From Anaeromyces robustus (lineage: Eukaryota > Neocallimastigomycota > Neocallimastigomycetes > Neocallimastigales > Neocallimastigaceae), in NCBI GenBank assembly GCA_002104895.1, contig MCFG01000322.1:18282-82281 (forward strand): a stretch of DNA of 64,000 nucleotides, written 5' to 3'. Shown here in pieces: positions 1 through 64,000 of this stretch. Numbering within the stretch: position 1 is the stretch's first letter; every line of letters starts with the position of its first letter. The notes below the pieces were generated by a model. The model did no database searches and was not told the DNA's origin. It saw only the letters and a program-made list of their open reading frames with translations. Made by a program: the position numbers and the translations under genes.

Positions 1-1018
1 TATATCTGGAACAGAAGGAGGTATATTTGCTGTTCCTGGAGTATCTTCATAAAATTCAACGGCCTTTGCTAATATGACTTTGTTATTTATTCTATCATAT
101 ATTCTAAATGCGGTAGGATTCCTATCATATCCAATAAAAATTCCAGGGTGTGTTGAGTTTTCGAATTTCTTTCTAAACTGTTTTGGGATGTAGAAGAAAA
201 CTTGACATCCAAATACCTTTAACTTATTATAATCAACCTTTTTACCTTCAAATAGTACTTCGTAAGGGATTTTATTGTCATTTCCTCTATGAGGAAGCCT
301 ATTGTGTATATAATTTGCTGTATTTATAGCGTCTTCCCAGAATTTGTTATTCAACCTTGCATCATTTAGAAGTGCCCTTGCGGCATTTATTAACGTTTGT
401 TGAAACCGTTCGGCCTTTCCATTTTGTTGTGGATTATATGGAATAGTATTTAACTTTATTATTCCATTATCTTCACAAAATTTGTCAAACTGATAGTTAT
501 TGAACTCAGTTCCATTATCAGTTTTTATATATTTGATATTTTTATTGAATACATTCTTAACTTTATTATACCAATTTTTAAAAGTTAAGAAGACTTCGGC
601 CTTTGACTTTACACAAAAAACCCATCCGTAGCGTGAAAAGTCATCAATAATCGTAAAGAAGTATTTATTTCCATACAATGATTCATCTGAATACTGTACA
701 GTATCCATATGGATCATTTCAAACAATTCTTTGGTTTTATTTTCGGAAGAATAATATGGAAAATTTCTCAGTTTGGATTCTGAGCAAACTTTACATTTAT
801 TCTTTATGTTTATATTTGGTAGTCGGTCTTTTATTTTTTCAATATTGAAATGTCCTAAACGTCTATGCCATAAGTTTAGGATTTCTTCATTTTCATTACA
901 TTCAATATTGTTACATTCAATACTATTATTTTCAAAATTTATTTTATTTTCAAAAGACCATATTTTATATGTATTATAGTTAGTTGCACTAACTGTACAT
1001 ATTTTTATTACCTTTTTT
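1..1018 (-). pseudogene. Ty1/copia integrase, partial at window edge
   Basis: The minus strand encodes a copia integrase that runs off the left edge of the window. Reading inward from about 1018 it has the zinc-binding HHCC module (WHRRLGHFN, then CKVC), followed by the core with the catalytic triad: D in HMDTVQY, D in KTDNGTEF and E in QQNGKAERF. It would join element cDNA to host DNA. The frame is open from about 1018 to base 1, but it is offset from the upstream protease frame by a frameshift in an A-run near 1010-1016, so the pol part cannot be read as one product. Reverse transcriptase would lie off the left edge. Family assignment is secure; activity is unlikely unless the frameshift is a sequencing error. 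Confidence 0.88.
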
Positions 1019-1303
1019 ATTATATATTGAAACTTTATTTATACCATCTTGATTATAAAATAAAATTTCAAAATATTGATTACAAAGTTGATGTATTGAC
1101 ATCAAACTTCTTTTAAATGTAGAAATATATAGTACATTTTTTAAAACAATTTTACATTCATTTATGTATCCTACATACGTACCTATGTATTTTGAAGTTA
1201 CTGTTTCACCATTAGCGAAATTTATAACTTCATAGTGTTTTCTTATATTTTTGAGGCATTTTAAATCGTGTGTCATATGATATGACGCACCAGAATCTAA
1301 GGT
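989..1303 (-). pseudogene. Ty1/copia protease active site and pre-integrase segment
   Basis: This continues gag in the same frame after a TAG stop. The first residues read TLDSGASYHMTH, the copia aspartic-protease motif DSGAS. The following stretch (KNVLYISTFKRSLMSIHQL) has the usual form of the region between protease and the gag-pre-integrase domain. The frame ends at 986-988 because of the A-run frameshift; the integrase frame continues from about 1018. The TAG most simply comes from TGG, since a W precedes the DSGA motif in many copia proteins, but deliberate stop readthrough between gag and pro cannot be excluded from one copy. Confidence 0.8.
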
Positions 1304-2389
1304 CTATGATATTAAATATTTTTTGGTTTTAGATTCTTCTTCATTTTGAGTATAGTATTCTACTTTGTGTCTAGTGCCTCGGGAGCTTTCCTTTACTTTT
1401 TCCATAGAGTTCGCTTGGTTTGTGGTTTCTTTATCTGAGTTGTAGTCTATGACGAACTTCACATATTTCTCAGGATCTTCATCTGCTCTTGCACAGCAGA
1501 AACTTGACTGGCCATTACTTCCTTTGGAGTTATTGTTTTTATTTTTATATTCATTGTTTTTGCTATTTTTATTATTTCTATGATTGTTGTTTCTATATCT
1601 GCATACCTTTGCAGAGTGTCCTAATTTATTACATATTTGACATTTTATTAACCTTTTATTTTTATTATATTGTTGCGAACTGTTGGCTTCTGAATTCATA
1701 CTAATACCTTTGTTGTTTTGATTAAATTTCTGTTGTCTTTTCATTAGAAGGTATTTAGTATGTTGATGATCTTCTATTACGGTTTCACAACAGGTTTTCC
1801 AATCATTTTTGTGTTTTAGCAAATTCGACATATATATCAATTGTCTTGGTATAGCGTTGAATAGATAGTCGAATTTTTCTTTGTCTGATTTAGTTATCCC
1901 AAGATTTTCTAGTTCACTGAATATGTTGTTCATAGAGGAAATAAACATTGACATAGATGATTTTTTACTGTCAAAAATTAAATCATCTAACTCTTTTAAT
2001 AAAATTTCTTTTCTTTCACTATCAGCATATGAATAAGTGTCTTTTAGTATTTTATATATTTCATATGCTGTGCTGGTAATGAAGTTTAACTTTCTCTTGT
2101 TTTCATAGTTAATGCTGTTATTAATTAAAGTTTTGGCTGTATTGTCTTTTAATATCATTTCTTCGGTGATAATTGAGTGATAAACTTTGCTTTTGTCACC
2201 TCTGACTTTAATGTATTTACTTAAGTTTTCCTTCTTAATATTGTTTGAAGGAATTTTCTTAAGTCTTTCTTCTTCTATATATGAATAATCTTTATGTTCT
2301 ATAAGAAGAGTTAATTCTTCACTCCAGGTTTTGAAATCAGTACCTGGTTCTCCTAGGAGAAAATTTGTTTTTGTTTTTTGATATTCCAT
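1304..2389 (-). CDS. gag: Ty1/copia Gag polyprotein
   Basis: A 361-residue Gag with an ATG start at 2389. The N-terminal two thirds is a helical copia-type capsid region (W22 in FKTWSEEL and the later ENLGITKSDKEKFDYL stretch are typical). Near residue 250 is one CCHC zinc knuckle, CQICNKLGHSAKVCR, which would bind element RNA. The tail is Asn/Lys-rich. Its product would assemble cytoplasmic virus-like particles. A TAG stop separates it from the in-frame protease motif just downstream. The gag frame itself is undamaged, so this copy is younger than the copia remnant at 3.5-6.3 kb, or gag has been kept by chance. Confidence 0.85.
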   Translation of the reverse strand: MEYQKTKTNFLLGEPGTDFKTWSEELTLLIEHKDYSYIEEERLKKIPSNNIKKENLSKYIKVRGDKSKVYHSIITEEMILKDNTAKTLINNSINYENKRKLNFITSTAYEIYKILKDTYSYADSERKEILLKELDDLIFDSKKSSMSMFISSMNNIFSELENLGITKSDKEKFDYLFNAIPRQLIYMSNLLKHKNDWKTCCETVIEDHQHTKYLLMKRQQKFNQNNKGISMNSEANSSQQYNKNKRLIKCQICNKLGHSAKVCRYRNNNHRNNKNSKNNEYKNKNNNSKGSNGQSSFCCARADEDPEKYVKFVIDYNSDKETTNQANSMEKVKESSRGTRHKVEYYTQNEEESKTKKYLIS

Positions 2390-3345
2390 AGTGAAGATTT
2401 AATTTTAAAATTTTTAATTTCGAAATTTCAAGATTTTAAAATTTAAAGATTGAAATTTATAACTATTTTGTTATAAAATAGTAAATTTGAATATTATGAT
2501 TTTAAATGTTTATGTTTTAAATTATTAATAACATGAGTCGTAATGAGACTCTTAATCTTTTAATATTTTGTGAAATTGATCTTAAATGTTATATTTAGTA
2601 AACCTCATTTTATTTATATGATATAAATTATTACATTATATAAATAATATTCTGTAGTACAAGGAGTACGTAAAACAGAATTGTATGTTACATGAATACT
2701 ATTAATGTAGCAAGCCACATTTACACACAAAATATTATATTTATACTACATGATTAATAATTATACAATTTAAGTAAAACTATACTAATAAAATATTATA
2801 ACTAAGATTTACAATATTAAACTTTATTTTCAACAAAATTGTTAAAAAAAGTTATATTATTAATTATAAAATAAAATATTAAATTTAATATTTAATAAAA
2901 TAAAAATGAGTGAATATACTTATTAATTAAATATCTTAACCTGACTATTGTTTAAACCAAACCACCAAAATTTAACAAATTTCTCTTATATTTTTAGCCT
3001 TTAATTTTTCTATTTTATTGGACTAATAACGCATATCAATATTATCTTCTCCATATTCACCTTTAAGATATGCTATTATTGATTCAAGCTTTAATATATC
3101 TTTTGCAATGAAAGGATTAGTTGATTTTTTAATATAACCATTTTATTTTCTATGGTAGCATTAATTATTTCTTCTTTCTTTCTAACCCTTTAATAAATGA
3201 AGTATCCATAACTATGTTATGTTATACTTCAAAATTATCGCCGCTAAGGACATATATTAATATCATTATAACAAAATTACTAATTAAACAAATTTATATT
3301 TAATATTATAATTACACAAGAATTTAAAACAATAATTAATACATA
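2390..3345. other. AT-rich stretch, probable copia leader and degraded 5' LTR
   Basis: No intact gene. Lying 5' of the copia gag, it should hold that element's leader and 5' LTR, but I could not fix TG/CA boundaries. A minus-strand TATA-like box (TATAAATATA) lies at 2736-2745. Between about 3000 and 3240 the minus strand carries a short broken coding remnant (AKDILKLESIIAYLKGEYGE and neighbours, with stops) that I cannot assign to a family. Confidence 0.4.
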
Positions 3346-3384
3346 ATTTTCATGATTCGGTCCGTTGTAACGAATCATGAAAAT
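3346..3384. repeat. Perfect 14-bp inverted repeat, 11-nt loop
   Basis: ATTTTCATGATTCG at 3346-3359 is exactly complementary to CGAATCATGAAAAT at 3371-3384. It straddles the start of the LTR-like fragment at 3366. Confidence 0.85.
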
Positions 3385-3540
3385 GAGTAACCTATCTTAG
3401 TGGTTAGTAACTAAGATCATGGTTCGAACCTCTCGAGTTTGAAACCTCTCAATTCCAAAGTATCATTTTTTTATTATTTTTATTTTTACCATAAATTTTA
3501 CCAAACAAAATTATTCTGATTGGTTAAATTTTGATCACTA
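3366..3540 (+). mobile_element. LTR-like fragment with tRNA-like box pair
   Basis: It starts TGTAACGAATC like the NA LTRs. It then has CTTAGTGGTTAG (A-box-like) and GGTTCGAACC (B-box-like) in the same order and spacing as in the NA and Gyp-A LTRs, but in otherwise different sequence. ATCTTAGT pairs with ACTAAGAT. The right end is unclear because copia RNase H remnants begin near 3550. It is probably a truncated LTR of a related family. Confidence 0.5.
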
Positions 3541-3549
3541 TATATTCTA

Positions 3550-4704
3550 GTTTTATTCTGTTATTTTTAATATGATTTTGAGTAAAATAAAACTTTATAT
3601 TAATGTGTTTTAATTTAGAGTTTAGTTGTTCATTTTCAATTGTGGTTTTACTCGATAAATTATCTGTAAAAACTTTAATTGGTTTATTAAATTTAAATAG
3701 TTCCTGTAATTATATTTCTGATCCATAATACTTTTTTAGTGCATTCAGTAGTTCCAATATATTCGGCTTCAATTGTCTAAGTAGCTACTGTAGATTGCTT
3801 TTTAGAGGACCAGCAAATCGGATCGTTTCACATTAAAATAATGTGTCCTGAAGTAGATTTTTTATCTTTTGAATCTCCTCCTAAATCAGAGTCAGTGAAT
3901 GCAATAAATTCCCTTGTTCCAGTATATGTTATTTTATAATTTTTGGTTGAATTTAAATATATATATATATTGTTTACGTTATGCCAGTCGGAAATAGTAG
4001 GATTTTTTTGCAGTACGAGAAGCTTTGCTAACAGTAAATGAAATATCGGGACGACTACATTTTGATAAATATATTAGTGATCCAAGTGCGCTTTTGTAAG
4101 TTGTTTTGTCAAATAAATTTTTTTTTTTTTTTCATTTTGATTATCACCAATACATGGTGTTTTTGCTTTACGAGCATTATTGATTTTGAATTTTGATAAT
4201 ATTTTCAATATAGTTTGTTTGAGAAATGGCATATTTGTATCCCTTTTTCTCAACTTTTATTCCTAGTAAATAATTAATTTCTTCACAATTTGATATTTTA
4301 AAATTACTTTTTATTATTTTAATTGTTTTTTCAATCTCATTTGTTTTCCCGTGATAATCATGTCGTAAACTTATATACCTACGATACAGGTAGTATTTCC
4401 ATTTCGAGTTCTTTTAAATATGAAAGACTCAGAGATTAATTGTTCGAAACTATTGTTCTTTAGGAATGAAGTAATAGTATCATTCCATTGACGGCCTGAT
4501 TGCTTTAACCCGTACAAAGCTTTATTTAATTTCCAAAAACCTTTACCATAGTTTTCGTCACCCTGCGGAATTGTTACATATATATCTTTGTCTAATTTTG
4601 CATTAAGATAGGCGGCTTTAATGTCTAGTTGGAACATCTGCCAGTGAAGACATACTGCTAAAGAAATGCTGCTAAAGAAATGATTAGTATGATACTATCA
4701 ATAC
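3550..4704 (-). pseudogene. Ty1/copia reverse transcriptase and RNase H remnant
   Basis: Reading from 4637 the minus strand gives the copia reverse transcriptase core (QLDIKAAYLNA, then WKLNKALYGLKQSGRQW). After a gap it gives YKSALGSLIYLSKCSRPDI and the RNase H block FTDSDLGGDSKDKKSTSGH, CWSSKKQSTVAT and IEAEYIGTTE. There are several stops and frame changes, including TGA for the W expected in front of NDPICW and TAG within ATxTIEAEY. The 5' part of the same gene is at 5313-6257, the two being separated by a solo LTR. This copy is dead and is a different copy from the gag at 1.3-2.4 kb. Confidence 0.85.
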
Positions 4705-5312
4705 TGTAAAGATATTTAATGCCACAGCGTAAAATCCTTAAATGTAATTTAAGCCACTATACGTATTGATTAAAATTGCATAAAATAATTCTGTAAAATT
4801 ATTGTGAAACAATAATTTAAATCAATTAAATAAAGTTCTAAACAAAATAATTATTAAATTTTAATTTTTAATTTATAAAATTTTTCATTATTTTTAAATT
4901 TAAAATATATAATAAATATATTATTAATATTAGAATAATAAATAAATAATAAATGAATTCAATTGAAATTATTTAGTCTTAGTTTTAATAGTTAATTTAA
5001 AATTTTTATTTTTAGAAATAATAAATAAATTTATTATATAATAAAGTTTAGTTAGTTAGATAGTCCCTAAATAAATAGAAATTAAATATACATAAATTAG
5101 TATAATATATAATAAATATAATTATGAAAAAAAATAAAAATACTTCAAAATTTCTTAAATTGAAAGGTGTAATTGTTATTAAATTTGATTTTAATTATTT
5201 AAATATTAATAAAAAATTATTATAATAAAACAAATCCTTATTTCGTTATTTTTACTATTTTAGTGTTTGTGTTCTTTTGTTATTGTAATCTCTTTCTAAT
5301 AAATCTTTTACA
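4705..5312 (+). mobile_element. Solo LTR, Gyp-B-like family
   Basis: It begins TGTAAAGATATTTAATGCC and ends AAATCTTTTACA, and matches the LTRs at 9475, 20585 and 8206 (the last inverted). It splits the copia reverse transcriptase between TFSPTL and QLDIKAAYLNA. The flanks AATAC and AATAT look like a 5-bp target duplication with one later change. No internal element sequence remains, so it arose by LTR-LTR recombination. Confidence 0.85.
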
Positions 5313-6257
5313 AATATTAAGAGTAGGGGAGAAGGTTAATTCATAGTCAATTCCTCTGATTTGACTATATCCTTTAGCGACTAATCATGGTTTAAATTTA
5401 ATTATATTGCTATTGCTATCACGTTTTATTGTAAAGATCCATTTAGTTTTAATTGGTTTTTTGTTATAGAGTAATTCAGAAACTATAGTCATGATGTTGT
5501 TATCATATAAATTTTCCAATTCTGCTTCCATAGCTTCAATCTATTTTTCTTTATAATTACTAGTGATAGCATCATAAAATGAAAGAGGGGTATCCAAACT
5601 TATATTTACTATTTCAACGTTGGGTTCAAAAGTAGCAATTCGTTTTGTCCTTCCATTTTCAATTATGCTTCCAGGTCTTTTTATAGGCAAGTTATTGATT
5701 ATTTCATTTACTCTAATTTTCTTATTATTGTTATCTTCGTTATTTTTTTCCAATTTTCTTTTGGTAATACTATTAAAATATTCTGGATTTGTTCTTTTCT
5801 TCTTATTATAATATATTGAATCAAAGCTATGTCTTATTAACTTTTTATTTTTAACTTCTATAATTTTTGGATTAAAATAATATTCATTTTCTGGGAAAAT
5901 TTTAAAGGTTTTTAAATTTTCATTTAAATCTTCTATAGTAAAACTAAGTTCGGGATCATTTTTTTGATTTTTATCGTAATTTTTATTTTCCGTAGTAACT
6001 TTTTTATTCGTAGTGAAAGAGTAATTGTTTTGTATATTATCACTTGTTGTGACTTCATTTATTTTTCGTGTATTATTATTATTATTTTTATTTTGGATAA
6101 TGTTTGGTTGAGTATCATTCTCAGTTTCAGTGCTGGATTTCACATCCAGGTGTTGCATCATTTTTGTTATCGGATGTAGTTGTTCATTTACTGAAGTATC
6201 ATAAAGTTTTTTATTTGTGCGTGTCATTATTATTAATAGTGGTTGTTTTATTTTCAT
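5313..6257 (-). pseudogene. Ty1/copia Pol: variable linker and start of reverse transcriptase
   Basis: A 238-codon open stretch (5541-6257) is the Asn/Lys-rich, low-complexity spacer typical between copia integrase and reverse transcriptase. It ends TPLSFYDAITSNYKEK, then TAG, and continues in the same frame as IEAMEAELENLY, KWIFTIKRD and LVAKGYSQIRGIDY, which is the start of the reverse transcriptase. A TGA replaces the usual R before LVAKGYSQ. The gene is cut at 5312 by the solo LTR. The upstream boundary near 6212-6257 abuts an unrelated gag-like remnant, so the integrase part of this copy is missing. Confidence 0.8.
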
Positions 6258-6500
6258 CTGTATCGTTGGAAAATCTATTAGCGGATGGTAGTCTTAAATC
6301 AATTCCAAGATTTCTTCTTGAAAAGGTTAAGTTTGATGGTAGATTCTCTTCGAATACAGCTTCTCGGACTAGGTGTAGTTTAAAGTCTTCATAATTTCTT
6401 TGAAGATTGGCACTGTAAAGCTTAATCTCCGAATCGGCTTTTCTAAATATGGTTTGTTCAGTTTCTATTAGATTTTTGTCAGCGAACCTCTAGTTTGTGA
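6212..6500 (-). pseudogene. Unassigned gag-like coding remnant
   Basis: About 95 open codons on the minus strand read NLIETEQTIFRKADSEIK, then NYEDFKLHLVREAVFEENL and NLGIDLRLPSANRF. The composition and helix-like spacing resemble the N-terminal part of an LTR-element Gag. The upstream DNA (6540-7140) looks like an LTR-element leader, which supports a gag identity. I do not recognise the family. A stop (TGA) lies upstream near 6500 and a TAA ends the frame. Confidence 0.4.
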
Positions 6501-7140
6501 TTTTGGTTGGGACAGCTCTATCAAATAAACGCTTGAGAACTTAGAGTTATGGAATTACCGTCGCCTTTATTGCTTGTAATTCCCTCTTTTACACCAGGGA
6601 TTGTAGAAAATTAATTAAAAGTAATAAATTATAATTATAATATTATTATTTACAAATATTGAATTACTGTTTTGCCTATCAACCTTTTTTTTAAAAACCG
6701 GCATAGTAATTTTAACAACAAAGATACGTTAAAACTTTGTAATATAAAATAATAAATTAAAATTTTATTTAAAATATTAAATCTTAGGTGTCCCTATAAG
6801 CTCATTAACCGTCGTGTTGAGTGTTTGAACCCTCGCTTAATTATTAAGTTGTGGGTCGCTTCGTCTTATACGTATAAACGTTTCGCACTAAAGGCTTCTG
6901 ACTAACGTTTTAATTTATAACGCTCAAAGTTAAGGATAAGTAATTATCTTATCACAACACCACGTATATAAGACTCTAATGTCTTCTAGACGTATTTTAT
7001 ACACTTGCTTTAAATTTTTGTTTTAATAATAATATTATTTTTATTTATATTTTATTATATTTATTATTACATGAATTAATACTTTTAAAAACACGATTTA
7101 AATCGTTAAAACGATAGTGTTTTAATCGATTCAAAATTAG
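6501..7140 (-). other. Leader-like non-coding stretch (fourth gypsy-type family)
   Basis: No gene. It resembles the long 5' leaders of NA and Gyp-A in style: islands of less AT-rich sequence, and near its right end a hairpin AGAC-loop-GTCT at 6971-6984 in the context GTATATA...CTAG...TATTTTATA. This matches the GAGC/GCTC hairpin of the NA leaders with changed stem bases. Confidence 0.45.
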
Positions 7141-7156
7141 TTCTTTTATACTAAGA

Positions 7157-8205
7157 TTATTTATCGGCATATTTCGTTTGAGTTTTAGTAGCTTGCTTCA
7201 AATTATCTTTCAGTTCTTTGATTAGCTTAGTGAAATTTTTTGTAAATTCTTCAGCTCTAGGAATGTTAATTTGATTAGGAATAACAGGGGAATGCTTTGG
7301 GTGGAATCCATAATTCAGAAAGAAAGGAGATTGTTTTGCCGATTCTTGCATAGCATTATTTTAATTAAATTCTGCTCTTAAAACCAAAGTGACCTGCAGA
7401 AGGGGAGTCATGACATATTTTAAGAACTGAAGTGCGACATTTGGAGGGAACATATATTTTGTTATTGAAAAGAAGGAAACTACTACTAAGAGAAAATTTA
7501 TTAATCTGAACGTGGAATAGGAGATTTTTTACTAGCTAAATAATCACAGATTTTATTATAAAATTCATCGAGTTTATACTCGGAGAGAAAAAAATCATTA
7601 AGGGAAGAAATAGAGGTTACTAAAGCACAAAAATTTTCTGGACGAAGAACATTAAAAGGGATATCTGAAGAGGCATCAGCATTAATTGCATAGTCAGGAC
7701 TACGAGAAAGAGCATCAGGTTTTCCATTGGAAGAACCGGAACGATAAACAATAACAAAGTTAAATTCGGAAAGGAAAAGAATCCAGCGAATAAGACGTTG
7801 AGTTTTCGGGCTTCTTTTGATAGAGTAAGTTTCGATGATCAGAGAAAATTTTGAAGGTTGTAGAAGTGCCTTTTATGAAATGACGCCAATTCTCTAGAGC
7901 AGCAACAATGGCTAATAATTCTTTATCATAAATTGGGTAGTTGCGTTCAAGACCAGTAAGTGAACGAGAGAAAAAGGCTACAGAATGAACCATGTTATCA
8001 CGAGAAGAGACTTGAGAGAGAATAATTCCGATAGCATAATCGCTTGAATCGGTTTCAACTTGGAAAAGAATATTGCGGTCAGAGAAAATTAGAACAGAAG
8101 CAGTAATAAATATTTTGACTTAAGAGTATCGAAAGCAGATTGGGCTTCAGGAGATCATAAAAATTTAGTATTTTTTTTTGTAATTTGTGAAGGGGGTGCG
8201 TTATA
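7157..8205 (-). pseudogene. Ty3/gypsy RNase H and integrase remnant with internal deletion
   Basis: From 8205 the minus strand continues the reverse transcriptase of 8785-9474. It gives the RNase H block (VAFFSRSLTGLERNYPIYDK at 7993-7930, then FSDHRNLLYQKKPE), then the spacer and part of the integrase zinc domain. At about 7352-7372 it jumps to QESAKQSPFFLNYGFHPK, the segment after the integrase catalytic core. The zinc-finger end and the whole DDE core are missing, and several frameshifts occur. The sequence is closest to Gyp-A. The last readable part is QTKYADK near 7160. Confidence 0.82.
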
Positions 8206-8784
8206 TGTAAAAGATTTATTTGAAATAGATTACAATAACAAAAGAACACAAACACTAAAAAAGAATACGTTGATAAAATTTGTTTTATTAAAATAAGATT
8301 TTTATTAATTAATTATAAGAATTAAATATATAAGTTAATAACAATTACACCTTTCAAATTTTAAGAAATTTTGAAGTATTTTTATATTTTTTCATAATTA
8401 TATTTATTATATATTATACTAATTTATTTATATTTAATTTCTATTTGTTGACGGACTATCTAACTAAACTTTATTATTTAATAAATTTATTTATAATTTC
8501 TAAAAATAGAAATTTTAAATTAACTATTAAAACTAAGACTAAATAATTTCAATTGAGTTCATTTATTATTTAATAATATATTTATTATATATTTTAAATT
8601 TAAATGAAAAATTTTATTAATTAAAAATTAAAATTTAATAATTATTTTGTTTAGATTATTTAATTGATTTAAATTATTGTTTCACAATAATTTTACAGAA
8701 TTATTTTATGTAATTTTAATCAATACGTATAGTGGCTTAAATTACATTGAAGAATTTTACGCTGTGGCGTTAAATATCTTTACA
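8206..8784 (-). mobile_element. Solo LTR, Gyp-B-like family, inverted
   Basis: On the plus strand it begins TGTAAAAGATTTATTTG and ends TAAATATCTTTACA, so its sense strand is minus. The flanks TTATA and CTATA look like a 5-bp target duplication with one difference. It interrupts a gypsy reverse transcriptase/RNase H gene. Confidence 0.83.
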
Positions 8785-9474
8785 CTATATCAGCGAAACC
8801 AGGTATAAATCGACGGTAGTAATTTGCAAGACCGATAAAAGATTGCACCTCTTTGACATTAGTAGGAATTGGCCAGTTAAAAATTGAAGAAACTTTATTA
8901 GGATCCATATGAATACCTTCAGCAGATATTCTATGTCCAAGAAAGTCAATAAATGGGACAAAAAACTCACATTTCTTGAGCTTAGCATATAATCCTGCGG
9001 ATCTAAGTAGTTTTAAAACGATAGTAACATGGAGAATATGAGATTTGTAATCAGGGGAGAAAATTATGATATCATCAATAAAGGCGTAAGCATACTTACC
9101 AAATACTTCTTCTAAAACATCGTTAATGAAGTGTTGGAATACGGCTGGTGCATTTTTTAAACTAAAAAGGCATCACTAAGTATTCAAAGTGACCTAATTT
9201 ACAGGTAAAAGCAGTTTTATATTCATCACCACTTTTTATTCTGACGAGGTTTAGGCAGATCGTAAATCAAGTTTGAAAAAGATTTTTCCTTTGCCAAGAT
9301 GCTCAAGCATATCCTGAATAAGAGGAAGAGGATAGGAATCACGAATAGTAATAAGGTTTAACTGTCGATAATCTACGCACATACGAAGTTTTCCGTTTTT
9401 CATAGGTATAAAAAGGACTGGAGCACCTGCAGGAGACTTAGATTTTCAATCCTTTACGAAGGTTTTTACTAATG
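8785..9474 (-). pseudogene. Ty3/gypsy reverse transcriptase remnant
   Basis: Reading from 9440 on the minus strand: [38 protein letters not shown], then after frameshifts LKNAPAVFQHFIND, the catalytic FIDDIIIFSPD, KLKKCEFFVPFIDFLGHRIS and GLANYYRRFIPGFA, where the solo LTR begins. These are consecutive blocks of a chromovirus reverse transcriptase closest to Gyp-A. The 5' end is cut at 9475 by the next element's LTR. Confidence 0.85.
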
Positions 9475-10098
9475 TGTAAAGATATTATTCGCCATATTAT
9501 AATATCGTTAATTGTAAATTCAGCCACTTTACAAGTAACTGAATTACATAAAATATTTCTGTAAAATTATTGTGAAACAATAATTTAAATCAATTGAATA
9601 AAGTTCAAAACAAAATAAATTATTTATTTTGTGAAATATTAATTTTTTATTTTAATTTATGAAATTTTTCATTGTTTTTAAATTCAAAATATATAATAAA
9701 TATAGTATTAATATTAGAATAATAAATAAATAATAAAGAGAATAAATTCAAATAAAATAGTATTTAGTTTAAATTAGTAATTTTAGTTTACTAAATTTAG
9801 TTATAGTTTATATTTTATTAATAAATAAAATTCATTAGGATAGTTTTACATAGAAATATATTATAAATAAATAGGAAATATATATTATAATATAATTAGT
9901 AAAAAATATAAATAGTCAAGAAAATTTCATGTAATTGGAAAAAAATGTAATTGTTATTAATTTTAATTTTTGTATTTAATTTTTATTAATAAAATTTTTA
10001 TTTTAATAAACCGAAATTTTATTTGTGTATTTTCTAATTTTAGTGTTTGTATTTTTTTTTTTTTATTGTTGTAATCTATTTTAAATAAACCCTTTACA
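9475..10098 (+). mobile_element. 5' LTR of a decayed Gyp-B-type element (Gyp-B2)
   Basis: It begins TGTAAAGATATTATTCGCC and ends AACCCTTTACA. TATAAATA is at 9907-9914. GTAATTGTTATT at 9947-9958 is complementary to the 12 bases starting at the last LTR base (10098-10109), the proposed self-primer. It inserted into the gypsy reverse transcriptase remnant to its left. Confidence 0.85.
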
Positions 10099-10132
10099 AT
10101 AACAATTACCTTTTCCTCAATAAATACGTTAC

Positions 10133-10300
10133 AACAACCACAAGATTAGAAGCTACCAGATTAGAAACTACCAGATTAGAAGCTACCACATTAGAAGCTA
10201 CCAGATTAGAAACTACCAGATTAGAAACTACCAGATTAGAAGCTACCAGTTTAGACACTACCAGATTAGAGGCTACCAGTTTAGAAGTTACCAATTTAGG
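10133..10300 (+). repeat. 15-bp tandem repeats in the Gyp-B2 leader
   Basis: About ten units of AGATTAGAAGCTACC with one or two changes each lie directly after the 5' LTR and primer-binding region. Gyp-B carries the equivalent array in inverted orientation at about 35625-35745. The spacing is a multiple of three, so the antisense frame is open, which I regard as a by-product. Confidence 0.88.
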
Positions 10301-10542
10301 GGACCTACTTTTAAAAAAAAATTTTTATTATTTTATATCAGAAACTCGACCGACACCCATTGCAATTGGGATAGCGTCATGGTCGACTTTCACTAAAAAA
10401 TATAATTTTAAAAAAAAAAAAAAAATCTAAATCGAATGAGATTATTTCGTGAATACTTAAACAAATTAAAAGTTTCAAAGTGTCAGAATTTTTGATAATA
10501 AACAACGCTCTTCAGAACCTATCTTTAAATAAAAAATTAAAC
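10301..10542 (+). other. Remainder of the Gyp-B2 leader
   Basis: No gene. It includes TCGACCGACACCCATTGCAA, shared with the Gyp-B leader (35450-35485, inverted), and an A-run near 10411. It ends at the gag ATG. Confidence 0.6.
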
Positions 10543-11587
10543 GATGGGCGATAACAATAACCAACACATAAAAATGGTGAATGAACCACCTTTATTCACT
10601 GGAAAACGAGAAGAATGGATGGATTCCTAACCCGCGCTGAGCTAGCCATGGAATCCAATCCAGAAAGATTTTTGAATGACGACACAAGAGTAAGGTTTTT
10701 AATGTCGTATATGCTTGGACGATCTTTAGAGTGGGCATCAATTTTACGAAGGAACAATAGTCCACTCTTGAATAATTACGATGCATTTATAAGAGAATTA
10801 AGGTCTAACTTCGGTGATTACACTACCGAAGCGATGGTTGCAAATGAAAAACTTTGCAATTTAAGATAAAGGCGTTATGGTCATGTATTTGAATACATAA
10901 CCGAATTCCAAAGAATAAGTCAGAGTTCTGACTTTAATGAGAGTGCCAAAATCCACATGTTTATTAGGGGATTAAAACAGCAGTTGAGAGAGAAAATTGC
11001 AATTGTTAACCCCAATCCAAACTCGCTCGAAAGATTGTATAGGACAGTAGTTACAGTTGAAAACCTAGTCAAGAGAAACGAGAGATTGGAAGACTACTAC
11101 CAGCATGGTAACGACCCGATGGAAGTTGACTTCTACCGTATCAAGAGAGGGGAAAGAAGTCTTAACTACCGCCCAAATTTCAGAAATCCATATCTTGAAA
11201 GTAAAAAATCCTTCGAAAAAGAAAGAAAAGATGAAGTATGTTTTCTCTGTAAAAAGAAGGGTCATTTACAATTCAACTGTCCAAATAGAAAAAGACCAAA
11301 ACAAATGAAGGTAATCAAAAAGATTCTCAGTGAAAAGGGACTAATGCCAGGAGCTATTTCGAAATTACATGAGCCAAAGGTGACTGAAATAAAGAAGGAA
11401 GTTGAAAAGAGCAATGTAATCGAATTCTATATTAGTACTAACGAAGTGAATGAACACAAAGCTAGAGTACTCATTGATTCTGGGGCAGACTTTAATTTTA
11501 TTCACCCAGAATTTGCTAAATTAATCGGCATCAACGTAAATCAATTAAAGGAACCATTTGGAGTGTCTGGGCTGGGTTATGGAATCG
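10543..11587 (+). pseudogene. gag: Gyp-B2 Gag and start of protease
   Basis: Starts ATG GGC GAT at 10543, matching the internal ATG of Gyp-B at 35329. A frameshift near 10615 separates the first 24 codons from the rest. TAA at 10867-10869 replaces the CAA of Gyp-B (NLRQKRFG). Beyond it the same frame stays open: HMFIRGLKQQLREKIA, zinc knuckle CFLCKKKGHLQFNCP, and the protease active site VLIDSGADFNFIHPEFAKLI. At about 11587 the sequence switches abruptly to a minus-strand gag fragment, so the remaining protease, reverse transcriptase and integrase are absent. Confidence 0.88.
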
Positions 11588-11890
11588 TAGCATTTGATTC
11601 GCTATATAGGACTCGTCATTACTTCCGTAGAAGGCTTTAAGTTTTCCTACGAAAGCTTCATAATTGGCTAAGCATGGGTCTTGGTTTTCAATTAAAGTGG
11701 CGTCCCAGTTCATAGCATTACCATATAGTCGTGAAATAAGATATACCACTTTAACTCCATCGTCTTGATATCTATATGGGTAGAGTTGGAAAATTAATTC
11801 TATTTTGGCGAGGAAACCTTTGATATATCTCCTGTCGCCTGCGAACCCATCTTCCAAGGTAGCGTTATCAAAAATATTATGGTCGTCCAT
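11588..11890 (-). pseudogene. gag: Gag N-terminal fragment, Gyp-A/NA-related
   Basis: An ATG at 11890 starts a Gag whose LEDGFAGDRRYIKGFLAKIE and VVYLISRLYGNAMNWDATLIE align with the first 100 residues of the Gyp-A and NA Gags, though clearly diverged. It stops at about residue 100 at the junction with Gyp-B2. The two partial genes point towards each other, so this is a rearrangement breakpoint and not a simple insertion. Confidence 0.8.
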
Positions 11891-11971
11891 GATTGTAATG
11901 AAAGCAATAATGAATAAAAGGAAAATAAAATGAAGTATAATTAAGAAAATTATAGTATAAGTATCGGAAGA

Positions 11972-12017
11972 GTTGCATTTCGAAAATTTGTATTTCAAAA
12001 ACTTGTATTTCGTAAAA
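11972..12017. repeat. Three 15-bp iterons at a MULE-derived end
   Basis: Units TTGCATTTCGAAAAT, TTGTATTTCAAAAAC and TTGTATTTCGTAAAA. They resemble the four units at 26401-26460 (reverse complement GTGCATTTCGGAATC) and the single one at 24878. Probably transposase-binding or terminal repeats. Confidence 0.6.
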
Positions 12018-12404
12018 TGGTTTGAATATTTTTTTATTTAAAGCCACTTGATTTCATTAAAAATTTAATAAATAAATAATTAATTAATTAAATAAAATTG
12101 CAATTTTCAAAAATTATTAAGTCACGTATAATTACGTGGGGCGAATATGCAATTGTGTCATTTTTTGTGGCTTATTTCTACATTTTTTTAAAGCATATAT
12201 TAATTTATGGCGTTAATAATAATATTGTTGATATTTTATGACGTAAATATAAAAGCCACCAAAAATTTGGCGAATAAAATAAAACAAAATAAAAAATAAA
12301 AAAATTAATAATAAATAAATAAATATAATAATAAATAAAGAAATAATAAATAATTAATAATTAAATAAATGCTTTATTTTTTTAATATATAAAAAAAAAG
12401 AAAA

Positions 12405-13450
12405 TATTTTTTTTTTAAACATTAAAAAAAATAAAATAAAAATAAGTAAACATTTTATTTTTAAACATTAAAAAAAATTAAAAAAAATATTAATAAATAA
12501 ATAAAGTTGTAAATAAAAAAATAATAAATAATTAATAATTAAATAAAGGTTTTATTTTTTAAATATTCAAAAATAAAATAAAAATAAAATAAAAATAAAA
12601 TAAAAAAAATAAAAAATAATTAGACATTTTATTTTTTAAACATAACATTAAAATATAAATAAGTAAATTGTTCATTTTTTAAATATTTTTTTAATATATA
12701 AAAAATAAAATATTAAAAATAATTAAATAATTAATTAAATAAATAATTAAAAATATAATTTATTATTTTATTTATTTGTTAATAAAAAAAAACTGAATCA
12801 TTAAATAGTCATATAAATAATTATATGATTAATTAAAAAAGATTTTCAAAGCATTTAAAAGTATATTTATTAAAACATTTAATTGAAAAATTTTAATTAC
12901 CAATAAAGAACAAATTATTATTAATAAAAAATACAAATTTAATTTTTCATATAAAAGGAAAGATAAATCAAAAATTTATAGATGCACTGAATATAAGACT
13001 TTAAATAAATGTAAATCTATTTTAAATGATAAAAAGGAGATTTTAAAATATGAAAGTTTACATATCCATCTCGAAAAAAAAATTGATGTATCTATATCAG
13101 TAACAAAACAAAAAATTAAGGAATAAATTAGGAAAAATTCTATTTTTTTGGATATAAAACTTAAACATATATTTAATAACGTTTCTCAAGAAATGGGACT
13201 TATATCTCCCGAATATAGTACAATTAAATCTCAAATAATAAGAAATATAAATAAACAATTACCTCCAGACATAAAAAATTTTGATGATGTTCCCTTTGAA
13301 TCAGAATATTAATTATTTATTATTTTTTTATTTACAACTTTATTTATTTATTAATATTTTTTTTTAATTTTTTTTAATGTTTAAAAATAAAATGTTTAAC
13401 TTATTTTTATTTTATTTTTTAATGTTTAAAAAATAAAATGTTTATGTAAT
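12405..13450. mobile_element. Inverted-repeat element enclosing FLYWCH/MULE debris
   Basis: About 130 bp at 12405-12540 is nearly the exact reverse complement of about 13310-13450. Between the arms lies a broken MULE gene start (see 12850-13315) and AT-rich filler. The arrangement fits a non-autonomous, internally deleted Mutator-like element. Both arms are low-complexity, but they match in order over the full length, including ACAACTTTATT. No target duplication was identified. Confidence 0.6.
12850..13315 (+). pseudogene. MULE transposase N-terminal remnant (FLYWCH-like)
   Basis: The plus strand reads INKKYKFNFSYKRKDKSKIY, RCTEYKTLNKCKSI, then LEKKIDVSISVTKQKIKE, a stop, and FNNVSQEMGLISPEYSTIKS, QLPPDIKNFDDVPFESEY. 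It aligns with the start of the MULE gene at 27127-27600. The Cys-containing CTEYK...NKC...H pattern is a FLYWCH-type zinc-binding DNA-recognition module. The catalytic part is missing. Confidence 0.65.
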
Positions 13451-13967
13451 AGAATTCATCCTATTATAATTTTATTTTTATTTTTTATTTTATTTTATTA
13501 TTAATATTTTGTATATATACATAATAATAAATTTTTAATAATTAATTAGTTAAAAAATTAAAAGTCACATGTAAAAATTTAGATAGTTCGAGAATAATCT
13601 AGATATTATAAAGTTTATTCGGTTAAATTATTTACTGAATTTACCGAATAATTTAAGTTAATTTTTAAAATTGATTGGATTATTAAATTTATTCTATTGT
13701 ATTCTATTAAAAATAAAATTAGTATAAATAAGAACAATTTTCACTGTAAAAGTGAAAATCACTAAGTTGTTATTTAAATTAAAAATTAAAATTAAAATTA
13801 AATTTAATTAATAAGCACAGCAACCCTTGGACTTGGTGTTACAGCAAAATTCAAATAAAATAAAAATAAATAATAATTTTAAAAAAAAATATATTAATTA
13901 ATAATTCAGTGTTGTAACAATCCGTTACAATATGAAAAAAAGAATAAAAAGCAAGAGTACGATATGT
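13451..13967. other. AT-rich spacer; left flank of NA1
   Basis: No gene seen. It contains the short inverted repeat TTGTAAC...GTTACAA (13912-13930). Its last five bases, TATGT (13963-13967), are the left target duplication of NA1. Confidence 0.6.
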
Positions 13968-14681
13968 TGTAACGGAACGGTAGTTCCAATATTACAATTG
14001 ACACCAAAATCTGAAGTAAACACAAACAAAATAAAATTTAAAATAAAAGATACTTATTGCAATATCAGAACACCTTTCCTTTGTTAACCTGAAAGGTCGG
14101 TGTCGAGATATATATATTAGTAAGATTTAGTTTTAAGTTTTATTTTATTTTTATTTAAAATATGTTTTATTAGAATTTAGTTTTATTAATTATTAAAAAT
14201 TAATAATAACTAATCTTTGTAGTATTTCAAACTACTTATGAATTAATTATTACTAATATATATAAAGTTATAAAAGAATAAAAGCACAAAGAAAAATATT
14301 TTAACTAAAGATTTTACACCTATTTATACTTTTTGCGGAAAAATAGTTTTAAAAATAAAAGTTCATAAAAATAATAAAAATTGCTAGAAACTAAGATATT
14401 TTGTTATAAAATGAATCTCATAGAAAAATAAAGAAATATTATATAATTTTTTCTTAAAGTTTCTAATTCTATTCCATGTAATTCTATAAAGAAATACAGA
14501 AATAAAATACAGAAACAAATACAGAATAAAATACAGAAATTTATAATAAATAAATTTAAAATAAAATTTTTATAAAATTTGGAACAAGGTGTGAGTCGAA
14601 CCCAGAGTGTTCGCCCAGATGGTCATAGTTACTAACCACTAGACCATGGTTACTATTTTACTAATTGAGGGATTCGTTACA
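13968..14681 (-). repeat. NA1 3' LTR
   Basis: Ends TGTAACG/CGTTACA, a 7-bp terminal inverted repeat. The sense-strand order is TGTAACGAATC, tRNA-like box pair, T-rich stretch, TATAAATA, self-primer GTGCTTTTATT, and end CCGTTACA. Confidence 0.92.
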
Positions 14682-14991
14682 TGGTCCTCCTTCAGGATTC
14701 GGATACCAGACGAATCTTAAAACTAGGCTAAACTATACTAAGAAAATTTTTAACTAAATTTTAAACTATACTATATAGGTGTAAAAATAATATAATTTGA
14801 TATTAATAAAAATACATGAATAGTAATAAAATACATGAATATTAATAAAGTTTATATGATATTGATAATAATAATAAGGGAAACTAAACTAAACTAAACT
14901 AAGATTTTAAACTAATAATAATACTAAGTTTGATAAAAATATTGATAAAATAGGTTTAATAGTTGAGATTCATTATTTAAGTTTTTCTTTT

Positions 14992-16833
14992 TCATTTTGA
15001 TTTGTTTTTAACAAAATAACAGGGTAAATTTTCAGGTGGTTTATCTTCATAAGGGAGGTATGCATCAACTTTAAATTCTTTAAATTTGTTGTTTTGTTTT
15101 CTTTTGTATTTAATTGATTTTGAATAAAAATTTGAATTTGATTTATTCTTATTATTCACACTCTCCTTCGAAAAGATTGGATTATTGGGTTTTGAAAAAT
15201 TAATATTTTGAATAGGTTGATTTGAAGAATTTGATTTTGAGCAAGAATTAGGATTGCCAGAGGAAACAGATTGATTACCAGATTTCAGATTATTACAAGA
15301 ATTATTATTAAAAGAATCGTTACTAAGATTAACAGAGTTACAAGGAGAATTACTAGAGTTAACAGGATTACAAGAATTTGTACTAAGATTAACAGGATTA
15401 TTACAAGAATTTTTTCTAGGAAGTACACAAGAGTTAGAAACATAAGTTGGTTTATTATTATTTTTCAAAGGTTGTGAATTAATTGATTTTGTACGTTCTG
15501 AGTGGAAACAAGAAGTATTACAGAAAGATTTATTGCCAGAGTGATTATCAAGATTATTATTATTTTTAGAATGAGGTTTACAAGATTTATCAGATTTTGT
15601 ATTTTGAGAATTCGTCACGAATGAATTTGGGAGTATTAAACAATTTGAAAGACAGTAATTTGAATTGAAAGTTATTTCTTTAGTTGTAAAATTGATAGTG
15701 GGATTGTGAGTTACGAGCCAATCTATTCCAAGAATACCACAATACGAAGGTAGATCCACAATATAGAATTCTGTTTTACAAAGGTGATTTTTATATTTCA
15801 ACGAGATGGGAAACGTTTTACCAAAAATTGTTTGATTTCCGGCTACTCCAGAAACGGCAGGAAAAGTAGAATCAGAATCAAAAGGAATATTGTTTTCTTT
15901 AGCAAAGTGTATATCCATAAGATTTAATTGAGAACCTGAATCGATGAGTAGTTTAGCATTGCAAGAAGAGTTTAAAGTTTGTAGATTGAATTCGGCAACT
16001 GGAGCATTCAAAGATGGATCATCAGAAAGTCTAGGTCTTGATTTTGGTTTGGATTCTGGATTAGAAATAAAAGCATTGCTGGAAGAGGGTTTGTTATCAT
16101 CTTCATTTACTTTATTCTTTAAAGGGCAGTTATTAACTTGATGGTTTTTTGATCCACAGTAGAAACAAAGATGTTCTTTTCTTCTTCTTTCTTTTTCATC
16201 ACGAGTTATTGTTTCATTAGATTTATTCGAAGCAAATTGAAAAGAGTTAGCATGACGACCAAAAGAATGATTACTTGAATTATTCGATTTAAAGTATTGA
16301 TTATGAGTAGAAAGTCTTAAATCTATACGAGAAGCTATGGTTTGAAGAGAGAATAAGGATTGTGGTCCAGGAAACATTTCTAAGATTCTAGTTGCAATAT
16401 TGTCGTTTAATCCTGCGAGAAAAGCATCCATTTTAGCAGCTTCATTCCAAGAAGAGTCATCTGCGTATTTATTGAACTCCAGGATATAGCTTCTTACATC
16501 TCCAAGACGTCTCTGTTTAATGGTTCTGAGCTTTTGGTTTGCTATGAAGGTTGAATCATAATTTCCAAAGGTAGCTTTAAACTTGGATATAAACGCTTCA
16601 TAGTCATCTAAACATGGGTCCACATTTTCAATTAAAGTTGCGGCCCAATTCATTGCAGAACCGTAAAGTCTGGAAATGATGTATGCAACCTTAACTGGAT
16701 CTTCAGAAAATTTTTCTGGTTGCAACATGAAGACAAGGTTCATTTTTGCAAGGAAGCCTTTAAAGAAACGACAGTCTCCAGCGAATCCATCTTTGTACAT
16801 AACGTTTAAATTAAGAAAGTTGTCTTCGTTCAT
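14992..16833 (-). CDS. gag-pro: NA1 Gag-protease protein
   Basis: 613 residues from an ATG at 16833. Residues 1-178 align without gaps with the Gyp-A Gag (ISRLYGSAMNWAATLIEN, ILEMFPGPQSLFS). The zinc knuckle is C223-C226-H231-C236 (CFYCGSKNHQVNNCP). The retropepsin-like domain has catalytic D298 in LLIDSGSQ and a later GILGIDWL. After SNCLILPNSF, where Gyp-A continues into reverse transcriptase, the protein becomes Asn/Ser/Cys-rich with short imperfect repeats of the type NSCNPVNL, then ends in a conserved basic/acidic tail (KYKRKQ, DAYLPYEDKPPENLP). The tail matches no family I know. The intact frame in a recent copy suggests the protein is used, probably for particle assembly with Gyp-A Pol. 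Confidence 0.9.
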   Translation of the reverse strand: MNEDNFLNLNVMYKDGFAGDCRFFKGFLAKMNLVFMLQPEKFSEDPVKVAYIISRLYGSAMNWAATLIENVDPCLDDYEAFISKFKATFGNYDSTFIANQKLRTIKQRRLGDVRSYILEFNKYADDSSWNEAAKMDAFLAGLNDNIATRILEMFPGPQSLFSLQTIASRIDLRLSTHNQYFKSNNSSNHSFGRHANSFQFASNKSNETITRDEKERRRKEHLCFYCGSKNHQVNNCPLKNKVNEDDNKPSSSNAFISNPESKPKSRPRLSDDPSLNAPVAEFNLQTLNSSCNAKLLIDSGSQLNLMDIHFAKENNIPFDSDSTFPAVSGVAGNQTIFGKTFPISLKYKNHLCKTEFYIVDLPSYCGILGIDWLVTHNPTINFTTKEITFNSNYCLSNCLILPNSFVTNSQNTKSDKSCKPHSKNNNNLDNHSGNKSFCNTSCFHSERTKSINSQPLKNNNKPTYVSNSCVLPRKNSCNNPVNLSTNSCNPVNSSNSPCNSVNLSNDSFNNNSCNNLKSGNQSVSSGNPNSCSKSNSSNQPIQNINFSKPNNPIFSKESVNNKNKSNSNFYSKSIKYKRKQNNKFKEFKVDAYLPYEDKPPENLPCYFVKNKSK

Positions 16834-17616
16834 TTTTGTTTGATTAATTTATTATTGGACTCGACTAGGAATTCAAATTGTTTATTAAGGTAAATTTAAA
16901 TTTTAATTTCGCTTTTTATGCCTTACAACTTTAAAAATAAACCGGCAAAAGCTACTAACTAGAGGTATATACTAGACCTCGAAATAAATATTAAAACTAT
17001 ATAATTAAAGTCGCTTCACCTTCACGACCAACCTCCAGCCTTCGGTGACTGAAGTTCCTTATTTGCCAGAGCTTACGAAGGTATTGAACTTGAACGTCCG
17101 ATATTGCAGTGCTTTTTATCACACAACAATTCCTTCCCCCAAGAAAGCGTGCTTTTCACACTACCCACTTTTATCAATACCTAAGTAACTAATTGACTAT
17201 AGTTTCTTAACCTACTAGAAACTAGTTACTTACGCCAAACACTCTGTATATGAGCTCTAAACGCTCCTAGTATATTTTATAAATAATTTACCTTAAAAAT
17301 TAAATAAATATTTGATTACACAGAAGTTTACAAAGATGTTTTTTTCTTTTAATAATTTTTTCTATTTCACACTGCTGTTCTTTCAGTTTATCAACTTACT
17401 CGAGCTGAATGTAGGACTTACGTCTGAGCCTACCAGCGAGGGCCAATGTGAAACTCGAAATTTAATTATAAAAAGAAAAGAAAGACAATATAAAATAAGG
17501 ATCCTCAGAATGATTCTCCTTATTAAAAATTTTATTAAATTTATAAAAATTTTTTTTTTTAAACTATATAACAAAAATAATTTTTTTTTTTTTTTTTTTA
17601 AACTATATAACAAAAA

Positions 17617-17647
<31 letters not shown>

Positions 17648-18462
17648 GACTAGAAAAAATTTTTTGAAAAATAATTTAATTTATCTATTCTATAATTTAT
17701 TCATTCACTTATTTTTTTATATTAATTTATTTAATTTATTAATATTCATTCACTTAATTTAATTTATTTAATTTTTTAATTTAATTTATTAATTTTTCCA
17801 AAATTATCACTGGCAAGGTAGTACAAAATCTTTTTAAACTCTATGGGGTACACTATTTTTATCTTTTGGTAGTACCAAAATTTTTTAATGTTACACAAGG
17901 AAAATTTTTCAACAGATTTTAGGGTGATACAAAATTTTCTATAACTAGGGTTTCTAGGTTATTTAAAGGTAATCCAAAGAAGAATAACTAAGGCTAAGGA
18001 GAAATATTAGGCAGTAGTTACAAAAGGCTTGGTTAACTATGGACAAGTGGAATCTGGGTGCTTTATTTCTTTTTACTAAGAGATTTTTGTTTATTAAAGG
18101 ATACTAAACACAAGGTGGATACTAAGATTATACAAGAAAGGTAGACAAAAAGGTAAACAAGAAGTAAACAAGACTAAGGCAAGACTATAAACTAAGAATT
18201 ATACAAGGTAGATAACTAAGAATCAAAGACTAGGATAGAAGTATTCAAGGGATTAGAATTAAGAGATTATTACTAGAACAGGTAGTATCCAGAGACTAAG
18301 AAAAGTAATATTCTAAGATTAAGACTAAAGGAAGTAATATCCAAAGGTAGTTCTAAAAGGCGGTAGAATCCAATAAAAGGTAGAAACTAAAAATTGGTAG
18401 CAGATTCCAAAATTTTCGACACTAAGGTTCCAGGCGGTGTTTCTTTTGTTGGGTGCTTTTAT
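16834..18462 (-). other. NA1 5' leader
   Basis: 1.6 kb of sense-strand leader between 5' LTR and gag, with no long sense ORF. From the LTR inward it has many CTACC/TACTAC repeats spaced about 15-30 bp, an A-tract (T-run on the plus strand near 17614-17647), a conserved three-way-junction RNA at 17365-17453, a covarying hairpin at 17252-17266, and a segment rich in GTCG/CGAC pairing near 17010-17060. The same order occurs in NA2, NA3, NA5 and Gyp-A. Confidence 0.8.
17365..17453 (-). ncRNA. Structured leader RNA, three-way junction (candidate packaging signal)
   Basis: The sense strand is closed by TTTCACA/TGTGAAA. Inside are GTAGG...CCTAC and a hairpin AGTT-GATA-AACT with a GNRA-type loop. 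The Gyp-A copies keep these pairs while changing bases (see findings). Function is inferred from its conservation between the helper and defective elements. Confidence 0.65.
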
Positions 18463-19177
18463 TGTAACGGAACGGTAGTTCCAATATTACAATTGACACC
18501 AAAATCTGAAGTAAACACAAACAAAATAAAATTTAAAATAAAAGATACTTATTGCAATATCAGAACACCTTTCCTTTGTTAACCTGAAAGGTCGGTGTCG
18601 AGATATATATATTAGTAAGATTTAGTTTTAAGTTTTATTTTATTTTTATTTAAAATATGTTTTATTAGAATTTAGTTTTATTAATTATTAAAAATTAATA
18701 ATAACTAATCTTTGTAGTATTTCAAACTACTTATGAATTAATTATTACTAATATATATAAAGTTATAAAAGAATAAAAGCACAAAGAAAAATATTTTAAC
18801 TAAAGATTTTACACCTATTTATACTTTTTGCGGAAAAATAGTTTTAAAAATAAAAGTTCATAAAAATAATAAAAAATTGCTAGAAACTAAGATATTTTGA
18901 TATAAAATGAATCTCATAGAAAAATAAAGAAATATTATATAATTTTTTCTTAAAGTTTCTAATTCTATTCCATGTAATTCTATAAAGAAATACAGAAATA
19001 AAATACAGAAACAAATACAGAATAAAATACAGAAATTTATAATAAATAAATTTAAAATAAAATTTTTATAAAATTTGGAACAAGGTGTGAGTCGAACCCA
19101 GAGTGTTCGCCCAGATGGTCATAGTTACTAACCACTAGACCATGGTTACTATTTTACTAATTGAGGGATTCGTTACA
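18463..19177 (-). repeat. NA1 5' LTR
   Basis: 715 bp, nearly identical to the 3' LTR. The next sense bases (ATAAAAGCAC) are complementary to the LTR site GTGCTTTTATT. Confidence 0.92.
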
Positions 19178-19589
19178 TATGTCATAATTAATTTGAATAT
19201 TTAGTAACCTTGTAATAATTTTAATAATATTTTATTAAAGAAAATTTAATTTATATTAAAAATAAATATTTTTGAATAAGTAAAACATTAAAATATTTAT
19301 TTTATTTTTTTTAATATATACTTGTACTTTATATTATTACATTCCATATTTATTTTATTTTATTTTATTTTATTTTATTTTATTTTATTTTATTTTATTT
19401 TATTTTATTTTATTTTATTTTATTTTATTTAATATATACTTGTACTATATATTATTACAGTCTATTATTTTTATTACAGTTTATTATTTATTATTTATTA
19501 TTTATTATTTATTATTTATTTCTATTTTATCACAACCAAATATTCGAAAGGAGTAAGACATTGAAAAGGAATTACGGGATGAAGAAAGA
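19178..19589. repeat. AT spacer with (TATTT)n microsatellite
   Basis: A run of 16 TATTT units at 19351-19430 and a TTATTTA-type array at about 19476-19520. The NA1 target duplication (19178-19182) is at its left end. No gene. Confidence 0.85.
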
Positions 19590-20584
19590 AGTCCACTAAT
19601 GAAACGGTGAATAATAATATTCCAGAAGTTGAAATCCTTGACACTCCAAGTGAGGAAGAACTAGTTAAAAGTAATGAATCACCTCTTAATAAGTTAATAC
19701 AAGAACAAGTTAAAGAAAGATCAACTCCTTCTCGATCAACATAGCAAGGTAGAAAAATTCAATTAATGAGTGAATGCGAGGAATATGATGTAGTAAGGGA
19801 TCTTAATGAAACAAAATGTAATATAACTTTTGGACAACTTCTCAACTCCGCTCCTAAATTACGCACTCAAGTCTCTCAAAGTTTACGTTTAGAGAAAAAC
19901 CCAAACCGAATAGTTGGAGCTGTCCATAACGTTGTAGCGACTTCTCTTATTGTTAATAACATTGACCATAATTATATTAGTAAAAATCGTAAAGCTTTAG
20001 ATGAAGATATTGCTATGGTTGACGTTGAAGTAGATGGTGTACAAGGAAAACTTTTAATCGATTCTTGTAGTAATCTTAGTATTATTACAAGACAATATTT
20101 AGAAAAACTACCCAAGGAATATGAAACAGTTGGATTAAGTTGTGGAAGAATACGGTTAGCTACTCGAAATGTTGATTATTCCGAAGGAATTGTAGTTAGG
20201 ATTCCAGTAAAGATTAAAAATATAATTCTTTTGGTTGATCTGAGAGTAGTAGATAAAGAAGAACCATTTTATGATATGTTAATTAACTTAAAAACTCAAA
20301 TTGTTCATAAATTATTTATTCATCCGATAAGATACTCATTATATAGATTCTCTCCAGAAGGATTAATTGAAAAAATTGCCATTATCAATAATGAACCTTT
20401 TAAGGAAGAAAAATATTTATGTATGATTAAGAAGGTAGATGATAATTCCGTAAGTAAAAATAGTCTTAAAAAGCTCGAAGGATTATCACCTAATGACACA
20501 TTCATCATGAAAACTTTACCAATACTCTTAAAGAACCATTTAAAAAGAAAATTATAGAACTAGAAAATATTTAGACATAGTTGC
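19590..20584 (+). pseudogene. Gyp-C: Gag tail and retropepsin-like region
   Basis: An open stretch from about 19600 reads IPEVEILDTPSEEELVKSNE, then a TAG at 19743-19745, then in frame a 263-codon ORF from ATG 19766. Residues around 90-115 (GKLLIDSCSNLSIITRQYLE) resemble a retropepsin active site with C in place of the usual G after D-S. ITFGQLLNSAPKLRTQVSQS is a conserved pre-protease motif of some fungal gypsy elements. The frame fails near 20557, shortly before the solo LTR at 20585. The LTR and most of gag are missing on the 5' side, so this copy is 5'-truncated. Confidence 0.72.
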
Positions 20585-21219
20585 TGTAAAGATATTTAAC
20601 GCCACAGCGTAAAATCCTTAAATGTAATTTAAGCCACTATACATAGTGATTAAATTACATAAAATAATTCTGTAAAATTATTGTGAAACAATAATTTAAA
20701 TCAATTAAATAAAGTTCAAAACAAAATAAATTATTAATTTATTTTGTGAAATATTAATTTTTTCACTTTTAATTTATGAAATTTTCCATTGTTTTTAAAT
20801 TTAAAATATATAATAAATATATTATTAATATTAGAATAATAAAATAATAAATGAACTCAATTGAAATTATTTAGTCTTAGTTTTAATAGTTAATTTAAAA
20901 TTTCTATTTTTAGAAATAATAAATAAATTTATTATATAATAAATTTTAGTTAGTTAGATAGTCCGTAAATAAATAGAACTTAAATATAAATAAATTAGTA
21001 TAATATATAATAAATATAATTATGAAAAAATATAAAAAACTTCAAAATTTCTTAAAATTTGAAAGGTGTAATTGTTATTAAATTTGACTATAAAATTTTA
21101 ATTATTTAAATATTAATAAAAAATTATTATAATAAAACAAATTTTTATTTCGTTATTTTTTCTATTTTAGTGTTTGTGTTCTTTTGTTATTGTAATCTAT
21201 TTCTAATAAATCTTTTACA
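20585..21219 (+). mobile_element. Solo LTR, Gyp-B-like family, inside Gyp-C
   Basis: Starts TGTAAAGATATTTAACGCC and ends ATCTTTTACA. The target duplication GTTGC at 20580-20584 and 21220-21224 is perfect. It separates the Gyp-C protease and reverse transcriptase, so Gyp-C predates it. Confidence 0.93.
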
Positions 21220-22386
21220 GTTGCCACCTCTTCGGAACAGCTAACTCCTTCAATATTAAACCCCCATAAAATTAGACTCAAACCTGGAGCAAAACCTCTT
21301 AAACAAAAATATTATCGCTTAGCTAAATTCAAAACCGATATTTTAAAGGAAGAATTAACTATACTTATTGAAAACGATTTAATTGAAATATCTTTTTCTG
21401 AATGGTCCTCGTCAGTAGTTCTTGTGCCTAAACCTAATGGAAAATGGCTTATGTGTATTGACTATCGGAAGGTCAATGAGTTAACTGAAAAAGATGCCTA
21501 CCCTCTTCCTTTAATTGATGGAATATTTGATAGTTTAAATGGGACTACAATTTTCACCACCTTAGATCTTTATTCAGGATATCACCAAATTCTTATGGAT
21601 CCAGAAAGTATTGAAATAACTAGTTTTACCACTAAGTTTGGTAACTATCAATTTAAAGTGATGCCCTTTGGACTTACTGGAGCACCAGCTACCTTCCAAA
21701 GAGAAATGAATAGAATCTTATTCCCTCTCATAGGAAAATGTGTCTTTAACTTTATTGATGATATATTAATATATTCTAAGACTATTGAAGAACATATAGA
21801 TCATATTAAACAAGTCTTAGAAATATTCCAGAAAAATAAGCTAAAAATTAATTTGGAGAAGTGTCACTTCATGCAAACGGAGGTAAACGTTTTAGGACAT
21901 AAACTGACTACTCAAGGCCTAAAACCATTAGAAAATAAAGTGGAAGTCATTAAGAAGTGGAAATCACCTACCGACGTGCATGAGTTAAGGTCATTTTTAG
22001 GTAATGTCGGGTATTATTATCGAGATTTCATTCCCAACTATTCGCAAATTACTGCCCCTATTTGTAAACTTCTTAGAAAGGGAGTTAAATATAAATGGAC
22101 ACCTGAACATGAAGAAAGATTCGTTTTATTGAAAGAACGGTTGATAAATGTTCCAATCCTAAAATTTCCAGATTTTGAAAAGGAATTTATTATCAGAACA
22201 GATGCTTCGTACGAGGGTTTAGGAGGTGTTCTACTTCAAAAGGATGAATCAGGAATTGAACACCCGATCCATTTTATTAGCAGAAGTTTAAGTAAAACAG
22301 AAAGAAACTATGGAATTACAGATCTAGAAGGAGCTGCTTTATTGTATTACCAAACTAAAATCGTATATTATGGGAAGTCCCTTTAG
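21220..22386 (+). pseudogene. Gyp-C reverse transcriptase and RNase H
   Basis: Coding similarity begins right after the LTR (LRLKPGAKPLKQKYYRLA-like region) and stays open to 22386. Motifs in order: VLVPKPNGKWLMCIDYRKVN, DAYPLPLID, TTLDLYSGYHQI, VMPFGLTGAPATFQ, catalytic FIDDILIYSKT (near residue 117 of the 21424 frame), GHKLTTQGLKP, FLGNVGYYYRDFI, and the RNase H start IIRTDASYEGLGGVLLQ. LTGAP and GYHQI differ from Gyp-A/B (LKNAP, AYNLV), so this is a separate gypsy lineage. The frame is lost near 22350 and resumes in the overlapping frame at 22370. Confidence 0.88.
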
Positions 22387-23769
22387 AACAGTTGTTTACA
22401 CTGACCATAAACCCTTGCTTGGACTCTTTAATAACAAGGAACCTAACAATTCTCGACAAACAAGGTGTTGTCTTATAGCTAGTATGTTAAAGGTAGATAT
22501 TCGCTATGAACCAGGAAAGAAAAATGTATTAGCTGATGCCTTATCTAGGATGAAAAGAGAAGAAGATAAGAAACTATTAGTTACGAAAATTTCAAATAAA
22601 GATCAAGAAACCTTACTGTCCAAAGTAATTAAAGACTTTATTGAAGAAAAATTTACGAAAATTGACGGGGTAAATTACTTTATAGATGGAAGTTCTTATA
22701 GAAAGTTAGTAAAGAAAACTAAGGAAAAGGTAAAGTTAATTTTAGAAGCCCATGAAGTAGGACATGAAGGCTATTATAAAATATATCAAAGACTAAAGAA
22801 AAGTTACTATTGGAACGATATGATAAATGATGTTAAAAGGATTGCATCAAAATATGAAAAGTGTCATCTTAATCGTTCCCAACCTTATCCAGATGCAACT
22901 GAAAACATTCCGACTAGAGTTGAAGGCCCTTTCGTTCACCTTGGCTTAGATATTATTGGACCATTAGTTAAAACTGCTAATAATAATCAGTATATTATTG
23001 TGGCAGTAGATTACTTTACTAAGTGGGTCGAAGCAGAACCCACTAAAACTATTACTTCTCAAGATATAATAAAATTTTTAATTAATGTCTTTGCCCGTCA
23101 TGGTGTGCCCCAAATAATTACTACCGACAATGGAGTACAGTTTACTTCGGACATGACTAAAGTTTTTCTAGACTTATATGATGTGTATGTAAAATTTATT
23201 ACTACATATCATCCTGAAAGTAATGGTTTAACGGAAAATCGTAATAAAGAAATAGGAAAATTATTACGATTATTAGGAACGAAAAACAAAGATTGGGATG
23301 AAGTTTTACCGTCTGCACTTTGGGCATTGCGTACTACTAAGAATACCGTTACTAACCATTCCAGTTTCGAGCTAGTTTACGACAGAGAAGACCAACAACC
23401 CTTTGATATTGCTGCCAGGCCAACCAAAGGTATTAATAAATCCTCCGATGAAGTCTTGTTAGAAAAATTTATTAATCATTATCGATGGACTATAGAAGCC
23501 TGTAATAATATTAAAACTACTAATAAATAATGGGTTTCTAGAAGAGAAGAAAAACAAAGTATGAAGGAAGGAAGAAAAATCAAAGTAGGAGATTTAGTTC
23601 TAGTACGAATTTTAATCGAACCAAATTAGAACCCTATTTTGTGGGACCTCTTAAAGTAATAAAAAAAGAGTTTAATACAGTAACCTTGGCTGATATAAAG
23701 ACAGGTATCCAAATGAACCGAAATGTTCATCTTAAAAATATTATAAAGTATAACTCTGCCTTTACATAA
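22370..23769 (+). pseudogene. Gyp-C RNase H end and integrase
   Basis: Continues as VVYTDHKPLLGLF and YEPGKKNVLADALSRM (end of RNase H). The integrase follows: zinc module H..H (AHEVGHEGYYK; the first H pair) and a C pair of which only one is clear (KYEKCHL). The catalytic residues are D in LGLDIIGPL, D in ITTDNGVQFTSD and E in YHPESNGLTENRNKEI. TAA at 23528-23530 interrupts the frame before WVSRREEK. After another shift near 23615 the C-terminal GPY/F-like segment (YFVGPLKVIKKEF, VHLKNIIKYN) ends at 23769. No chromodomain is seen. Confidence 0.87.
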
Positions 23770-23791
23770 GTCAGAGTCTTCGAGGGGCATT

Positions 23792-24740
23792 TGTTAAAGA
23801 ATGAACTTATAATGTATTAATTTTCATAAATTTTAATTATTATGATATATAATAATTTTAAGTTCTCTTATTTTATTTTAACTTTACAATATTTCTTTTA
23901 CATTTACTATTATTTAAATAGTTACTTTTATTAAGAAATTCCTATATGTTATATTTTTTTTTCCTTTATCAATATCAAATTTTATCATATATTCTTATTA
24001 TCAATATATTAATATGAAATTCTATTAAAATTATTTTTATTTATATAATACAATATATTCAAATATTTTAAACTATGAATATCAATATTTTTCTTTTTAA
24101 AAAAATTTTTTTATTAATATTATAATACATTAATAATAAATTAATAATTTATCAACAAATAAAAAATTATTATTGAAAATTTATATTAAAATATTAAGTC
24201 GAATAAAAATATATTATAAGAAAATAAAAAAATATATATTTAGCCGAGTAATTAAATAAAAATTTAATTAGTATTAATAATAAATAGTAATTATATAATT
24301 AAATATCAATAAATAATATATAAATTAAATAGTTAATTAAAATATTAGAAATTTACTAAACCACATAATCAATTGAAGCTTTATTAATAATATTTCTGTA
24401 AAATCTTCTAAAATTTTACTTCCTATATATTAAAAATTATAATTCTAATAAATTAACTGTAATTTAATAATATACATGTATTATTTATAAATATCAGAAA
24501 TAATAATATAATATTAATTCATTTCCTATTTAAAAATTAAAATATCTTCTATAATATACTTGAAAAGCCATCAACTTTAAAATTCCAAAAAGTATAAATA
24601 GCGATAAAATTTCAAGAATAGAATAAATTGAATAGATAGAAACTAATAGAAATTATTAATAAATAAAAGAACTTGTAAAACATAAATTAGTGTGGCTTGT
24701 TAGTGTTGTGCTAATATTTTTTTTTTTATGAACCTTAACA
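23792..24740 (+). mobile_element. Gyp-C 3' LTR
   Basis: TGTTAAAG...CTTAACA, 949 bp, directly after a short G-rich polypurine-like tract (CGAGGGGCA). It contains TATAAATA near 24594 and many AATAAA-like sites. The partner 5' LTR is not in the window. Confidence 0.75.
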
Positions 24741-24877
24741 TAGGAATAACTCTTTCAATGTATATAATGGTATTACATTGTTACATATAATATTAAATAA
24801 AATATATGAATAAAATAATATTGATAAAAATCTAATAATATAAAACTAATATAAAACTATATAAAAACTAGGGAGAA
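24741..24877. other. AT-rich spacer
   Basis: Short AT-rich segment between the Gyp-C LTR and the first MULE iteron. Nothing else seen. Confidence 0.5.
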
Positions 24878-25317
24878 GTGCATTTCGGAATCGTACATTA
24901 TTGTATGTGGCTTGATGATAAAATATTTTATAGCCACATTTATCAAAAATAAATAAATAAATATATAAATAACTAAATAAAATCAAAATAATATTTTATT
25001 AATAATCTTTTAAATAATATTTTGTTAAAAATTGTATTATAAAAAAGGACTTGTTCTGTTATCATTAAATAAATAAAACTATTATAATTATTAAATAAAT
25101 AATTATTGTAATAAATAATAAATATATAAATAAATAAATACATAAATAATTAAATAAAATTAAATATTATTTTATTAATAATCTTTTAAATAATATTTTG
25201 TTAAAAATTGTATATAAAAAAGGACTTGTTCTGTTATCATTAAATAAATAAAACTATTATATTTTAAAAATAATTATTTACATATTAAATAAAATAAATA
25301 AAACTATTATATTTTAA

Positions 25318-25686
25318 AAATAATTATTTACATAAATATAATACTAATTATTGGAATTATTATAAGAATATAGAGCATATAACAAATAATGCTTCAGAAT
25401 ATTTTAATAATTACTTAAATAATTTATTTCCAAAAAAATCTTCATTTTTTAAATTAATTTATATATTAAAAAAAGAAGAATCCTTTTCCTACAATGATTA
25501 CGAAATGAGAATTAATGGAATCTGGAGAAAAAAACAAAAAATAATTAAAAAACTGATGAAATAAAAAATATAATTGAAAATTATAAGTATATGGAAAAAG
25601 ATTATATTTATAATGGATATGATAGAAAAGATATTGTTGAATTATGGTATAATTGCTTAATTGATTTAAATAATAAAAAATACTAA
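25318..25686 (+). pseudogene. MULE transposase C-terminal remnant, left arm
   Basis: Reads YWNYYKNIEHITNNASEYFN, FFKLIYILKKEESFSYNDYE and INGIWRKKQK, then after a frame change DRKDIVELWYNCLIDLNNKK and TAA at 25684-25686. It aligns with residues about 190-300 of the MULE at 27669. The NNASE block holds the third acidic residue of the MULE DDE domain. The rest of the domain is missing. A hairpin (TACTAATTT/AAATTAGTA) follows the stop. Confidence 0.75.
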
Positions 25687-26400
25687 TTTTTTATTATAAA
25701 TTAGTATTTTTCTAACCTTTTTAAATTATATGTTATGCTTAATTATTGTTCTTGTAACAATATAAGGAAATAAAATTACTTTAAGATTTTTTTTAGCTAG
25801 TTTTTAGCTAAATTATATCTAAAACTGATCTATTTAACTATAATTAAAATATAATTAATATCAATATCAAAATTTTTAGTATAAAAATATTATTAATATC
25901 AATATCAAAATTTTTAATATAAATATATTATTATTAATATCAATATCAAATTTTTTAGTATAAAAATATTATCAATATCAATGTCAATCTTATTTAGTAA
26001 AAATAATAATATCAATTATGTTTAAAAAATCATTAAATAAATATTTTTTTATTTTTTTATTATTTTATTAAAATTTTAGTTATTATTATTACAATTTAAT
26101 AATAAAATAAATTAAAATATTGAATATAAATGAAAAATATTATAAAATATTAAATAAAATAAAAGACTTTGAAAAAATATGATTTTTGTTTGTTTGTAAA
26201 AGTTAATGAATAACTTGAATCTTTCTTTTTTAAATTTTTTTTGTATTCTTTTGTATTTTTTTTTTCAATTCTTTGATTTTATTATAATTATTTTTATTTC
26301 ATTTTATTTCATTTTTTAATTTGTAATTATTAATTATAATTTTTAATTATTATTTATTTATTTATTCATTTATTTAATATATAAAATTTCATGCGCCACA

Positions 26401-26460
26401 GATTCCGAAATGCACAATTCCGAAATGCACGATTCCGAAATGCACGATTGCGAAATGCAC
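26401..26460. repeat. Four 15-bp iterons (GATTCCGAAATGCAC)
   Basis: Four head-to-tail copies with one substitution in each variant unit. Inverted relative to 24878 and to the units at 11972. Confidence 0.9.
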
Positions 26461-26544
26461 CACATTCTAAAAACTATTTAATAAATTTAATTATAAGAAT
26501 TATAATATAAGATTTTAGATTTATAACTATTCTAACTATTTAAT

Positions 26545-26745
26545 ATTTAATTTTAGAAATAAATAATAAATAATAGAAATAAATAATAAATAATAGAAAT
26601 AAATAATAAATAATAGAAATAAATAATAAATAATAGAAATAAATAATAAATAATAAATAATAAATAATAGAAATAAATAATAAATAATAAATAATAGAAA
26701 TAAATAATAAATAATAATAAAATAATAAATTATAAATAATAAATA
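26545..26745. repeat. Minisatellite, AATAATAAATAATAGAAAT units
   Basis: About eight to ten units of 19-20 bp with small expansions. It creates a spurious hydrophobic antisense frame. No gene. Confidence 0.9.
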
Positions 26746-27126
26746 TGCCACTTGGTGAAATGGGATTTGGTGATACATAGCTATTAAATTAAATTATTTA
26801 AATAAATAAATAAAAATTAATTTGATAATATAAATTTTTGCAGTGTTACAAAAATACTATCAATAATTATAATTATAATATTGTTATAATGATAATAAAA
26901 ATAATAAAATAATAATAATAATAATTAATATATAAATAATAATAAAAAAATTATAAAAGAAAATAATAAAATAAGAATTTTAATATTTGAATATTAAATA
27001 TAAAAGAATTAAAATAATATTAAGCTTGAATAATTAAATCATTATTAATTGAAAATAAATAATTAATTATATTTATTGAAATTGATAATATTAAAACATT
27101 TAATCACATATATTTAAAAACTTTTA

Positions 27127-28571
27127 TTGAAAATGGAAGAAAATATAGAAATTGAGATAAGCGAAACTAATAGAGAGAATGAACAAATTATTATAAACAG
27201 AAAATATAAATTTAATCTTTCATCTAAAAGAAAAGACAATTCAAAAATATATAAATGTACTGAATATAAAACAATGAATAAGTGCAAATCATTCATTATT
27301 TTAAATGATAAATATGAAATATTAAAGTATGATAGCTCACATAATCATCTTGAAAAAAATATGAAGCAACTACATCATTAGTAAAACATAAAATTAAATA
27401 TGAAATTAGAAGAAGTTTATTTCCTTTTGATATAAAACCAAAACGTTTATATGATGAAATTTCTCCTGAAATGGGATCTCAATGTTGTTAATATAAAACA
27501 ATTAAATCTTCAATAGCAAGAAATATAAGTAAAAATTTACCTCCTGATTTAAAATCATTTGATGAAATTCCCGATGTATAAGAATATTATAAAACAAAAG
27601 AGGATAAAGAATTTAAAATATTCAAAAATGATAATCTTATAATTTTTCAATCTCCATTCCAAGCAGAATTGTCTTCAAAATATGAAGACATATTTGCAGA
27701 TGGGACTTTTTACACTGCACCTGCAATAGCTCAACAAGCATTCATAACAAGAACGTATATTGAAAAATTAAATAGTTTTTATACTACTTCTTTTTCTATT
27801 ATAAAAAATAAAGAACAAATAAATTATGAAATATTATTAGAGGAACTAAAAAAAAATGCTATTAAATATAACAGTAATAATGAAATTACTCCAAAGTATT
27901 TTCATTGTGATTTTGAGAAGGCGATATCAAATGCCGCCGAAAAAGTATTTCCAAATATAAATATCAAATATTGTATTTGGCACTACAAAAGAGCATTAAA
28001 AAATAAATTTAATAAATTATGCTCTAAAGAAGTAATAAGTAACAATGATTTAAATAATGATTATAAACATATTTCAAATTTTCCATTCATAAATCCAGAT
28101 TATATATACGATATTTATAATAGAATTAAAAGCAAGTGTAAAGAACATAATTATGTTCAATTTTTAGAATTTTTAGAATTTTTAGAATATTTTAAATATA
28201 CATATTTAATTGATTATAATATTAAGTATTGGAATTACTATAATAATATAAAACATATTACAAACAATGCTTCAGAATCTTATAATAATCAATTAAAAAG
28301 TATTTTTTCAAAAAAACCTACTTTTTTTAAATTAATATATGTATTACAAAAACAAGAGTTCTTATCTAATATTGACTACCAAAGGAGAATTGCAGGATAT
28401 TGGGAAAAAAAGCCAAAGAAACTAATAAGAACCGATGAAATTAATGCTATAGTTAAATATTACAAAATTATGGAAATCCTGGAAAAAAGAAAAAATGAAA
28501 TTGATAGAAATAAAATAACTAATTTATGGTTAGATTGTTTAGATGATTTAAATATTAAAATTATTAATTAA
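27127..28571 (+). pseudogene. Mutator-like (MULE) transposase with FLYWCH-type domain
   Basis: Cut-and-paste DNA transposase. The first part (27127-27381) has a zinc-binding DNA-recognition module with CTEYKTMNKC and SHNH-type residues. The frame breaks near 27381, and stops follow at about 27490 and 27580. From about 27590 a long open frame (300 residues counted from the TTG at 27669, but really entered from upstream) holds the MULE core. Its features are D in FADGTFYTA, D in FHCDFEKAISNAAEKVFP, a C..H pair in KYCIWHYKRAL and E in NNASESYNN. The catalytic domain looks complete, but without an intact N-terminus the gene is probably dead. Confidence 0.85.
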
Positions 28572-29029
28572 TAATTAAAAAAAAAAAAAAAAAACAGAGA
28601 AATAACCAAATAAATATGATCAATAGAGTTTTATTTTAAAAATTTATTTAATAATATTAAAAATAATTAATATTATTTTATTTTATTATTTTATTATTTA
28701 TTATTTTATTATTTTATTATTTTATTATTTTATTATTTTATTATTTTATTATTTATTATTTTATTATTTTATTATATAAAAATTTATGTTTTAATAATAT
28801 TAAAAATAATTAATATTATTTTATTATTCTATTATTACTTTATAATTTTATTATTTTATTATGGTTAGATTGTTGAGATGATTTAAATATTAAAATTATT
28901 AATTAATAATTAAAAAATAAAAGAAAAATTACTAAATAAATATGATCAATATAGTTTTATTTTAAAAATTTATGTTTTAATAATATTTTTTTATTATTTT
29001 ATTATTTTATTATTTTATTTATGAAATAT
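28572..29029. repeat. TTATTTTA microsatellite and a local tandem duplication
   Basis: The last 40 bp of the MULE gene plus its downstream sequence are duplicated (28527-28660 and 28858-28990), separated by TTATTTTATTA-type arrays. No other gene. Confidence 0.75.
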
Positions 29030-29930
29030 CATTTATTTTATTTTATATTAAAAATTTTGATGTTGATATTAATAATATTTTTACACTAAAAATTTTGATA
29101 TTGATATTAATAATATTTTTATACTAAAAATTTTGATATTGATATTAATTATATTTTAATTATAGTTAAATAGATCAGTTTTAGATATAATTTAGCTAAA
29201 AACTAGCTAAAAAAAATCTTAAAAGTAATTTTATTTCCTTATATTGTTACAAGAACAATAATTAAGCATAACATATAATTTAAAAAGGTTAGAAAAAATA
29301 CTAATTTATAATAAAAAATTAGTATTTTTTATTATTTAAATCAATTAAGCAATTATACCATAATTCAACAATATCTTTTCTATCATATCCATTATAAATA
29401 TAATCTTTTTCCATATATTTATAATTTTCAATTATATTTTTTATTTCATCAGTTTTTCTAATTATTTTTTGTTTTTTTCTCCAGATTCCATTAATTCTCC
29501 TTTCGTAATCATTGTAGGATAAGGATTCTTCTTTTTTTAATATATAAATTAATTTAAAAGATGATGTTTTTTTGGAAATAAATTATTTAAGTAATTATTA
29601 AAAGATTCTGAAGCATTATTTGTTATATGCTCTATATTCTTATAATAATTCCAATTATTAGTATTATATTTATGTAAATAATTATTTTTAAAATATTCTA
29701 AAAATTCCAAAAAATTGCTATAGTTATTTTTAACTATATAATAAATAAATAAATAAATATTAAATAATAATTATAATTATTTAATAATTATTTATTTATT
29801 TATTTATTATTTATTACAATATTTATTTATTTAATAATTATAATAGTTTTATTTATTTAATGATAACAGAACAAGTCCTTTTTTATATACAATCTTTAAC
29901 AAAATATTATTTAAAAGATTATTAATAAAA
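29030..29930. repeat. Right arm of MULE palindrome
   Basis: Reverse complement of about 24990-26000. It includes the minisatellite, the MULE 3' end and the AAGTCCTTTTTTATA block. It is cut at 29931 by the Gyp-B LTR. Confidence 0.8.
29319..29735 (-). pseudogene. MULE transposase C-terminal remnant, right arm
   Basis: Minus-strand copy of the remnant at 25318-25686, with the same stop (TAA at 29319-29321) and the WYNCLIDLN ending. It extends a little further upstream towards 29735 before dissolving into AT repeats. It has the same loss of the first two catalytic residues. Confidence 0.72.
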
Positions 29931-30569
29931 TGTAAAGGATTGTTAAAAAATAGATTACAACAACAATTTAAAAACACTAACACGAAAATTAAAAAAAATA
30001 TTCTAATAAAAATATATTTTGTTAAAATATATGTTTTATTAATTTTCTGAAAATTAAAAAATTTAAAATAATAACAATTACACCTTTCAAAATTTAAGAA
30101 ATTTTGAAGTATTTTTATATTTTTTTTATAATTATATTTATTATATATTATACTAATTTATTTATATTTAATTTCTATTTATTTACGGACTATCTAACTA
30201 ACTAAACTTTATTATTTAATAAATTTATTTATTATTTCTAAAAATGGAAATTTTAAATTAACTATTTAAACTAAGACTAAATAATTTCAATTGAGTTCAT
30301 TTATTATTTATTTATTATTCTAATATTAATAATATATTTTATTATATATTTTAAATTTAAAAACAATGAAAAATTTTATAAATTAAAAGTGAAAAAATTA
30401 ATATTTCACAAAATAAATTAATAATTTATTTTGTTTTGAACTTTATTTAATTGATTTAAATTATTGTTTCACAATAATTTTACAGAAATATTTTTTGTAA
30501 TTCAGTTACTTGAAAAGTGGCTGAATTTAAAATTAAAGATATTATAATGTGGCGTATAATATCTTTACA
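29931..30569 (-). repeat. Gyp-B 3' LTR
   Basis: TGTAAAGG...CTTTACA on the plus strand, 639 bp. Differs from the 5' LTR mainly by a T-run length change. Confidence 0.93.
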
Positions 30570-30601
30570 ATCTCTCTCCTTAAAGTCGAGCTCCTGCGAG
30601 A

Positions 30602-33600
30602 TTACAATTTTCTTGGTTCAATGTTAATAAAAACAGGTCGAGGCTTATGTCTAATATAATAGTCATTATTAAAGTCATCCTCTTCAGAACTCTTACCTTT
30701 TCTAGATCTTTTAAGGTATTGTTGAATCAATTGCTTGTCTGTTACTTGGTCTTCTTTGATCCACGATTGATCTACTGGATCGTTACCTTTCCAGGACATA
30801 AGATAATAAGTTTCACCTTTATAGGTTTTCATATCGATTATCTTATCCGGACTTTTATCGATTGAGTCAACAGTTAGATGTGTATTTCTTCTAGGTCTCA
30901 AAGATCTACCTTTAAATTCATTTTCGTGATATGGTTCTAAAAGAGAAACATGAAAGACAGGATGACAACGCATATCACTAGGAAGATCTAATTCGAAAGC
31001 GAGAGGACTAACTTTTTTAGTAATAGTAAAAGGACCCATCATTTGATCTGCTAATTTTTTCTTGCTATTTTTTATATTGAGACCTTTGTATAACCACACT
31101 TGTTGACCCACTTCAAAACTAGGAGCATTCAATCTTCTTTTGTCTGCATACTTTTTATAGGTTTTCTTAGCATTATTCAAGTTTTCTTTAAGGAGTTTAA
31201 TATTATTTTCAATATCAATGACTCTTTTTTCAGCGCTATTTGGATTATCAAAGGATGGAATTTCTGGAGAGAATTTAGGATTAAATCCATAATTGGAAAA
31301 GAAAGGTGATTGTTTAGTAGATTGGTGGATAGTATTATTATAAGAAAATTCAGCAAAAGGTAAAATATCCACCCAATTATTTTGTCTTTCGTTAATAAAG
31401 CATCGAAGATATTGTTCCAAGATTCCATTCACCCTCTCCGTTTGACCGTCAGTATGAGGATGATTAGCAGTGGAAAGAGAATGATTAATATCAAGTAATT
31501 TACACATTCTATTCCAAAATTCAGAAGTAAATTGGGAGCCTCTATCAGAAATAATGGAATCTGGAAAACCATGAAGACGGAATATATTGTTAATGAATGA
31601 ATCAGCTGCGATTGAAGCAGTAGGCAGACAACGTAAAGGAATAAAATGAGCCATCTTAGTTAACCTATCGACTACAACCATAATAGTAGTCATTTCTCTT
31701 GATTTAGGAAGTTCAACTATGAAGTCCATTGAAATTTCCTTCCAAGGTCTTTCTGGAGTGGACAATGGGGAGAGTAATCCATAAGGTTTATGTTTTGGAA
31801 CTTTTGACTTGCAACAAATAAAACAAGACTTAATAAATTTTTTAATATCTTTTCTCATTTTAGGCCACCAAAAATTTCTAGAGATTAATTCGAATGTTTT
31901 CAAAACACCAAAATGGCCTGCTGTTATCGAATCATGATGAATTTCAAGAATTTTGCCACGAAGATTATACGGAACGTAAATGAGATTATTAAATAACAAG
32001 AAACCATCTCCGTCTAATTTTAAACAATCCATCTTTTTAAAGGGAGCATTCCCGTTCCTTCCTTCTAATATGAATTCTCTAGCTTTATTATAAAATTCGT
32101 CTGATTTTAAGTTTTTAAGTATAGAACTGACAATAGTTTTATCTTCAATGTTGCAAACACGAATAACACAACAAGAAGTAATTCTGTAAACATTAAAAAG
32201 ATGATCACTTCTACGAGATAAAATATCGGGTTTACCTGATTTCTTTCCTGCACGATAAATAAGTTCGAAATCAAATCGTGACAAGAATTCATTCCATCTA
32301 ATTTGTCTTTGCGAAAGCATCTCAGGTTTTCTTGGGAATGTGAGATTTTTGTGATCAGTATAAATAATAAACCGTTGTCGAGCGCCTTCTAAGTAATGAC
32401 GCCATTCTTCTAAAGCAGTCTTGATAGCAAGTAATTCTTTATCATAAATTGGGTAGTTTCTTTGAGCTTGATTGAGGCTTTTCGAAAGAAATGCAATGGG
32501 ATGTAACTTTCCATCGAATTCTTGAGAAAGAATTGCTCCAACAGCGAAATTACTTGCATCGGTTTCAACAATGAATTGTTGATTACTATCAGGGTGTTTT
32601 AAAATTGGAGCAGAGGTAAAGAGATTTTTTAAAGTATCAAAAGCATTTTGTTGTTCATCACTCCAATTATAAGGAACATTTTTTCTTGTAAGTTTGTGTA
32701 ATGGATTAGCAATTTTTGCAAAGTCTTTAATAAAAATACGGTAGTAATTGCATAATCCAATAAATGATTGTATCTCTTTGACATTTTTTGGAACAGGCCA
32801 ATCTAAAACTGCTTTTACCTTTTCTTTATCCATTTCTAAACCACGTCTAGAAATTACATATCCAAGAAAGGTTGTTTCTTCTACATCAAATTCACACTTT
32901 TCCAAGTTTAAGTATAAATTATTTTCTAACAATTTAATTAATACCTTTGTTACATGAGTATGATGTTCTTTAATATTCTTAGAGTATATGAGGATATCAT
33001 CAATATAAGAGATTACGAATTCATCAAGATAATCACTTAAAACATCATTTATAAAATGTTGAAATGTAGCTGGAGCATTTTTTAACCCGAAAGGCATTAC
33101 TAAATATTCATAATGACCATAACGAGTACGAAATGCAGTTTTGAATTCATCTCCTTCTTTGATTCTTACTAAATTATATGCAGATTTTAAGTCTAATTTA
33201 GTAAATATTTTGGCTCCTTTGACTCTATCTAATAAGTCACTGATTAAAGGAAGAGGATATGAATTGCGGATGGTCATTTCATTAAGTTTTCTATAATCAA
33301 CACACAAACGTAAAGAACCATCCTTTTTTTTAACGAAAAGAATAGGTGCTCCAGCAGGAGAAGTAGATTTTCTAATAAACCCTTTTTCTAAATTCTCTTT
33401 TAAATATCTTTTTAATTCCTCTCTTTCAATTTCATTTAAAGAATATAGTGGTCCGTAAAACAAACTACTATTTTCTTTTAATTTTATTTCACAATCGTAA
33501 TCACGATGTGGAGGCAATTTCTTACAATTTTGTTCATTAAACACATCAATAAAATCAATATATTGTGATGGTACAGTGACCATTTTTTCATCTTTATTTA

Positions 33601-35329
33601 TAATATTTAATTTTTTAATAACTCTACATGCATAAGATATTTTACTTTCTTTTTTAATACATGAATTTTCATTACAAGAATCATTATTACATTTATTTTT
33701 ATCTTTTTTATTACTAAAATCGTTATTATTACTATCACTAATTTCTTCACTAATTTTACTATCACTAATACTATCATTAATGCTATCAATATCACTAGTA
33801 CTATCGCTATTACTATCAAACATAAAACTATCATTAACATCACTTTCATAGTCAACATCACTATCATTGATTGTACGAACTAATCTTCCTTTGAAATATT
33901 CTTCTCTCTCTTCTTCGTCTTCAATAGACCAGTTAGCTTTTGAAATAGAGGGTTCTTCCTTAAACGTCTTCTTAACCTCATTCCTCTCACCTTCATCTTC
34001 AGCAGGTTCTTTTCCTTTTCTTGATATAATTTTGATAACTGGTTTCTTTTCTTTCTTTGAGTTTCTTTTTCTCTTTCCATAATTGCAGAAACGTGCACAG
34101 AAACCAGAACTGAAAGCTAATTTCTTATTGTCGTGGTAGTTTGAGGGGCAGTGCTTTTCGATCCAAGGTAAACCTAAAATGATATCGACATCAGGGATTC
34201 GAAGGACATAAAATTTAATAAGTTCATAGTGGTTTCTTTTTCTTAAAATACATTTTTCTGTTTCTTTTTTAACCTTGGAAATTCCATAGCCTAACCCAGA
34301 CACTCCAAAAGGTTCCTTTATTTGATTTATATTAATACCGATTAATTTAGCAAATTCTGGGTGAATAAAATTAAGGTCTGCCCCAGAATCAATGAGTACC
34401 CTAGCTTTGTGTTCGTTCACCTCATTAGTACTAATATAAAAGTCAATCACGTTATTCCTTTCTTCTTCTACAGTAGCCTTTTTTAAGTTTGATTTATGTA
34501 AACCCACGGTAGCACCAGGTTCAATTCCTTTCTCGCGTAAGGTTCTCTTAATTATTTTCATTTGTTTCGGTCTTTTCTTATTCGGGCAGTTGAACCTCAT
34601 GTGTCCTTTTTGTTTACAGTAGAAACAAACTCCTTTCTTCCTTTCTTCTTCAAAAGTTTTAGTCTCTTCTCTGTATGGATTTTTATACGGCTGATAATAC
34701 TGGGAGGTCCTTGGATTTTTTCTTATTCGATACAGGTCAATGTCCATAGGATCATTACCTGTTTGATGTTGATAATACGTTTCCAACGTATCATTTCTTT
34801 TAATCAAATTTTCGACTGTTACAACAGTTCTAAACAGTCTTTCTAGGGAATTGGGATTTGGATCTACTACAGCAATCTTTTCCCTCAATTGCTGTTTTAA
34901 ACCTCTAATAAACATATGAATTTTAGCGCTTTCATTAAAATTTGAGCTCTGACCGATTCTCTGAAATTCGGTTATATACTCAAAAACATATCCGAAGCGC
35001 TTTTGTCTGAGGTTGCATAATCTCTCATTCGCTACCACTGCTTCTGTAGTGTAGTCTCCGAAATTTGATCGGAGTTCCCTAACAAATTCATGGTAGTCGT
35101 TAAGCAATGGGCTGTTGTTTCTTCTTAACACTGAGGCCCATTCTAAAGCTTTTCCAAACATATACGACATGAGGAATCTGATTTTATTTTCATCTTCCCT
35201 GAACCGTTCTGGATTGGATTCCATTGTTAATTCTGCTCGAGTTAGGAATCCATCTAAATCTCCGTGCTTCCCTGTGAAAATAGGGGGTTCGTTTACTAAT
35301 TTGAAATGTTGATTGTGTTGTTCTCCCAT
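30602..35329 (-). CDS. gag-pol: Gyp-B Gag-Pol polyprotein with chromodomain
   Basis: One uninterrupted frame. It can be read from a GTG at 35392 (1596 residues), but the ATG at 35329 is the likely start because Gyp-B2 begins at the equivalent MGDNNNQH. Domains in 1596-residue numbering: Gag about 22-250; zinc knuckle C256-C259-H264-C269; protease D335 (LIDSGAD); Asp/Ser/Asn-rich linker 508-575; reverse transcriptase with YIDD at 796-799; RNase H from D944 (VETDASNFA); integrase zinc module H1153, H1160, C1190, C1193; catalytic D1223, D1283, E1319; GPF block near 1453; chromodomain about 1516-1561 (YYLMSWKGNDPVDQSW). It makes all proteins for particle assembly, cDNA synthesis and integration, the chromodomain probably steering to heterochromatin. 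All key residues are present, so it is presumably active. Confidence 0.95.
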   Translation of the reverse strand: MGEQHNQHFKLVNEPPIFTGKHGDLDGFLTRAELTMESNPERFREDENKIRFLMSYMFGKALEWASVLRRNNSPLLNDYHEFVRELRSNFGDYTTEAVVANERLCNLRQKRFGYVFEYITEFQRIGQSSNFNESAKIHMFIRGLKQQLREKIAVVDPNPNSLERLFRTVVTVENLIKRNDTLETYYQHQTGNDPMDIDLYRIRKNPRTSQYYQPYKNPYREETKTFEEERKKGVCFYCKQKGHMRFNCPNKKRPKQMKIIKRTLREKGIEPGATVGLHKSNLKKATVEEERNNVIDFYISTNEVNEHKARVLIDSGADLNFIHPEFAKLIGININQIKEPFGVSGLGYGISKVKKETEKCILRKRNHYELIKFYVLRIPDVDIILGLPWIEKHCPSNYHDNKKLAFSSGFCARFCNYGKRKRNSKKEKKPVIKIISRKGKEPAEDEGERNEVKKTFKEEPSISKANWSIEDEEEREEYFKGRLVRTINDSDVDYESDVNDSFMFDSNSDSTSDIDSINDSISDSKISEEISDSNNNDFSNKKDKNKCNNDSCNENSCIKKESKISYACRVIKKLNIINKDEKMVTVPSQYIDFIDVFNEQNCKKLPPHRDYDCEIKLKENSSLFYGPLYSLNEIEREELKRYLKENLEKGFIRKSTSPAGAPILFVKKKDGSLRLCVDYRKLNEMTIRNSYPLPLISDLLDRVKGAKIFTKLDLKSAYNLVRIKEGDEFKTAFRTRYGHYEYLVMPFGLKNAPATFQHFINDVLSDYLDEFVISYIDDILIYSKNIKEHHTHVTKVLIKLLENNLYLNLEKCEFDVEETTFLGYVISRRGLEMDKEKVKAVLDWPVPKNVKEIQSFIGLCNYYRIFIKDFAKIANPLHKLTRKNVPYNWSDEQQNAFDTLKNLFTSAPILKHPDSNQQFIVETDASNFAVGAILSQEFDGKLHPIAFLSKSLNQAQRNYPIYDKELLAIKTALEEWRHYLEGARQRFIIYTDHKNLTFPRKPEMLSQRQIRWNEFLSRFDFELIYRAGKKSGKPDILSRRSDHLFNVYRITSCCVIRVCNIEDKTIVSSILKNLKSDEFYNKAREFILEGRNGNAPFKKMDCLKLDGDGFLLFNNLIYVPYNLRGKILEIHHDSITAGHFGVLKTFELISRNFWWPKMRKDIKKFIKSCFICCKSKVPKHKPYGLLSPLSTPERPWKEISMDFIVELPKSREMTTIMVVVDRLTKMAHFIPLRCLPTASIAADSFINNIFRLHGFPDSIISDRGSQFTSEFWNRMCKLLDINHSLSTANHPHTDGQTERVNGILEQYLRCFINERQNNWVDILPFAEFSYNNTIHQSTKQSPFFSNYGFNPKFSPEIPSFDNPNSAEKRVIDIENNIKLLKENLNNAKKTYKKYADKRRLNAPSFEVGQQVWLYKGLNIKNSKKKLADQMMGPFTITKKVSPLAFELDLPSDMRCHPVFHVSLLEPYHENEFKGRSLRPRRNTHLTVDSIDKSPDKIIDMKTYKGETYYLMSWKGNDPVDQSWIKEDQVTDKQLIQQYLKRSRKGKSSEEDDFNNDYYIRHKPRPVFINIEPRKL

Positions 35330-35509
35330 ATTGCTTCGTTCTTCTAATGAGAGATTCTCCAAAATACTATTAATAATAATTAAGTCTGACACTTTGTATG
35401 AATTGACTTAACTAACTTATTTATTATATTTTATGAAAAGTCGACCAGGACGCTATCCCGATTGCAATGGGTGTCGGTCGAGTTTTCTTAAATAATAAAT
35501 AAATAAAAA

Positions 35510-35557
<48 letters not shown>

Positions 35558-35791
35558 GTCTTCCAAACCACGTACTTTTACTAGTAGCAAGGCAGTTTCT
35601 TGAACAAGTTATATTCTAACTGGCAGCTTCTGGACTGGTAGCTTTCTAACTGGTAGTTTTCTAACTGGTAGTTTTCTAACTGGTAGTTTTCTAACTGGTA
35701 GTTTTCTAACTGGTAGTATTCTAACTAGTAGCTTCTGGACTGGTTGTTGTAACGTATTTTTTTTTTTTTTAAAATCAAAGGTAATTGTTAT
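35330..35791 (-). other. Gyp-B 5' leader
   Basis: Contains the primer-binding region next to the LTR (35781-35792), about seven 15-bp repeats with GGTAG (sense CTACC) at 35625-35745, a T-run of about 42 (35512-35554), and GGTGTCGGTCGAG near 35470, shared with Gyp-B2. Confidence 0.8.
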
Positions 35792-35980
35792 TGTAAAGGA
35801 TTGTTAAAAAATAGATTACAACAACAATTTAAAAACACTAACACGAAAATTAAAAAAAATATTCTAATAAAAATATATTTTGTTAAAATATATGTTTTAT
35901 TAATTTTCTGAAAATTAAAAAATTTAAAATAATAACAATTACACCTTTCAAAATTTAAGAAATTTTGAAGTATTTTTATA
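35781..35980 (-). promoter_or_regulatory. Gyp-B TATA box, self-primer and primer-binding site
   Basis: TATAAAAATA (sense) at 35971-35980, then about 30 bp downstream GTAATTGTTATT (35931-35942, sense), then after the LTR end the complementary AATAACAATTAC (35781-35792, sense). The layout is that of Tf1: the transcript 5' end folds back on the leader to prime minus-strand cDNA. Confidence 0.7.
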
Positions 35981-36431
35981 TTTTTTTTTATAATTATATT
36001 TATTATATATTATACTAATTTATTTATATTTAATTTCTATTTATTTACGGACTATCTAACTAACTAAACTTTATTATTTAATAAATTTATTTATTATTTC
36101 TAAAAATGGAAATTTTAAATTAACTATTTAAACTAAGACTAAATAATTTCAATTGAGTTCATTTATTATTTATTTATTATTCTAATATTAATAATATATT
36201 TTATTATATATTTTAAATTTAAAAACAATGAAAAATTTTATAAATTAAAAGTGAAAAAATTAATATTTCACAAAATAAATTAATAATTTATTTTGTTTTG
36301 AACTTTATTTAATTGATTTAAATTATTGTTTCACAATAATTTTACAGAAATATTTTTTGTAATTCAGTTACTTGAAAAGTGGCTGAATTTAAAATTAAAG
36401 ATATTATAATGTGGCGTATAATATCTTTACA
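35792..36431 (-). repeat. Gyp-B 5' LTR
   Basis: 640 bp. At its sense start is a perfect 12-bp hairpin (36397-36428) with loop CGCCACAT. Its outer end cuts the virus-like island. Confidence 0.92.
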
Positions 36432-38060
36432 CAGACCCAGAATATGCAGGATATTTGAAAATACCGTTTAATCAATGTAAGAAAAGGTACGATTGGTTTT
36501 GCACCGGCTAGTAATATATTTATAGTAAGTTTTTATAAAATAAAGACTCGTCAAACAAACCAAGTTGGTTATATAATAGGTGCTGTTTATGTTAAAAGAA
36601 GACCTAGTACATACACAGTACATAACGATAGATATATATATTTTTTACCTACTAGTGATTATTTAAATGTTGGCGGTGTTAACAATGAATTAATATCTAG
36701 AATTGTATTAAATAAAGACGGACACAACGCGAAAACTGGTGCATATTATTATAATTATTTTTCAGCCCCATTTTTAGATTCTCTTGATATTAATGATATT
36801 CCTTATGAAGACAAAGATATCGGTATTACTGTTTAATAACCCCTCTATTTTGTTTATATATATACTAACTTGCCTTTATAATTAGATAGATCTTCCACAG
36901 AAAATGAGACAATTCCTGTTAATCCTGATATACAAAAAGCTTTAACTGTTTATAACGCGTTACCTGTTTCAGAATCAATTACGTTATCAGATGTATTAGT
37001 ACCTAGATTGAATATGGAAATAAATCCATTGGTTTTACAAGTATTTGATGGTTTAGAAGATAAAGTTGTTTCTTCTGTGGATTTAAATGATATTAAAGTA
37101 TTAGATATTATGACATTACCTACTGTAGTCACCAATAATGGAGAAGCTGTTGTAGATTTTGTAGAAATGTTCGGAGCGCCTTTATCAAGGTTTAAATTTA
37201 ACGTTAATGTTCCAACTTCTTCCTCTTTACAGTTAGAAAATAAAAATTTAACAATTACTTCAAATGGTACACAAACAATTATTCCTAGTACAGGTTATGA
37301 CGCTTTGGCTAGTGTAGCATTAACAACTAATGTATCGCCCAATTTAGAAGATGTTATTTATGTGCGAAACGAGGATATTATAAATAAAGATGCCCCAATT
37401 CAAATCACTCCAAGTAGTGGTTATGATGGGCTTAGTAGAGTACAAGTTAACCCAGTTAAATTAGAATCTTATGCACAAAGAACAATTACTACCAACGGAA
37501 CACATACTTTGTCTCCAGATACTCTAGGTGGTTTAAAGCTCGGATTTTTAGGTGATGTAACTGTAGACGTAAATGTTACACCAACTATGAATTTAGAAAC
37601 GAAACAATTGTCTATAAGAAATAACGGCTCAATGACTATAGTTCCGGATACAGGATACGATGGAATTAGTTCTGTACAACTTGGTATAAGTGTACTACCA
37701 AATTTAACGAATGTTTCAAGGACTTATACCACTAATGGTACTTATACTATACAATTAGATACGACTCAGTATGATGGAATTGACACTGCTACAGTAAATG
37801 TGAATGTTCCACAGACTGGTTTAAATACTACATTAAGCAGATTTGGAGCGAGGAATAACTCTTTATCAATTTATACAGAAAATGATTTAAATAAACACAT
37901 TTCAAATTTTAATGTTTCTATTAGTGCTGATGGGGGTTATATACTCGTAAAACCACCTGTTGGAGCATATAGTTTTTATGAAATTATTTATTATGTTAAT
38001 ATTTCAAGTTACACTTATGAATTTGAAGTGACAAATTTCATGTTCATTTTCGTTTATTAA
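36432..38060 (+). CDS. Putative virion protein gene with intron(s) and phage-like beta repeats, 5'-truncated
   Basis: Main frame: 36459-36822, a 63-nt intron (36823-36885), then 36886-38060. Without splicing the first part stops at 36834. The first part (GYIIGAVYVKRRP, GAYYYNYFSAPF) is unassigned and could be the end of a capsid domain; this is inference. The second part, 391 codons, has five or six repeats of about 40 residues with the pattern T-x-NGT-x-T, GYDG(I/L)SSV and V-x-V at 37008-frame residues 78-109, 117-150, 157-190, 199-229 and 237-267. Such repeats are familiar from tail-associated proteins of gut Firmicutes phages. The last 19 codons overlap the rep gene. The ATG at 37014 is not needed if the intron is real. 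A possible second intron is at 36477-36525. Confidence 0.55.
36477..36525 (+). other. Candidate mini-intron (49 nt)
   Basis: GTAAGA at the left, TAGTAAT at 36509-36515 and ATAG at the right. Removing it joins the 36434 frame to the main frame in phase. Alternative: the 36459 frame is read straight through and a frameshift lies just upstream. Confidence 0.35.
36823..36885 (+). other. Spliceosomal intron (63 nt)
   Basis: Starts GTATTAC, has a perfect TACTAAC branch site at 36863-36869, and ends TAATTAG 17 nt beyond the branch A. It contains the TAA that ends the upstream frame. Removal leaves G + AT, a complete codon, and keeps both flanking frames open. Confidence 0.72.
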
Positions 38061-39125
38061 TTGTCCTACATTAGCCATTTGTGTTATTATATCAGTTAAA
38101 CTATAATCTTTTTGTTTTTGATCTTCGAAAATTTCATTTTTACCAAGTTTAAGTGATGAAATAAATTTATATGCTTCATTTAGGTTAGATACAGTTAGTC
38201 TATGTTTAGTATTTATAAGTTCAAGTTCAGCAATTCTATTGTTTTGTATATGTATTAATTGTTTTAATCCTTTAATAATACTTTTATATAAAGTATAATC
38301 TTCCCAATATTTACTATTATTAAAGTCATAATGCATAGTACAATAATTAATAGAAATAACACTTTCAGAAGTTGTAGAGATTGTTTCTAAAAAGTAGTCT
38401 TCGTCTTTTTGTTGAAAATCTTCGTAATAAGCGAAACTCTTGTTAGTTTCTAGGGAGTTATTATGATTTCTTTCATCGATGATAGATAACAATTTCATTC
38501 TTCTTTCTTTCTTTTGGTTTTCGCGGTCAGCTTTTACAATAGAATGAGTTGAAAAATATTTTTTTAGTCTGTCTTCTCTTGGCCATTCAAAAAAGTTTCC
38601 CAATTTGGTTAATTCAACTGTAAATAATCTTCTATGTAAAGGTTCATAGTTTTCAGTGACCAGTTCACCGTTTTCTTTTGTACACAATTTTTTTAAAGAA
38701 TAATTACTTGTCATAATAACCCAGAATGGTCTAATTTTGTTTATAGTAGCGCCCTTAACTTCAACTGGAAAAGGGTATTGATCACAAAGTTGTTTTAAAA
38801 GATTACCGGAATGACAAACCCATTGTGGTTCCAATTCTTCGATAACTACTATTTTTTCACCCTTGTAGCTATCCCACCATTTGTTAGATTTTTTATTGTA
38901 TACTTCAAGTTTTTGATATTCTAGATTATTTTGTCCACAATAGATAAACCAAAATTGTTGTAAGTGGTAGATAATGTCTTCAATACAATGAGACTTACCA
39001 GTACCAGTAGGACCCCAAATAAGAATAAAGAAATCGCGAAAAAAGTTGCCATATTTATTGTTTAGAAGCATATTTTCAGTTATTAAATTTTCAACATGTA
39101 TTTTTTTTAATTTTGTATCAAATTT
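38004..39125 (-). CDS. rep: CRESS-type replication protein, superfamily 3 helicase part, 5'-truncated
   Basis: 355 residues from ATG 39071; the frame stays open upstream to the LTR at 39126, so the true start is lost. Walker A GPTGTGKS (20-27), Walker B KIVVIEEL (73-80), motif C IMTSN (119-123) and an arginine-finger-like HRRLF (146-150) are the superfamily 3 helicase set of circular Rep-encoding ssDNA viruses. Walker B has EE where DD or DE is common. The N-terminal HUH endonuclease expected in such Reps is missing, removed at the island border. After the helicase comes an unusual extension of about 190 residues with a coiled-coil-like stretch (IQNNRIAELELINTKHRL). It would unwind replicating DNA if complete; as it stands it is probably non-functional. 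Confidence 0.8.
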   Translation of the reverse strand, partial: KFDTKLKKIHVENLITENMLLNNKYGNFFRDFFILIWGPTGTGKSHCIEDIIYHLQQFWFIYCGQNNLEYQKLEVYNKKSNKWWDSYKGEKIVVIEELEPQWVCHSGNLLKQLCDQYPFPVEVKGATINKIRPFWVIMTSNYSLKKLCTKENGELVTENYEPLHRRLFTVELTKLGNFFEWPREDRLKKYFSTHSIVKADRENQKKERRMKLLSIIDERNHNNSLETNKSFAYYEDFQQKDEDYFLETISTTSESVISINYCTMHYDFNNSKYWEDYTLYKSIIKGLKQLIHIQNNRIAELELINTKHRLTVSNLNEAYKFISSLKLGKNEIFEDQKQKDYSLTDIITQMANVGQLINENEHEICHFKFISVT

Positions 39126-39517
39126 AAAAAATATTTTAACTAAAAGTTTTACACCTATTTATACTTTTTGCGGAAAAATAGTTTTAAAAATAAAAGTTCA
39201 TAAAAAATAATAAAAATTGCTAGAAACTAAGATATTTTGTTATAAAATGAATCTCATAGAAAAATAAAGAAATATTATATAATTTTTTCTTAAAGTTTCT
39301 AATTTCATTCCATGTAATTCTATAAAGAAATACAGAAATAAAATACAGAAACAAATACAGAATAAAATACAGAAATTTATAATAAATAAATTTAAAATAA
39401 AATTTTTATAAAATTTGGAACAAGGTGTGAGTCGAACCCAGAGTGTTCGCCCAGATGGTCATAGTTACTAACCACTAGACCATGGTTACTATTTTACTGA
39501 TTGAGAGATTCGTTACA
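39126..39517 (-). repeat. NA2 3' LTR, U3 part only
   Basis: It ends normally (sense TGTAACGAATC at 39517) but stops on the other side at AATATTTTAACT, just after the TATA region and before the self-primer. Confidence 0.85.
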
Positions 39518-39839
39518 TGGTCCTCCTTCAGGATTCGGATACCAGACGAATCTTAAAACTAAACTATACTAAGAAAAATTTTAACTAAATTTTTAAACTA
39601 TACTAAAACTATACTATATAGGTGTAAAAATAATATAATTTGATATTAATAAAAATACATGAATATTAATAAAATACATGAATATTAATAAAGTTTACAT
39701 GGTATTAATAATAATAATAAGCTAAACTAAACTAAACTAAACTAAGATTTAAACTAATAATAATACTAAGTTTGATATTAATAAAAATATTGATAGAATA
39801 AGATTAATAGTTGAGATTCATTATTTAAGTTTTTCTTTT
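39518..39839 (-). other. NA2 3' untranslated region
   Basis: Contains the purine tract, the pre-tract hairpin (GATTCG/CGAATC) and TTAATAAAAATACATGAA-type repeats. No gene. Confidence 0.75.
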
Positions 39840-41720
39840 TCATTTTGATTTATTTTTAACAAAGTAACAAAGTAAATTTTCAGGTGGTTTATCTTCATAA
39901 GGGAGATATGCATCAAGTTTAAATTCTTTAAATTTGTTGTTTTGTTTTCTTTTGTATTTAATTGATTTTGAATTACAGATTACAAAGTATGAAGAGTTGT
40001 TAATAATTTCTTTTGAATTTGCTAAGAAAAAATTTTGACATGTAGAATATTTATTTGATTTTGAATAAAAATATGAATTTGATTTATTTTTATCATTCAC
40101 ACTCTCCTTCGAAAAGATTGGATTATTGGGTTTTGAAAGATTAATATTTTGAATAGGTTGATTTTGAGTATAGGATTTCAAACAAGAATTAGGATTATCA
40201 GAGGAAAAAGATTGATTACTAGGATTACAGGAATTATTACTAAGATTAACAGTATTACAAGAATTTGTACCAAGGTTAACAGGATTATAAGAATTTTTAC
40301 TAGGAAGTACACAAGAGTTAGAAACATGAATTGGTTTATTATTATTTTTCAAAGGTTGAGAATTACTTGATTTTGTACGTTCAGAGTGGAAACAAGAAGT
40401 ATTACAGGAAGATTTATTGCCAGAGTGATTATCAAGATTATTATTATTTTTAGAATGAGGTTTACAAGATTTATCAGATTTTGTATTTTGAGAATTCGTC
40501 ACGAATGAATTTGGGAGTATTAAACAATTTGAAAGACAGTAATTTGAATTGAAAGTTATTTCTTTAGTTGTAAAATTGATAATGGGATTGTGAGTTACGA
40601 GCCAATCTATTCCAAGAATACCACAATACGAAGGTAGATCCACAATATAGAATTCTGTTTTACAAAGGTGATTTTTATATTTCAATGAGATGGGAAACGT
40701 TTTACCAAAAATTGTTTGATTTCCGGCTACTCCAGAAACGGCAGGAAAAGTAGAATCAGAATCAAAAGGAATATTGTTTTCTTTAGCAAAGTGTATATCC
40801 ATAAGATTTAATTGAGAACCTGAATCGATGAGTAGTTTAGCATTGCAAGAAGAGTTTAAAGTTTGTAGATTGAATTCGGCAACTGGAGCATTCAAAGATG
40901 GATCATCAGAAAGTCTAGGTCTTGATTTTGGTTTGGATTCTGGATTAGAAATAAAAGCATTGCTGGAAGAGGGTTTATTGTCATCTTCATTCACTTTATT
41001 CTTTAAAGGGCAATTATTAATTTGATGATTTTTTGATCCACAGTAGAAACAAAGATGTTCTTTTCTTCTTCTTTCTTTTTCTTCACGAGTTATTGTTTCA
41101 TTAGATTTATTCGAAGCAAATTGAAAAGAGTTAGTATGACGACCAAAAGAATGATTACTTGAATTATTTGATTTAAAATATTGATTATGAGTAGAAAGTC
41201 TTAAATCTATACGAGAAGCTATGGTTTGAAGAGAGAATAAGGATTGTGGCCCAGGAAACATTTCTAAGATTCTAGTTGCAATATTGTCGTTTAATCCTGC
41301 GAGAAAAGCATCCATTTTAGCAGCTTCATTCCAAGAAGAGTCATCTGCGTATTTATTGAACTCCAGGATATAGCTTCTTACATCTCCAAGACGTCTCTGT
41401 TTAATGGTTCTGAGCTTTTGGTTTGCTATGAAGGTTGAATCATAATTTCCAAAGGTAGCTTTAAACTTGGATATAAACGCTTCATAGTCATCTAAACATG
41501 GGTCCACATTTTCAATTAAAGTTGCGGCCCAATTCATTGCAGAACCGTAAAGTCTGGAAATGATGTATGCAACCTTAACTGGATCTTCAGAAAATTTTTC
41601 TGGTTGCAACATGAAGACAAGGTTCATTTTTGCAAGGAAGCCTTTAAAGAAACGACGGTCTCCAGCGAATCCATCTTTGTACATAACATTTAAATTGAAA
41701 AAATTATCTTCGTTTATCAT
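39840..41720 (-). CDS. gag-pro: NA2 Gag-protease protein
   Basis: 626 residues from ATG 41720. Gag, zinc knuckle (CFYCGSKNHQINNCP) and protease (LLIDSGSQLNLMDIHFA) as in NA1. The Cys-Asn repeat section is shorter and different (NLGTNSCNTVNLSNNSCNPS). It keeps a segment, KYSTCQNFFLANSKEIINNS, that NA1 and NA5 have lost by a deletion between two SKS-coding repeats. Ends in the shared DAYLPYEDKPPENLL tail. The frame is fully open. Confidence 0.9.
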   Translation of the reverse strand: MINEDNFFNLNVMYKDGFAGDRRFFKGFLAKMNLVFMLQPEKFSEDPVKVAYIISRLYGSAMNWAATLIENVDPCLDDYEAFISKFKATFGNYDSTFIANQKLRTIKQRRLGDVRSYILEFNKYADDSSWNEAAKMDAFLAGLNDNIATRILEMFPGPQSLFSLQTIASRIDLRLSTHNQYFKSNNSSNHSFGRHTNSFQFASNKSNETITREEKERRRKEHLCFYCGSKNHQINNCPLKNKVNEDDNKPSSSNAFISNPESKPKSRPRLSDDPSLNAPVAEFNLQTLNSSCNAKLLIDSGSQLNLMDIHFAKENNIPFDSDSTFPAVSGVAGNQTIFGKTFPISLKYKNHLCKTEFYIVDLPSYCGILGIDWLVTHNPIINFTTKEITFNSNYCLSNCLILPNSFVTNSQNTKSDKSCKPHSKNNNNLDNHSGNKSSCNTSCFHSERTKSSNSQPLKNNNKPIHVSNSCVLPSKNSYNPVNLGTNSCNTVNLSNNSCNPSNQSFSSDNPNSCLKSYTQNQPIQNINLSKPNNPIFSKESVNDKNKSNSYFYSKSNKYSTCQNFFLANSKEIINNSSYFVICNSKSIKYKRKQNNKFKEFKLDAYLPYEDKPPENLLCYFVKNKSK

Positions 41721-43265
41721 TGCTGTTTTATTTTTGGTTTTAACTAAGAATTCAAATTGTTTATTAAGGTAAATTTAAATTTTAATTTCGCTTTTTATGC
41801 CTTACAACTTAAAAATAAACCGGCAAAAGCTACTAACTAGAGGTATATACTAGACCTCGAAATAAATATTAAAACTATATAATTAAAGTCGCTTCACCTT
41901 CACGACCAACCTCCAGCCTTCGGTGACTGAAGTTCCTTATTTGCCAGAGCTTACGAAGATATTGAACTTGAACGTCCGATATTGCAGTGCTTTTTATCAC
42001 ACAACAATTCCTTCCCTCAAGAAAGCGTGCTTTTCACACTACCCACTTTTATCAATACCTAAGTAACTAATTGACTATAGTTTCTTAACCTACTAGAAAC
42101 TAGTTACTTACGCCAAACACTCTGTATATGAGCTCTAAACGCTCCTAGTATATTTTATAAATAATTTACCTTAAAAATTAAATAAATATTTGATTACACA
42201 GAAGTTTACAAAGATGTTTTTTTCTTTTAATAATTTTTTCTATTTCACACTGCTGTTCTTTCAGTTTATCAACTTACTCGAGCTGAATGTAGGACTTACG
42301 TCTGTGCCTACCAGCGAGGGCCAATGTGAAACTCGAAATTTAATTATAAAAGAAAAAAGACAGTATAAAAATAAGGATCCTCAGAATGATTCTCCTTATT
42401 AAAAATTTTATTAAGTTTATAAATATATATTTTTTTTTTTTTTTGACTAGAAAAAATTTATTTGAAAAATAATTTAATTTATCTATTCTATAATTTATTC
42501 ATTCACTTAATTTTTTATATTAATTTATATAATTTATTAATATTCATTCACTTAATTTAATTTATTTAATTTTTTAATTTAATTTTATTAATTTTCCGAA
42601 AATATCACTGGCAAGGTAGTACAAAATCTTTTTCAAATGCTATGGGGTACACTATTTTTATCTTTGGGTAGTACAAGGAAATTTTTTCAAAATGTTACAC
42701 AAGGAAAAATTTTTTAACTATTCTAGGGTGGTACAAAATTTCCAATAACTAAGGTTTCTAAGTAGTTCAAAGGCAATTCAAAGTAAAGTAGCTAAGACTA
42801 AGGAGAGAAACTAGGCGGTAGTTCTAAGAACTTGGTTAAACTAAGGACGGGTGGAATCTGGGTGCTTTATTTTTTTACTTTATCAAGAAAAATTTTTATT
42901 CGAGAAGGATACTTGATAGGATGGATACTAGAATTATTCAAGAAAAGTAGACAAAGGGTAAACAAGAAGTAGACAAGACTAAGACAAGACTAAAACTAAG
43001 AATTATACAAGGTAGATAACTAGGAATCAAAGACTAAGGTAGAAGTATCCAAAAACTAAGGCTAAAAGATTATTGCTAGAAAAGGTAGTATCCAGAAACT
43101 AGGAAAAAGTAGTATTCTAAGATTAGACTAAAAGAAGTAGTATCCAAAGGTAGTTCTAAAAGGCGGTAGAATCCAATAAAAGGTAGAGACTAAAAATTGG
43201 TAGCAGATTCCAAAATTTTCGACACTAAGGTTCCAGGCGGTGTTTCTTTTGTTGGGTGCTTTTAT
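41721..43265 (-). other. NA2 5' leader
   Basis: Same organisation as the NA1 leader. The three-way-junction RNA lies at 42243-42331. The T-run near 42430 is shorter than in NA1. Confidence 0.8.
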
Positions 43266-43968
43266 TGTAACGGAACGGTAGTTCCAATATTACAATTGAC
43301 ACCAATATTGAAAACGTACACGAAAAGAAAATAAAATAAAAGAAAGTTAATTATACTTTGTAATATCGGAACACCTTTCCTTTGTTAACCCGGAAGGTCG
43401 GCGTCGATATATATTAGTATAATTTTAATTTATTTTTTATTTAAAATATGTTTTATTAGAATGTAGTTTTATTAATTATTAAAAATTAATAATAACTAAT
43501 CTTTGTAGTATTTCAAACTACTTATGAATTAATTATTACTAATATATATAAAGTTATAAAAGAATAAAAGCACAAAGAAAAATATTTTAACTAAAAGTTT
43601 TACACCTATTTATACTTTTTGCGGAAAAATAGTTTTAAAAATAAAAGTTCATAAAAAATAATAAAAATTGCTAGAAACTAAGATATTTTGTTATAAAATG
43701 AATCTCATAGAAAAATAAAGAAATATTATATAATTTTTTCTTAAAGTTTCTAATTTTATTCCATGTAATTCTATAAAGAAATACAGAAATAAAATACAGA
43801 AACAAATACAGAATAAAATACAGAAATTTATAATAAATAAATTTAAAATAAAATTTTTATAAAATTTGGAACAATGTGTGAGTCGAACCCAGAGTGTTCG
43901 CCCAGATGGTCATAGTTACTAACCACTAGACCATGGTTACTGTTTTACTAATTGAGAGATTCGTTACA
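43266..43968 (-). repeat. NA2 5' LTR
   Basis: 703 bp with a diverged region at 43310-43440 compared with NA1. Confidence 0.9.
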
Positions 43969-44180
43969 ATTATTATTATTATTATTATTATTATTTATTA
44001 TTATTATGTTAAGGATTTGAATGGATTATAGATATAAGCCACATTATATCTATTAAGTATTTATTATTCAGCATGTTTATGCGCCCCAAATCCTTATACA
44101 ATTTAATTATTATTAATTTTATTAATAATACAGTTGAATATAAATTATACTTTTATTTTATTAACAAATTATATTCTTAT
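43969..44180. other. Spacer between head-to-head NA2 and NA3
   Basis: An ATT microsatellite (about 43969-44005), then a small inverted repeat AAGGATTTG...CAAATCCTT bounding about 85 bp with AAGCCACATTATAT, then AT-rich sequence. No gene. Possibly a tiny MITE. Confidence 0.45.
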
Positions 44181-44895
44181 TGTAACGAATCTCTCAATTA
44201 GTAAAATAGTAACCATGGTCTAGTGGTTAGTAACTATGACCATCTGGGCGAACACTCTGGGTTCGACTCACACCTTGTTCCAAATTTTATAAAAATTTTA
44301 TTTTAAATTTATTTATTATAAATTTCTGTATTTTATTCTGTATTTGTTTCTGTATTTTATTTCTGTATTTCTTTATAGAATTACATGGAATAAAATTAGA
44401 AACTTTAAGAAAAAATTATATAATATTTCTTTATTTTTCTATGAGATTCATTTTATATCAAAATATCTTAGTTTCTAGTAATTTTTATTATTTTTTATGA
44501 ACTTTTATTTTTAAAACTATTTTTCCGCAAAAAGTATAAATAGGTGTAAAATCTTTAGTTAAAATATTTTTCTTTGTGCTTTTATTCTTTTATAACTTTA
44601 TATATATTAGTAATAATTAATTCATAAGTAGTTTGAAATACTACAAAGATTAGTTATTATTAATTTTTAATAATTAATAAAACTAAATTCTAATAAAACA
44701 TATTTTAAATAAAAATAAAATAAAACTTAAAACTAAATCTTACTAATATATATATCTCGACACCGACCTTTCAGGTTAACAAAGGAAAGGTGTTCTGATA
44801 TTGCAATAAGTATCTTTTATTTTAAATTTTATTTTGTTTGTGTTTACTTCAGATTTTGGTGTCAATTGTAATATTGGAACTACCGTTCCGTTACA
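44181..44895 (+). repeat. NA3 5' LTR
   Basis: tRNA-like boxes within the first 110 bp (TGGTCTAGTGG, GGTTCGACTC), TATAAATA at 44535-44542, self-primer GTGCTTTTATT at 44576-44586, and end CCGTTACA. Confidence 0.93.
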
Positions 44896-44905
44896 ATAAA
44901 AGCAC
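44535..44905 (+). promoter_or_regulatory. NA3 TATA box, self-primer and primer-binding site
   Basis: TATAAATA 44535-44542; GTGCTTTTATT 44576-44586; complementary AATAAAAGCAC 44895-44905, whose first base is the last LTR base. No TGG start of a tRNA-primed site is present after the LTR. Confidence 0.72.
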
Positions 44906-45714
44906 CCAACAAAAGAAACACCGCCTGGAACCTTAGTGTCGAAAATTTTGGAATCTGCTACCAATTTTTAGTTTCTACCTTTTATTGGATTCTACCGCCT
45001 TTTAGAACTACCTTTGGATACTACTTCTTTTAGTCTAATCTTAGAATACTACTTTTCCTAGTTTCTGGATACTACCTTTTCTAGTAATAATCTTTTAGTC
45101 TTAGCTTTTGGATATTTCTACCTTAGTCTCTGATTCCTAGTTATCTACCTTGAATAATTCCTAGTTTTTAGTCTTGTCTTAGTCTTGTCTACTTCTTGTT
45201 TACCCTTTGTCTACTTTTCTTGAATAATTCTAGTATCCATCCTATCAAGTATCTTTCTCGAATAAAAATTTTTCTTGATAAAGTAAAAAAATAAAGCACC
45301 CAGATTCCACCCGTCCTTAGTTTAACCAAGTTCTTAGAACTACCGCCTAGTTTCTCTCCTTAGTCTTAGCTACTTTACTTTGAATTGCCTTTGAACTACT
45401 TAGAAACCTTAGTTATTGGAAATTTTGTACCACCCTAGAATAGTTAAAAAATTTTCCTTGTGTAACATTTTGAAAAATTTTCCTTGTACTACCCAAAGAT
45501 AAAAATAGTGTACCCCATAGCATTTGGAAAAGATTTTGTACTACCTTGCCAGTGATATTTTCGGAAAATTAATAAAATTAAATTAAAAAATTAAATAAAT
45601 TAAATTAAGTGAATGAATATTAATAAATTAAATAAATTAATATAAAAAATAAGTGAATGAATAAATTATAGAATAGATAAATTAAATTATTTTTCAAAAA
45701 AATTTTTTCTAGTC

Positions 45715-45747
<33 letters not shown>

Positions 45748-46456
45748 TTTATAAACTTAATAAAATTTTTAATAAGGAGAATCATTCTGAGGATCCTTAT
45801 TTTTATACTGTCTTTTTTCTTTTATAATTAAATTTCGAGTTTCACATTGGCCCTCGCTGGTAGGCTCAGACGTAAGTCCTACATTCAGCTCGAGTAAGTT
45901 GATAAACTGAAAGAACAGCAGTGTGAAATAGAAAAAATTATTAAAAGAAAAACATCTTTGTAAACTTCTGTGTAATTAAATATCTATTAAACTCTTAAGG
46001 TAAATTATTTGTAAAATATACTAGGAGCGTTTAGAGCTCATATACAGAGTGTTTGGCGTAAGTAACTAGTTTCTAGTAGGTTAAGAAACTATAGTCAATT
46101 AGTTACTTAGGTATTGATAAAAGTGGGTAGTGTGAAAAGCACGCTTTCTTGGGGGAAGGAATTGTTGTGTGATAAAAAGCACTGCAATATCGGACGTTCA
46201 AGTTCAATACCTTCGTAAGCTCTGGCAAATAAGGAACTTCAGTCACCGAAGGCTGGAGGTTGGTCGTGAAGGTGAAGCGACTTTAATTATATAGTTTTAA
46301 TATTTATTTCGAGGTCTAGTATATACCTCTAGTTAGTAGCTTTTGCCGGTTTATTTTTGAGTTGTAAGGCATAAAAAGCGAAATTAAAATTTAAATTTAC
46401 CTTAATAAACAATTTGAATTCCTAGTCGAGACCAATAATAAATTAATCAAACAAAA
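44896..46456 (+). other. NA3 5' leader
   Basis: Contains the CTACC/TACTAC repeat field (about 44930-45260), an A-tract (45716-45742), the three-way-junction RNA (45840-45928), the hairpin GAGC/GCTC (46025-46039) and the GGAGGTTGGTCGTGAAGG segment near 46255. No long sense ORF. Confidence 0.82.
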
Positions 46457-48259
46457 ATGAACGAAGATAACTTTCTTAATTTAAACGTTATGTACAAAGA
46501 TGGATTCGCTGGAGACCGTCGTTTCTTTAAAGGCTTCCTTGCAAAAATGAACCTTGTCTTCATGTTGCAACCAGAAAAATTTTCTGAAGATCCAGTTAAG
46601 GTTGCATACATCATTTCCAGACTTTACGGTTCTGCAATGAATTGGGCCGCAACTTTAATTGAAAATGTAGACCCATGTTTAGATGACTATGAAGCGTTTA
46701 TATCCAAGTTTAAAGCTACCTTTGGAAATTATGATTCAACCTTCATAGCAAACCAAAAGCTCAGAACCATTAAACAGAGACGTCTTGGAGATGTAAGAAG
46801 CTACATCCTGGAGTTCAATAAATACGCAGATGACTCTTCTTGGAATGAAGCTGCTAAAATGGATGCTTTTCTCGCAGGATTAAACGACAATATTGCAACT
46901 AGAATCTTAGAAATGTTTCCTGGACCACAATCCTTATTCTCTCTTCAAACCATAGCTTCTCGTATAGATTTAAGACTTTCTACGCATAATCAATATTTTA
47001 AATCAAATAATTCAAGTAATCATTCTTTTGGTCGTCATACTAACTCTTTTCAATTTGCTTCGAATAAATCTAATGAAACAATAACTCGTGAAGAAAAAGA
47101 AAGAAGAAGAAAAGAACATCTTTGTTTCTACTGTGGATCAAAAAATCATCAAGTTAATAATTGCCCTTTAAAGAATAAAGTGAATGAAGATGACAATAAA
47201 CCCTCTTCCAGCAATGCTTTTATTTCTAATCCAGAATCCAAACCAAAATCAAGACCTAGACTTTCTGATGATCCATCTTTGAATGCTCCAGTTGCCGAAT
47301 TCAATCTACAAACTTTAAACTCTTCTTGCAATGCTAAACTACTCATCGATTCAGGTTCTCAATTAAATCTTATGGATATACACTTTGCTAAAGAAAACAA
47401 TATTCCTTTTGATTCTGATTCTACTTTTCCTGCCGTTTCTGGAGTAGCCGGAAATCAAACAATTTTTGGTAAAACGTTTCCCATCTCGTTGAAATATAAA
47501 AATCACCTTTGTAAAACAGAATTCTATATTGTGGATCTACCTTCGTATTGTGGTATTCTTGGAATAGATTGGCTCGTAACTCACAATCCCACTATCAATT
47601 TTACAACTAAAGAAATAACTTTCAATTCAAATTACTGTCTTTCAAATTGTTTAATACTCCCAAATTCATTCGTGACGAATTCTCAAAATACAAAATCTGA
47701 TAAATCTTGTAAACCTCATTCTAAAAATAATAATAATCTTGATAATCACTCTGGCAATAAATCTTTCTGTAATACTTCTTGTTTCCACTCAGAACGTACA
47801 AAATCAATTAATTCACAACCTTTGAAAAATAATAATAAACCAACTTATGTTTCTAACTCTTGTGTACTTCCTAGAAAAAATTCTTGTAATAATCCTGTTA
47901 ATCTTAGTACAAATTCTTGTAATCCTGTTAACTCTAGTAATTCTCCTTGTAACTCTGTTAATCTTAGTAACGATTCTTTTAATAATAATTCTTGTAATAA
48001 TCTGAAATCTGGTAATCAATCTGTTTCCTCTGGCAATCCTAATTCTTGCTCAAAATCAAATTCTTCAAATCAACCTATTCAAAATATTAATTTTTCAAAA
48101 CCCAATAATCCAATCTTTTCGAAGGAGAGTGTGAATGATAAAAATAAATCAAATTCAAATTTTTATTCAAAATCAAATAAATATTCTACATGTCAAAATT
48201 TTTTCTTAGCAAATTCAAAAGAAATTATTAACAACTCTTCATTCTTTGCAATCATGTAA
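46457..48259 (+). CDS. gag-pro: NA3 Gag-protease protein, C-terminus lost by frameshift
   Basis: 600 residues from ATG 46457, with Gag, knuckle and protease as in NA1. The frame ends prematurely in NSSFFAIM because of one extra base near 48250 compared with NA4 (ATCATGTAA versus ATCTGTAA). The conserved DAYLPYEDKPPENLP tail is still encoded downstream in another frame to about 48382. The long form of the Cys-Asn repeat section matches NA1 and NA5. Confidence 0.88.
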   Translation: MNEDNFLNLNVMYKDGFAGDRRFFKGFLAKMNLVFMLQPEKFSEDPVKVAYIISRLYGSAMNWAATLIENVDPCLDDYEAFISKFKATFGNYDSTFIANQKLRTIKQRRLGDVRSYILEFNKYADDSSWNEAAKMDAFLAGLNDNIATRILEMFPGPQSLFSLQTIASRIDLRLSTHNQYFKSNNSSNHSFGRHTNSFQFASNKSNETITREEKERRRKEHLCFYCGSKNHQVNNCPLKNKVNEDDNKPSSSNAFISNPESKPKSRPRLSDDPSLNAPVAEFNLQTLNSSCNAKLLIDSGSQLNLMDIHFAKENNIPFDSDSTFPAVSGVAGNQTIFGKTFPISLKYKNHLCKTEFYIVDLPSYCGILGIDWLVTHNPTINFTTKEITFNSNYCLSNCLILPNSFVTNSQNTKSDKSCKPHSKNNNNLDNHSGNKSFCNTSCFHSERTKSINSQPLKNNNKPTYVSNSCVLPRKNSCNNPVNLSTNSCNPVNSSNSPCNSVNLSNDSFNNNSCNNLKSGNQSVSSGNPNSCSKSNSSNQPIQNINFSKPNNPIFSKESVNDKNKSNSNFYSKSNKYSTCQNFFLANSKEIINNSSFFAIM

Positions 48260-48722
48260 TTCAAAATCAATTAAATACAAAAGAAAACAAAACAACAAAT
48301 TTAAAGAATTTAAAGTTGATGCATACCTCCCTTATGAAGATAAACCACCTGAAAATTTACCTTGTTACTTTGTTAAAAAATAAATCAAAATGAAAAAGAA
48401 AAACTTAAATAATGAATCTCAACTATTAAACTATATTTATCAATATTTTTATTAATATCAAACTTAGTATTATTATTAGTTTAAAATCTTAGTTTAGTTT
48501 AGCTTAGTTTAGCTTATTATTATTATTAATATCATGTAAACTTTATTAATATTCATGTATTTTAATTAATATTCATGTATTTTTATTAATATCAAATTAT
48601 ATTATTTTTACACCTATATAGTATAGTTTTAGTATAGTTTAAAAATTTAGTTAAAATTTTTCTTAGTATAGTTTAGCCTAGTTTTAAGATTCGTCTGGTA
48701 TCCGAATCCTGAAGGAGGACCA
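48260..48722 (+). other. NA3 3' region
   Basis: Out-of-frame tail of gag-pro, then TTTAGTTTAGCTTAG and ATGTATTTTTATTAATATC repeats, the hairpin GATTCG/CGAATC (48688-48708) and the purine tract GAAGGAGGACCA before the LTR. Confidence 0.75.
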
Positions 48723-49437
48723 TGTAACGAATCTCTCAATTAGTAAAATAGTAACCATGGTCTAGTGGTTAGTAACTATGACCATCTGGGCGAACACTCT
48801 GGGTTCGACTCACACCTTGTTCCAAATTTTATAAAAATTTTATTTTAAATTTATTTATTATAAATTTCTGTATTTTATTCTGTATTTGTTTCTGTATTTT
48901 ATTTCTGTATTTCTTTATAGAATTACATGGAATAAAATTAGAAACTTTAAGAAAAAATTATATAATATTTCTTTATTTTTCTATGAGATTCATTTTATAT
49001 CAAAATATCTTAGTTTCTAGCAATTTTTATTATTTTTTATGAACTTTTATTTTTAAAACTATTTTTCCGCAAAAAGTATAAATAGGTGTAAAATCTTTAG
49101 TTAAAATATTTTTCTTTGTGCTTTTATTCTTTTATAACTTTATATATATTAGTAATAATTAATTCATAAGTAGTTTGAAATACTACAAAGATTAGTTATT
49201 ATTAATTTTTAATAATTAATAAAACTAAATTCTAATAAAACATATTTTAAATAAAAATAAAATAAAACTTAAAACTAAATCTTACTAATATATATATCTC
49301 GACACCGACCTTTCAGGTTAACAAAGGAAAGGTGTTCTGATATTGCAATAAGTATCTTTTATTTTAAATTTTATTTTGTTTGTGTTTACTTCAGATTTTG
49401 GTGTCAATTGTAATATTGGAACTACCGTTCCGTTACA
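48723..49437 (+). repeat. NA3 3' LTR
   Basis: Nearly identical to the 5' LTR. An ORF reads out of it into NA4 from 49380, a by-product of the fusion. Confidence 0.92.
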
Positions 49438-50527
49438 TGGATATACACTTTGCTAAAGAAAACAATATTCCTTTTGATTCTGATTCTACTTTTCCTGCCG
49501 TTTCTGGAGTAGCCGGAAATCAAACAATTTTTGGTAAAACTTATCCCATCTCGTTGAAATATAAAAATCACCTTTGTAAAACAGAATTCTATATTGTAGA
49601 TTTACCTTCGTATTGCGGTATTCTTGGTATAGATTGGCTCGTAACCCATAATCCCTCTATTAATTTTACAACCAAAGAAATAACTTTTAAATCAAACTAT
49701 TGTCTTTCAAATTGTTTAATTCTTCCAAATTCATTCGTAACAAATTCTCAAAATATAAAATCTGATAAATCTAATAAACCTTATTCTAAAAATAATAATA
49801 ATCTTGAAAACCCCTCTGGCAATAAACCTTCTTGTAATACTTCTTGTTTCCATTCTGTACGTACAAAATCAAGTAATTCTCAACCTTTGAAAAATAATAA
49901 TAAACCAATTCATGTTTCTAACTCTTGTGTACTTCCTAGTAAAAATTCTTGTAATCCTGTTAACCTTGGTACAAATTCTTGTAATACTGTTAATCTTAGT
50001 AATAATTCCTGTAATCCTAGTAATCAATCTTTTTCCTCTGATAATCCTAATTCTTGTTTGAAATCCTATACTCAAAATCAACCTATTCAAAATATTAATC
50101 TTTCAAAACCCAATAATCCAATCCTTTCGAAGGAGAGTGTGAATGATAAAAATAAATCAAATTCATATTTTTATTCAAAATCAAATAAATATTCTACATG
50201 TCAAAATTTTTTCTTAGCAAATTCAAAAGAAATTATTAACAACTCTTCATACTTTGTAATCTGTAATTCAAAATCAATTAAATACAAAAGAAAACAAAAC
50301 AACAAATTTAAAGAATTTAAAGTTGATGCATACCTCCCTTATGAAGATAAACCACCTGAAAATTTACCCTGTTATTTTGTTAAAAACAAATCAAAATGAA
50401 AAAGAAAAACTTAAATAATGAATCTCAACTATTAAACCTATTTTATCAATATTTTTATCAAACTTAGTATTATTATTAGTTTAAAATCTTAGTTTAGTTT
50501 AGTTTAGTTTCCCTTATTATTATTATC
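49438..50527 (+). pseudogene. NA4: 3' half of an NA gag-pro element
   Basis: Starts abruptly at the codons for MDIHFAKENNIPFDSD, within the protease just after the catalytic D-S-G, so the active site is missing. The frame is open to 50399 and ends with DAYLPYEDKPPENLP. The repeat section and the KYSTCQNFFLANSKEI segment match NA2. The 3' untranslated part is cut at 50527 by Gyp-A. Confidence 0.88.
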
Positions 50528-51128
50528 TGTAATGATTGAGTGGAGTTTATTAGCAACAGGCCCGCAAGCTTGAGTAACTCGAAATAATGGACAACACGAA
50601 AGATCTAAGAAAGGTAAAAGACACAGTTAATTAAAAATATGTTTTATAATAAAATGTTTTATTAATTTTTATTAAATTTAAAATATAATAATTTATTAAT
50701 TAGTTAGTGTAATATTTCGAATTACTTATTTAACTAGTTAATAAAAACGCGAAGAAAAAATATTTCTTTTGTCGAAATTTTACACGTATTTATACTTTTT
50801 ACGGAAAAATAGTTTTCGTTTGTAAAAAGTATTAAAAGTTCTAGAAACTTAGATTTTTTGATTTAAAATGAATCTCGGATAAATAAAATTTAAAATAAAA
50901 AGAAAAACTAGAATCTTTTAGAATTTAATCGATAAGATTTTATCGATTAAATTCGAGTAATTTCTTCAACAAGGAAAAGTGTAGAAAATTTTGATAATAA
51001 ATTTTTAAAATAAAATTTTTCCAAAATTGGAAAGAGTGAGAGTCGAACCCGAGAGGTTCGGCCTGATGGTTCTAGTGTCTGACCACTAGACCATGGTTAC
51101 TATTTTACTAATTCTGAGTTTCGTTACA
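50528..51128 (-). repeat. Gyp-A 3' LTR
   Basis: TGTAATG...CGTTACA on the plus strand, 601 bp. The sense start carries the hairpin CTAGTG/CACTAG and GGTTCGACTC. Confidence 0.92.
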
Positions 51129-51568
51129 TGGTCCTCCTCTAGGATTCGGATACCAGACGAATCTCAAAATTAGGCTAAACTATACCATAAAAATTTTATT
51201 AATATTTATAAATTATTTTTGTGTAAAATTTCGAATTTATATAATGATAAAAATTTTGATAATAATAATAGAGAATTACATGATATTAATAATAAAATTA
51301 CATGATATTAATAATAAAATTACATGATATTAATAATAAAATTACATGATATTAATAATATAATTACATGAATATTGATATTAATAAAGTTATAATATTT
51401 TAATAGTAATAAAACTAACTAAATTTTAAACTAAGTATAAATATATTTTGACTATAGTAATAGAATAAATTTGATATTAATAAAGTAAATAATATTTAAA
51501 TTTTTTTACAGTAATATTAATAATTAATAGAGTGTTTAAGATTCATTTTTAAAATCTAAGTTTTTTCT
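51129..51568 (-). other. Gyp-A 3' untranslated region
   Basis: Polypurine tract and hairpin (51143-51163) next to the LTR, then four direct repeats of about 21 bp (AATTACATGATATTAATAAT) at about 51274-51360. No gene. Confidence 0.78.
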
Positions 51569-54500
51569 TTATTTTTTGTTTGATTTATTGAATTTTTTGA
51601 GTAGTTCTGGACAATTTAAATTTGATTCTGGTTCCCATGAAGCTTCTGATAATGGATAACCTTTCCATTTAATGAGGTATTGAGTTTTACCATAATGTTT
51701 CCTTTTATCAAGGATTTCTTCAACTTCGTATTCTTCTTCTTCGTTTATAATAATTGGTGGTGGTGGTTCCTTTTTTCTATTAAATTTATCTTCGTAGAAG
51801 GGTTCAAGTTCGGAGACGTGGATAATCGGATAAATACGAATATTTTTTGGGAATTCAATTTTATAGGATACAGGAGATACTTTTTCCAGAATTCGGTAAG
51901 GTCCTATTTTTCTAGGTTTTAATTTCTTATTTTTGTTACGAATTAGTAGGGAACTATTTATCCAAACTTTGTCGTTAACCTTGAATTCGGGAGGTTTCAT
52001 TCTGTGTTTGTTTGCGAATTTTTCTTGTTTCTTTATGGCTTCGTTTAAATTTTCTTTGAGTTGTTTAAATAATTCTGATAAGTTTTTTGTAAATTCTTCT
52101 GCACGAGGGACTTCTGTTGAACTAGGGATTGCCGGAGAAAACCTTGGGTTGTATCCGTAGTTTGCGTAGAAAGGAGAGTGTTTTAAGGATTCTTGGACTG
52201 TATTATTGTAGCAGAATTCTGCTAAAGATAGATAATCATTCCAATTAGTGCCTTTATAATTTGAATAACATCTGAGAAACTGTTCAATAACGGAGTTCAC
52301 CCTCTCCGTCAAACCATTCGTTTGGTGATGAAATGGAGAAGACAGTTTCATAGAAATTTTGAGAGAATTACAAATTGCAGTCCAGAATTTTGATGTGAAT
52401 TGAGTACCTCTATCTGAAAGAATTTCATCTGGTAGTCCATGAAGACGAAAGATAGAGTTAATGAAGGCAGAAGCAGTGTCTTCGGCAGAGGGAACATTAG
52501 GGAAAGGAATAAAATGTCCCATTTTAGTGAATCTGTCGAGAACAACAAGTATACAAGTAAATTCATTAGAGGAAGGAAGATCGGTTATGAAATCCATTGA
52601 AATTGAAGACCAAGGGTGATTAGGAATATCAAGAGGATTTAAGAAGCCATAAGGTTTATGCCTAAAGTCTTTTGAACGACAACAAGTATCACAAGATCGA
52701 ACGTAGTCTTTAATGTCAATATTCATAGAATGCCACCAAAAATCACGATTAACAAGAAAAGCAGTTTTCTTAATTCCAAAATGACCAGCGGAAGGGGAGT
52801 CATGACAAATATTGAGAACAGCGGATCTACAGTTAATGGGAACATAAATTTTATTTTTGTATAGGAGAAAGTTATTGATTAGAGAGAAGTTATTTGTTTG
52901 TCCAGAATTGAGTTTTTTAATTGTTTCATTATAGAATTCATCATTTTTATATTCAAGAAGTATTTGATCATTCAAGGAAGCAAAAGAACTAATATTGCAA
53001 AAGTTTTCAGGACGAAGTACTGTGAAAGGGATATCGCTATCTAATTCTTCTTTACTTGAAGCGTAATCAGGTCTACGTGAAAGAGCATCGGCTTTACCAT
53101 TTGCTGATCCGGAGCGATAAGTTATTTTAAAATTAAATTCAGAAAGAAATAAGGCCCAACGAACAAGTCTTTGTGACATTTTCTCAGGTTTCTTTTGGTA
53201 CAATAAATTTCGGTGGTCGGAAAAGATTGTGAATGGTTTTGAGGTGCCTTTTAAAAGATGTCTCCAGTGTTCTAAAGATTCTACGATAGCTAGGAGTTCT
53301 TTATCATAGATTGGGTAATTCTTTTCTGTAGCAGTAAGTGATCTAGAAAAGAAGGCAACTGGATGAATTTTGTTGTCAGTAGACGAAGTTTGTGAAAGAA
53401 TAGCTCCTATAGCAAAGTTACTACTATCAGTTTCGACTAAGAAGGGTAAATCACGATTTGGATAAGCTAAAACAGGAGCGGAAGAAAATTTTGATTTTAA
53501 TTCATCAAAGGCATCTTGAGCTTTGTTTGACCAGACGAACTTTATATTCTTTTTTAATAATGAGTGTAAGGGATGAGTAATAGCAGCGAAACCAGGAATA
53601 AATCTTCTGTAATAATTTGTTAAACCTAGGAATGATTGTAGTTGTTTTACGTTTAATGGAACGGGCCATTCTAAAATAGAAGAAACTTTTTTGGGGTCCA
53701 TGAAAATGCCGTCACCAGAGATTCTATGACCAAGGAAGTCTAAATAAGGAACACAGAATTCGCATTTTTCTAGTTTTGCAAATAATCCTGCATTTCTAAG
53801 TCTGCTAAGGACTTCCGAAAGGTGTTCGTAATGTGACTTCATATCAGGGGAGAATATAATTATATCATCAATGTAGCAAAATGTGAAGATTCCAATTGTA
53901 TCTTCCAAAATGTCATTAATAAAATGTTGAAAAACCGCGGGAGCATTCTTTAATCCGAAAGGCATGACTAAATATTCAAAATGTCCATATTTGCATGTGA
54001 AAGCGGTTTTGTATTCATCTCCTTCTTTAATTCTGACTAAATTATATGCTGAACGGAGGTCGAGTTTTGAAAATACTTTTCCATTCCTTAAGCTTTCTAA
54101 CATATTGTTAATTAGTGGTAATGGATAGGAGTCGCGTATAGTGATATCGTTTAAATGTCGATAATCTACAACCATTCTTAATTCACCATTTTTCTTGAGT
54201 ACGAAGAAAACGGGAGCACCACCAGGAGATTTGGATTTTCTAATGAAGCCATTTTTCAAATTTTCTTCAATGTATTCTTTGAGAGTGATTGATTCCTTTT
54301 CAGTTAATGGATAAATTGGACCATAAAATAATTGTGTATTTGGTAGTAGATTTATTTCACAGTCATATTCTCTATGAGGAGGTAATTCTTTTGCATAGAT
54401 TTCGCTGAAAACGTCCTTGAATGGGATAAGTTTTGCTGGTAATGATCTGTTGATTTTGTTGTTTTCTTCTTTGGAAGTTTTGTTGTCATTAATGTTGTCT

Positions 54501-55740
54501 TTAGTGGGAGGTACATAAGTAGTAAAAGAACTTGGTAATACTAAACAATTTGAGATACAATGTTTTGATTTAAAGGATAATTCTCTTGAAGCAAAATCTA
54601 TAGTGGGGTTATGAATTGATAGCCAATCTGTACCTAATATAGCACAATAGGAGGGAAGATCGAGTATATAAAATTTCACTTTACAAATGTGATCTTTATA
54701 TTTGATTGATATTGGGTCAGTTTCACCAAGAATTGATTGATTGCCTCCGATTCCTGAGATTTTAGGAAGACTACTTTCTGTAGTATAAGGAATATTATTT
54801 TCTTTGGCAAAGTATATATCCATAAGACTGAGTTGTGATCCAGAATCAAGTAATATTTTAGCTTTTGTAGAGACATTAGAGACATTCAAAATAAATTCGT
54901 AGATTGGAAGTTTTATATTTGGTTGATCGGAGATTCTTGGTCTGAGAGTTTTGTTTGGGTTGGTTATGTGTGCACTGGAAGAAGGTTTATTTTTGTTTTT
55001 CGCAGGACATTTATCGAGGGAATGATTTGGCGATCCACAATAAGCACAAAGGTTTTCTTTTCTTCTTCTTTCTTTTTCTTCGTTACTTAAAGGTCCACGA
55101 AATCTGAAAGTAGATTGTTTTGAGTTAGAGAAGGGTTTCTTGCCTTTATTAGATTTGTTATGATTATTGCCTTTATTATTATTAGAACGGTTTTGAGGGT
55201 TAAAGAATTGTCGATGGGTAGAAAGTCGACAATCGATTCTTGAGGCAATAGTTTGCATTGAAAAGAGAGATTGAGGGCCAGGAAACATTTCTAATATTCG
55301 GTTAGCTATTTGGTCGTTTAGGCCTGTGAGGAAAGCATCCATTTTAGCTTCCTCGTTCCAGGATGATTCGTCGGCGTATTTGTTGAATTCCATAATGTAG
55401 CTTCCGACGTCTCCTAAACGTTTTTGCCTGATTGTTTTAAGTTTTTGGTTTGCTATGAATGTGGAATCATAGCTTCCAAAGGTAGCTTTAATTTTGGATA
55501 TGAAAGCATCGTAGTCGTTGAGGCAAGGATCATTGTTTTCTATCAAGGTTGCGGCCCAGTTCATGGCTGAACCGTAGAGTCTGGATATAATATAAGCAAC
55601 CTTGATTGGACCTTCTTCGAACTTTTCGGGCTGTAACATAAAGATAAGTTCCATTTTTGCTAGAAAACCTTTAAAGTAACGACGATCTCCTGCAAATCCG
55701 TCCTTAAAGGTTGGATTGATATTATTGAAGTTTTCTTCTT

Positions 55741-55744
<4 letters not shown>
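51569..55744 (-). CDS. gag-pol: Gyp-A Gag-Pol polyprotein with chromodomain
   Basis: 1391 residues from ATG 55744, one frame without interruption. Gag 1-220; zinc knuckle C233-C236-H241-C246; protease D300 (LLDSGS) with ILGTDWL near 370; reverse transcriptase with VDYRHLND (526-533) and YIDD (624-627); RNase H from D772 (ETDSSNFA); integrase zinc module H981, H988, C1018, C1021; catalytic D1051, D1111, E1147; GPYRILEKVSP block near 1280; C-terminal chromodomain from about 1335 (YLIKWKGYPLSEASWEPE). All expected catalytic residues are present. Gag aligns residue for residue with NA Gag over about 178 positions, allowing mixed particles; the NA coding region diverges just after the protease. 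Confidence 0.95.
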
Positions 55745-55779
<35 letters not shown>

Positions 55780-57362
55780 TTTATTCTTATTGTTAAAAAT
55801 TTTTTTATTATTTGAAGTGCTTTGAGTAATATGGCTACTATAAATAATTCTATTTCTAAGATTATTATTCTTGTGATTGCAAGTAGGATATTGAAATTCA
55901 TAAGGCAGTATAAATTTTGATTTTGCTTAGAGAATTATAGTTTTTTTGAATTAAATATTATAAATAAGCTTCTGAATTAATTGATATATAATTTTAAATA
56001 TTTTTAAATACTTCTTTTCCGTATTGCTGTTCATTCAGTTTATCAACCAAAGAGCTGAATGCAGGTCTTACATCTATGCCTACCAGCGAGGGTCAATACG
56101 TAGATAAGAAGTTGATTTAAAAATAAGTGCTGAAGGAATTTCAATTAAGACTTTCCTTATTTATAATAAGAGATTTCGAATTTTAAAGTCTTTGGGATAG
56201 TTTATAGGTAAATATTTTAATTTTCACTTCTTTTGCCTTACAACTATAGAAAAACCGGCAGAAGTTACTTAACAAGAGGTATATACTAGACCTCGAAATA
56301 AAATTAAAAACTATATATTTTAGGGTCGTTTTACCTTCGCGACCAACCTACAGCCTTCGGTGACTGGAGTTCCTTGTTCGCCAGAGTTGCTGCAGACCTA
56401 GAACCGTTTTCCTATATAAATAGACTACGGTGACTGTCCTCTCGCTGGAGTTTTACCTAGTCTAGAACCAAATCTATTTGTCGAATGCAGCACTAAAGAA
56501 GACTAATCTCCTAACTCTGTATATGAGCTCTATACGCTCCTAGTATATTTTAATAACACTTATTTACCTATAATAATAATAACGACTATAATATTTACTC
56601 TTTTTTATTATTCTTTGTTTCACACTGCTGTTCTTTCGGTTTATCAACCTACCGGAGCTGAATGTAGGACTTACGCCTCTGCCTACCAGCGAGGGCCAAT
56701 GCGAATATAAGAAATTTTATAAAGAGTAAAAGGGACGATAAAAACAAGGATTATTATCTATAAATTCCTTGTTTTTAAAAGTTACACACAAAAATCTTTA
56801 TTACACAAGGTTTTCTTGCTACTATTTCAAGCAAGGAATTTATTAATTATTATTATTATTTTTTTTTTTTTTTTTTTTTTTTTTACTTACTTGTAAAAAT
56901 GTTCACTTAATTATTATATTAATTTATTTAATTAATATTTATTTGTTCACTTATATATTTGATTTATTTAACCTTGGGTTTTATTCACTTAGATTTCCTA
57001 ATTGATTTATTAAGTTCTTAAATTTTGGTTCACTTAATTATGGATTTATTTAAATTATTATATTTTGTTCACTTATATAATTTATAGGGTTAGGTTATTT
57101 GTTTCTTGAGTTGATTTTCAAAGAGTTATTTTCTTTAACGGATTGTTTTAAGTTATTTTTTTTTTCTAAGATTGGTCTGGTTTACTAAAGTGGTATTTCC
57201 AAATGGATAGCTAATTTTTCTTTGATTTTAATATAAAAATTGGGGAGTAGCGACCTAACTAAGAAGTGGATTGTTTTCTAAAAAGGAAGGTGGCTTACTA
57301 ATACAGGCGGTAGCTTACTTGCGGAGGTATTGCTTGTTTTTCTAATTTAGCGGCGTTTTTAT
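55745..57362 (-). other. Gyp-A 5' leader
   Basis: 1.6 kb, colinear with the NA leaders but with two copies of the three-way-junction RNA (56020-56100 and 56618-56706). Also present are the hairpin GAGC/GCTC at 56523-56537, the ACCGAAGGCTGTAGGTTGG segment near 56345-56365, two long T-runs (55746-55774 and 56861-56884), and only a few CTACC motifs. Confidence 0.82.
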
Positions 57363-57628
57363 TGTAATGATTGAGTGGAGTTTATTAGCAACAGGCCCGC
57401 AAGCTTGAGTAACTCGAAATAATGGACAACACGAAGATCTAAGAAAGGTAAAAGACACAGTTAATTAAAAATATGTTTTATAATAAAATGTTTTATTAAT
57501 TTTTATTAAATTTAAAATATAATAATTTATTAATTAGTTAGTGTAATATTTCGAATTACTTATTTAACTAGTTAATAAAAACGCTAAGAAAAAATATTTC
57601 TTTTGTCGAAATTTTACACGTATTTATA
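57353..57628 (-). promoter_or_regulatory. Gyp-A TATA box, self-primer and primer-binding site
   Basis: Sense TATAAATA at 57621-57628, self-primer GCGTTTTTATT at 57574-57584 and its 11-nt complement AATAAAAACGC at 57353-57363, at the LTR boundary. Confidence 0.72.
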
Positions 57629-57962
57629 CTTTTTACGGAAAAATAGTTTTCGTTTGTAAAAAGTATTAAAAGTTCTAGAAACTTAGATTTTTTGATTTAA
57701 AATGAATCTCGGATAAATAAAATTTAAAATAAAAAGAAAAACTAGAATCTTTTAGAATTTAATCGATAAGATTTTATCGATTAAATTCGAGTAATTTCTT
57801 CAACAAGGAAAAGTGTAGAAAATTTTGATAATAAATTTTTAAAATAAAATTTTTCCAAAATTGGAAAGAGTGAGAGTCGAACCCGAGAGGTTCGGCCTGA
57901 TGGTTCTAGTGTCTGACCACTAGACCATGGTTACTATTTTACTAATTCTGAGTTTCGTTACA
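57363..57962 (-). repeat. Gyp-A 5' LTR
   Basis: 600 bp, a few differences from the 3' LTR. Confidence 0.92.
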
Positions 57963-57999
57963 GTATTAAACAATTTGAAAGACAGTAATTTGAATTGAA
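57963..57999 (-). pseudogene. 37-bp NA gag-pro shard
   Basis: Matches the NA1 protease-end coding sequence at about 15627-15663 on the same strand. Sandwiched between the Gyp-A LTR and the next LTR. Confidence 0.8.
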
Positions 58000-58592
58000 T
58001 GTAAAGATTTGGAGTGACCACTAGGTTATTGTAGGAAATTAATAATAAATAATAATATAATATATTAAATTATTTATAACACTATTGATTATTCACTTAA
58101 TTAATTAGTAGATTCATTTATATAATATATATTTGTTCATTTATTTATGGTTGATATTTATATTTTATTTATTATTAATTGATTGTTAATATCGACTCAA
58201 AGAGTCAAATAAAATAAAATACATGAATTTATATATTCAAAAATCTATTCTAAATTATTACATGATTGGGCAAATTATTTAAAATAAGAATTATATAATT
58301 ATTTAATTATTATTTTAATTAAATAAATATAATATTAAGAACTAGATAAATTATTATATTAATTAAGTGAATAATAAATTAATATTTAAATAAATTTATT
58401 TCAATGAATACATATTATTAATTTAAGTAAATTATTATCTAATAATTGAGTGAATATATTTATTATTAATTAAATAAATAATATTATTCCGAAAGGTAAA
58501 GAGTAAGGTTCGAACCAGAGACAACCAACATAATAATAGAAGCAGGTAGAACTGAGCCTAATTAGTAGCCATAATGGATCCATATCATTACA
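58000..58592 (-). mobile_element. LTR of a further family (family E)
   Basis: TGTAAAG...CATTACA on the plus strand. Sense start TGTAATGATATGG, with B-box-like GGTTCGAACC about 80-90 bp in. It is followed at 58593-58606 by the same tract as Gyp-A (sense AGAGGAGGACCA), so this is the 3' LTR of a minus-strand element. Confidence 0.68.
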
Positions 58593-59148
58593 TGGTCCTC
58601 CTCTAAAGATCGGATACCAGACGATCGCTAATATAAAAGAATAGTAAATAAGAGTTTGTAGATAATCTAAAGAGAGTTATAATCGAGAGTAATCATTAAA
58701 AGCCTAAAAAAAAAATTTGTATAAGATAGTATCTACAAAAAGATATATTAAAATATTAGAGTTATAGTATTTGATTATTTAGCGGTAACGTATCCTAAAA
58801 TAGTAGTTAAAATTTTATATCGAAGTAGAGTTTAAGAGGTATTATATGGCAGGCACAGATAAAATAAAGATAAATTGGTATCTGGTTTTCTAGTAGAATT
58901 GAGTATGAACAGAAAATTACCAAAAAATGCGGCTAACGGCATCAAAATTGAAATAAAGATTTTTTGAGAAGAAAAATAGGTAAAACTGTTCTAGAATGTT
59001 CCAAACTAGTTCAAAGTGTACTCCTGATGGAGATAATTTATATTTAGTGAAAAACGCATCATTTTTTTAAACCGATTGGTAAAATTAAAAAATTTCCGAA
59101 AAAGATTGATGGATGCGTTGTTGTTCTTATTTTAATATTATTGAAAAT
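58593..59148 (-). other. 3' end of a family E element plus unassigned sequence
   Basis: Begins with the polypurine tract and the hairpin GATCG/CGATC (58608-58626). The rest has no ORF and no match that I recognise. AACGCATC near 59048 is complementary to GATGCGTT near 59112, a long-range inverted pair. Confidence 0.45.
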
Positions 59149-59864
59149 TGTAACGAATCCCTCAATTAGTAAAATAGTAACCATGGTCTAGTGGTTAGTA
59201 ACTATGACCATCTGGGAGAACACTCTGGGTTCGACTCACACCTTGTTCCAAATTTTATAAAAATTTTATTTTAAATTTATTTATTATAAATTTCTGTATT
59301 TTATTCTGTATTTGTTTCTGTATTTTATTTCTGTATTTCTTTATAGAATTACATGGAATAAAATTAGAAACTTTAAGAAAAAAATTATATAATATTTCTT
59401 TATTTTTCTATGAGATTCATTTTATAACAAAATATCTTAGTTTCTAGCAATTTTTATTATTTTTTATGAACTTTTATTTTTAAAACTATTTTTCCGCAAA
59501 AAGTATAAATAGGTGTAAAACTTTTAGTTAAAATATTTTTCTTTGTGCTTTTATTCTTTTATAACTTTATATATATTAGTAATAATTAATTCATAAGTAG
59601 TTTGAAATACTACAAAGATTAGTTATTATTAATTTTTAATAATTAATAAAACTACATTCTAATAAAACATATTTTAAATAAAAATAAAATAAAACTTAAA
59701 ACTAAATCTTACTAATATATATATCTCGACACCGACCTTTCAGGTTAACAAAGGAAAGGTGTTCTGATATTGCAATAAGTATCTTTTATTTTAAATTTTA
59801 TTTTGTTTGTGTTTACTTCAAATTTTGGTGTCAATTGTAATAATGGAACTATCGTTCCGTTACA
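59149..59864 (+). repeat. NA5 5' LTR
   Basis: 716 bp, TGTAACGAATCCC...CCGTTACA, with the TATA/self-primer layout of NA3. Confidence 0.9.
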
Positions 59865-60685
59865 ATAAAAGCACCCAATAAAAGAAACACCGCCTGGAAC
59901 CTTAGTGTCGAAAATTTTGGAATCTGCTACCAATTTTTAGTTTCTACCTTTTATTGGATTCTACCGCCTTTTAGAACTACCTTTGGATACTACTTCTTTA
60001 GTCTAATCTTAGAATATTACTTTTTCCTAGTTTCTGGATACTACCTTTTCTAGCAATAATCTTTTAGTCTTAGCTTTTGGATATTTCTACCTTAGTCTTT
60101 GATTCCTAGTTATCTACCTTGTATAATTCTTAGTTTTTAGTCTTGTCTTAGTCTTGTCTACTTCTTGTTTACCCTTTGTCTACTTTTCTTGAATAATTCT
60201 AGTATCCATCCTATCAAGTATCCTTCTCGAATAAAAATTTTTCTTGATAAAGTAAAAAAATAAAGCACCCAGATTCCACCCGTCCTTAGTTTAACCAAGT
60301 TCTTAGAACTACCGCCTAGTTTCTCTCCTTAGTCTTAGCTACTTTACTTTGAATTGCCTTTGAACTACTTAGAAACCTTAGTTATTGGAAATTTTGTACC
60401 ACCCTAGAATAGTTAAAAAATTTTCCTTGTGTAACATTTTGAAAAATTTTCCTTGTACTACCCAAAGATAAAAATAGTGTACCCCATAGCATTTGAAAAA
60501 GATTTTGTACTACCTTGCCAGTAATATTTTCGGAAAATTAATAAAATTAAATTAAAAAAATTAAATAAATTAAATTAAGTGAATGAATATTAATAAATTA
60601 AATAAATTATTATAAAAAATTAAGTGAATGAATAAATTATAGAATAGATAAATTAAATTATTTTTCAAAAAAATTTTTTCTAGTC

Positions 60686-60717
<32 letters not shown>

Positions 60718-61422
60718 TATATTTATAAACTTAATAAAATTTTTAATAAGGAGAATCATTCTGAGGATCCTTATTTTTATACTGTCTTTTTTCTTTTATA
60801 ATTAAATTTCGAGTTTCACATTGGCCCTCGCTGGTAGGCTCAGACGTAAGTCCTACATTCAGCTCGAGTAAGTTGATAAACTGAAAGAACAGCAGTGTGA
60901 AATAGAAAAAATTATTAAAAGAAAAACATCTTTGTAAACTTCTGTGTAATTAAATATCTATTAAACTCTTAAGGTAAATTATTTGTAAAATATACTAGGA
61001 GCGTTTAGAGCTCATATACAGAGTGTTTGGCGTAAGTAACTAGTTTCTAGTAGGTTAAGAAACTATAGTCAATTAGTTACTTAGGTATTGATAAAAGTGG
61101 GTAGTGTGAAAAGCACGCTTTCTTGGGGGAAGGAATTGTTGTGTGATAAAAAGCACTGCAATATCGGACGTTCAAGTTCAATATCTTCGTAAGCTCTGGC
61201 AAATAAGGAACTTCAGTCACCGAAGGCTGGAGGTTGGTCGTGAAGGTGAAGCGACTTTAATTATATAGTTTTAATATTTATTTCGAGGTCTAGTATATAC
61301 CTCTAGTTAGTAGCTTTTGCCGGTTTATTTTTAAGTTATAAGGCATAAAAAGCGAAATTAAAATTTAAATTTACCTTAATAAACAATTTGAATTCTTAGT
61401 TAAAACCAAAAATAAAACAACA
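59865..61422 (+). other. NA5 5' leader
   Basis: Colinear with the NA3 leader. Three-way-junction RNA at 60814-60902; A-tract near 60686-60712. Confidence 0.8.
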
Positions 61423-63284
61423 ATGATAAACGAAGATAACTTTCTTAATTTAAACGTTATGTACAAAGATGGATTCGCTGGAGACCGTCGTTTCTTTAAA
61501 GGCTTTCTTGCAAAAATGAACCTTGTCTTTATGTTGCAACCAGAAAAGTTTTCTGAAGATCCAATCAAGGTTGCATACATCATTTCCAGACTTTACGGTT
61601 CTGCTATGAATTGGGCCGCAACTTTAATTGAAAATGTGGACCCATGTTTAGATGACTATGAAGCGTTTATATCCAAGTTTAAAGCTACCTTTGGAAATTA
61701 TGATTCAACCTTCATAGCAAACCAAAAGCTCAGAACCATTAAACAGAGACGTCTTGGAGATGTAAGAAGCTACATCCTGGAGTTCAATAAATACGCAGAT
61801 GACTCTTCTTGGAATGAAGCTGCTAAAATGGATGCTTTTCTCGCAGGATTAAACGACAATATTGCAACTAGAATCTTAGAAATGTTTCCTGGACCACAAT
61901 CCTTATTCTCTCTTCAAACCATAGCTTCTCGTATAGATTTAAGACTTTCTACGCATAATCAATATTTTAAATCAAATAATTCAAGTAATCATTCTTTTGG
62001 CCGTCATGCTAACTCTTTTCAATTTTCCTCAATAAATCTAATGAAACAATAACTCGTGAAGAAAAAGAAAGAAGAAGAAAAGAACATCTTTGTTTCTACT
62101 GTGGATCAAAAAATCATCAAGTTAATAATTGCCCTTTAAAGAATAAAGTGAATGAAGATGACAATAAACCCTCTTCCAGCAATGCTTTTATTTCTAATCC
62201 AGAATCCAAACCAAAATCAAGACCTAGACTTTCTGATGATCCATCTTTGAATGCTCCAGTTGCCGAATTCAATCTACAAACTTTAAACTCTTCTTGCAAT
62301 GCTAAACTACTCATCGATTCAGGTTCTCAATTAAATCTTATGGATATACACTTTGCTAAAGAAAACAATATTCCTTTTGATTCTGATTCTACTTTTCCTG
62401 CCGTTTCTGGAGTAGCCGGAAATCAAACAATTTTTGGTAAAACTTATCCCATCTCGTTGAAATATAAAAATCACCTTTGTAAAACAGAATTCTATATTGT
62501 GGATCTACCTTCGTATTGTGGTATTCTTGGAATAGATTGGCTCGTAACTCACAATCCCTCTATCAATTTTACAACTAAAGAAATAACTTTCAATTCAAAT
62601 TACTGTCTTTCAAATTGTTTAATACTCCCAAATTCATTCGTGACGAATTCTCAAAATACAAAATCTGATAAATCTTGTAAACCTCATTCTAAAAATAATA
62701 ATAATCTTGATAATCACTCTGGCAATAAACCTTCTTGTAATACTTCTTGTTTCCACTCAGAACGTACAAAATCAATTAATTCACAACCTTTGAAAAATAA
62801 TAATAAACCAACTTATGTTTCTAACTCTTGTGTACTTCCTAGAAAAAATTCTTGTAATAATCCTGTTAATCTTAGTACAAATTCTTGTAATCCTGTTAAC
62901 TCTAGTAATTCTCCTTGTAACTCTGTTAATCTTAGTAACGATTCTTTTAATAATAATTCTTGTAATAATCTGAAATCTGGTAATCAATCTGTTTCCTCTG
63001 GCAATCCTAATTCTTGCTCAAAATCAAATTCTTCAAATCAACCTATTCAAAATATTAATTTTTCAAAACCCAATAATCCAATCTTTTCGAAGGAGAGTGT
63101 GAATAATAAGAATAAATCAAATTCAAATTTTTATTCAAAATCAATTAAATACAAAAGAAAACAAAACAACAAATTTAAAGAATTTAAAGTTGATGCATAC
63201 CTCCCTTATGAAGATAAACCACCTGAAAATTTACCCTGTTATTTTGTTAAAAAAAATCAAAATGAAAAAGAAAAACTTAAATAA
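61423..63284 (+). pseudogene. gag-pro: NA5 Gag-protease, frameshifted
   Basis: ATG at 61423 opens Gag, but the frame ends at 62052 after a small deletion near 62030 (TTTTCCTCAATAAA against TTTGCTTCGAATAAA in NA3). The remaining frame, including the zinc knuckle (about 62088-62130), protease (LLIDSGSQLNL) and long Cys-Asn repeat region, stays open to 63284. Another small change near 63250 alters the last residues (KKNQNEKEKLK). It could only work through frameshifting, so it is probably dead. Confidence 0.88.
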
Positions 63285-63575
63285 TGAATCTCAACTATTA
63301 AACCTATTTTATCAATATTTTTATCAAACTTAGTATTATTATTAGTTTAAAATCTTAGTTTAGTTTAGTTTAGTTTCCCTTATTATTATTATCAATATCA
63401 TATAAACTTTATTAATATTCATGTATTTTATTACTATTCATGTATTTTTATTAATATCAAATTATATTATTTTTACACCTATATAGTATAGTTTAAAATT
63501 TAGTTAAAAATTTTCTTAGTATAGTTTAGCCTAGTTTTAAGATTCGTCTGGTATCCGAATCCTGAAGGAGGACCA
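63285..63575 (+). other. NA5 3' untranslated region
   Basis: TTAGTTTAGTTTAG repeats, hairpin GATTCG/CGAATC near 63541-63561 and purine tract before the LTR. Confidence 0.75.
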
Positions 63576-64000
63576 TGTAACGAATCCCTCAATTAGTAAA
63601 ATAGTAACCATGGTCTAGTGGTTAGTAACTATGACCATCTGGGAGAACACTCTGGGTTCGACTCACACCTTGTTCCAAATTTTATAAAAATTTTATTTTA
63701 AATTTATTTATTATAAATTTCTGTATTTTATTCTGTATTGTTTCTGTATTTTATTTCTGTATTTCTTTATAGAATTACATGGAATAAAATTAGAAACTTT
63801 AAGAAAAAATTATATAATATTTCTTTATTTTTCTATGAGATTCATTTTATAACAAAATATCTTAGTTTCTAGCAATTTTTATTATTTTTTATGAACTTTT
63901 ATTTTTAAAAAACTATTTTTCCGCAAAAAGTATAAATAGGTGTAAAACTTTTAGTTAAAATATTTTTCTTTGTGCTTTTATTCTTTTATAACTTTATATA
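63576..64000 (+). repeat. NA5 3' LTR, partial at window edge
   Basis: First 425 bp, including the tRNA-like boxes, TATAAATA and the GTGCTTTTATT self-primer site near 63973. Confidence 0.9.

What the first reader, a model, noticed from the sequence alone, without database searches (positions are those of the whole stretch)
36432..39125. Endogenised CRESS-DNA-virus-like genome in a retrotransposon-rich eukaryote
Seen: Walker A, Walker B and IMTSN motif C in the order of a superfamily 3 Rep helicase, facing a second gene with 57-bp tail-to-tail overlap. Known: convergent rep and cap genes are standard in circular Rep-encoding ssDNA viruses. Inferred: a linearised viral genome integrated here, and the two LTR elements later removed both gene starts and the origin region. 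It gives a candidate host record for an unknown virus group. The Rep C-terminal extension of about 190 residues with a coiled coil is unusual.
Basis: partly seen in the sequence, partly recalled or inferred. Interest (0 to 1): 0.9.

Follow-up and report, generated by a model that had tools for sequence, protein, structure and literature searches.

The report
Gut-fungus virus fossil with spliced capsid
A stretch of an anaerobic gut-fungus genome is a broken, rearranged remnant of a small circular DNA virus; sister remnants and a related free genome carry a real capsid gene whose stop codon sits in a splice signal, as if splicing adds a long tail to some capsid molecules.

Summary
In detail: a 355-aa CRESS-type Rep helicase faces a second ORF with a 57-bp overlap, between two LTR elements, in the anaerobic gut fungus Anaeromyces robustus. 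The viral reading is right, with three changes. (1) The second gene is not the capsid but a repeat-rich protein. (2) The tail-to-tail layout is a scar: both genes lose C-termini at one junction near 38,030; sister copies on contig C130 carry Rep, capsid, repeat protein and a fourth ORF on one strand. (3) The right border is an LTR cut by about 312 bp; the left is an intact LTR end without target-site duplication. Viral pieces lie on 10 contigs, with HUH domains, TAGTATTAC hairpins (3 of 7 Rep starts) and a jelly-roll capsid. Metagenomes hold many unnamed relatives; one cattle-duodenum contig looks circular, about 7.6 kb. In two C130 copies and that contig the capsid stop TAA lies inside GTAAGT, and a short intron would join capsid and extension ORF in frame. 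Most likely: endogenised members of an undescribed CRESS group of gut fungi that make a capsid and, by splicing, an extended capsid. Splicing is inferred; no RNA was seen.

The parts
36432..39126 (.). virus-derived stretch, 2695 bp, between two LTR elements (36432-36822 assigned by position only)
   Evidence: LTR-family matches stop at 36431 and start at 39127; 36432-36900 has no second copy in the genome search
36432..36822 (+). open stretch upstream of the repeat ORF, in part used as exon by the public gene model P0023; origin unresolved
   Evidence: no significant match among 205 fetched proteins apart from P0023 itself (best others E 0.022 and 0.033); profile of extension C-terminal domain E 0.048
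36823..36885 (+). predicted 63-nt intron (GTATTA ... CTAAC ... TTAG)
   Evidence: coordinates; the public model P0023 (BCR32DRAFT_284619) joins the same two pieces
36886..38033 (+). repeat-rich protein = putative capsid extension, C-terminus missing (ORF runs on to a stop at 38060)
   Evidence: 59% to the C130 copy over 283 aligned residues, homology ends at L023:6315 = 38033; 63 proteins
38025..38033 (.). junction of two viral pieces in inverted orientation
   Evidence: Rep homology ends at 38025, repeat homology at 38033
38004..39071 (-). Rep SF3 helicase ORF, 355 aa; homology runs upstream of the ATG to about the LTR border at 39126; the HUH domain (about the first 131-137 residues) and about the last 38 residues are missing
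29931..36431 (-). Ty3/Gypsy element with chromodomain, polyprotein 30602-35392; LTRs 29931-30569 and 35792-36431, 99.84% identical, no target-site duplication
39127..43968 (-). second Ty3-like element with gag 39840-41720; outer LTR 39127-39517 cut by about 312 bp against the family LTR of about 704 bp (about 43265-43968)

Best explanation
The window holds a rearranged 2.7-kb piece of a CRESS DNA virus that infected the lineage of Anaeromyces robustus. Shown: Rep helicase; sister copies with HUH domain, canonical origin hairpin, jelly-roll capsid, repeat protein and a fourth ORF; circularly permuted gene order; a circular-looking free relative. Inferred: the virus replicated by Rep-driven rolling circle from the TAGTATTAC hairpin; broken copies were joined into the genome several times; here two pieces (a 3'-cut repeat gene and a 5'- and 3'-cut rep) were joined head-on, and retroelements later reached both sides. 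Also inferred: the repeat protein in the window is the second exon of a capsid-extension protein. Unspliced mRNA gives the capsid; removing an intron whose GTAAGT covers the capsid stop codon gives capsid plus a repeat-rich, perhaps fibre-like tail.
Against: No RNA reads were available, so splicing is untested. GTAAGT is missing at the capsid ends of L021 and L039; in L037 it is there, but I found no in-frame 3' site by eye. The window's own upstream exon is not recognisably capsid. No HUH domain, capsid or ORF4 was found in the window, and no nonanucleotide in 36432-39126. 4 of 7 Rep upstream regions lack the hairpin (L022b was looked at over 250 bp only). 113 of 114 counts related sequences. 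L050 has a different Rep-like ORF with no Pfam or PDB match and no clear hairpin, so its kinship rests on capsid and extension. The repeat-protein fold model is poor (pLDDT 49.6).
Confidence: 0.82

Rival explanations
1. The convergent layout in the window is native: this virus lineage has rep and the repeat gene tail to tail, unlike the C130 lineage.
For: 57-bp overlap with both frames open; on C459 ORF4 (+) also faces Rep (-), so inverted orders occur in the genome.
Against: Both proteins lose conserved C-terminal sequence at the same place: repeat homology ends at 38033, Rep homology at 38025. The C130 repeat protein continues for 63 residues beyond the last aligned one and P0002 for 38.
Confidence: 0.08
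2. The loci are not viral but a Rep-bearing plasmid or transposon lineage of gut fungi.
For: Two Rep genes in tandem on C388; at several loci only Rep was found.
Against: Linked Arg-rich capsid genes with Circo_capsid similarity on C130 and C222, the C222 one with a jelly-roll model, and 439 capsid relatives in the protein search.
Confidence: 0.06
3. The capsid extension is made by readthrough or frameshifting rather than by splicing, or the downstream ORF is a separate protein.
For: Luteoviruses use readthrough and Orsay virus a frameshift for capsid extensions (recalled, from no call). In L050 the extension lies in the capsid's own frame.
Against: In L017 and L018 the frames differ from the capsid's; in L050 further stops lie between the ORFs; GTAAGT covers the stop in all three; open frames of 61, 254 and 129 codons precede any ATG.
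Confidence: 0.25

Closest known systems
Circoviridae (circoviruses, cycloviruses)
   Same: Rep with HUH and SF3 domains, best PDB matches circovirus-type Reps (that 7lar is porcine circovirus Rep is recalled); TAGTATTAC hairpin; capsid weakly matches Circo_capsid and circovirus capsids are among the fold matches
   Different: at least four genes, one-strand order on C130, about 6 kb from hairpin to the end of ORF4; long Rep C-terminal extension; repeat-rich capsid extension. The circovirus pattern of about 2 kb and two genes is recalled
CRESS viruses of Entamoeba and Giardia
   Same: gut CRESS viruses tied to microbial eukaryotes (PMC7493932: abstract start, one passage)
   Different: host here is a fungus; the text has no hit for Anaeromyces, Piromyces, Neocallimast or rumen
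Genomoviridae and other ssDNA mycoviruses
   Same: ssDNA viruses of fungi; a review lists ssDNA for the gut fungus Pecoramyces (PMC10224137, passages), and a transcriptome study reports a gemycircularvirus there (PMC9501391, passages)
   Different: Rep here is circovirus-type by its best matches, with a different gene content
Luteovirus readthrough coat protein and Orsay virus capsid-delta fibre (recalled)
   Same: a minor capsid protein with a C-terminal extension; capsids of Orsay virus and luteo/polerovirus type are among the fold matches
   Different: RNA viruses; readthrough or frameshift instead of a splice site over the stop codon

Membership tests
CRESS virus (Cressdnaviricota type) | Rep with SF3 helicase | tested here: met
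   window ORF
CRESS virus (Cressdnaviricota type) | N-terminal HUH endonuclease | tested here: met
   not found in the window; present in relatives: PF02407 E 3.7e-10 in P0002, profile matches to Rep endonuclease chains; sister copies align to it
CRESS virus (Cressdnaviricota type) | nonanucleotide origin hairpin | tested here: met
   3 of 7 Rep upstream regions in the genome; none in window 36432-39126; none clear in L050
CRESS virus (Cressdnaviricota type) | jelly-roll capsid protein | tested here: met
   P0086 of C222; no capsid in the window
CRESS virus (Cressdnaviricota type) | circular single-stranded virion DNA | not testable with these tools
   circularity is only indicated: permuted order on C130, 141-bp terminal repeat of L050; strandedness unseen
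Circoviridae | small genome with two ambisense genes, rep and cap | tested here: not met
   four genes on one strand on C130; C222 does have divergent cap and rep
Circoviridae | capsid scoring as Circo_capsid at the curated cut-off | tested here: not met
   C222 and C130 capsids about 23 bits against 36.2; best relative E 2.6e-8, its bits against the cut-off not shown
Genomoviridae | geminivirus/genomovirus-type Rep | tested here: inconclusive
   best PDB matches are circovirus-type; no tree with named genomoviruses was possible

The most novel reading that the evidence does not exclude
An undescribed, abundant group of large (about 6-7.6 kb) circular ssDNA viruses of anaerobic gut fungi uses a splice donor laid over the capsid stop codon to make two structural proteins from one gene: a plain capsid and a minor capsid carrying a long repeat-rich spike for binding the host. 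The capsid-plus-spike cassette moves between viruses with unrelated Reps.
Probability: 0.55. Interest if true: 0.85.

Novelty: new variant of a known kind. Interest (0 to 1): 0.7.

Why it matters
It ties a large set of nameless metagenome proteins to a host, the anaerobic fungi that help herbivores break down plant fibre. It gives testable anatomy (origin, Rep, capsid, extension, fourth ORF) for viruses that I did not find described in the papers I could search. If the splice reading holds, it is a compact way for a small DNA virus to put a tail on some capsid subunits, a trick I recall only from RNA viruses, by readthrough or frameshifting. It also warns that convergent gene pairs in endogenous fragments may be rearrangement scars.

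Tried and rejected
Convergent rep-cap as native layout: rejected (junction at 38025-38033). Facing gene as capsid: rejected. IMG/VR: 5 of 5 scans that ran gave no relative (Rep; capsid). Phages with the repeat protein and with Rep, plasmids with Rep: none. PHROGs: only weak AAA-type matches to Rep, none to the repeat protein. ARAGORN and Rfam (gathering threshold) on the window: none. Two weak Rep matches elsewhere in the window (P0017, E 0.006-0.007, 23% identity, near 15.3-15.7 and 47.6-48.0 kb) I take as chance. Contig-length coincidences, read off the tables: Rep P0007 and capsid P0111 share longest-contig length 6599; repeat P0058 and capsids P0146 and P0153 share 6126 (P0058 and P0146 also contig number and sources); P0078 and P0171 share 4515. 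Coincidences at 1677, 1817, 2227 and 2490 do not fit by size or source, so this is only a hint that the genes share contigs. A comparison used a wrong offset for the C459 locus, and its 95.6% match was LTR; two searches showed this. The phmmer step printed no result (probably stopped by gap signs); it was run properly. The profile was swamped by the repeats; one search used the end domain only. The nature of 36432-36822 stayed unresolved. The repeat-protein fold model is too poor to use. A Rep phylogeny with named families was not possible; the tree holds unnamed metagenome Reps, A. robustus copies and one Piromyces protein. Paper searches for prior description; beyond the Pecoramyces mention nothing was seen, but only listings, abstract starts and passages were looked at, and subscription papers and preprints are not held. 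sought capsid splicing or readthrough in CRESS viruses; its listing of 20 of 58 papers showed no title on it.

Full report
What is there. The window is G000:C249:18282-82281 of a 70.2-Mb, 769-contig genome. A public protein on a contig of the same length, 82,281 bp, is BCR32DRAFT_284619 of Anaeromyces robustus and is identical to the window over its match, so the host is an anaerobic gut fungus. Between two Ty3/Gypsy-type elements lies a 2,695-bp stretch, 36432-39126. On its minus strand is a 355-aa SF3 helicase. On its plus strand is a repeat-rich ORF that meets it tail to tail.

Borders. On the left the LTR family stops at 36431; the two LTRs of that element are 99.84% identical, but the outer flanks TAAAA and CAGAC do not form a target-site duplication. 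On the right the family LTR is about 704 bp, and the copy that touches the virus starts only at 39127, about 312 bp inside it. So the right junction is a deletion or recombination point. No HUH domain, capsid or ORF4 piece was found elsewhere in the window, and no nonanucleotide in the viral stretch.

The facing gene is not a capsid. It consists of repeats of about 35-40 residues (by eye), with NGT, GYDG and V.V.VP motifs. Its closest relatives are on contig C130, 55-66% identical over long stretches. There the order on one strand is Rep, an Arg-rich capsid ORF with one internal stop, the repeat ORF and a fourth ORF; a second C130 locus has capsid, repeat, ORF4 and then the C-terminal part of Rep. 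The two orders are circular permutations, as expected from a circle opened at different places (inference). In the window repeat homology ends at 38033 and Rep homology at 38025; about 63 and 38 residues are missing. The 57-bp overlap is therefore best read as a fusion scar.

A free relative. A capsid search of bacterial and archaeal genome contigs found one relative, a 7,761-bp contig in a cattle-duodenum bin (JAFOMI010000020.1), probably mis-binned. Its ends share an exact 141-bp repeat, so it is probably a circle of about 7,620 bp. Its capsid is 37% identical to P0086, and the downstream ORF shares the C-terminal domain of repeat proteins (jackhmmer E 2.8e-20). Its Rep-like ORF has no credible Pfam or PDB match; by eye it has Walker-like motifs and looks nearer to geminivirus Reps (untested).

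Capsid extension. In L017, L018 and L050 the capsid stop TAA is part of GTAAGT; 0 of 14 non-capsid stops printed have it. Introns of 70, 68 and 81 nt would join the capsid in frame to the repeat/extension ORF, though the three lengths differ modulo 3. The extension ORFs stay open for 61, 254 and 129 codons before any ATG while the other frames hold 8-33 stops. L037 has GTAAGT at the capsid end without a stop; L021 and L039 lack it. So GTAAGT is seen at 4 of the 6 capsid ends read at DNA level. Of 118 metagenome capsids examined (P0087-P0205 without P0097, from the 120 listed of 439), 114 have the conserved C-terminus and 113 of these end in a residue that has a codon NNG, as NNG-TAA-GT demands; about 69% would be expected from composition; Reps gave 7 of 17 and repeat proteins 42 of 59. 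Four rows without that C-terminus were left out: P0140, P0145, P0184, P0204. These capsids are related, so the figure is not a probability. P0184 shows a capsid and such a repeat as one protein. In the window the repeat ORF follows a predicted 63-nt intron that the public gene model also uses, but the piece before it matches no capsid significantly.

Mechanism. Most likely the virus made a plain capsid from unspliced mRNA and a minor capsid with a repeat-rich tail from spliced mRNA. The tail could sit outside the shell and bind the fungal surface. The gene anatomy is shown; splicing, location and binding are inferred.

What is known. Use of endogenous CRESS Reps for host assignment is established (PMC7493932, abstract start and one passage; wider background recalled). 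A survey of early-diverging fungi reports RNA mycoviruses in Neocallimastigomycota; 'ssDNA' and 'CRESS' do not occur in its text (PMC7482067, passages). A review lists ssDNA for Pecoramyces (PMC10224137, passages), and a transcriptome study reports a gemycircularvirus there (PMC9501391, passages). UniRef already calls two A. robustus proteins 'ATP-dependent helicase Rep' and names a third as a CRESS-DNA virus Rep. So single Reps were flagged by automatic annotation; the capsid, repeat protein, origin and gene order were not found described in the searches.

Noticed in passing
L017:6936-7835, L018:2504-3400: ORF4 of L017 carries PPxY and LPxY-like motifs (PPPYSDIS, LPSYSPG); L050's last ORF has LPTYEEA. 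Such motifs recruit ubiquitin ligases in other viruses (recalled).
   Followed up: no
L022 (C388) 1886-4864: two Rep genes in tandem, about 79% identical in DNA, with little spacer
   Followed up: partly
P0184 (metagenome protein, 525 aa): capsid directly fused to a DGTYYARNDGLDGWSSVKVKVP repeat and a further domain
   Followed up: partly
window 35433-37946: public gene model P0023 starts inside the LTR element, so its first residues (about 55) are probably spurious
   Followed up: partly
L050 378-2297: 639-aa Rep-like ORF with Walker-like motifs but no credible Pfam or PDB match, beside a homologous capsid: the capsid cassette with a different Rep
   Followed up: partly
window 29931-36431: recent Gypsy element (LTRs 99.84%) without target-site duplication
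   Followed up: partly
window 39385-39571, 43836-44022, 50996-51182: the LTR end holds a tRNA-like stretch (GGTTCGACTC on the minus strand at the first place); ARAGORN finds no tRNA gene
   Followed up: no
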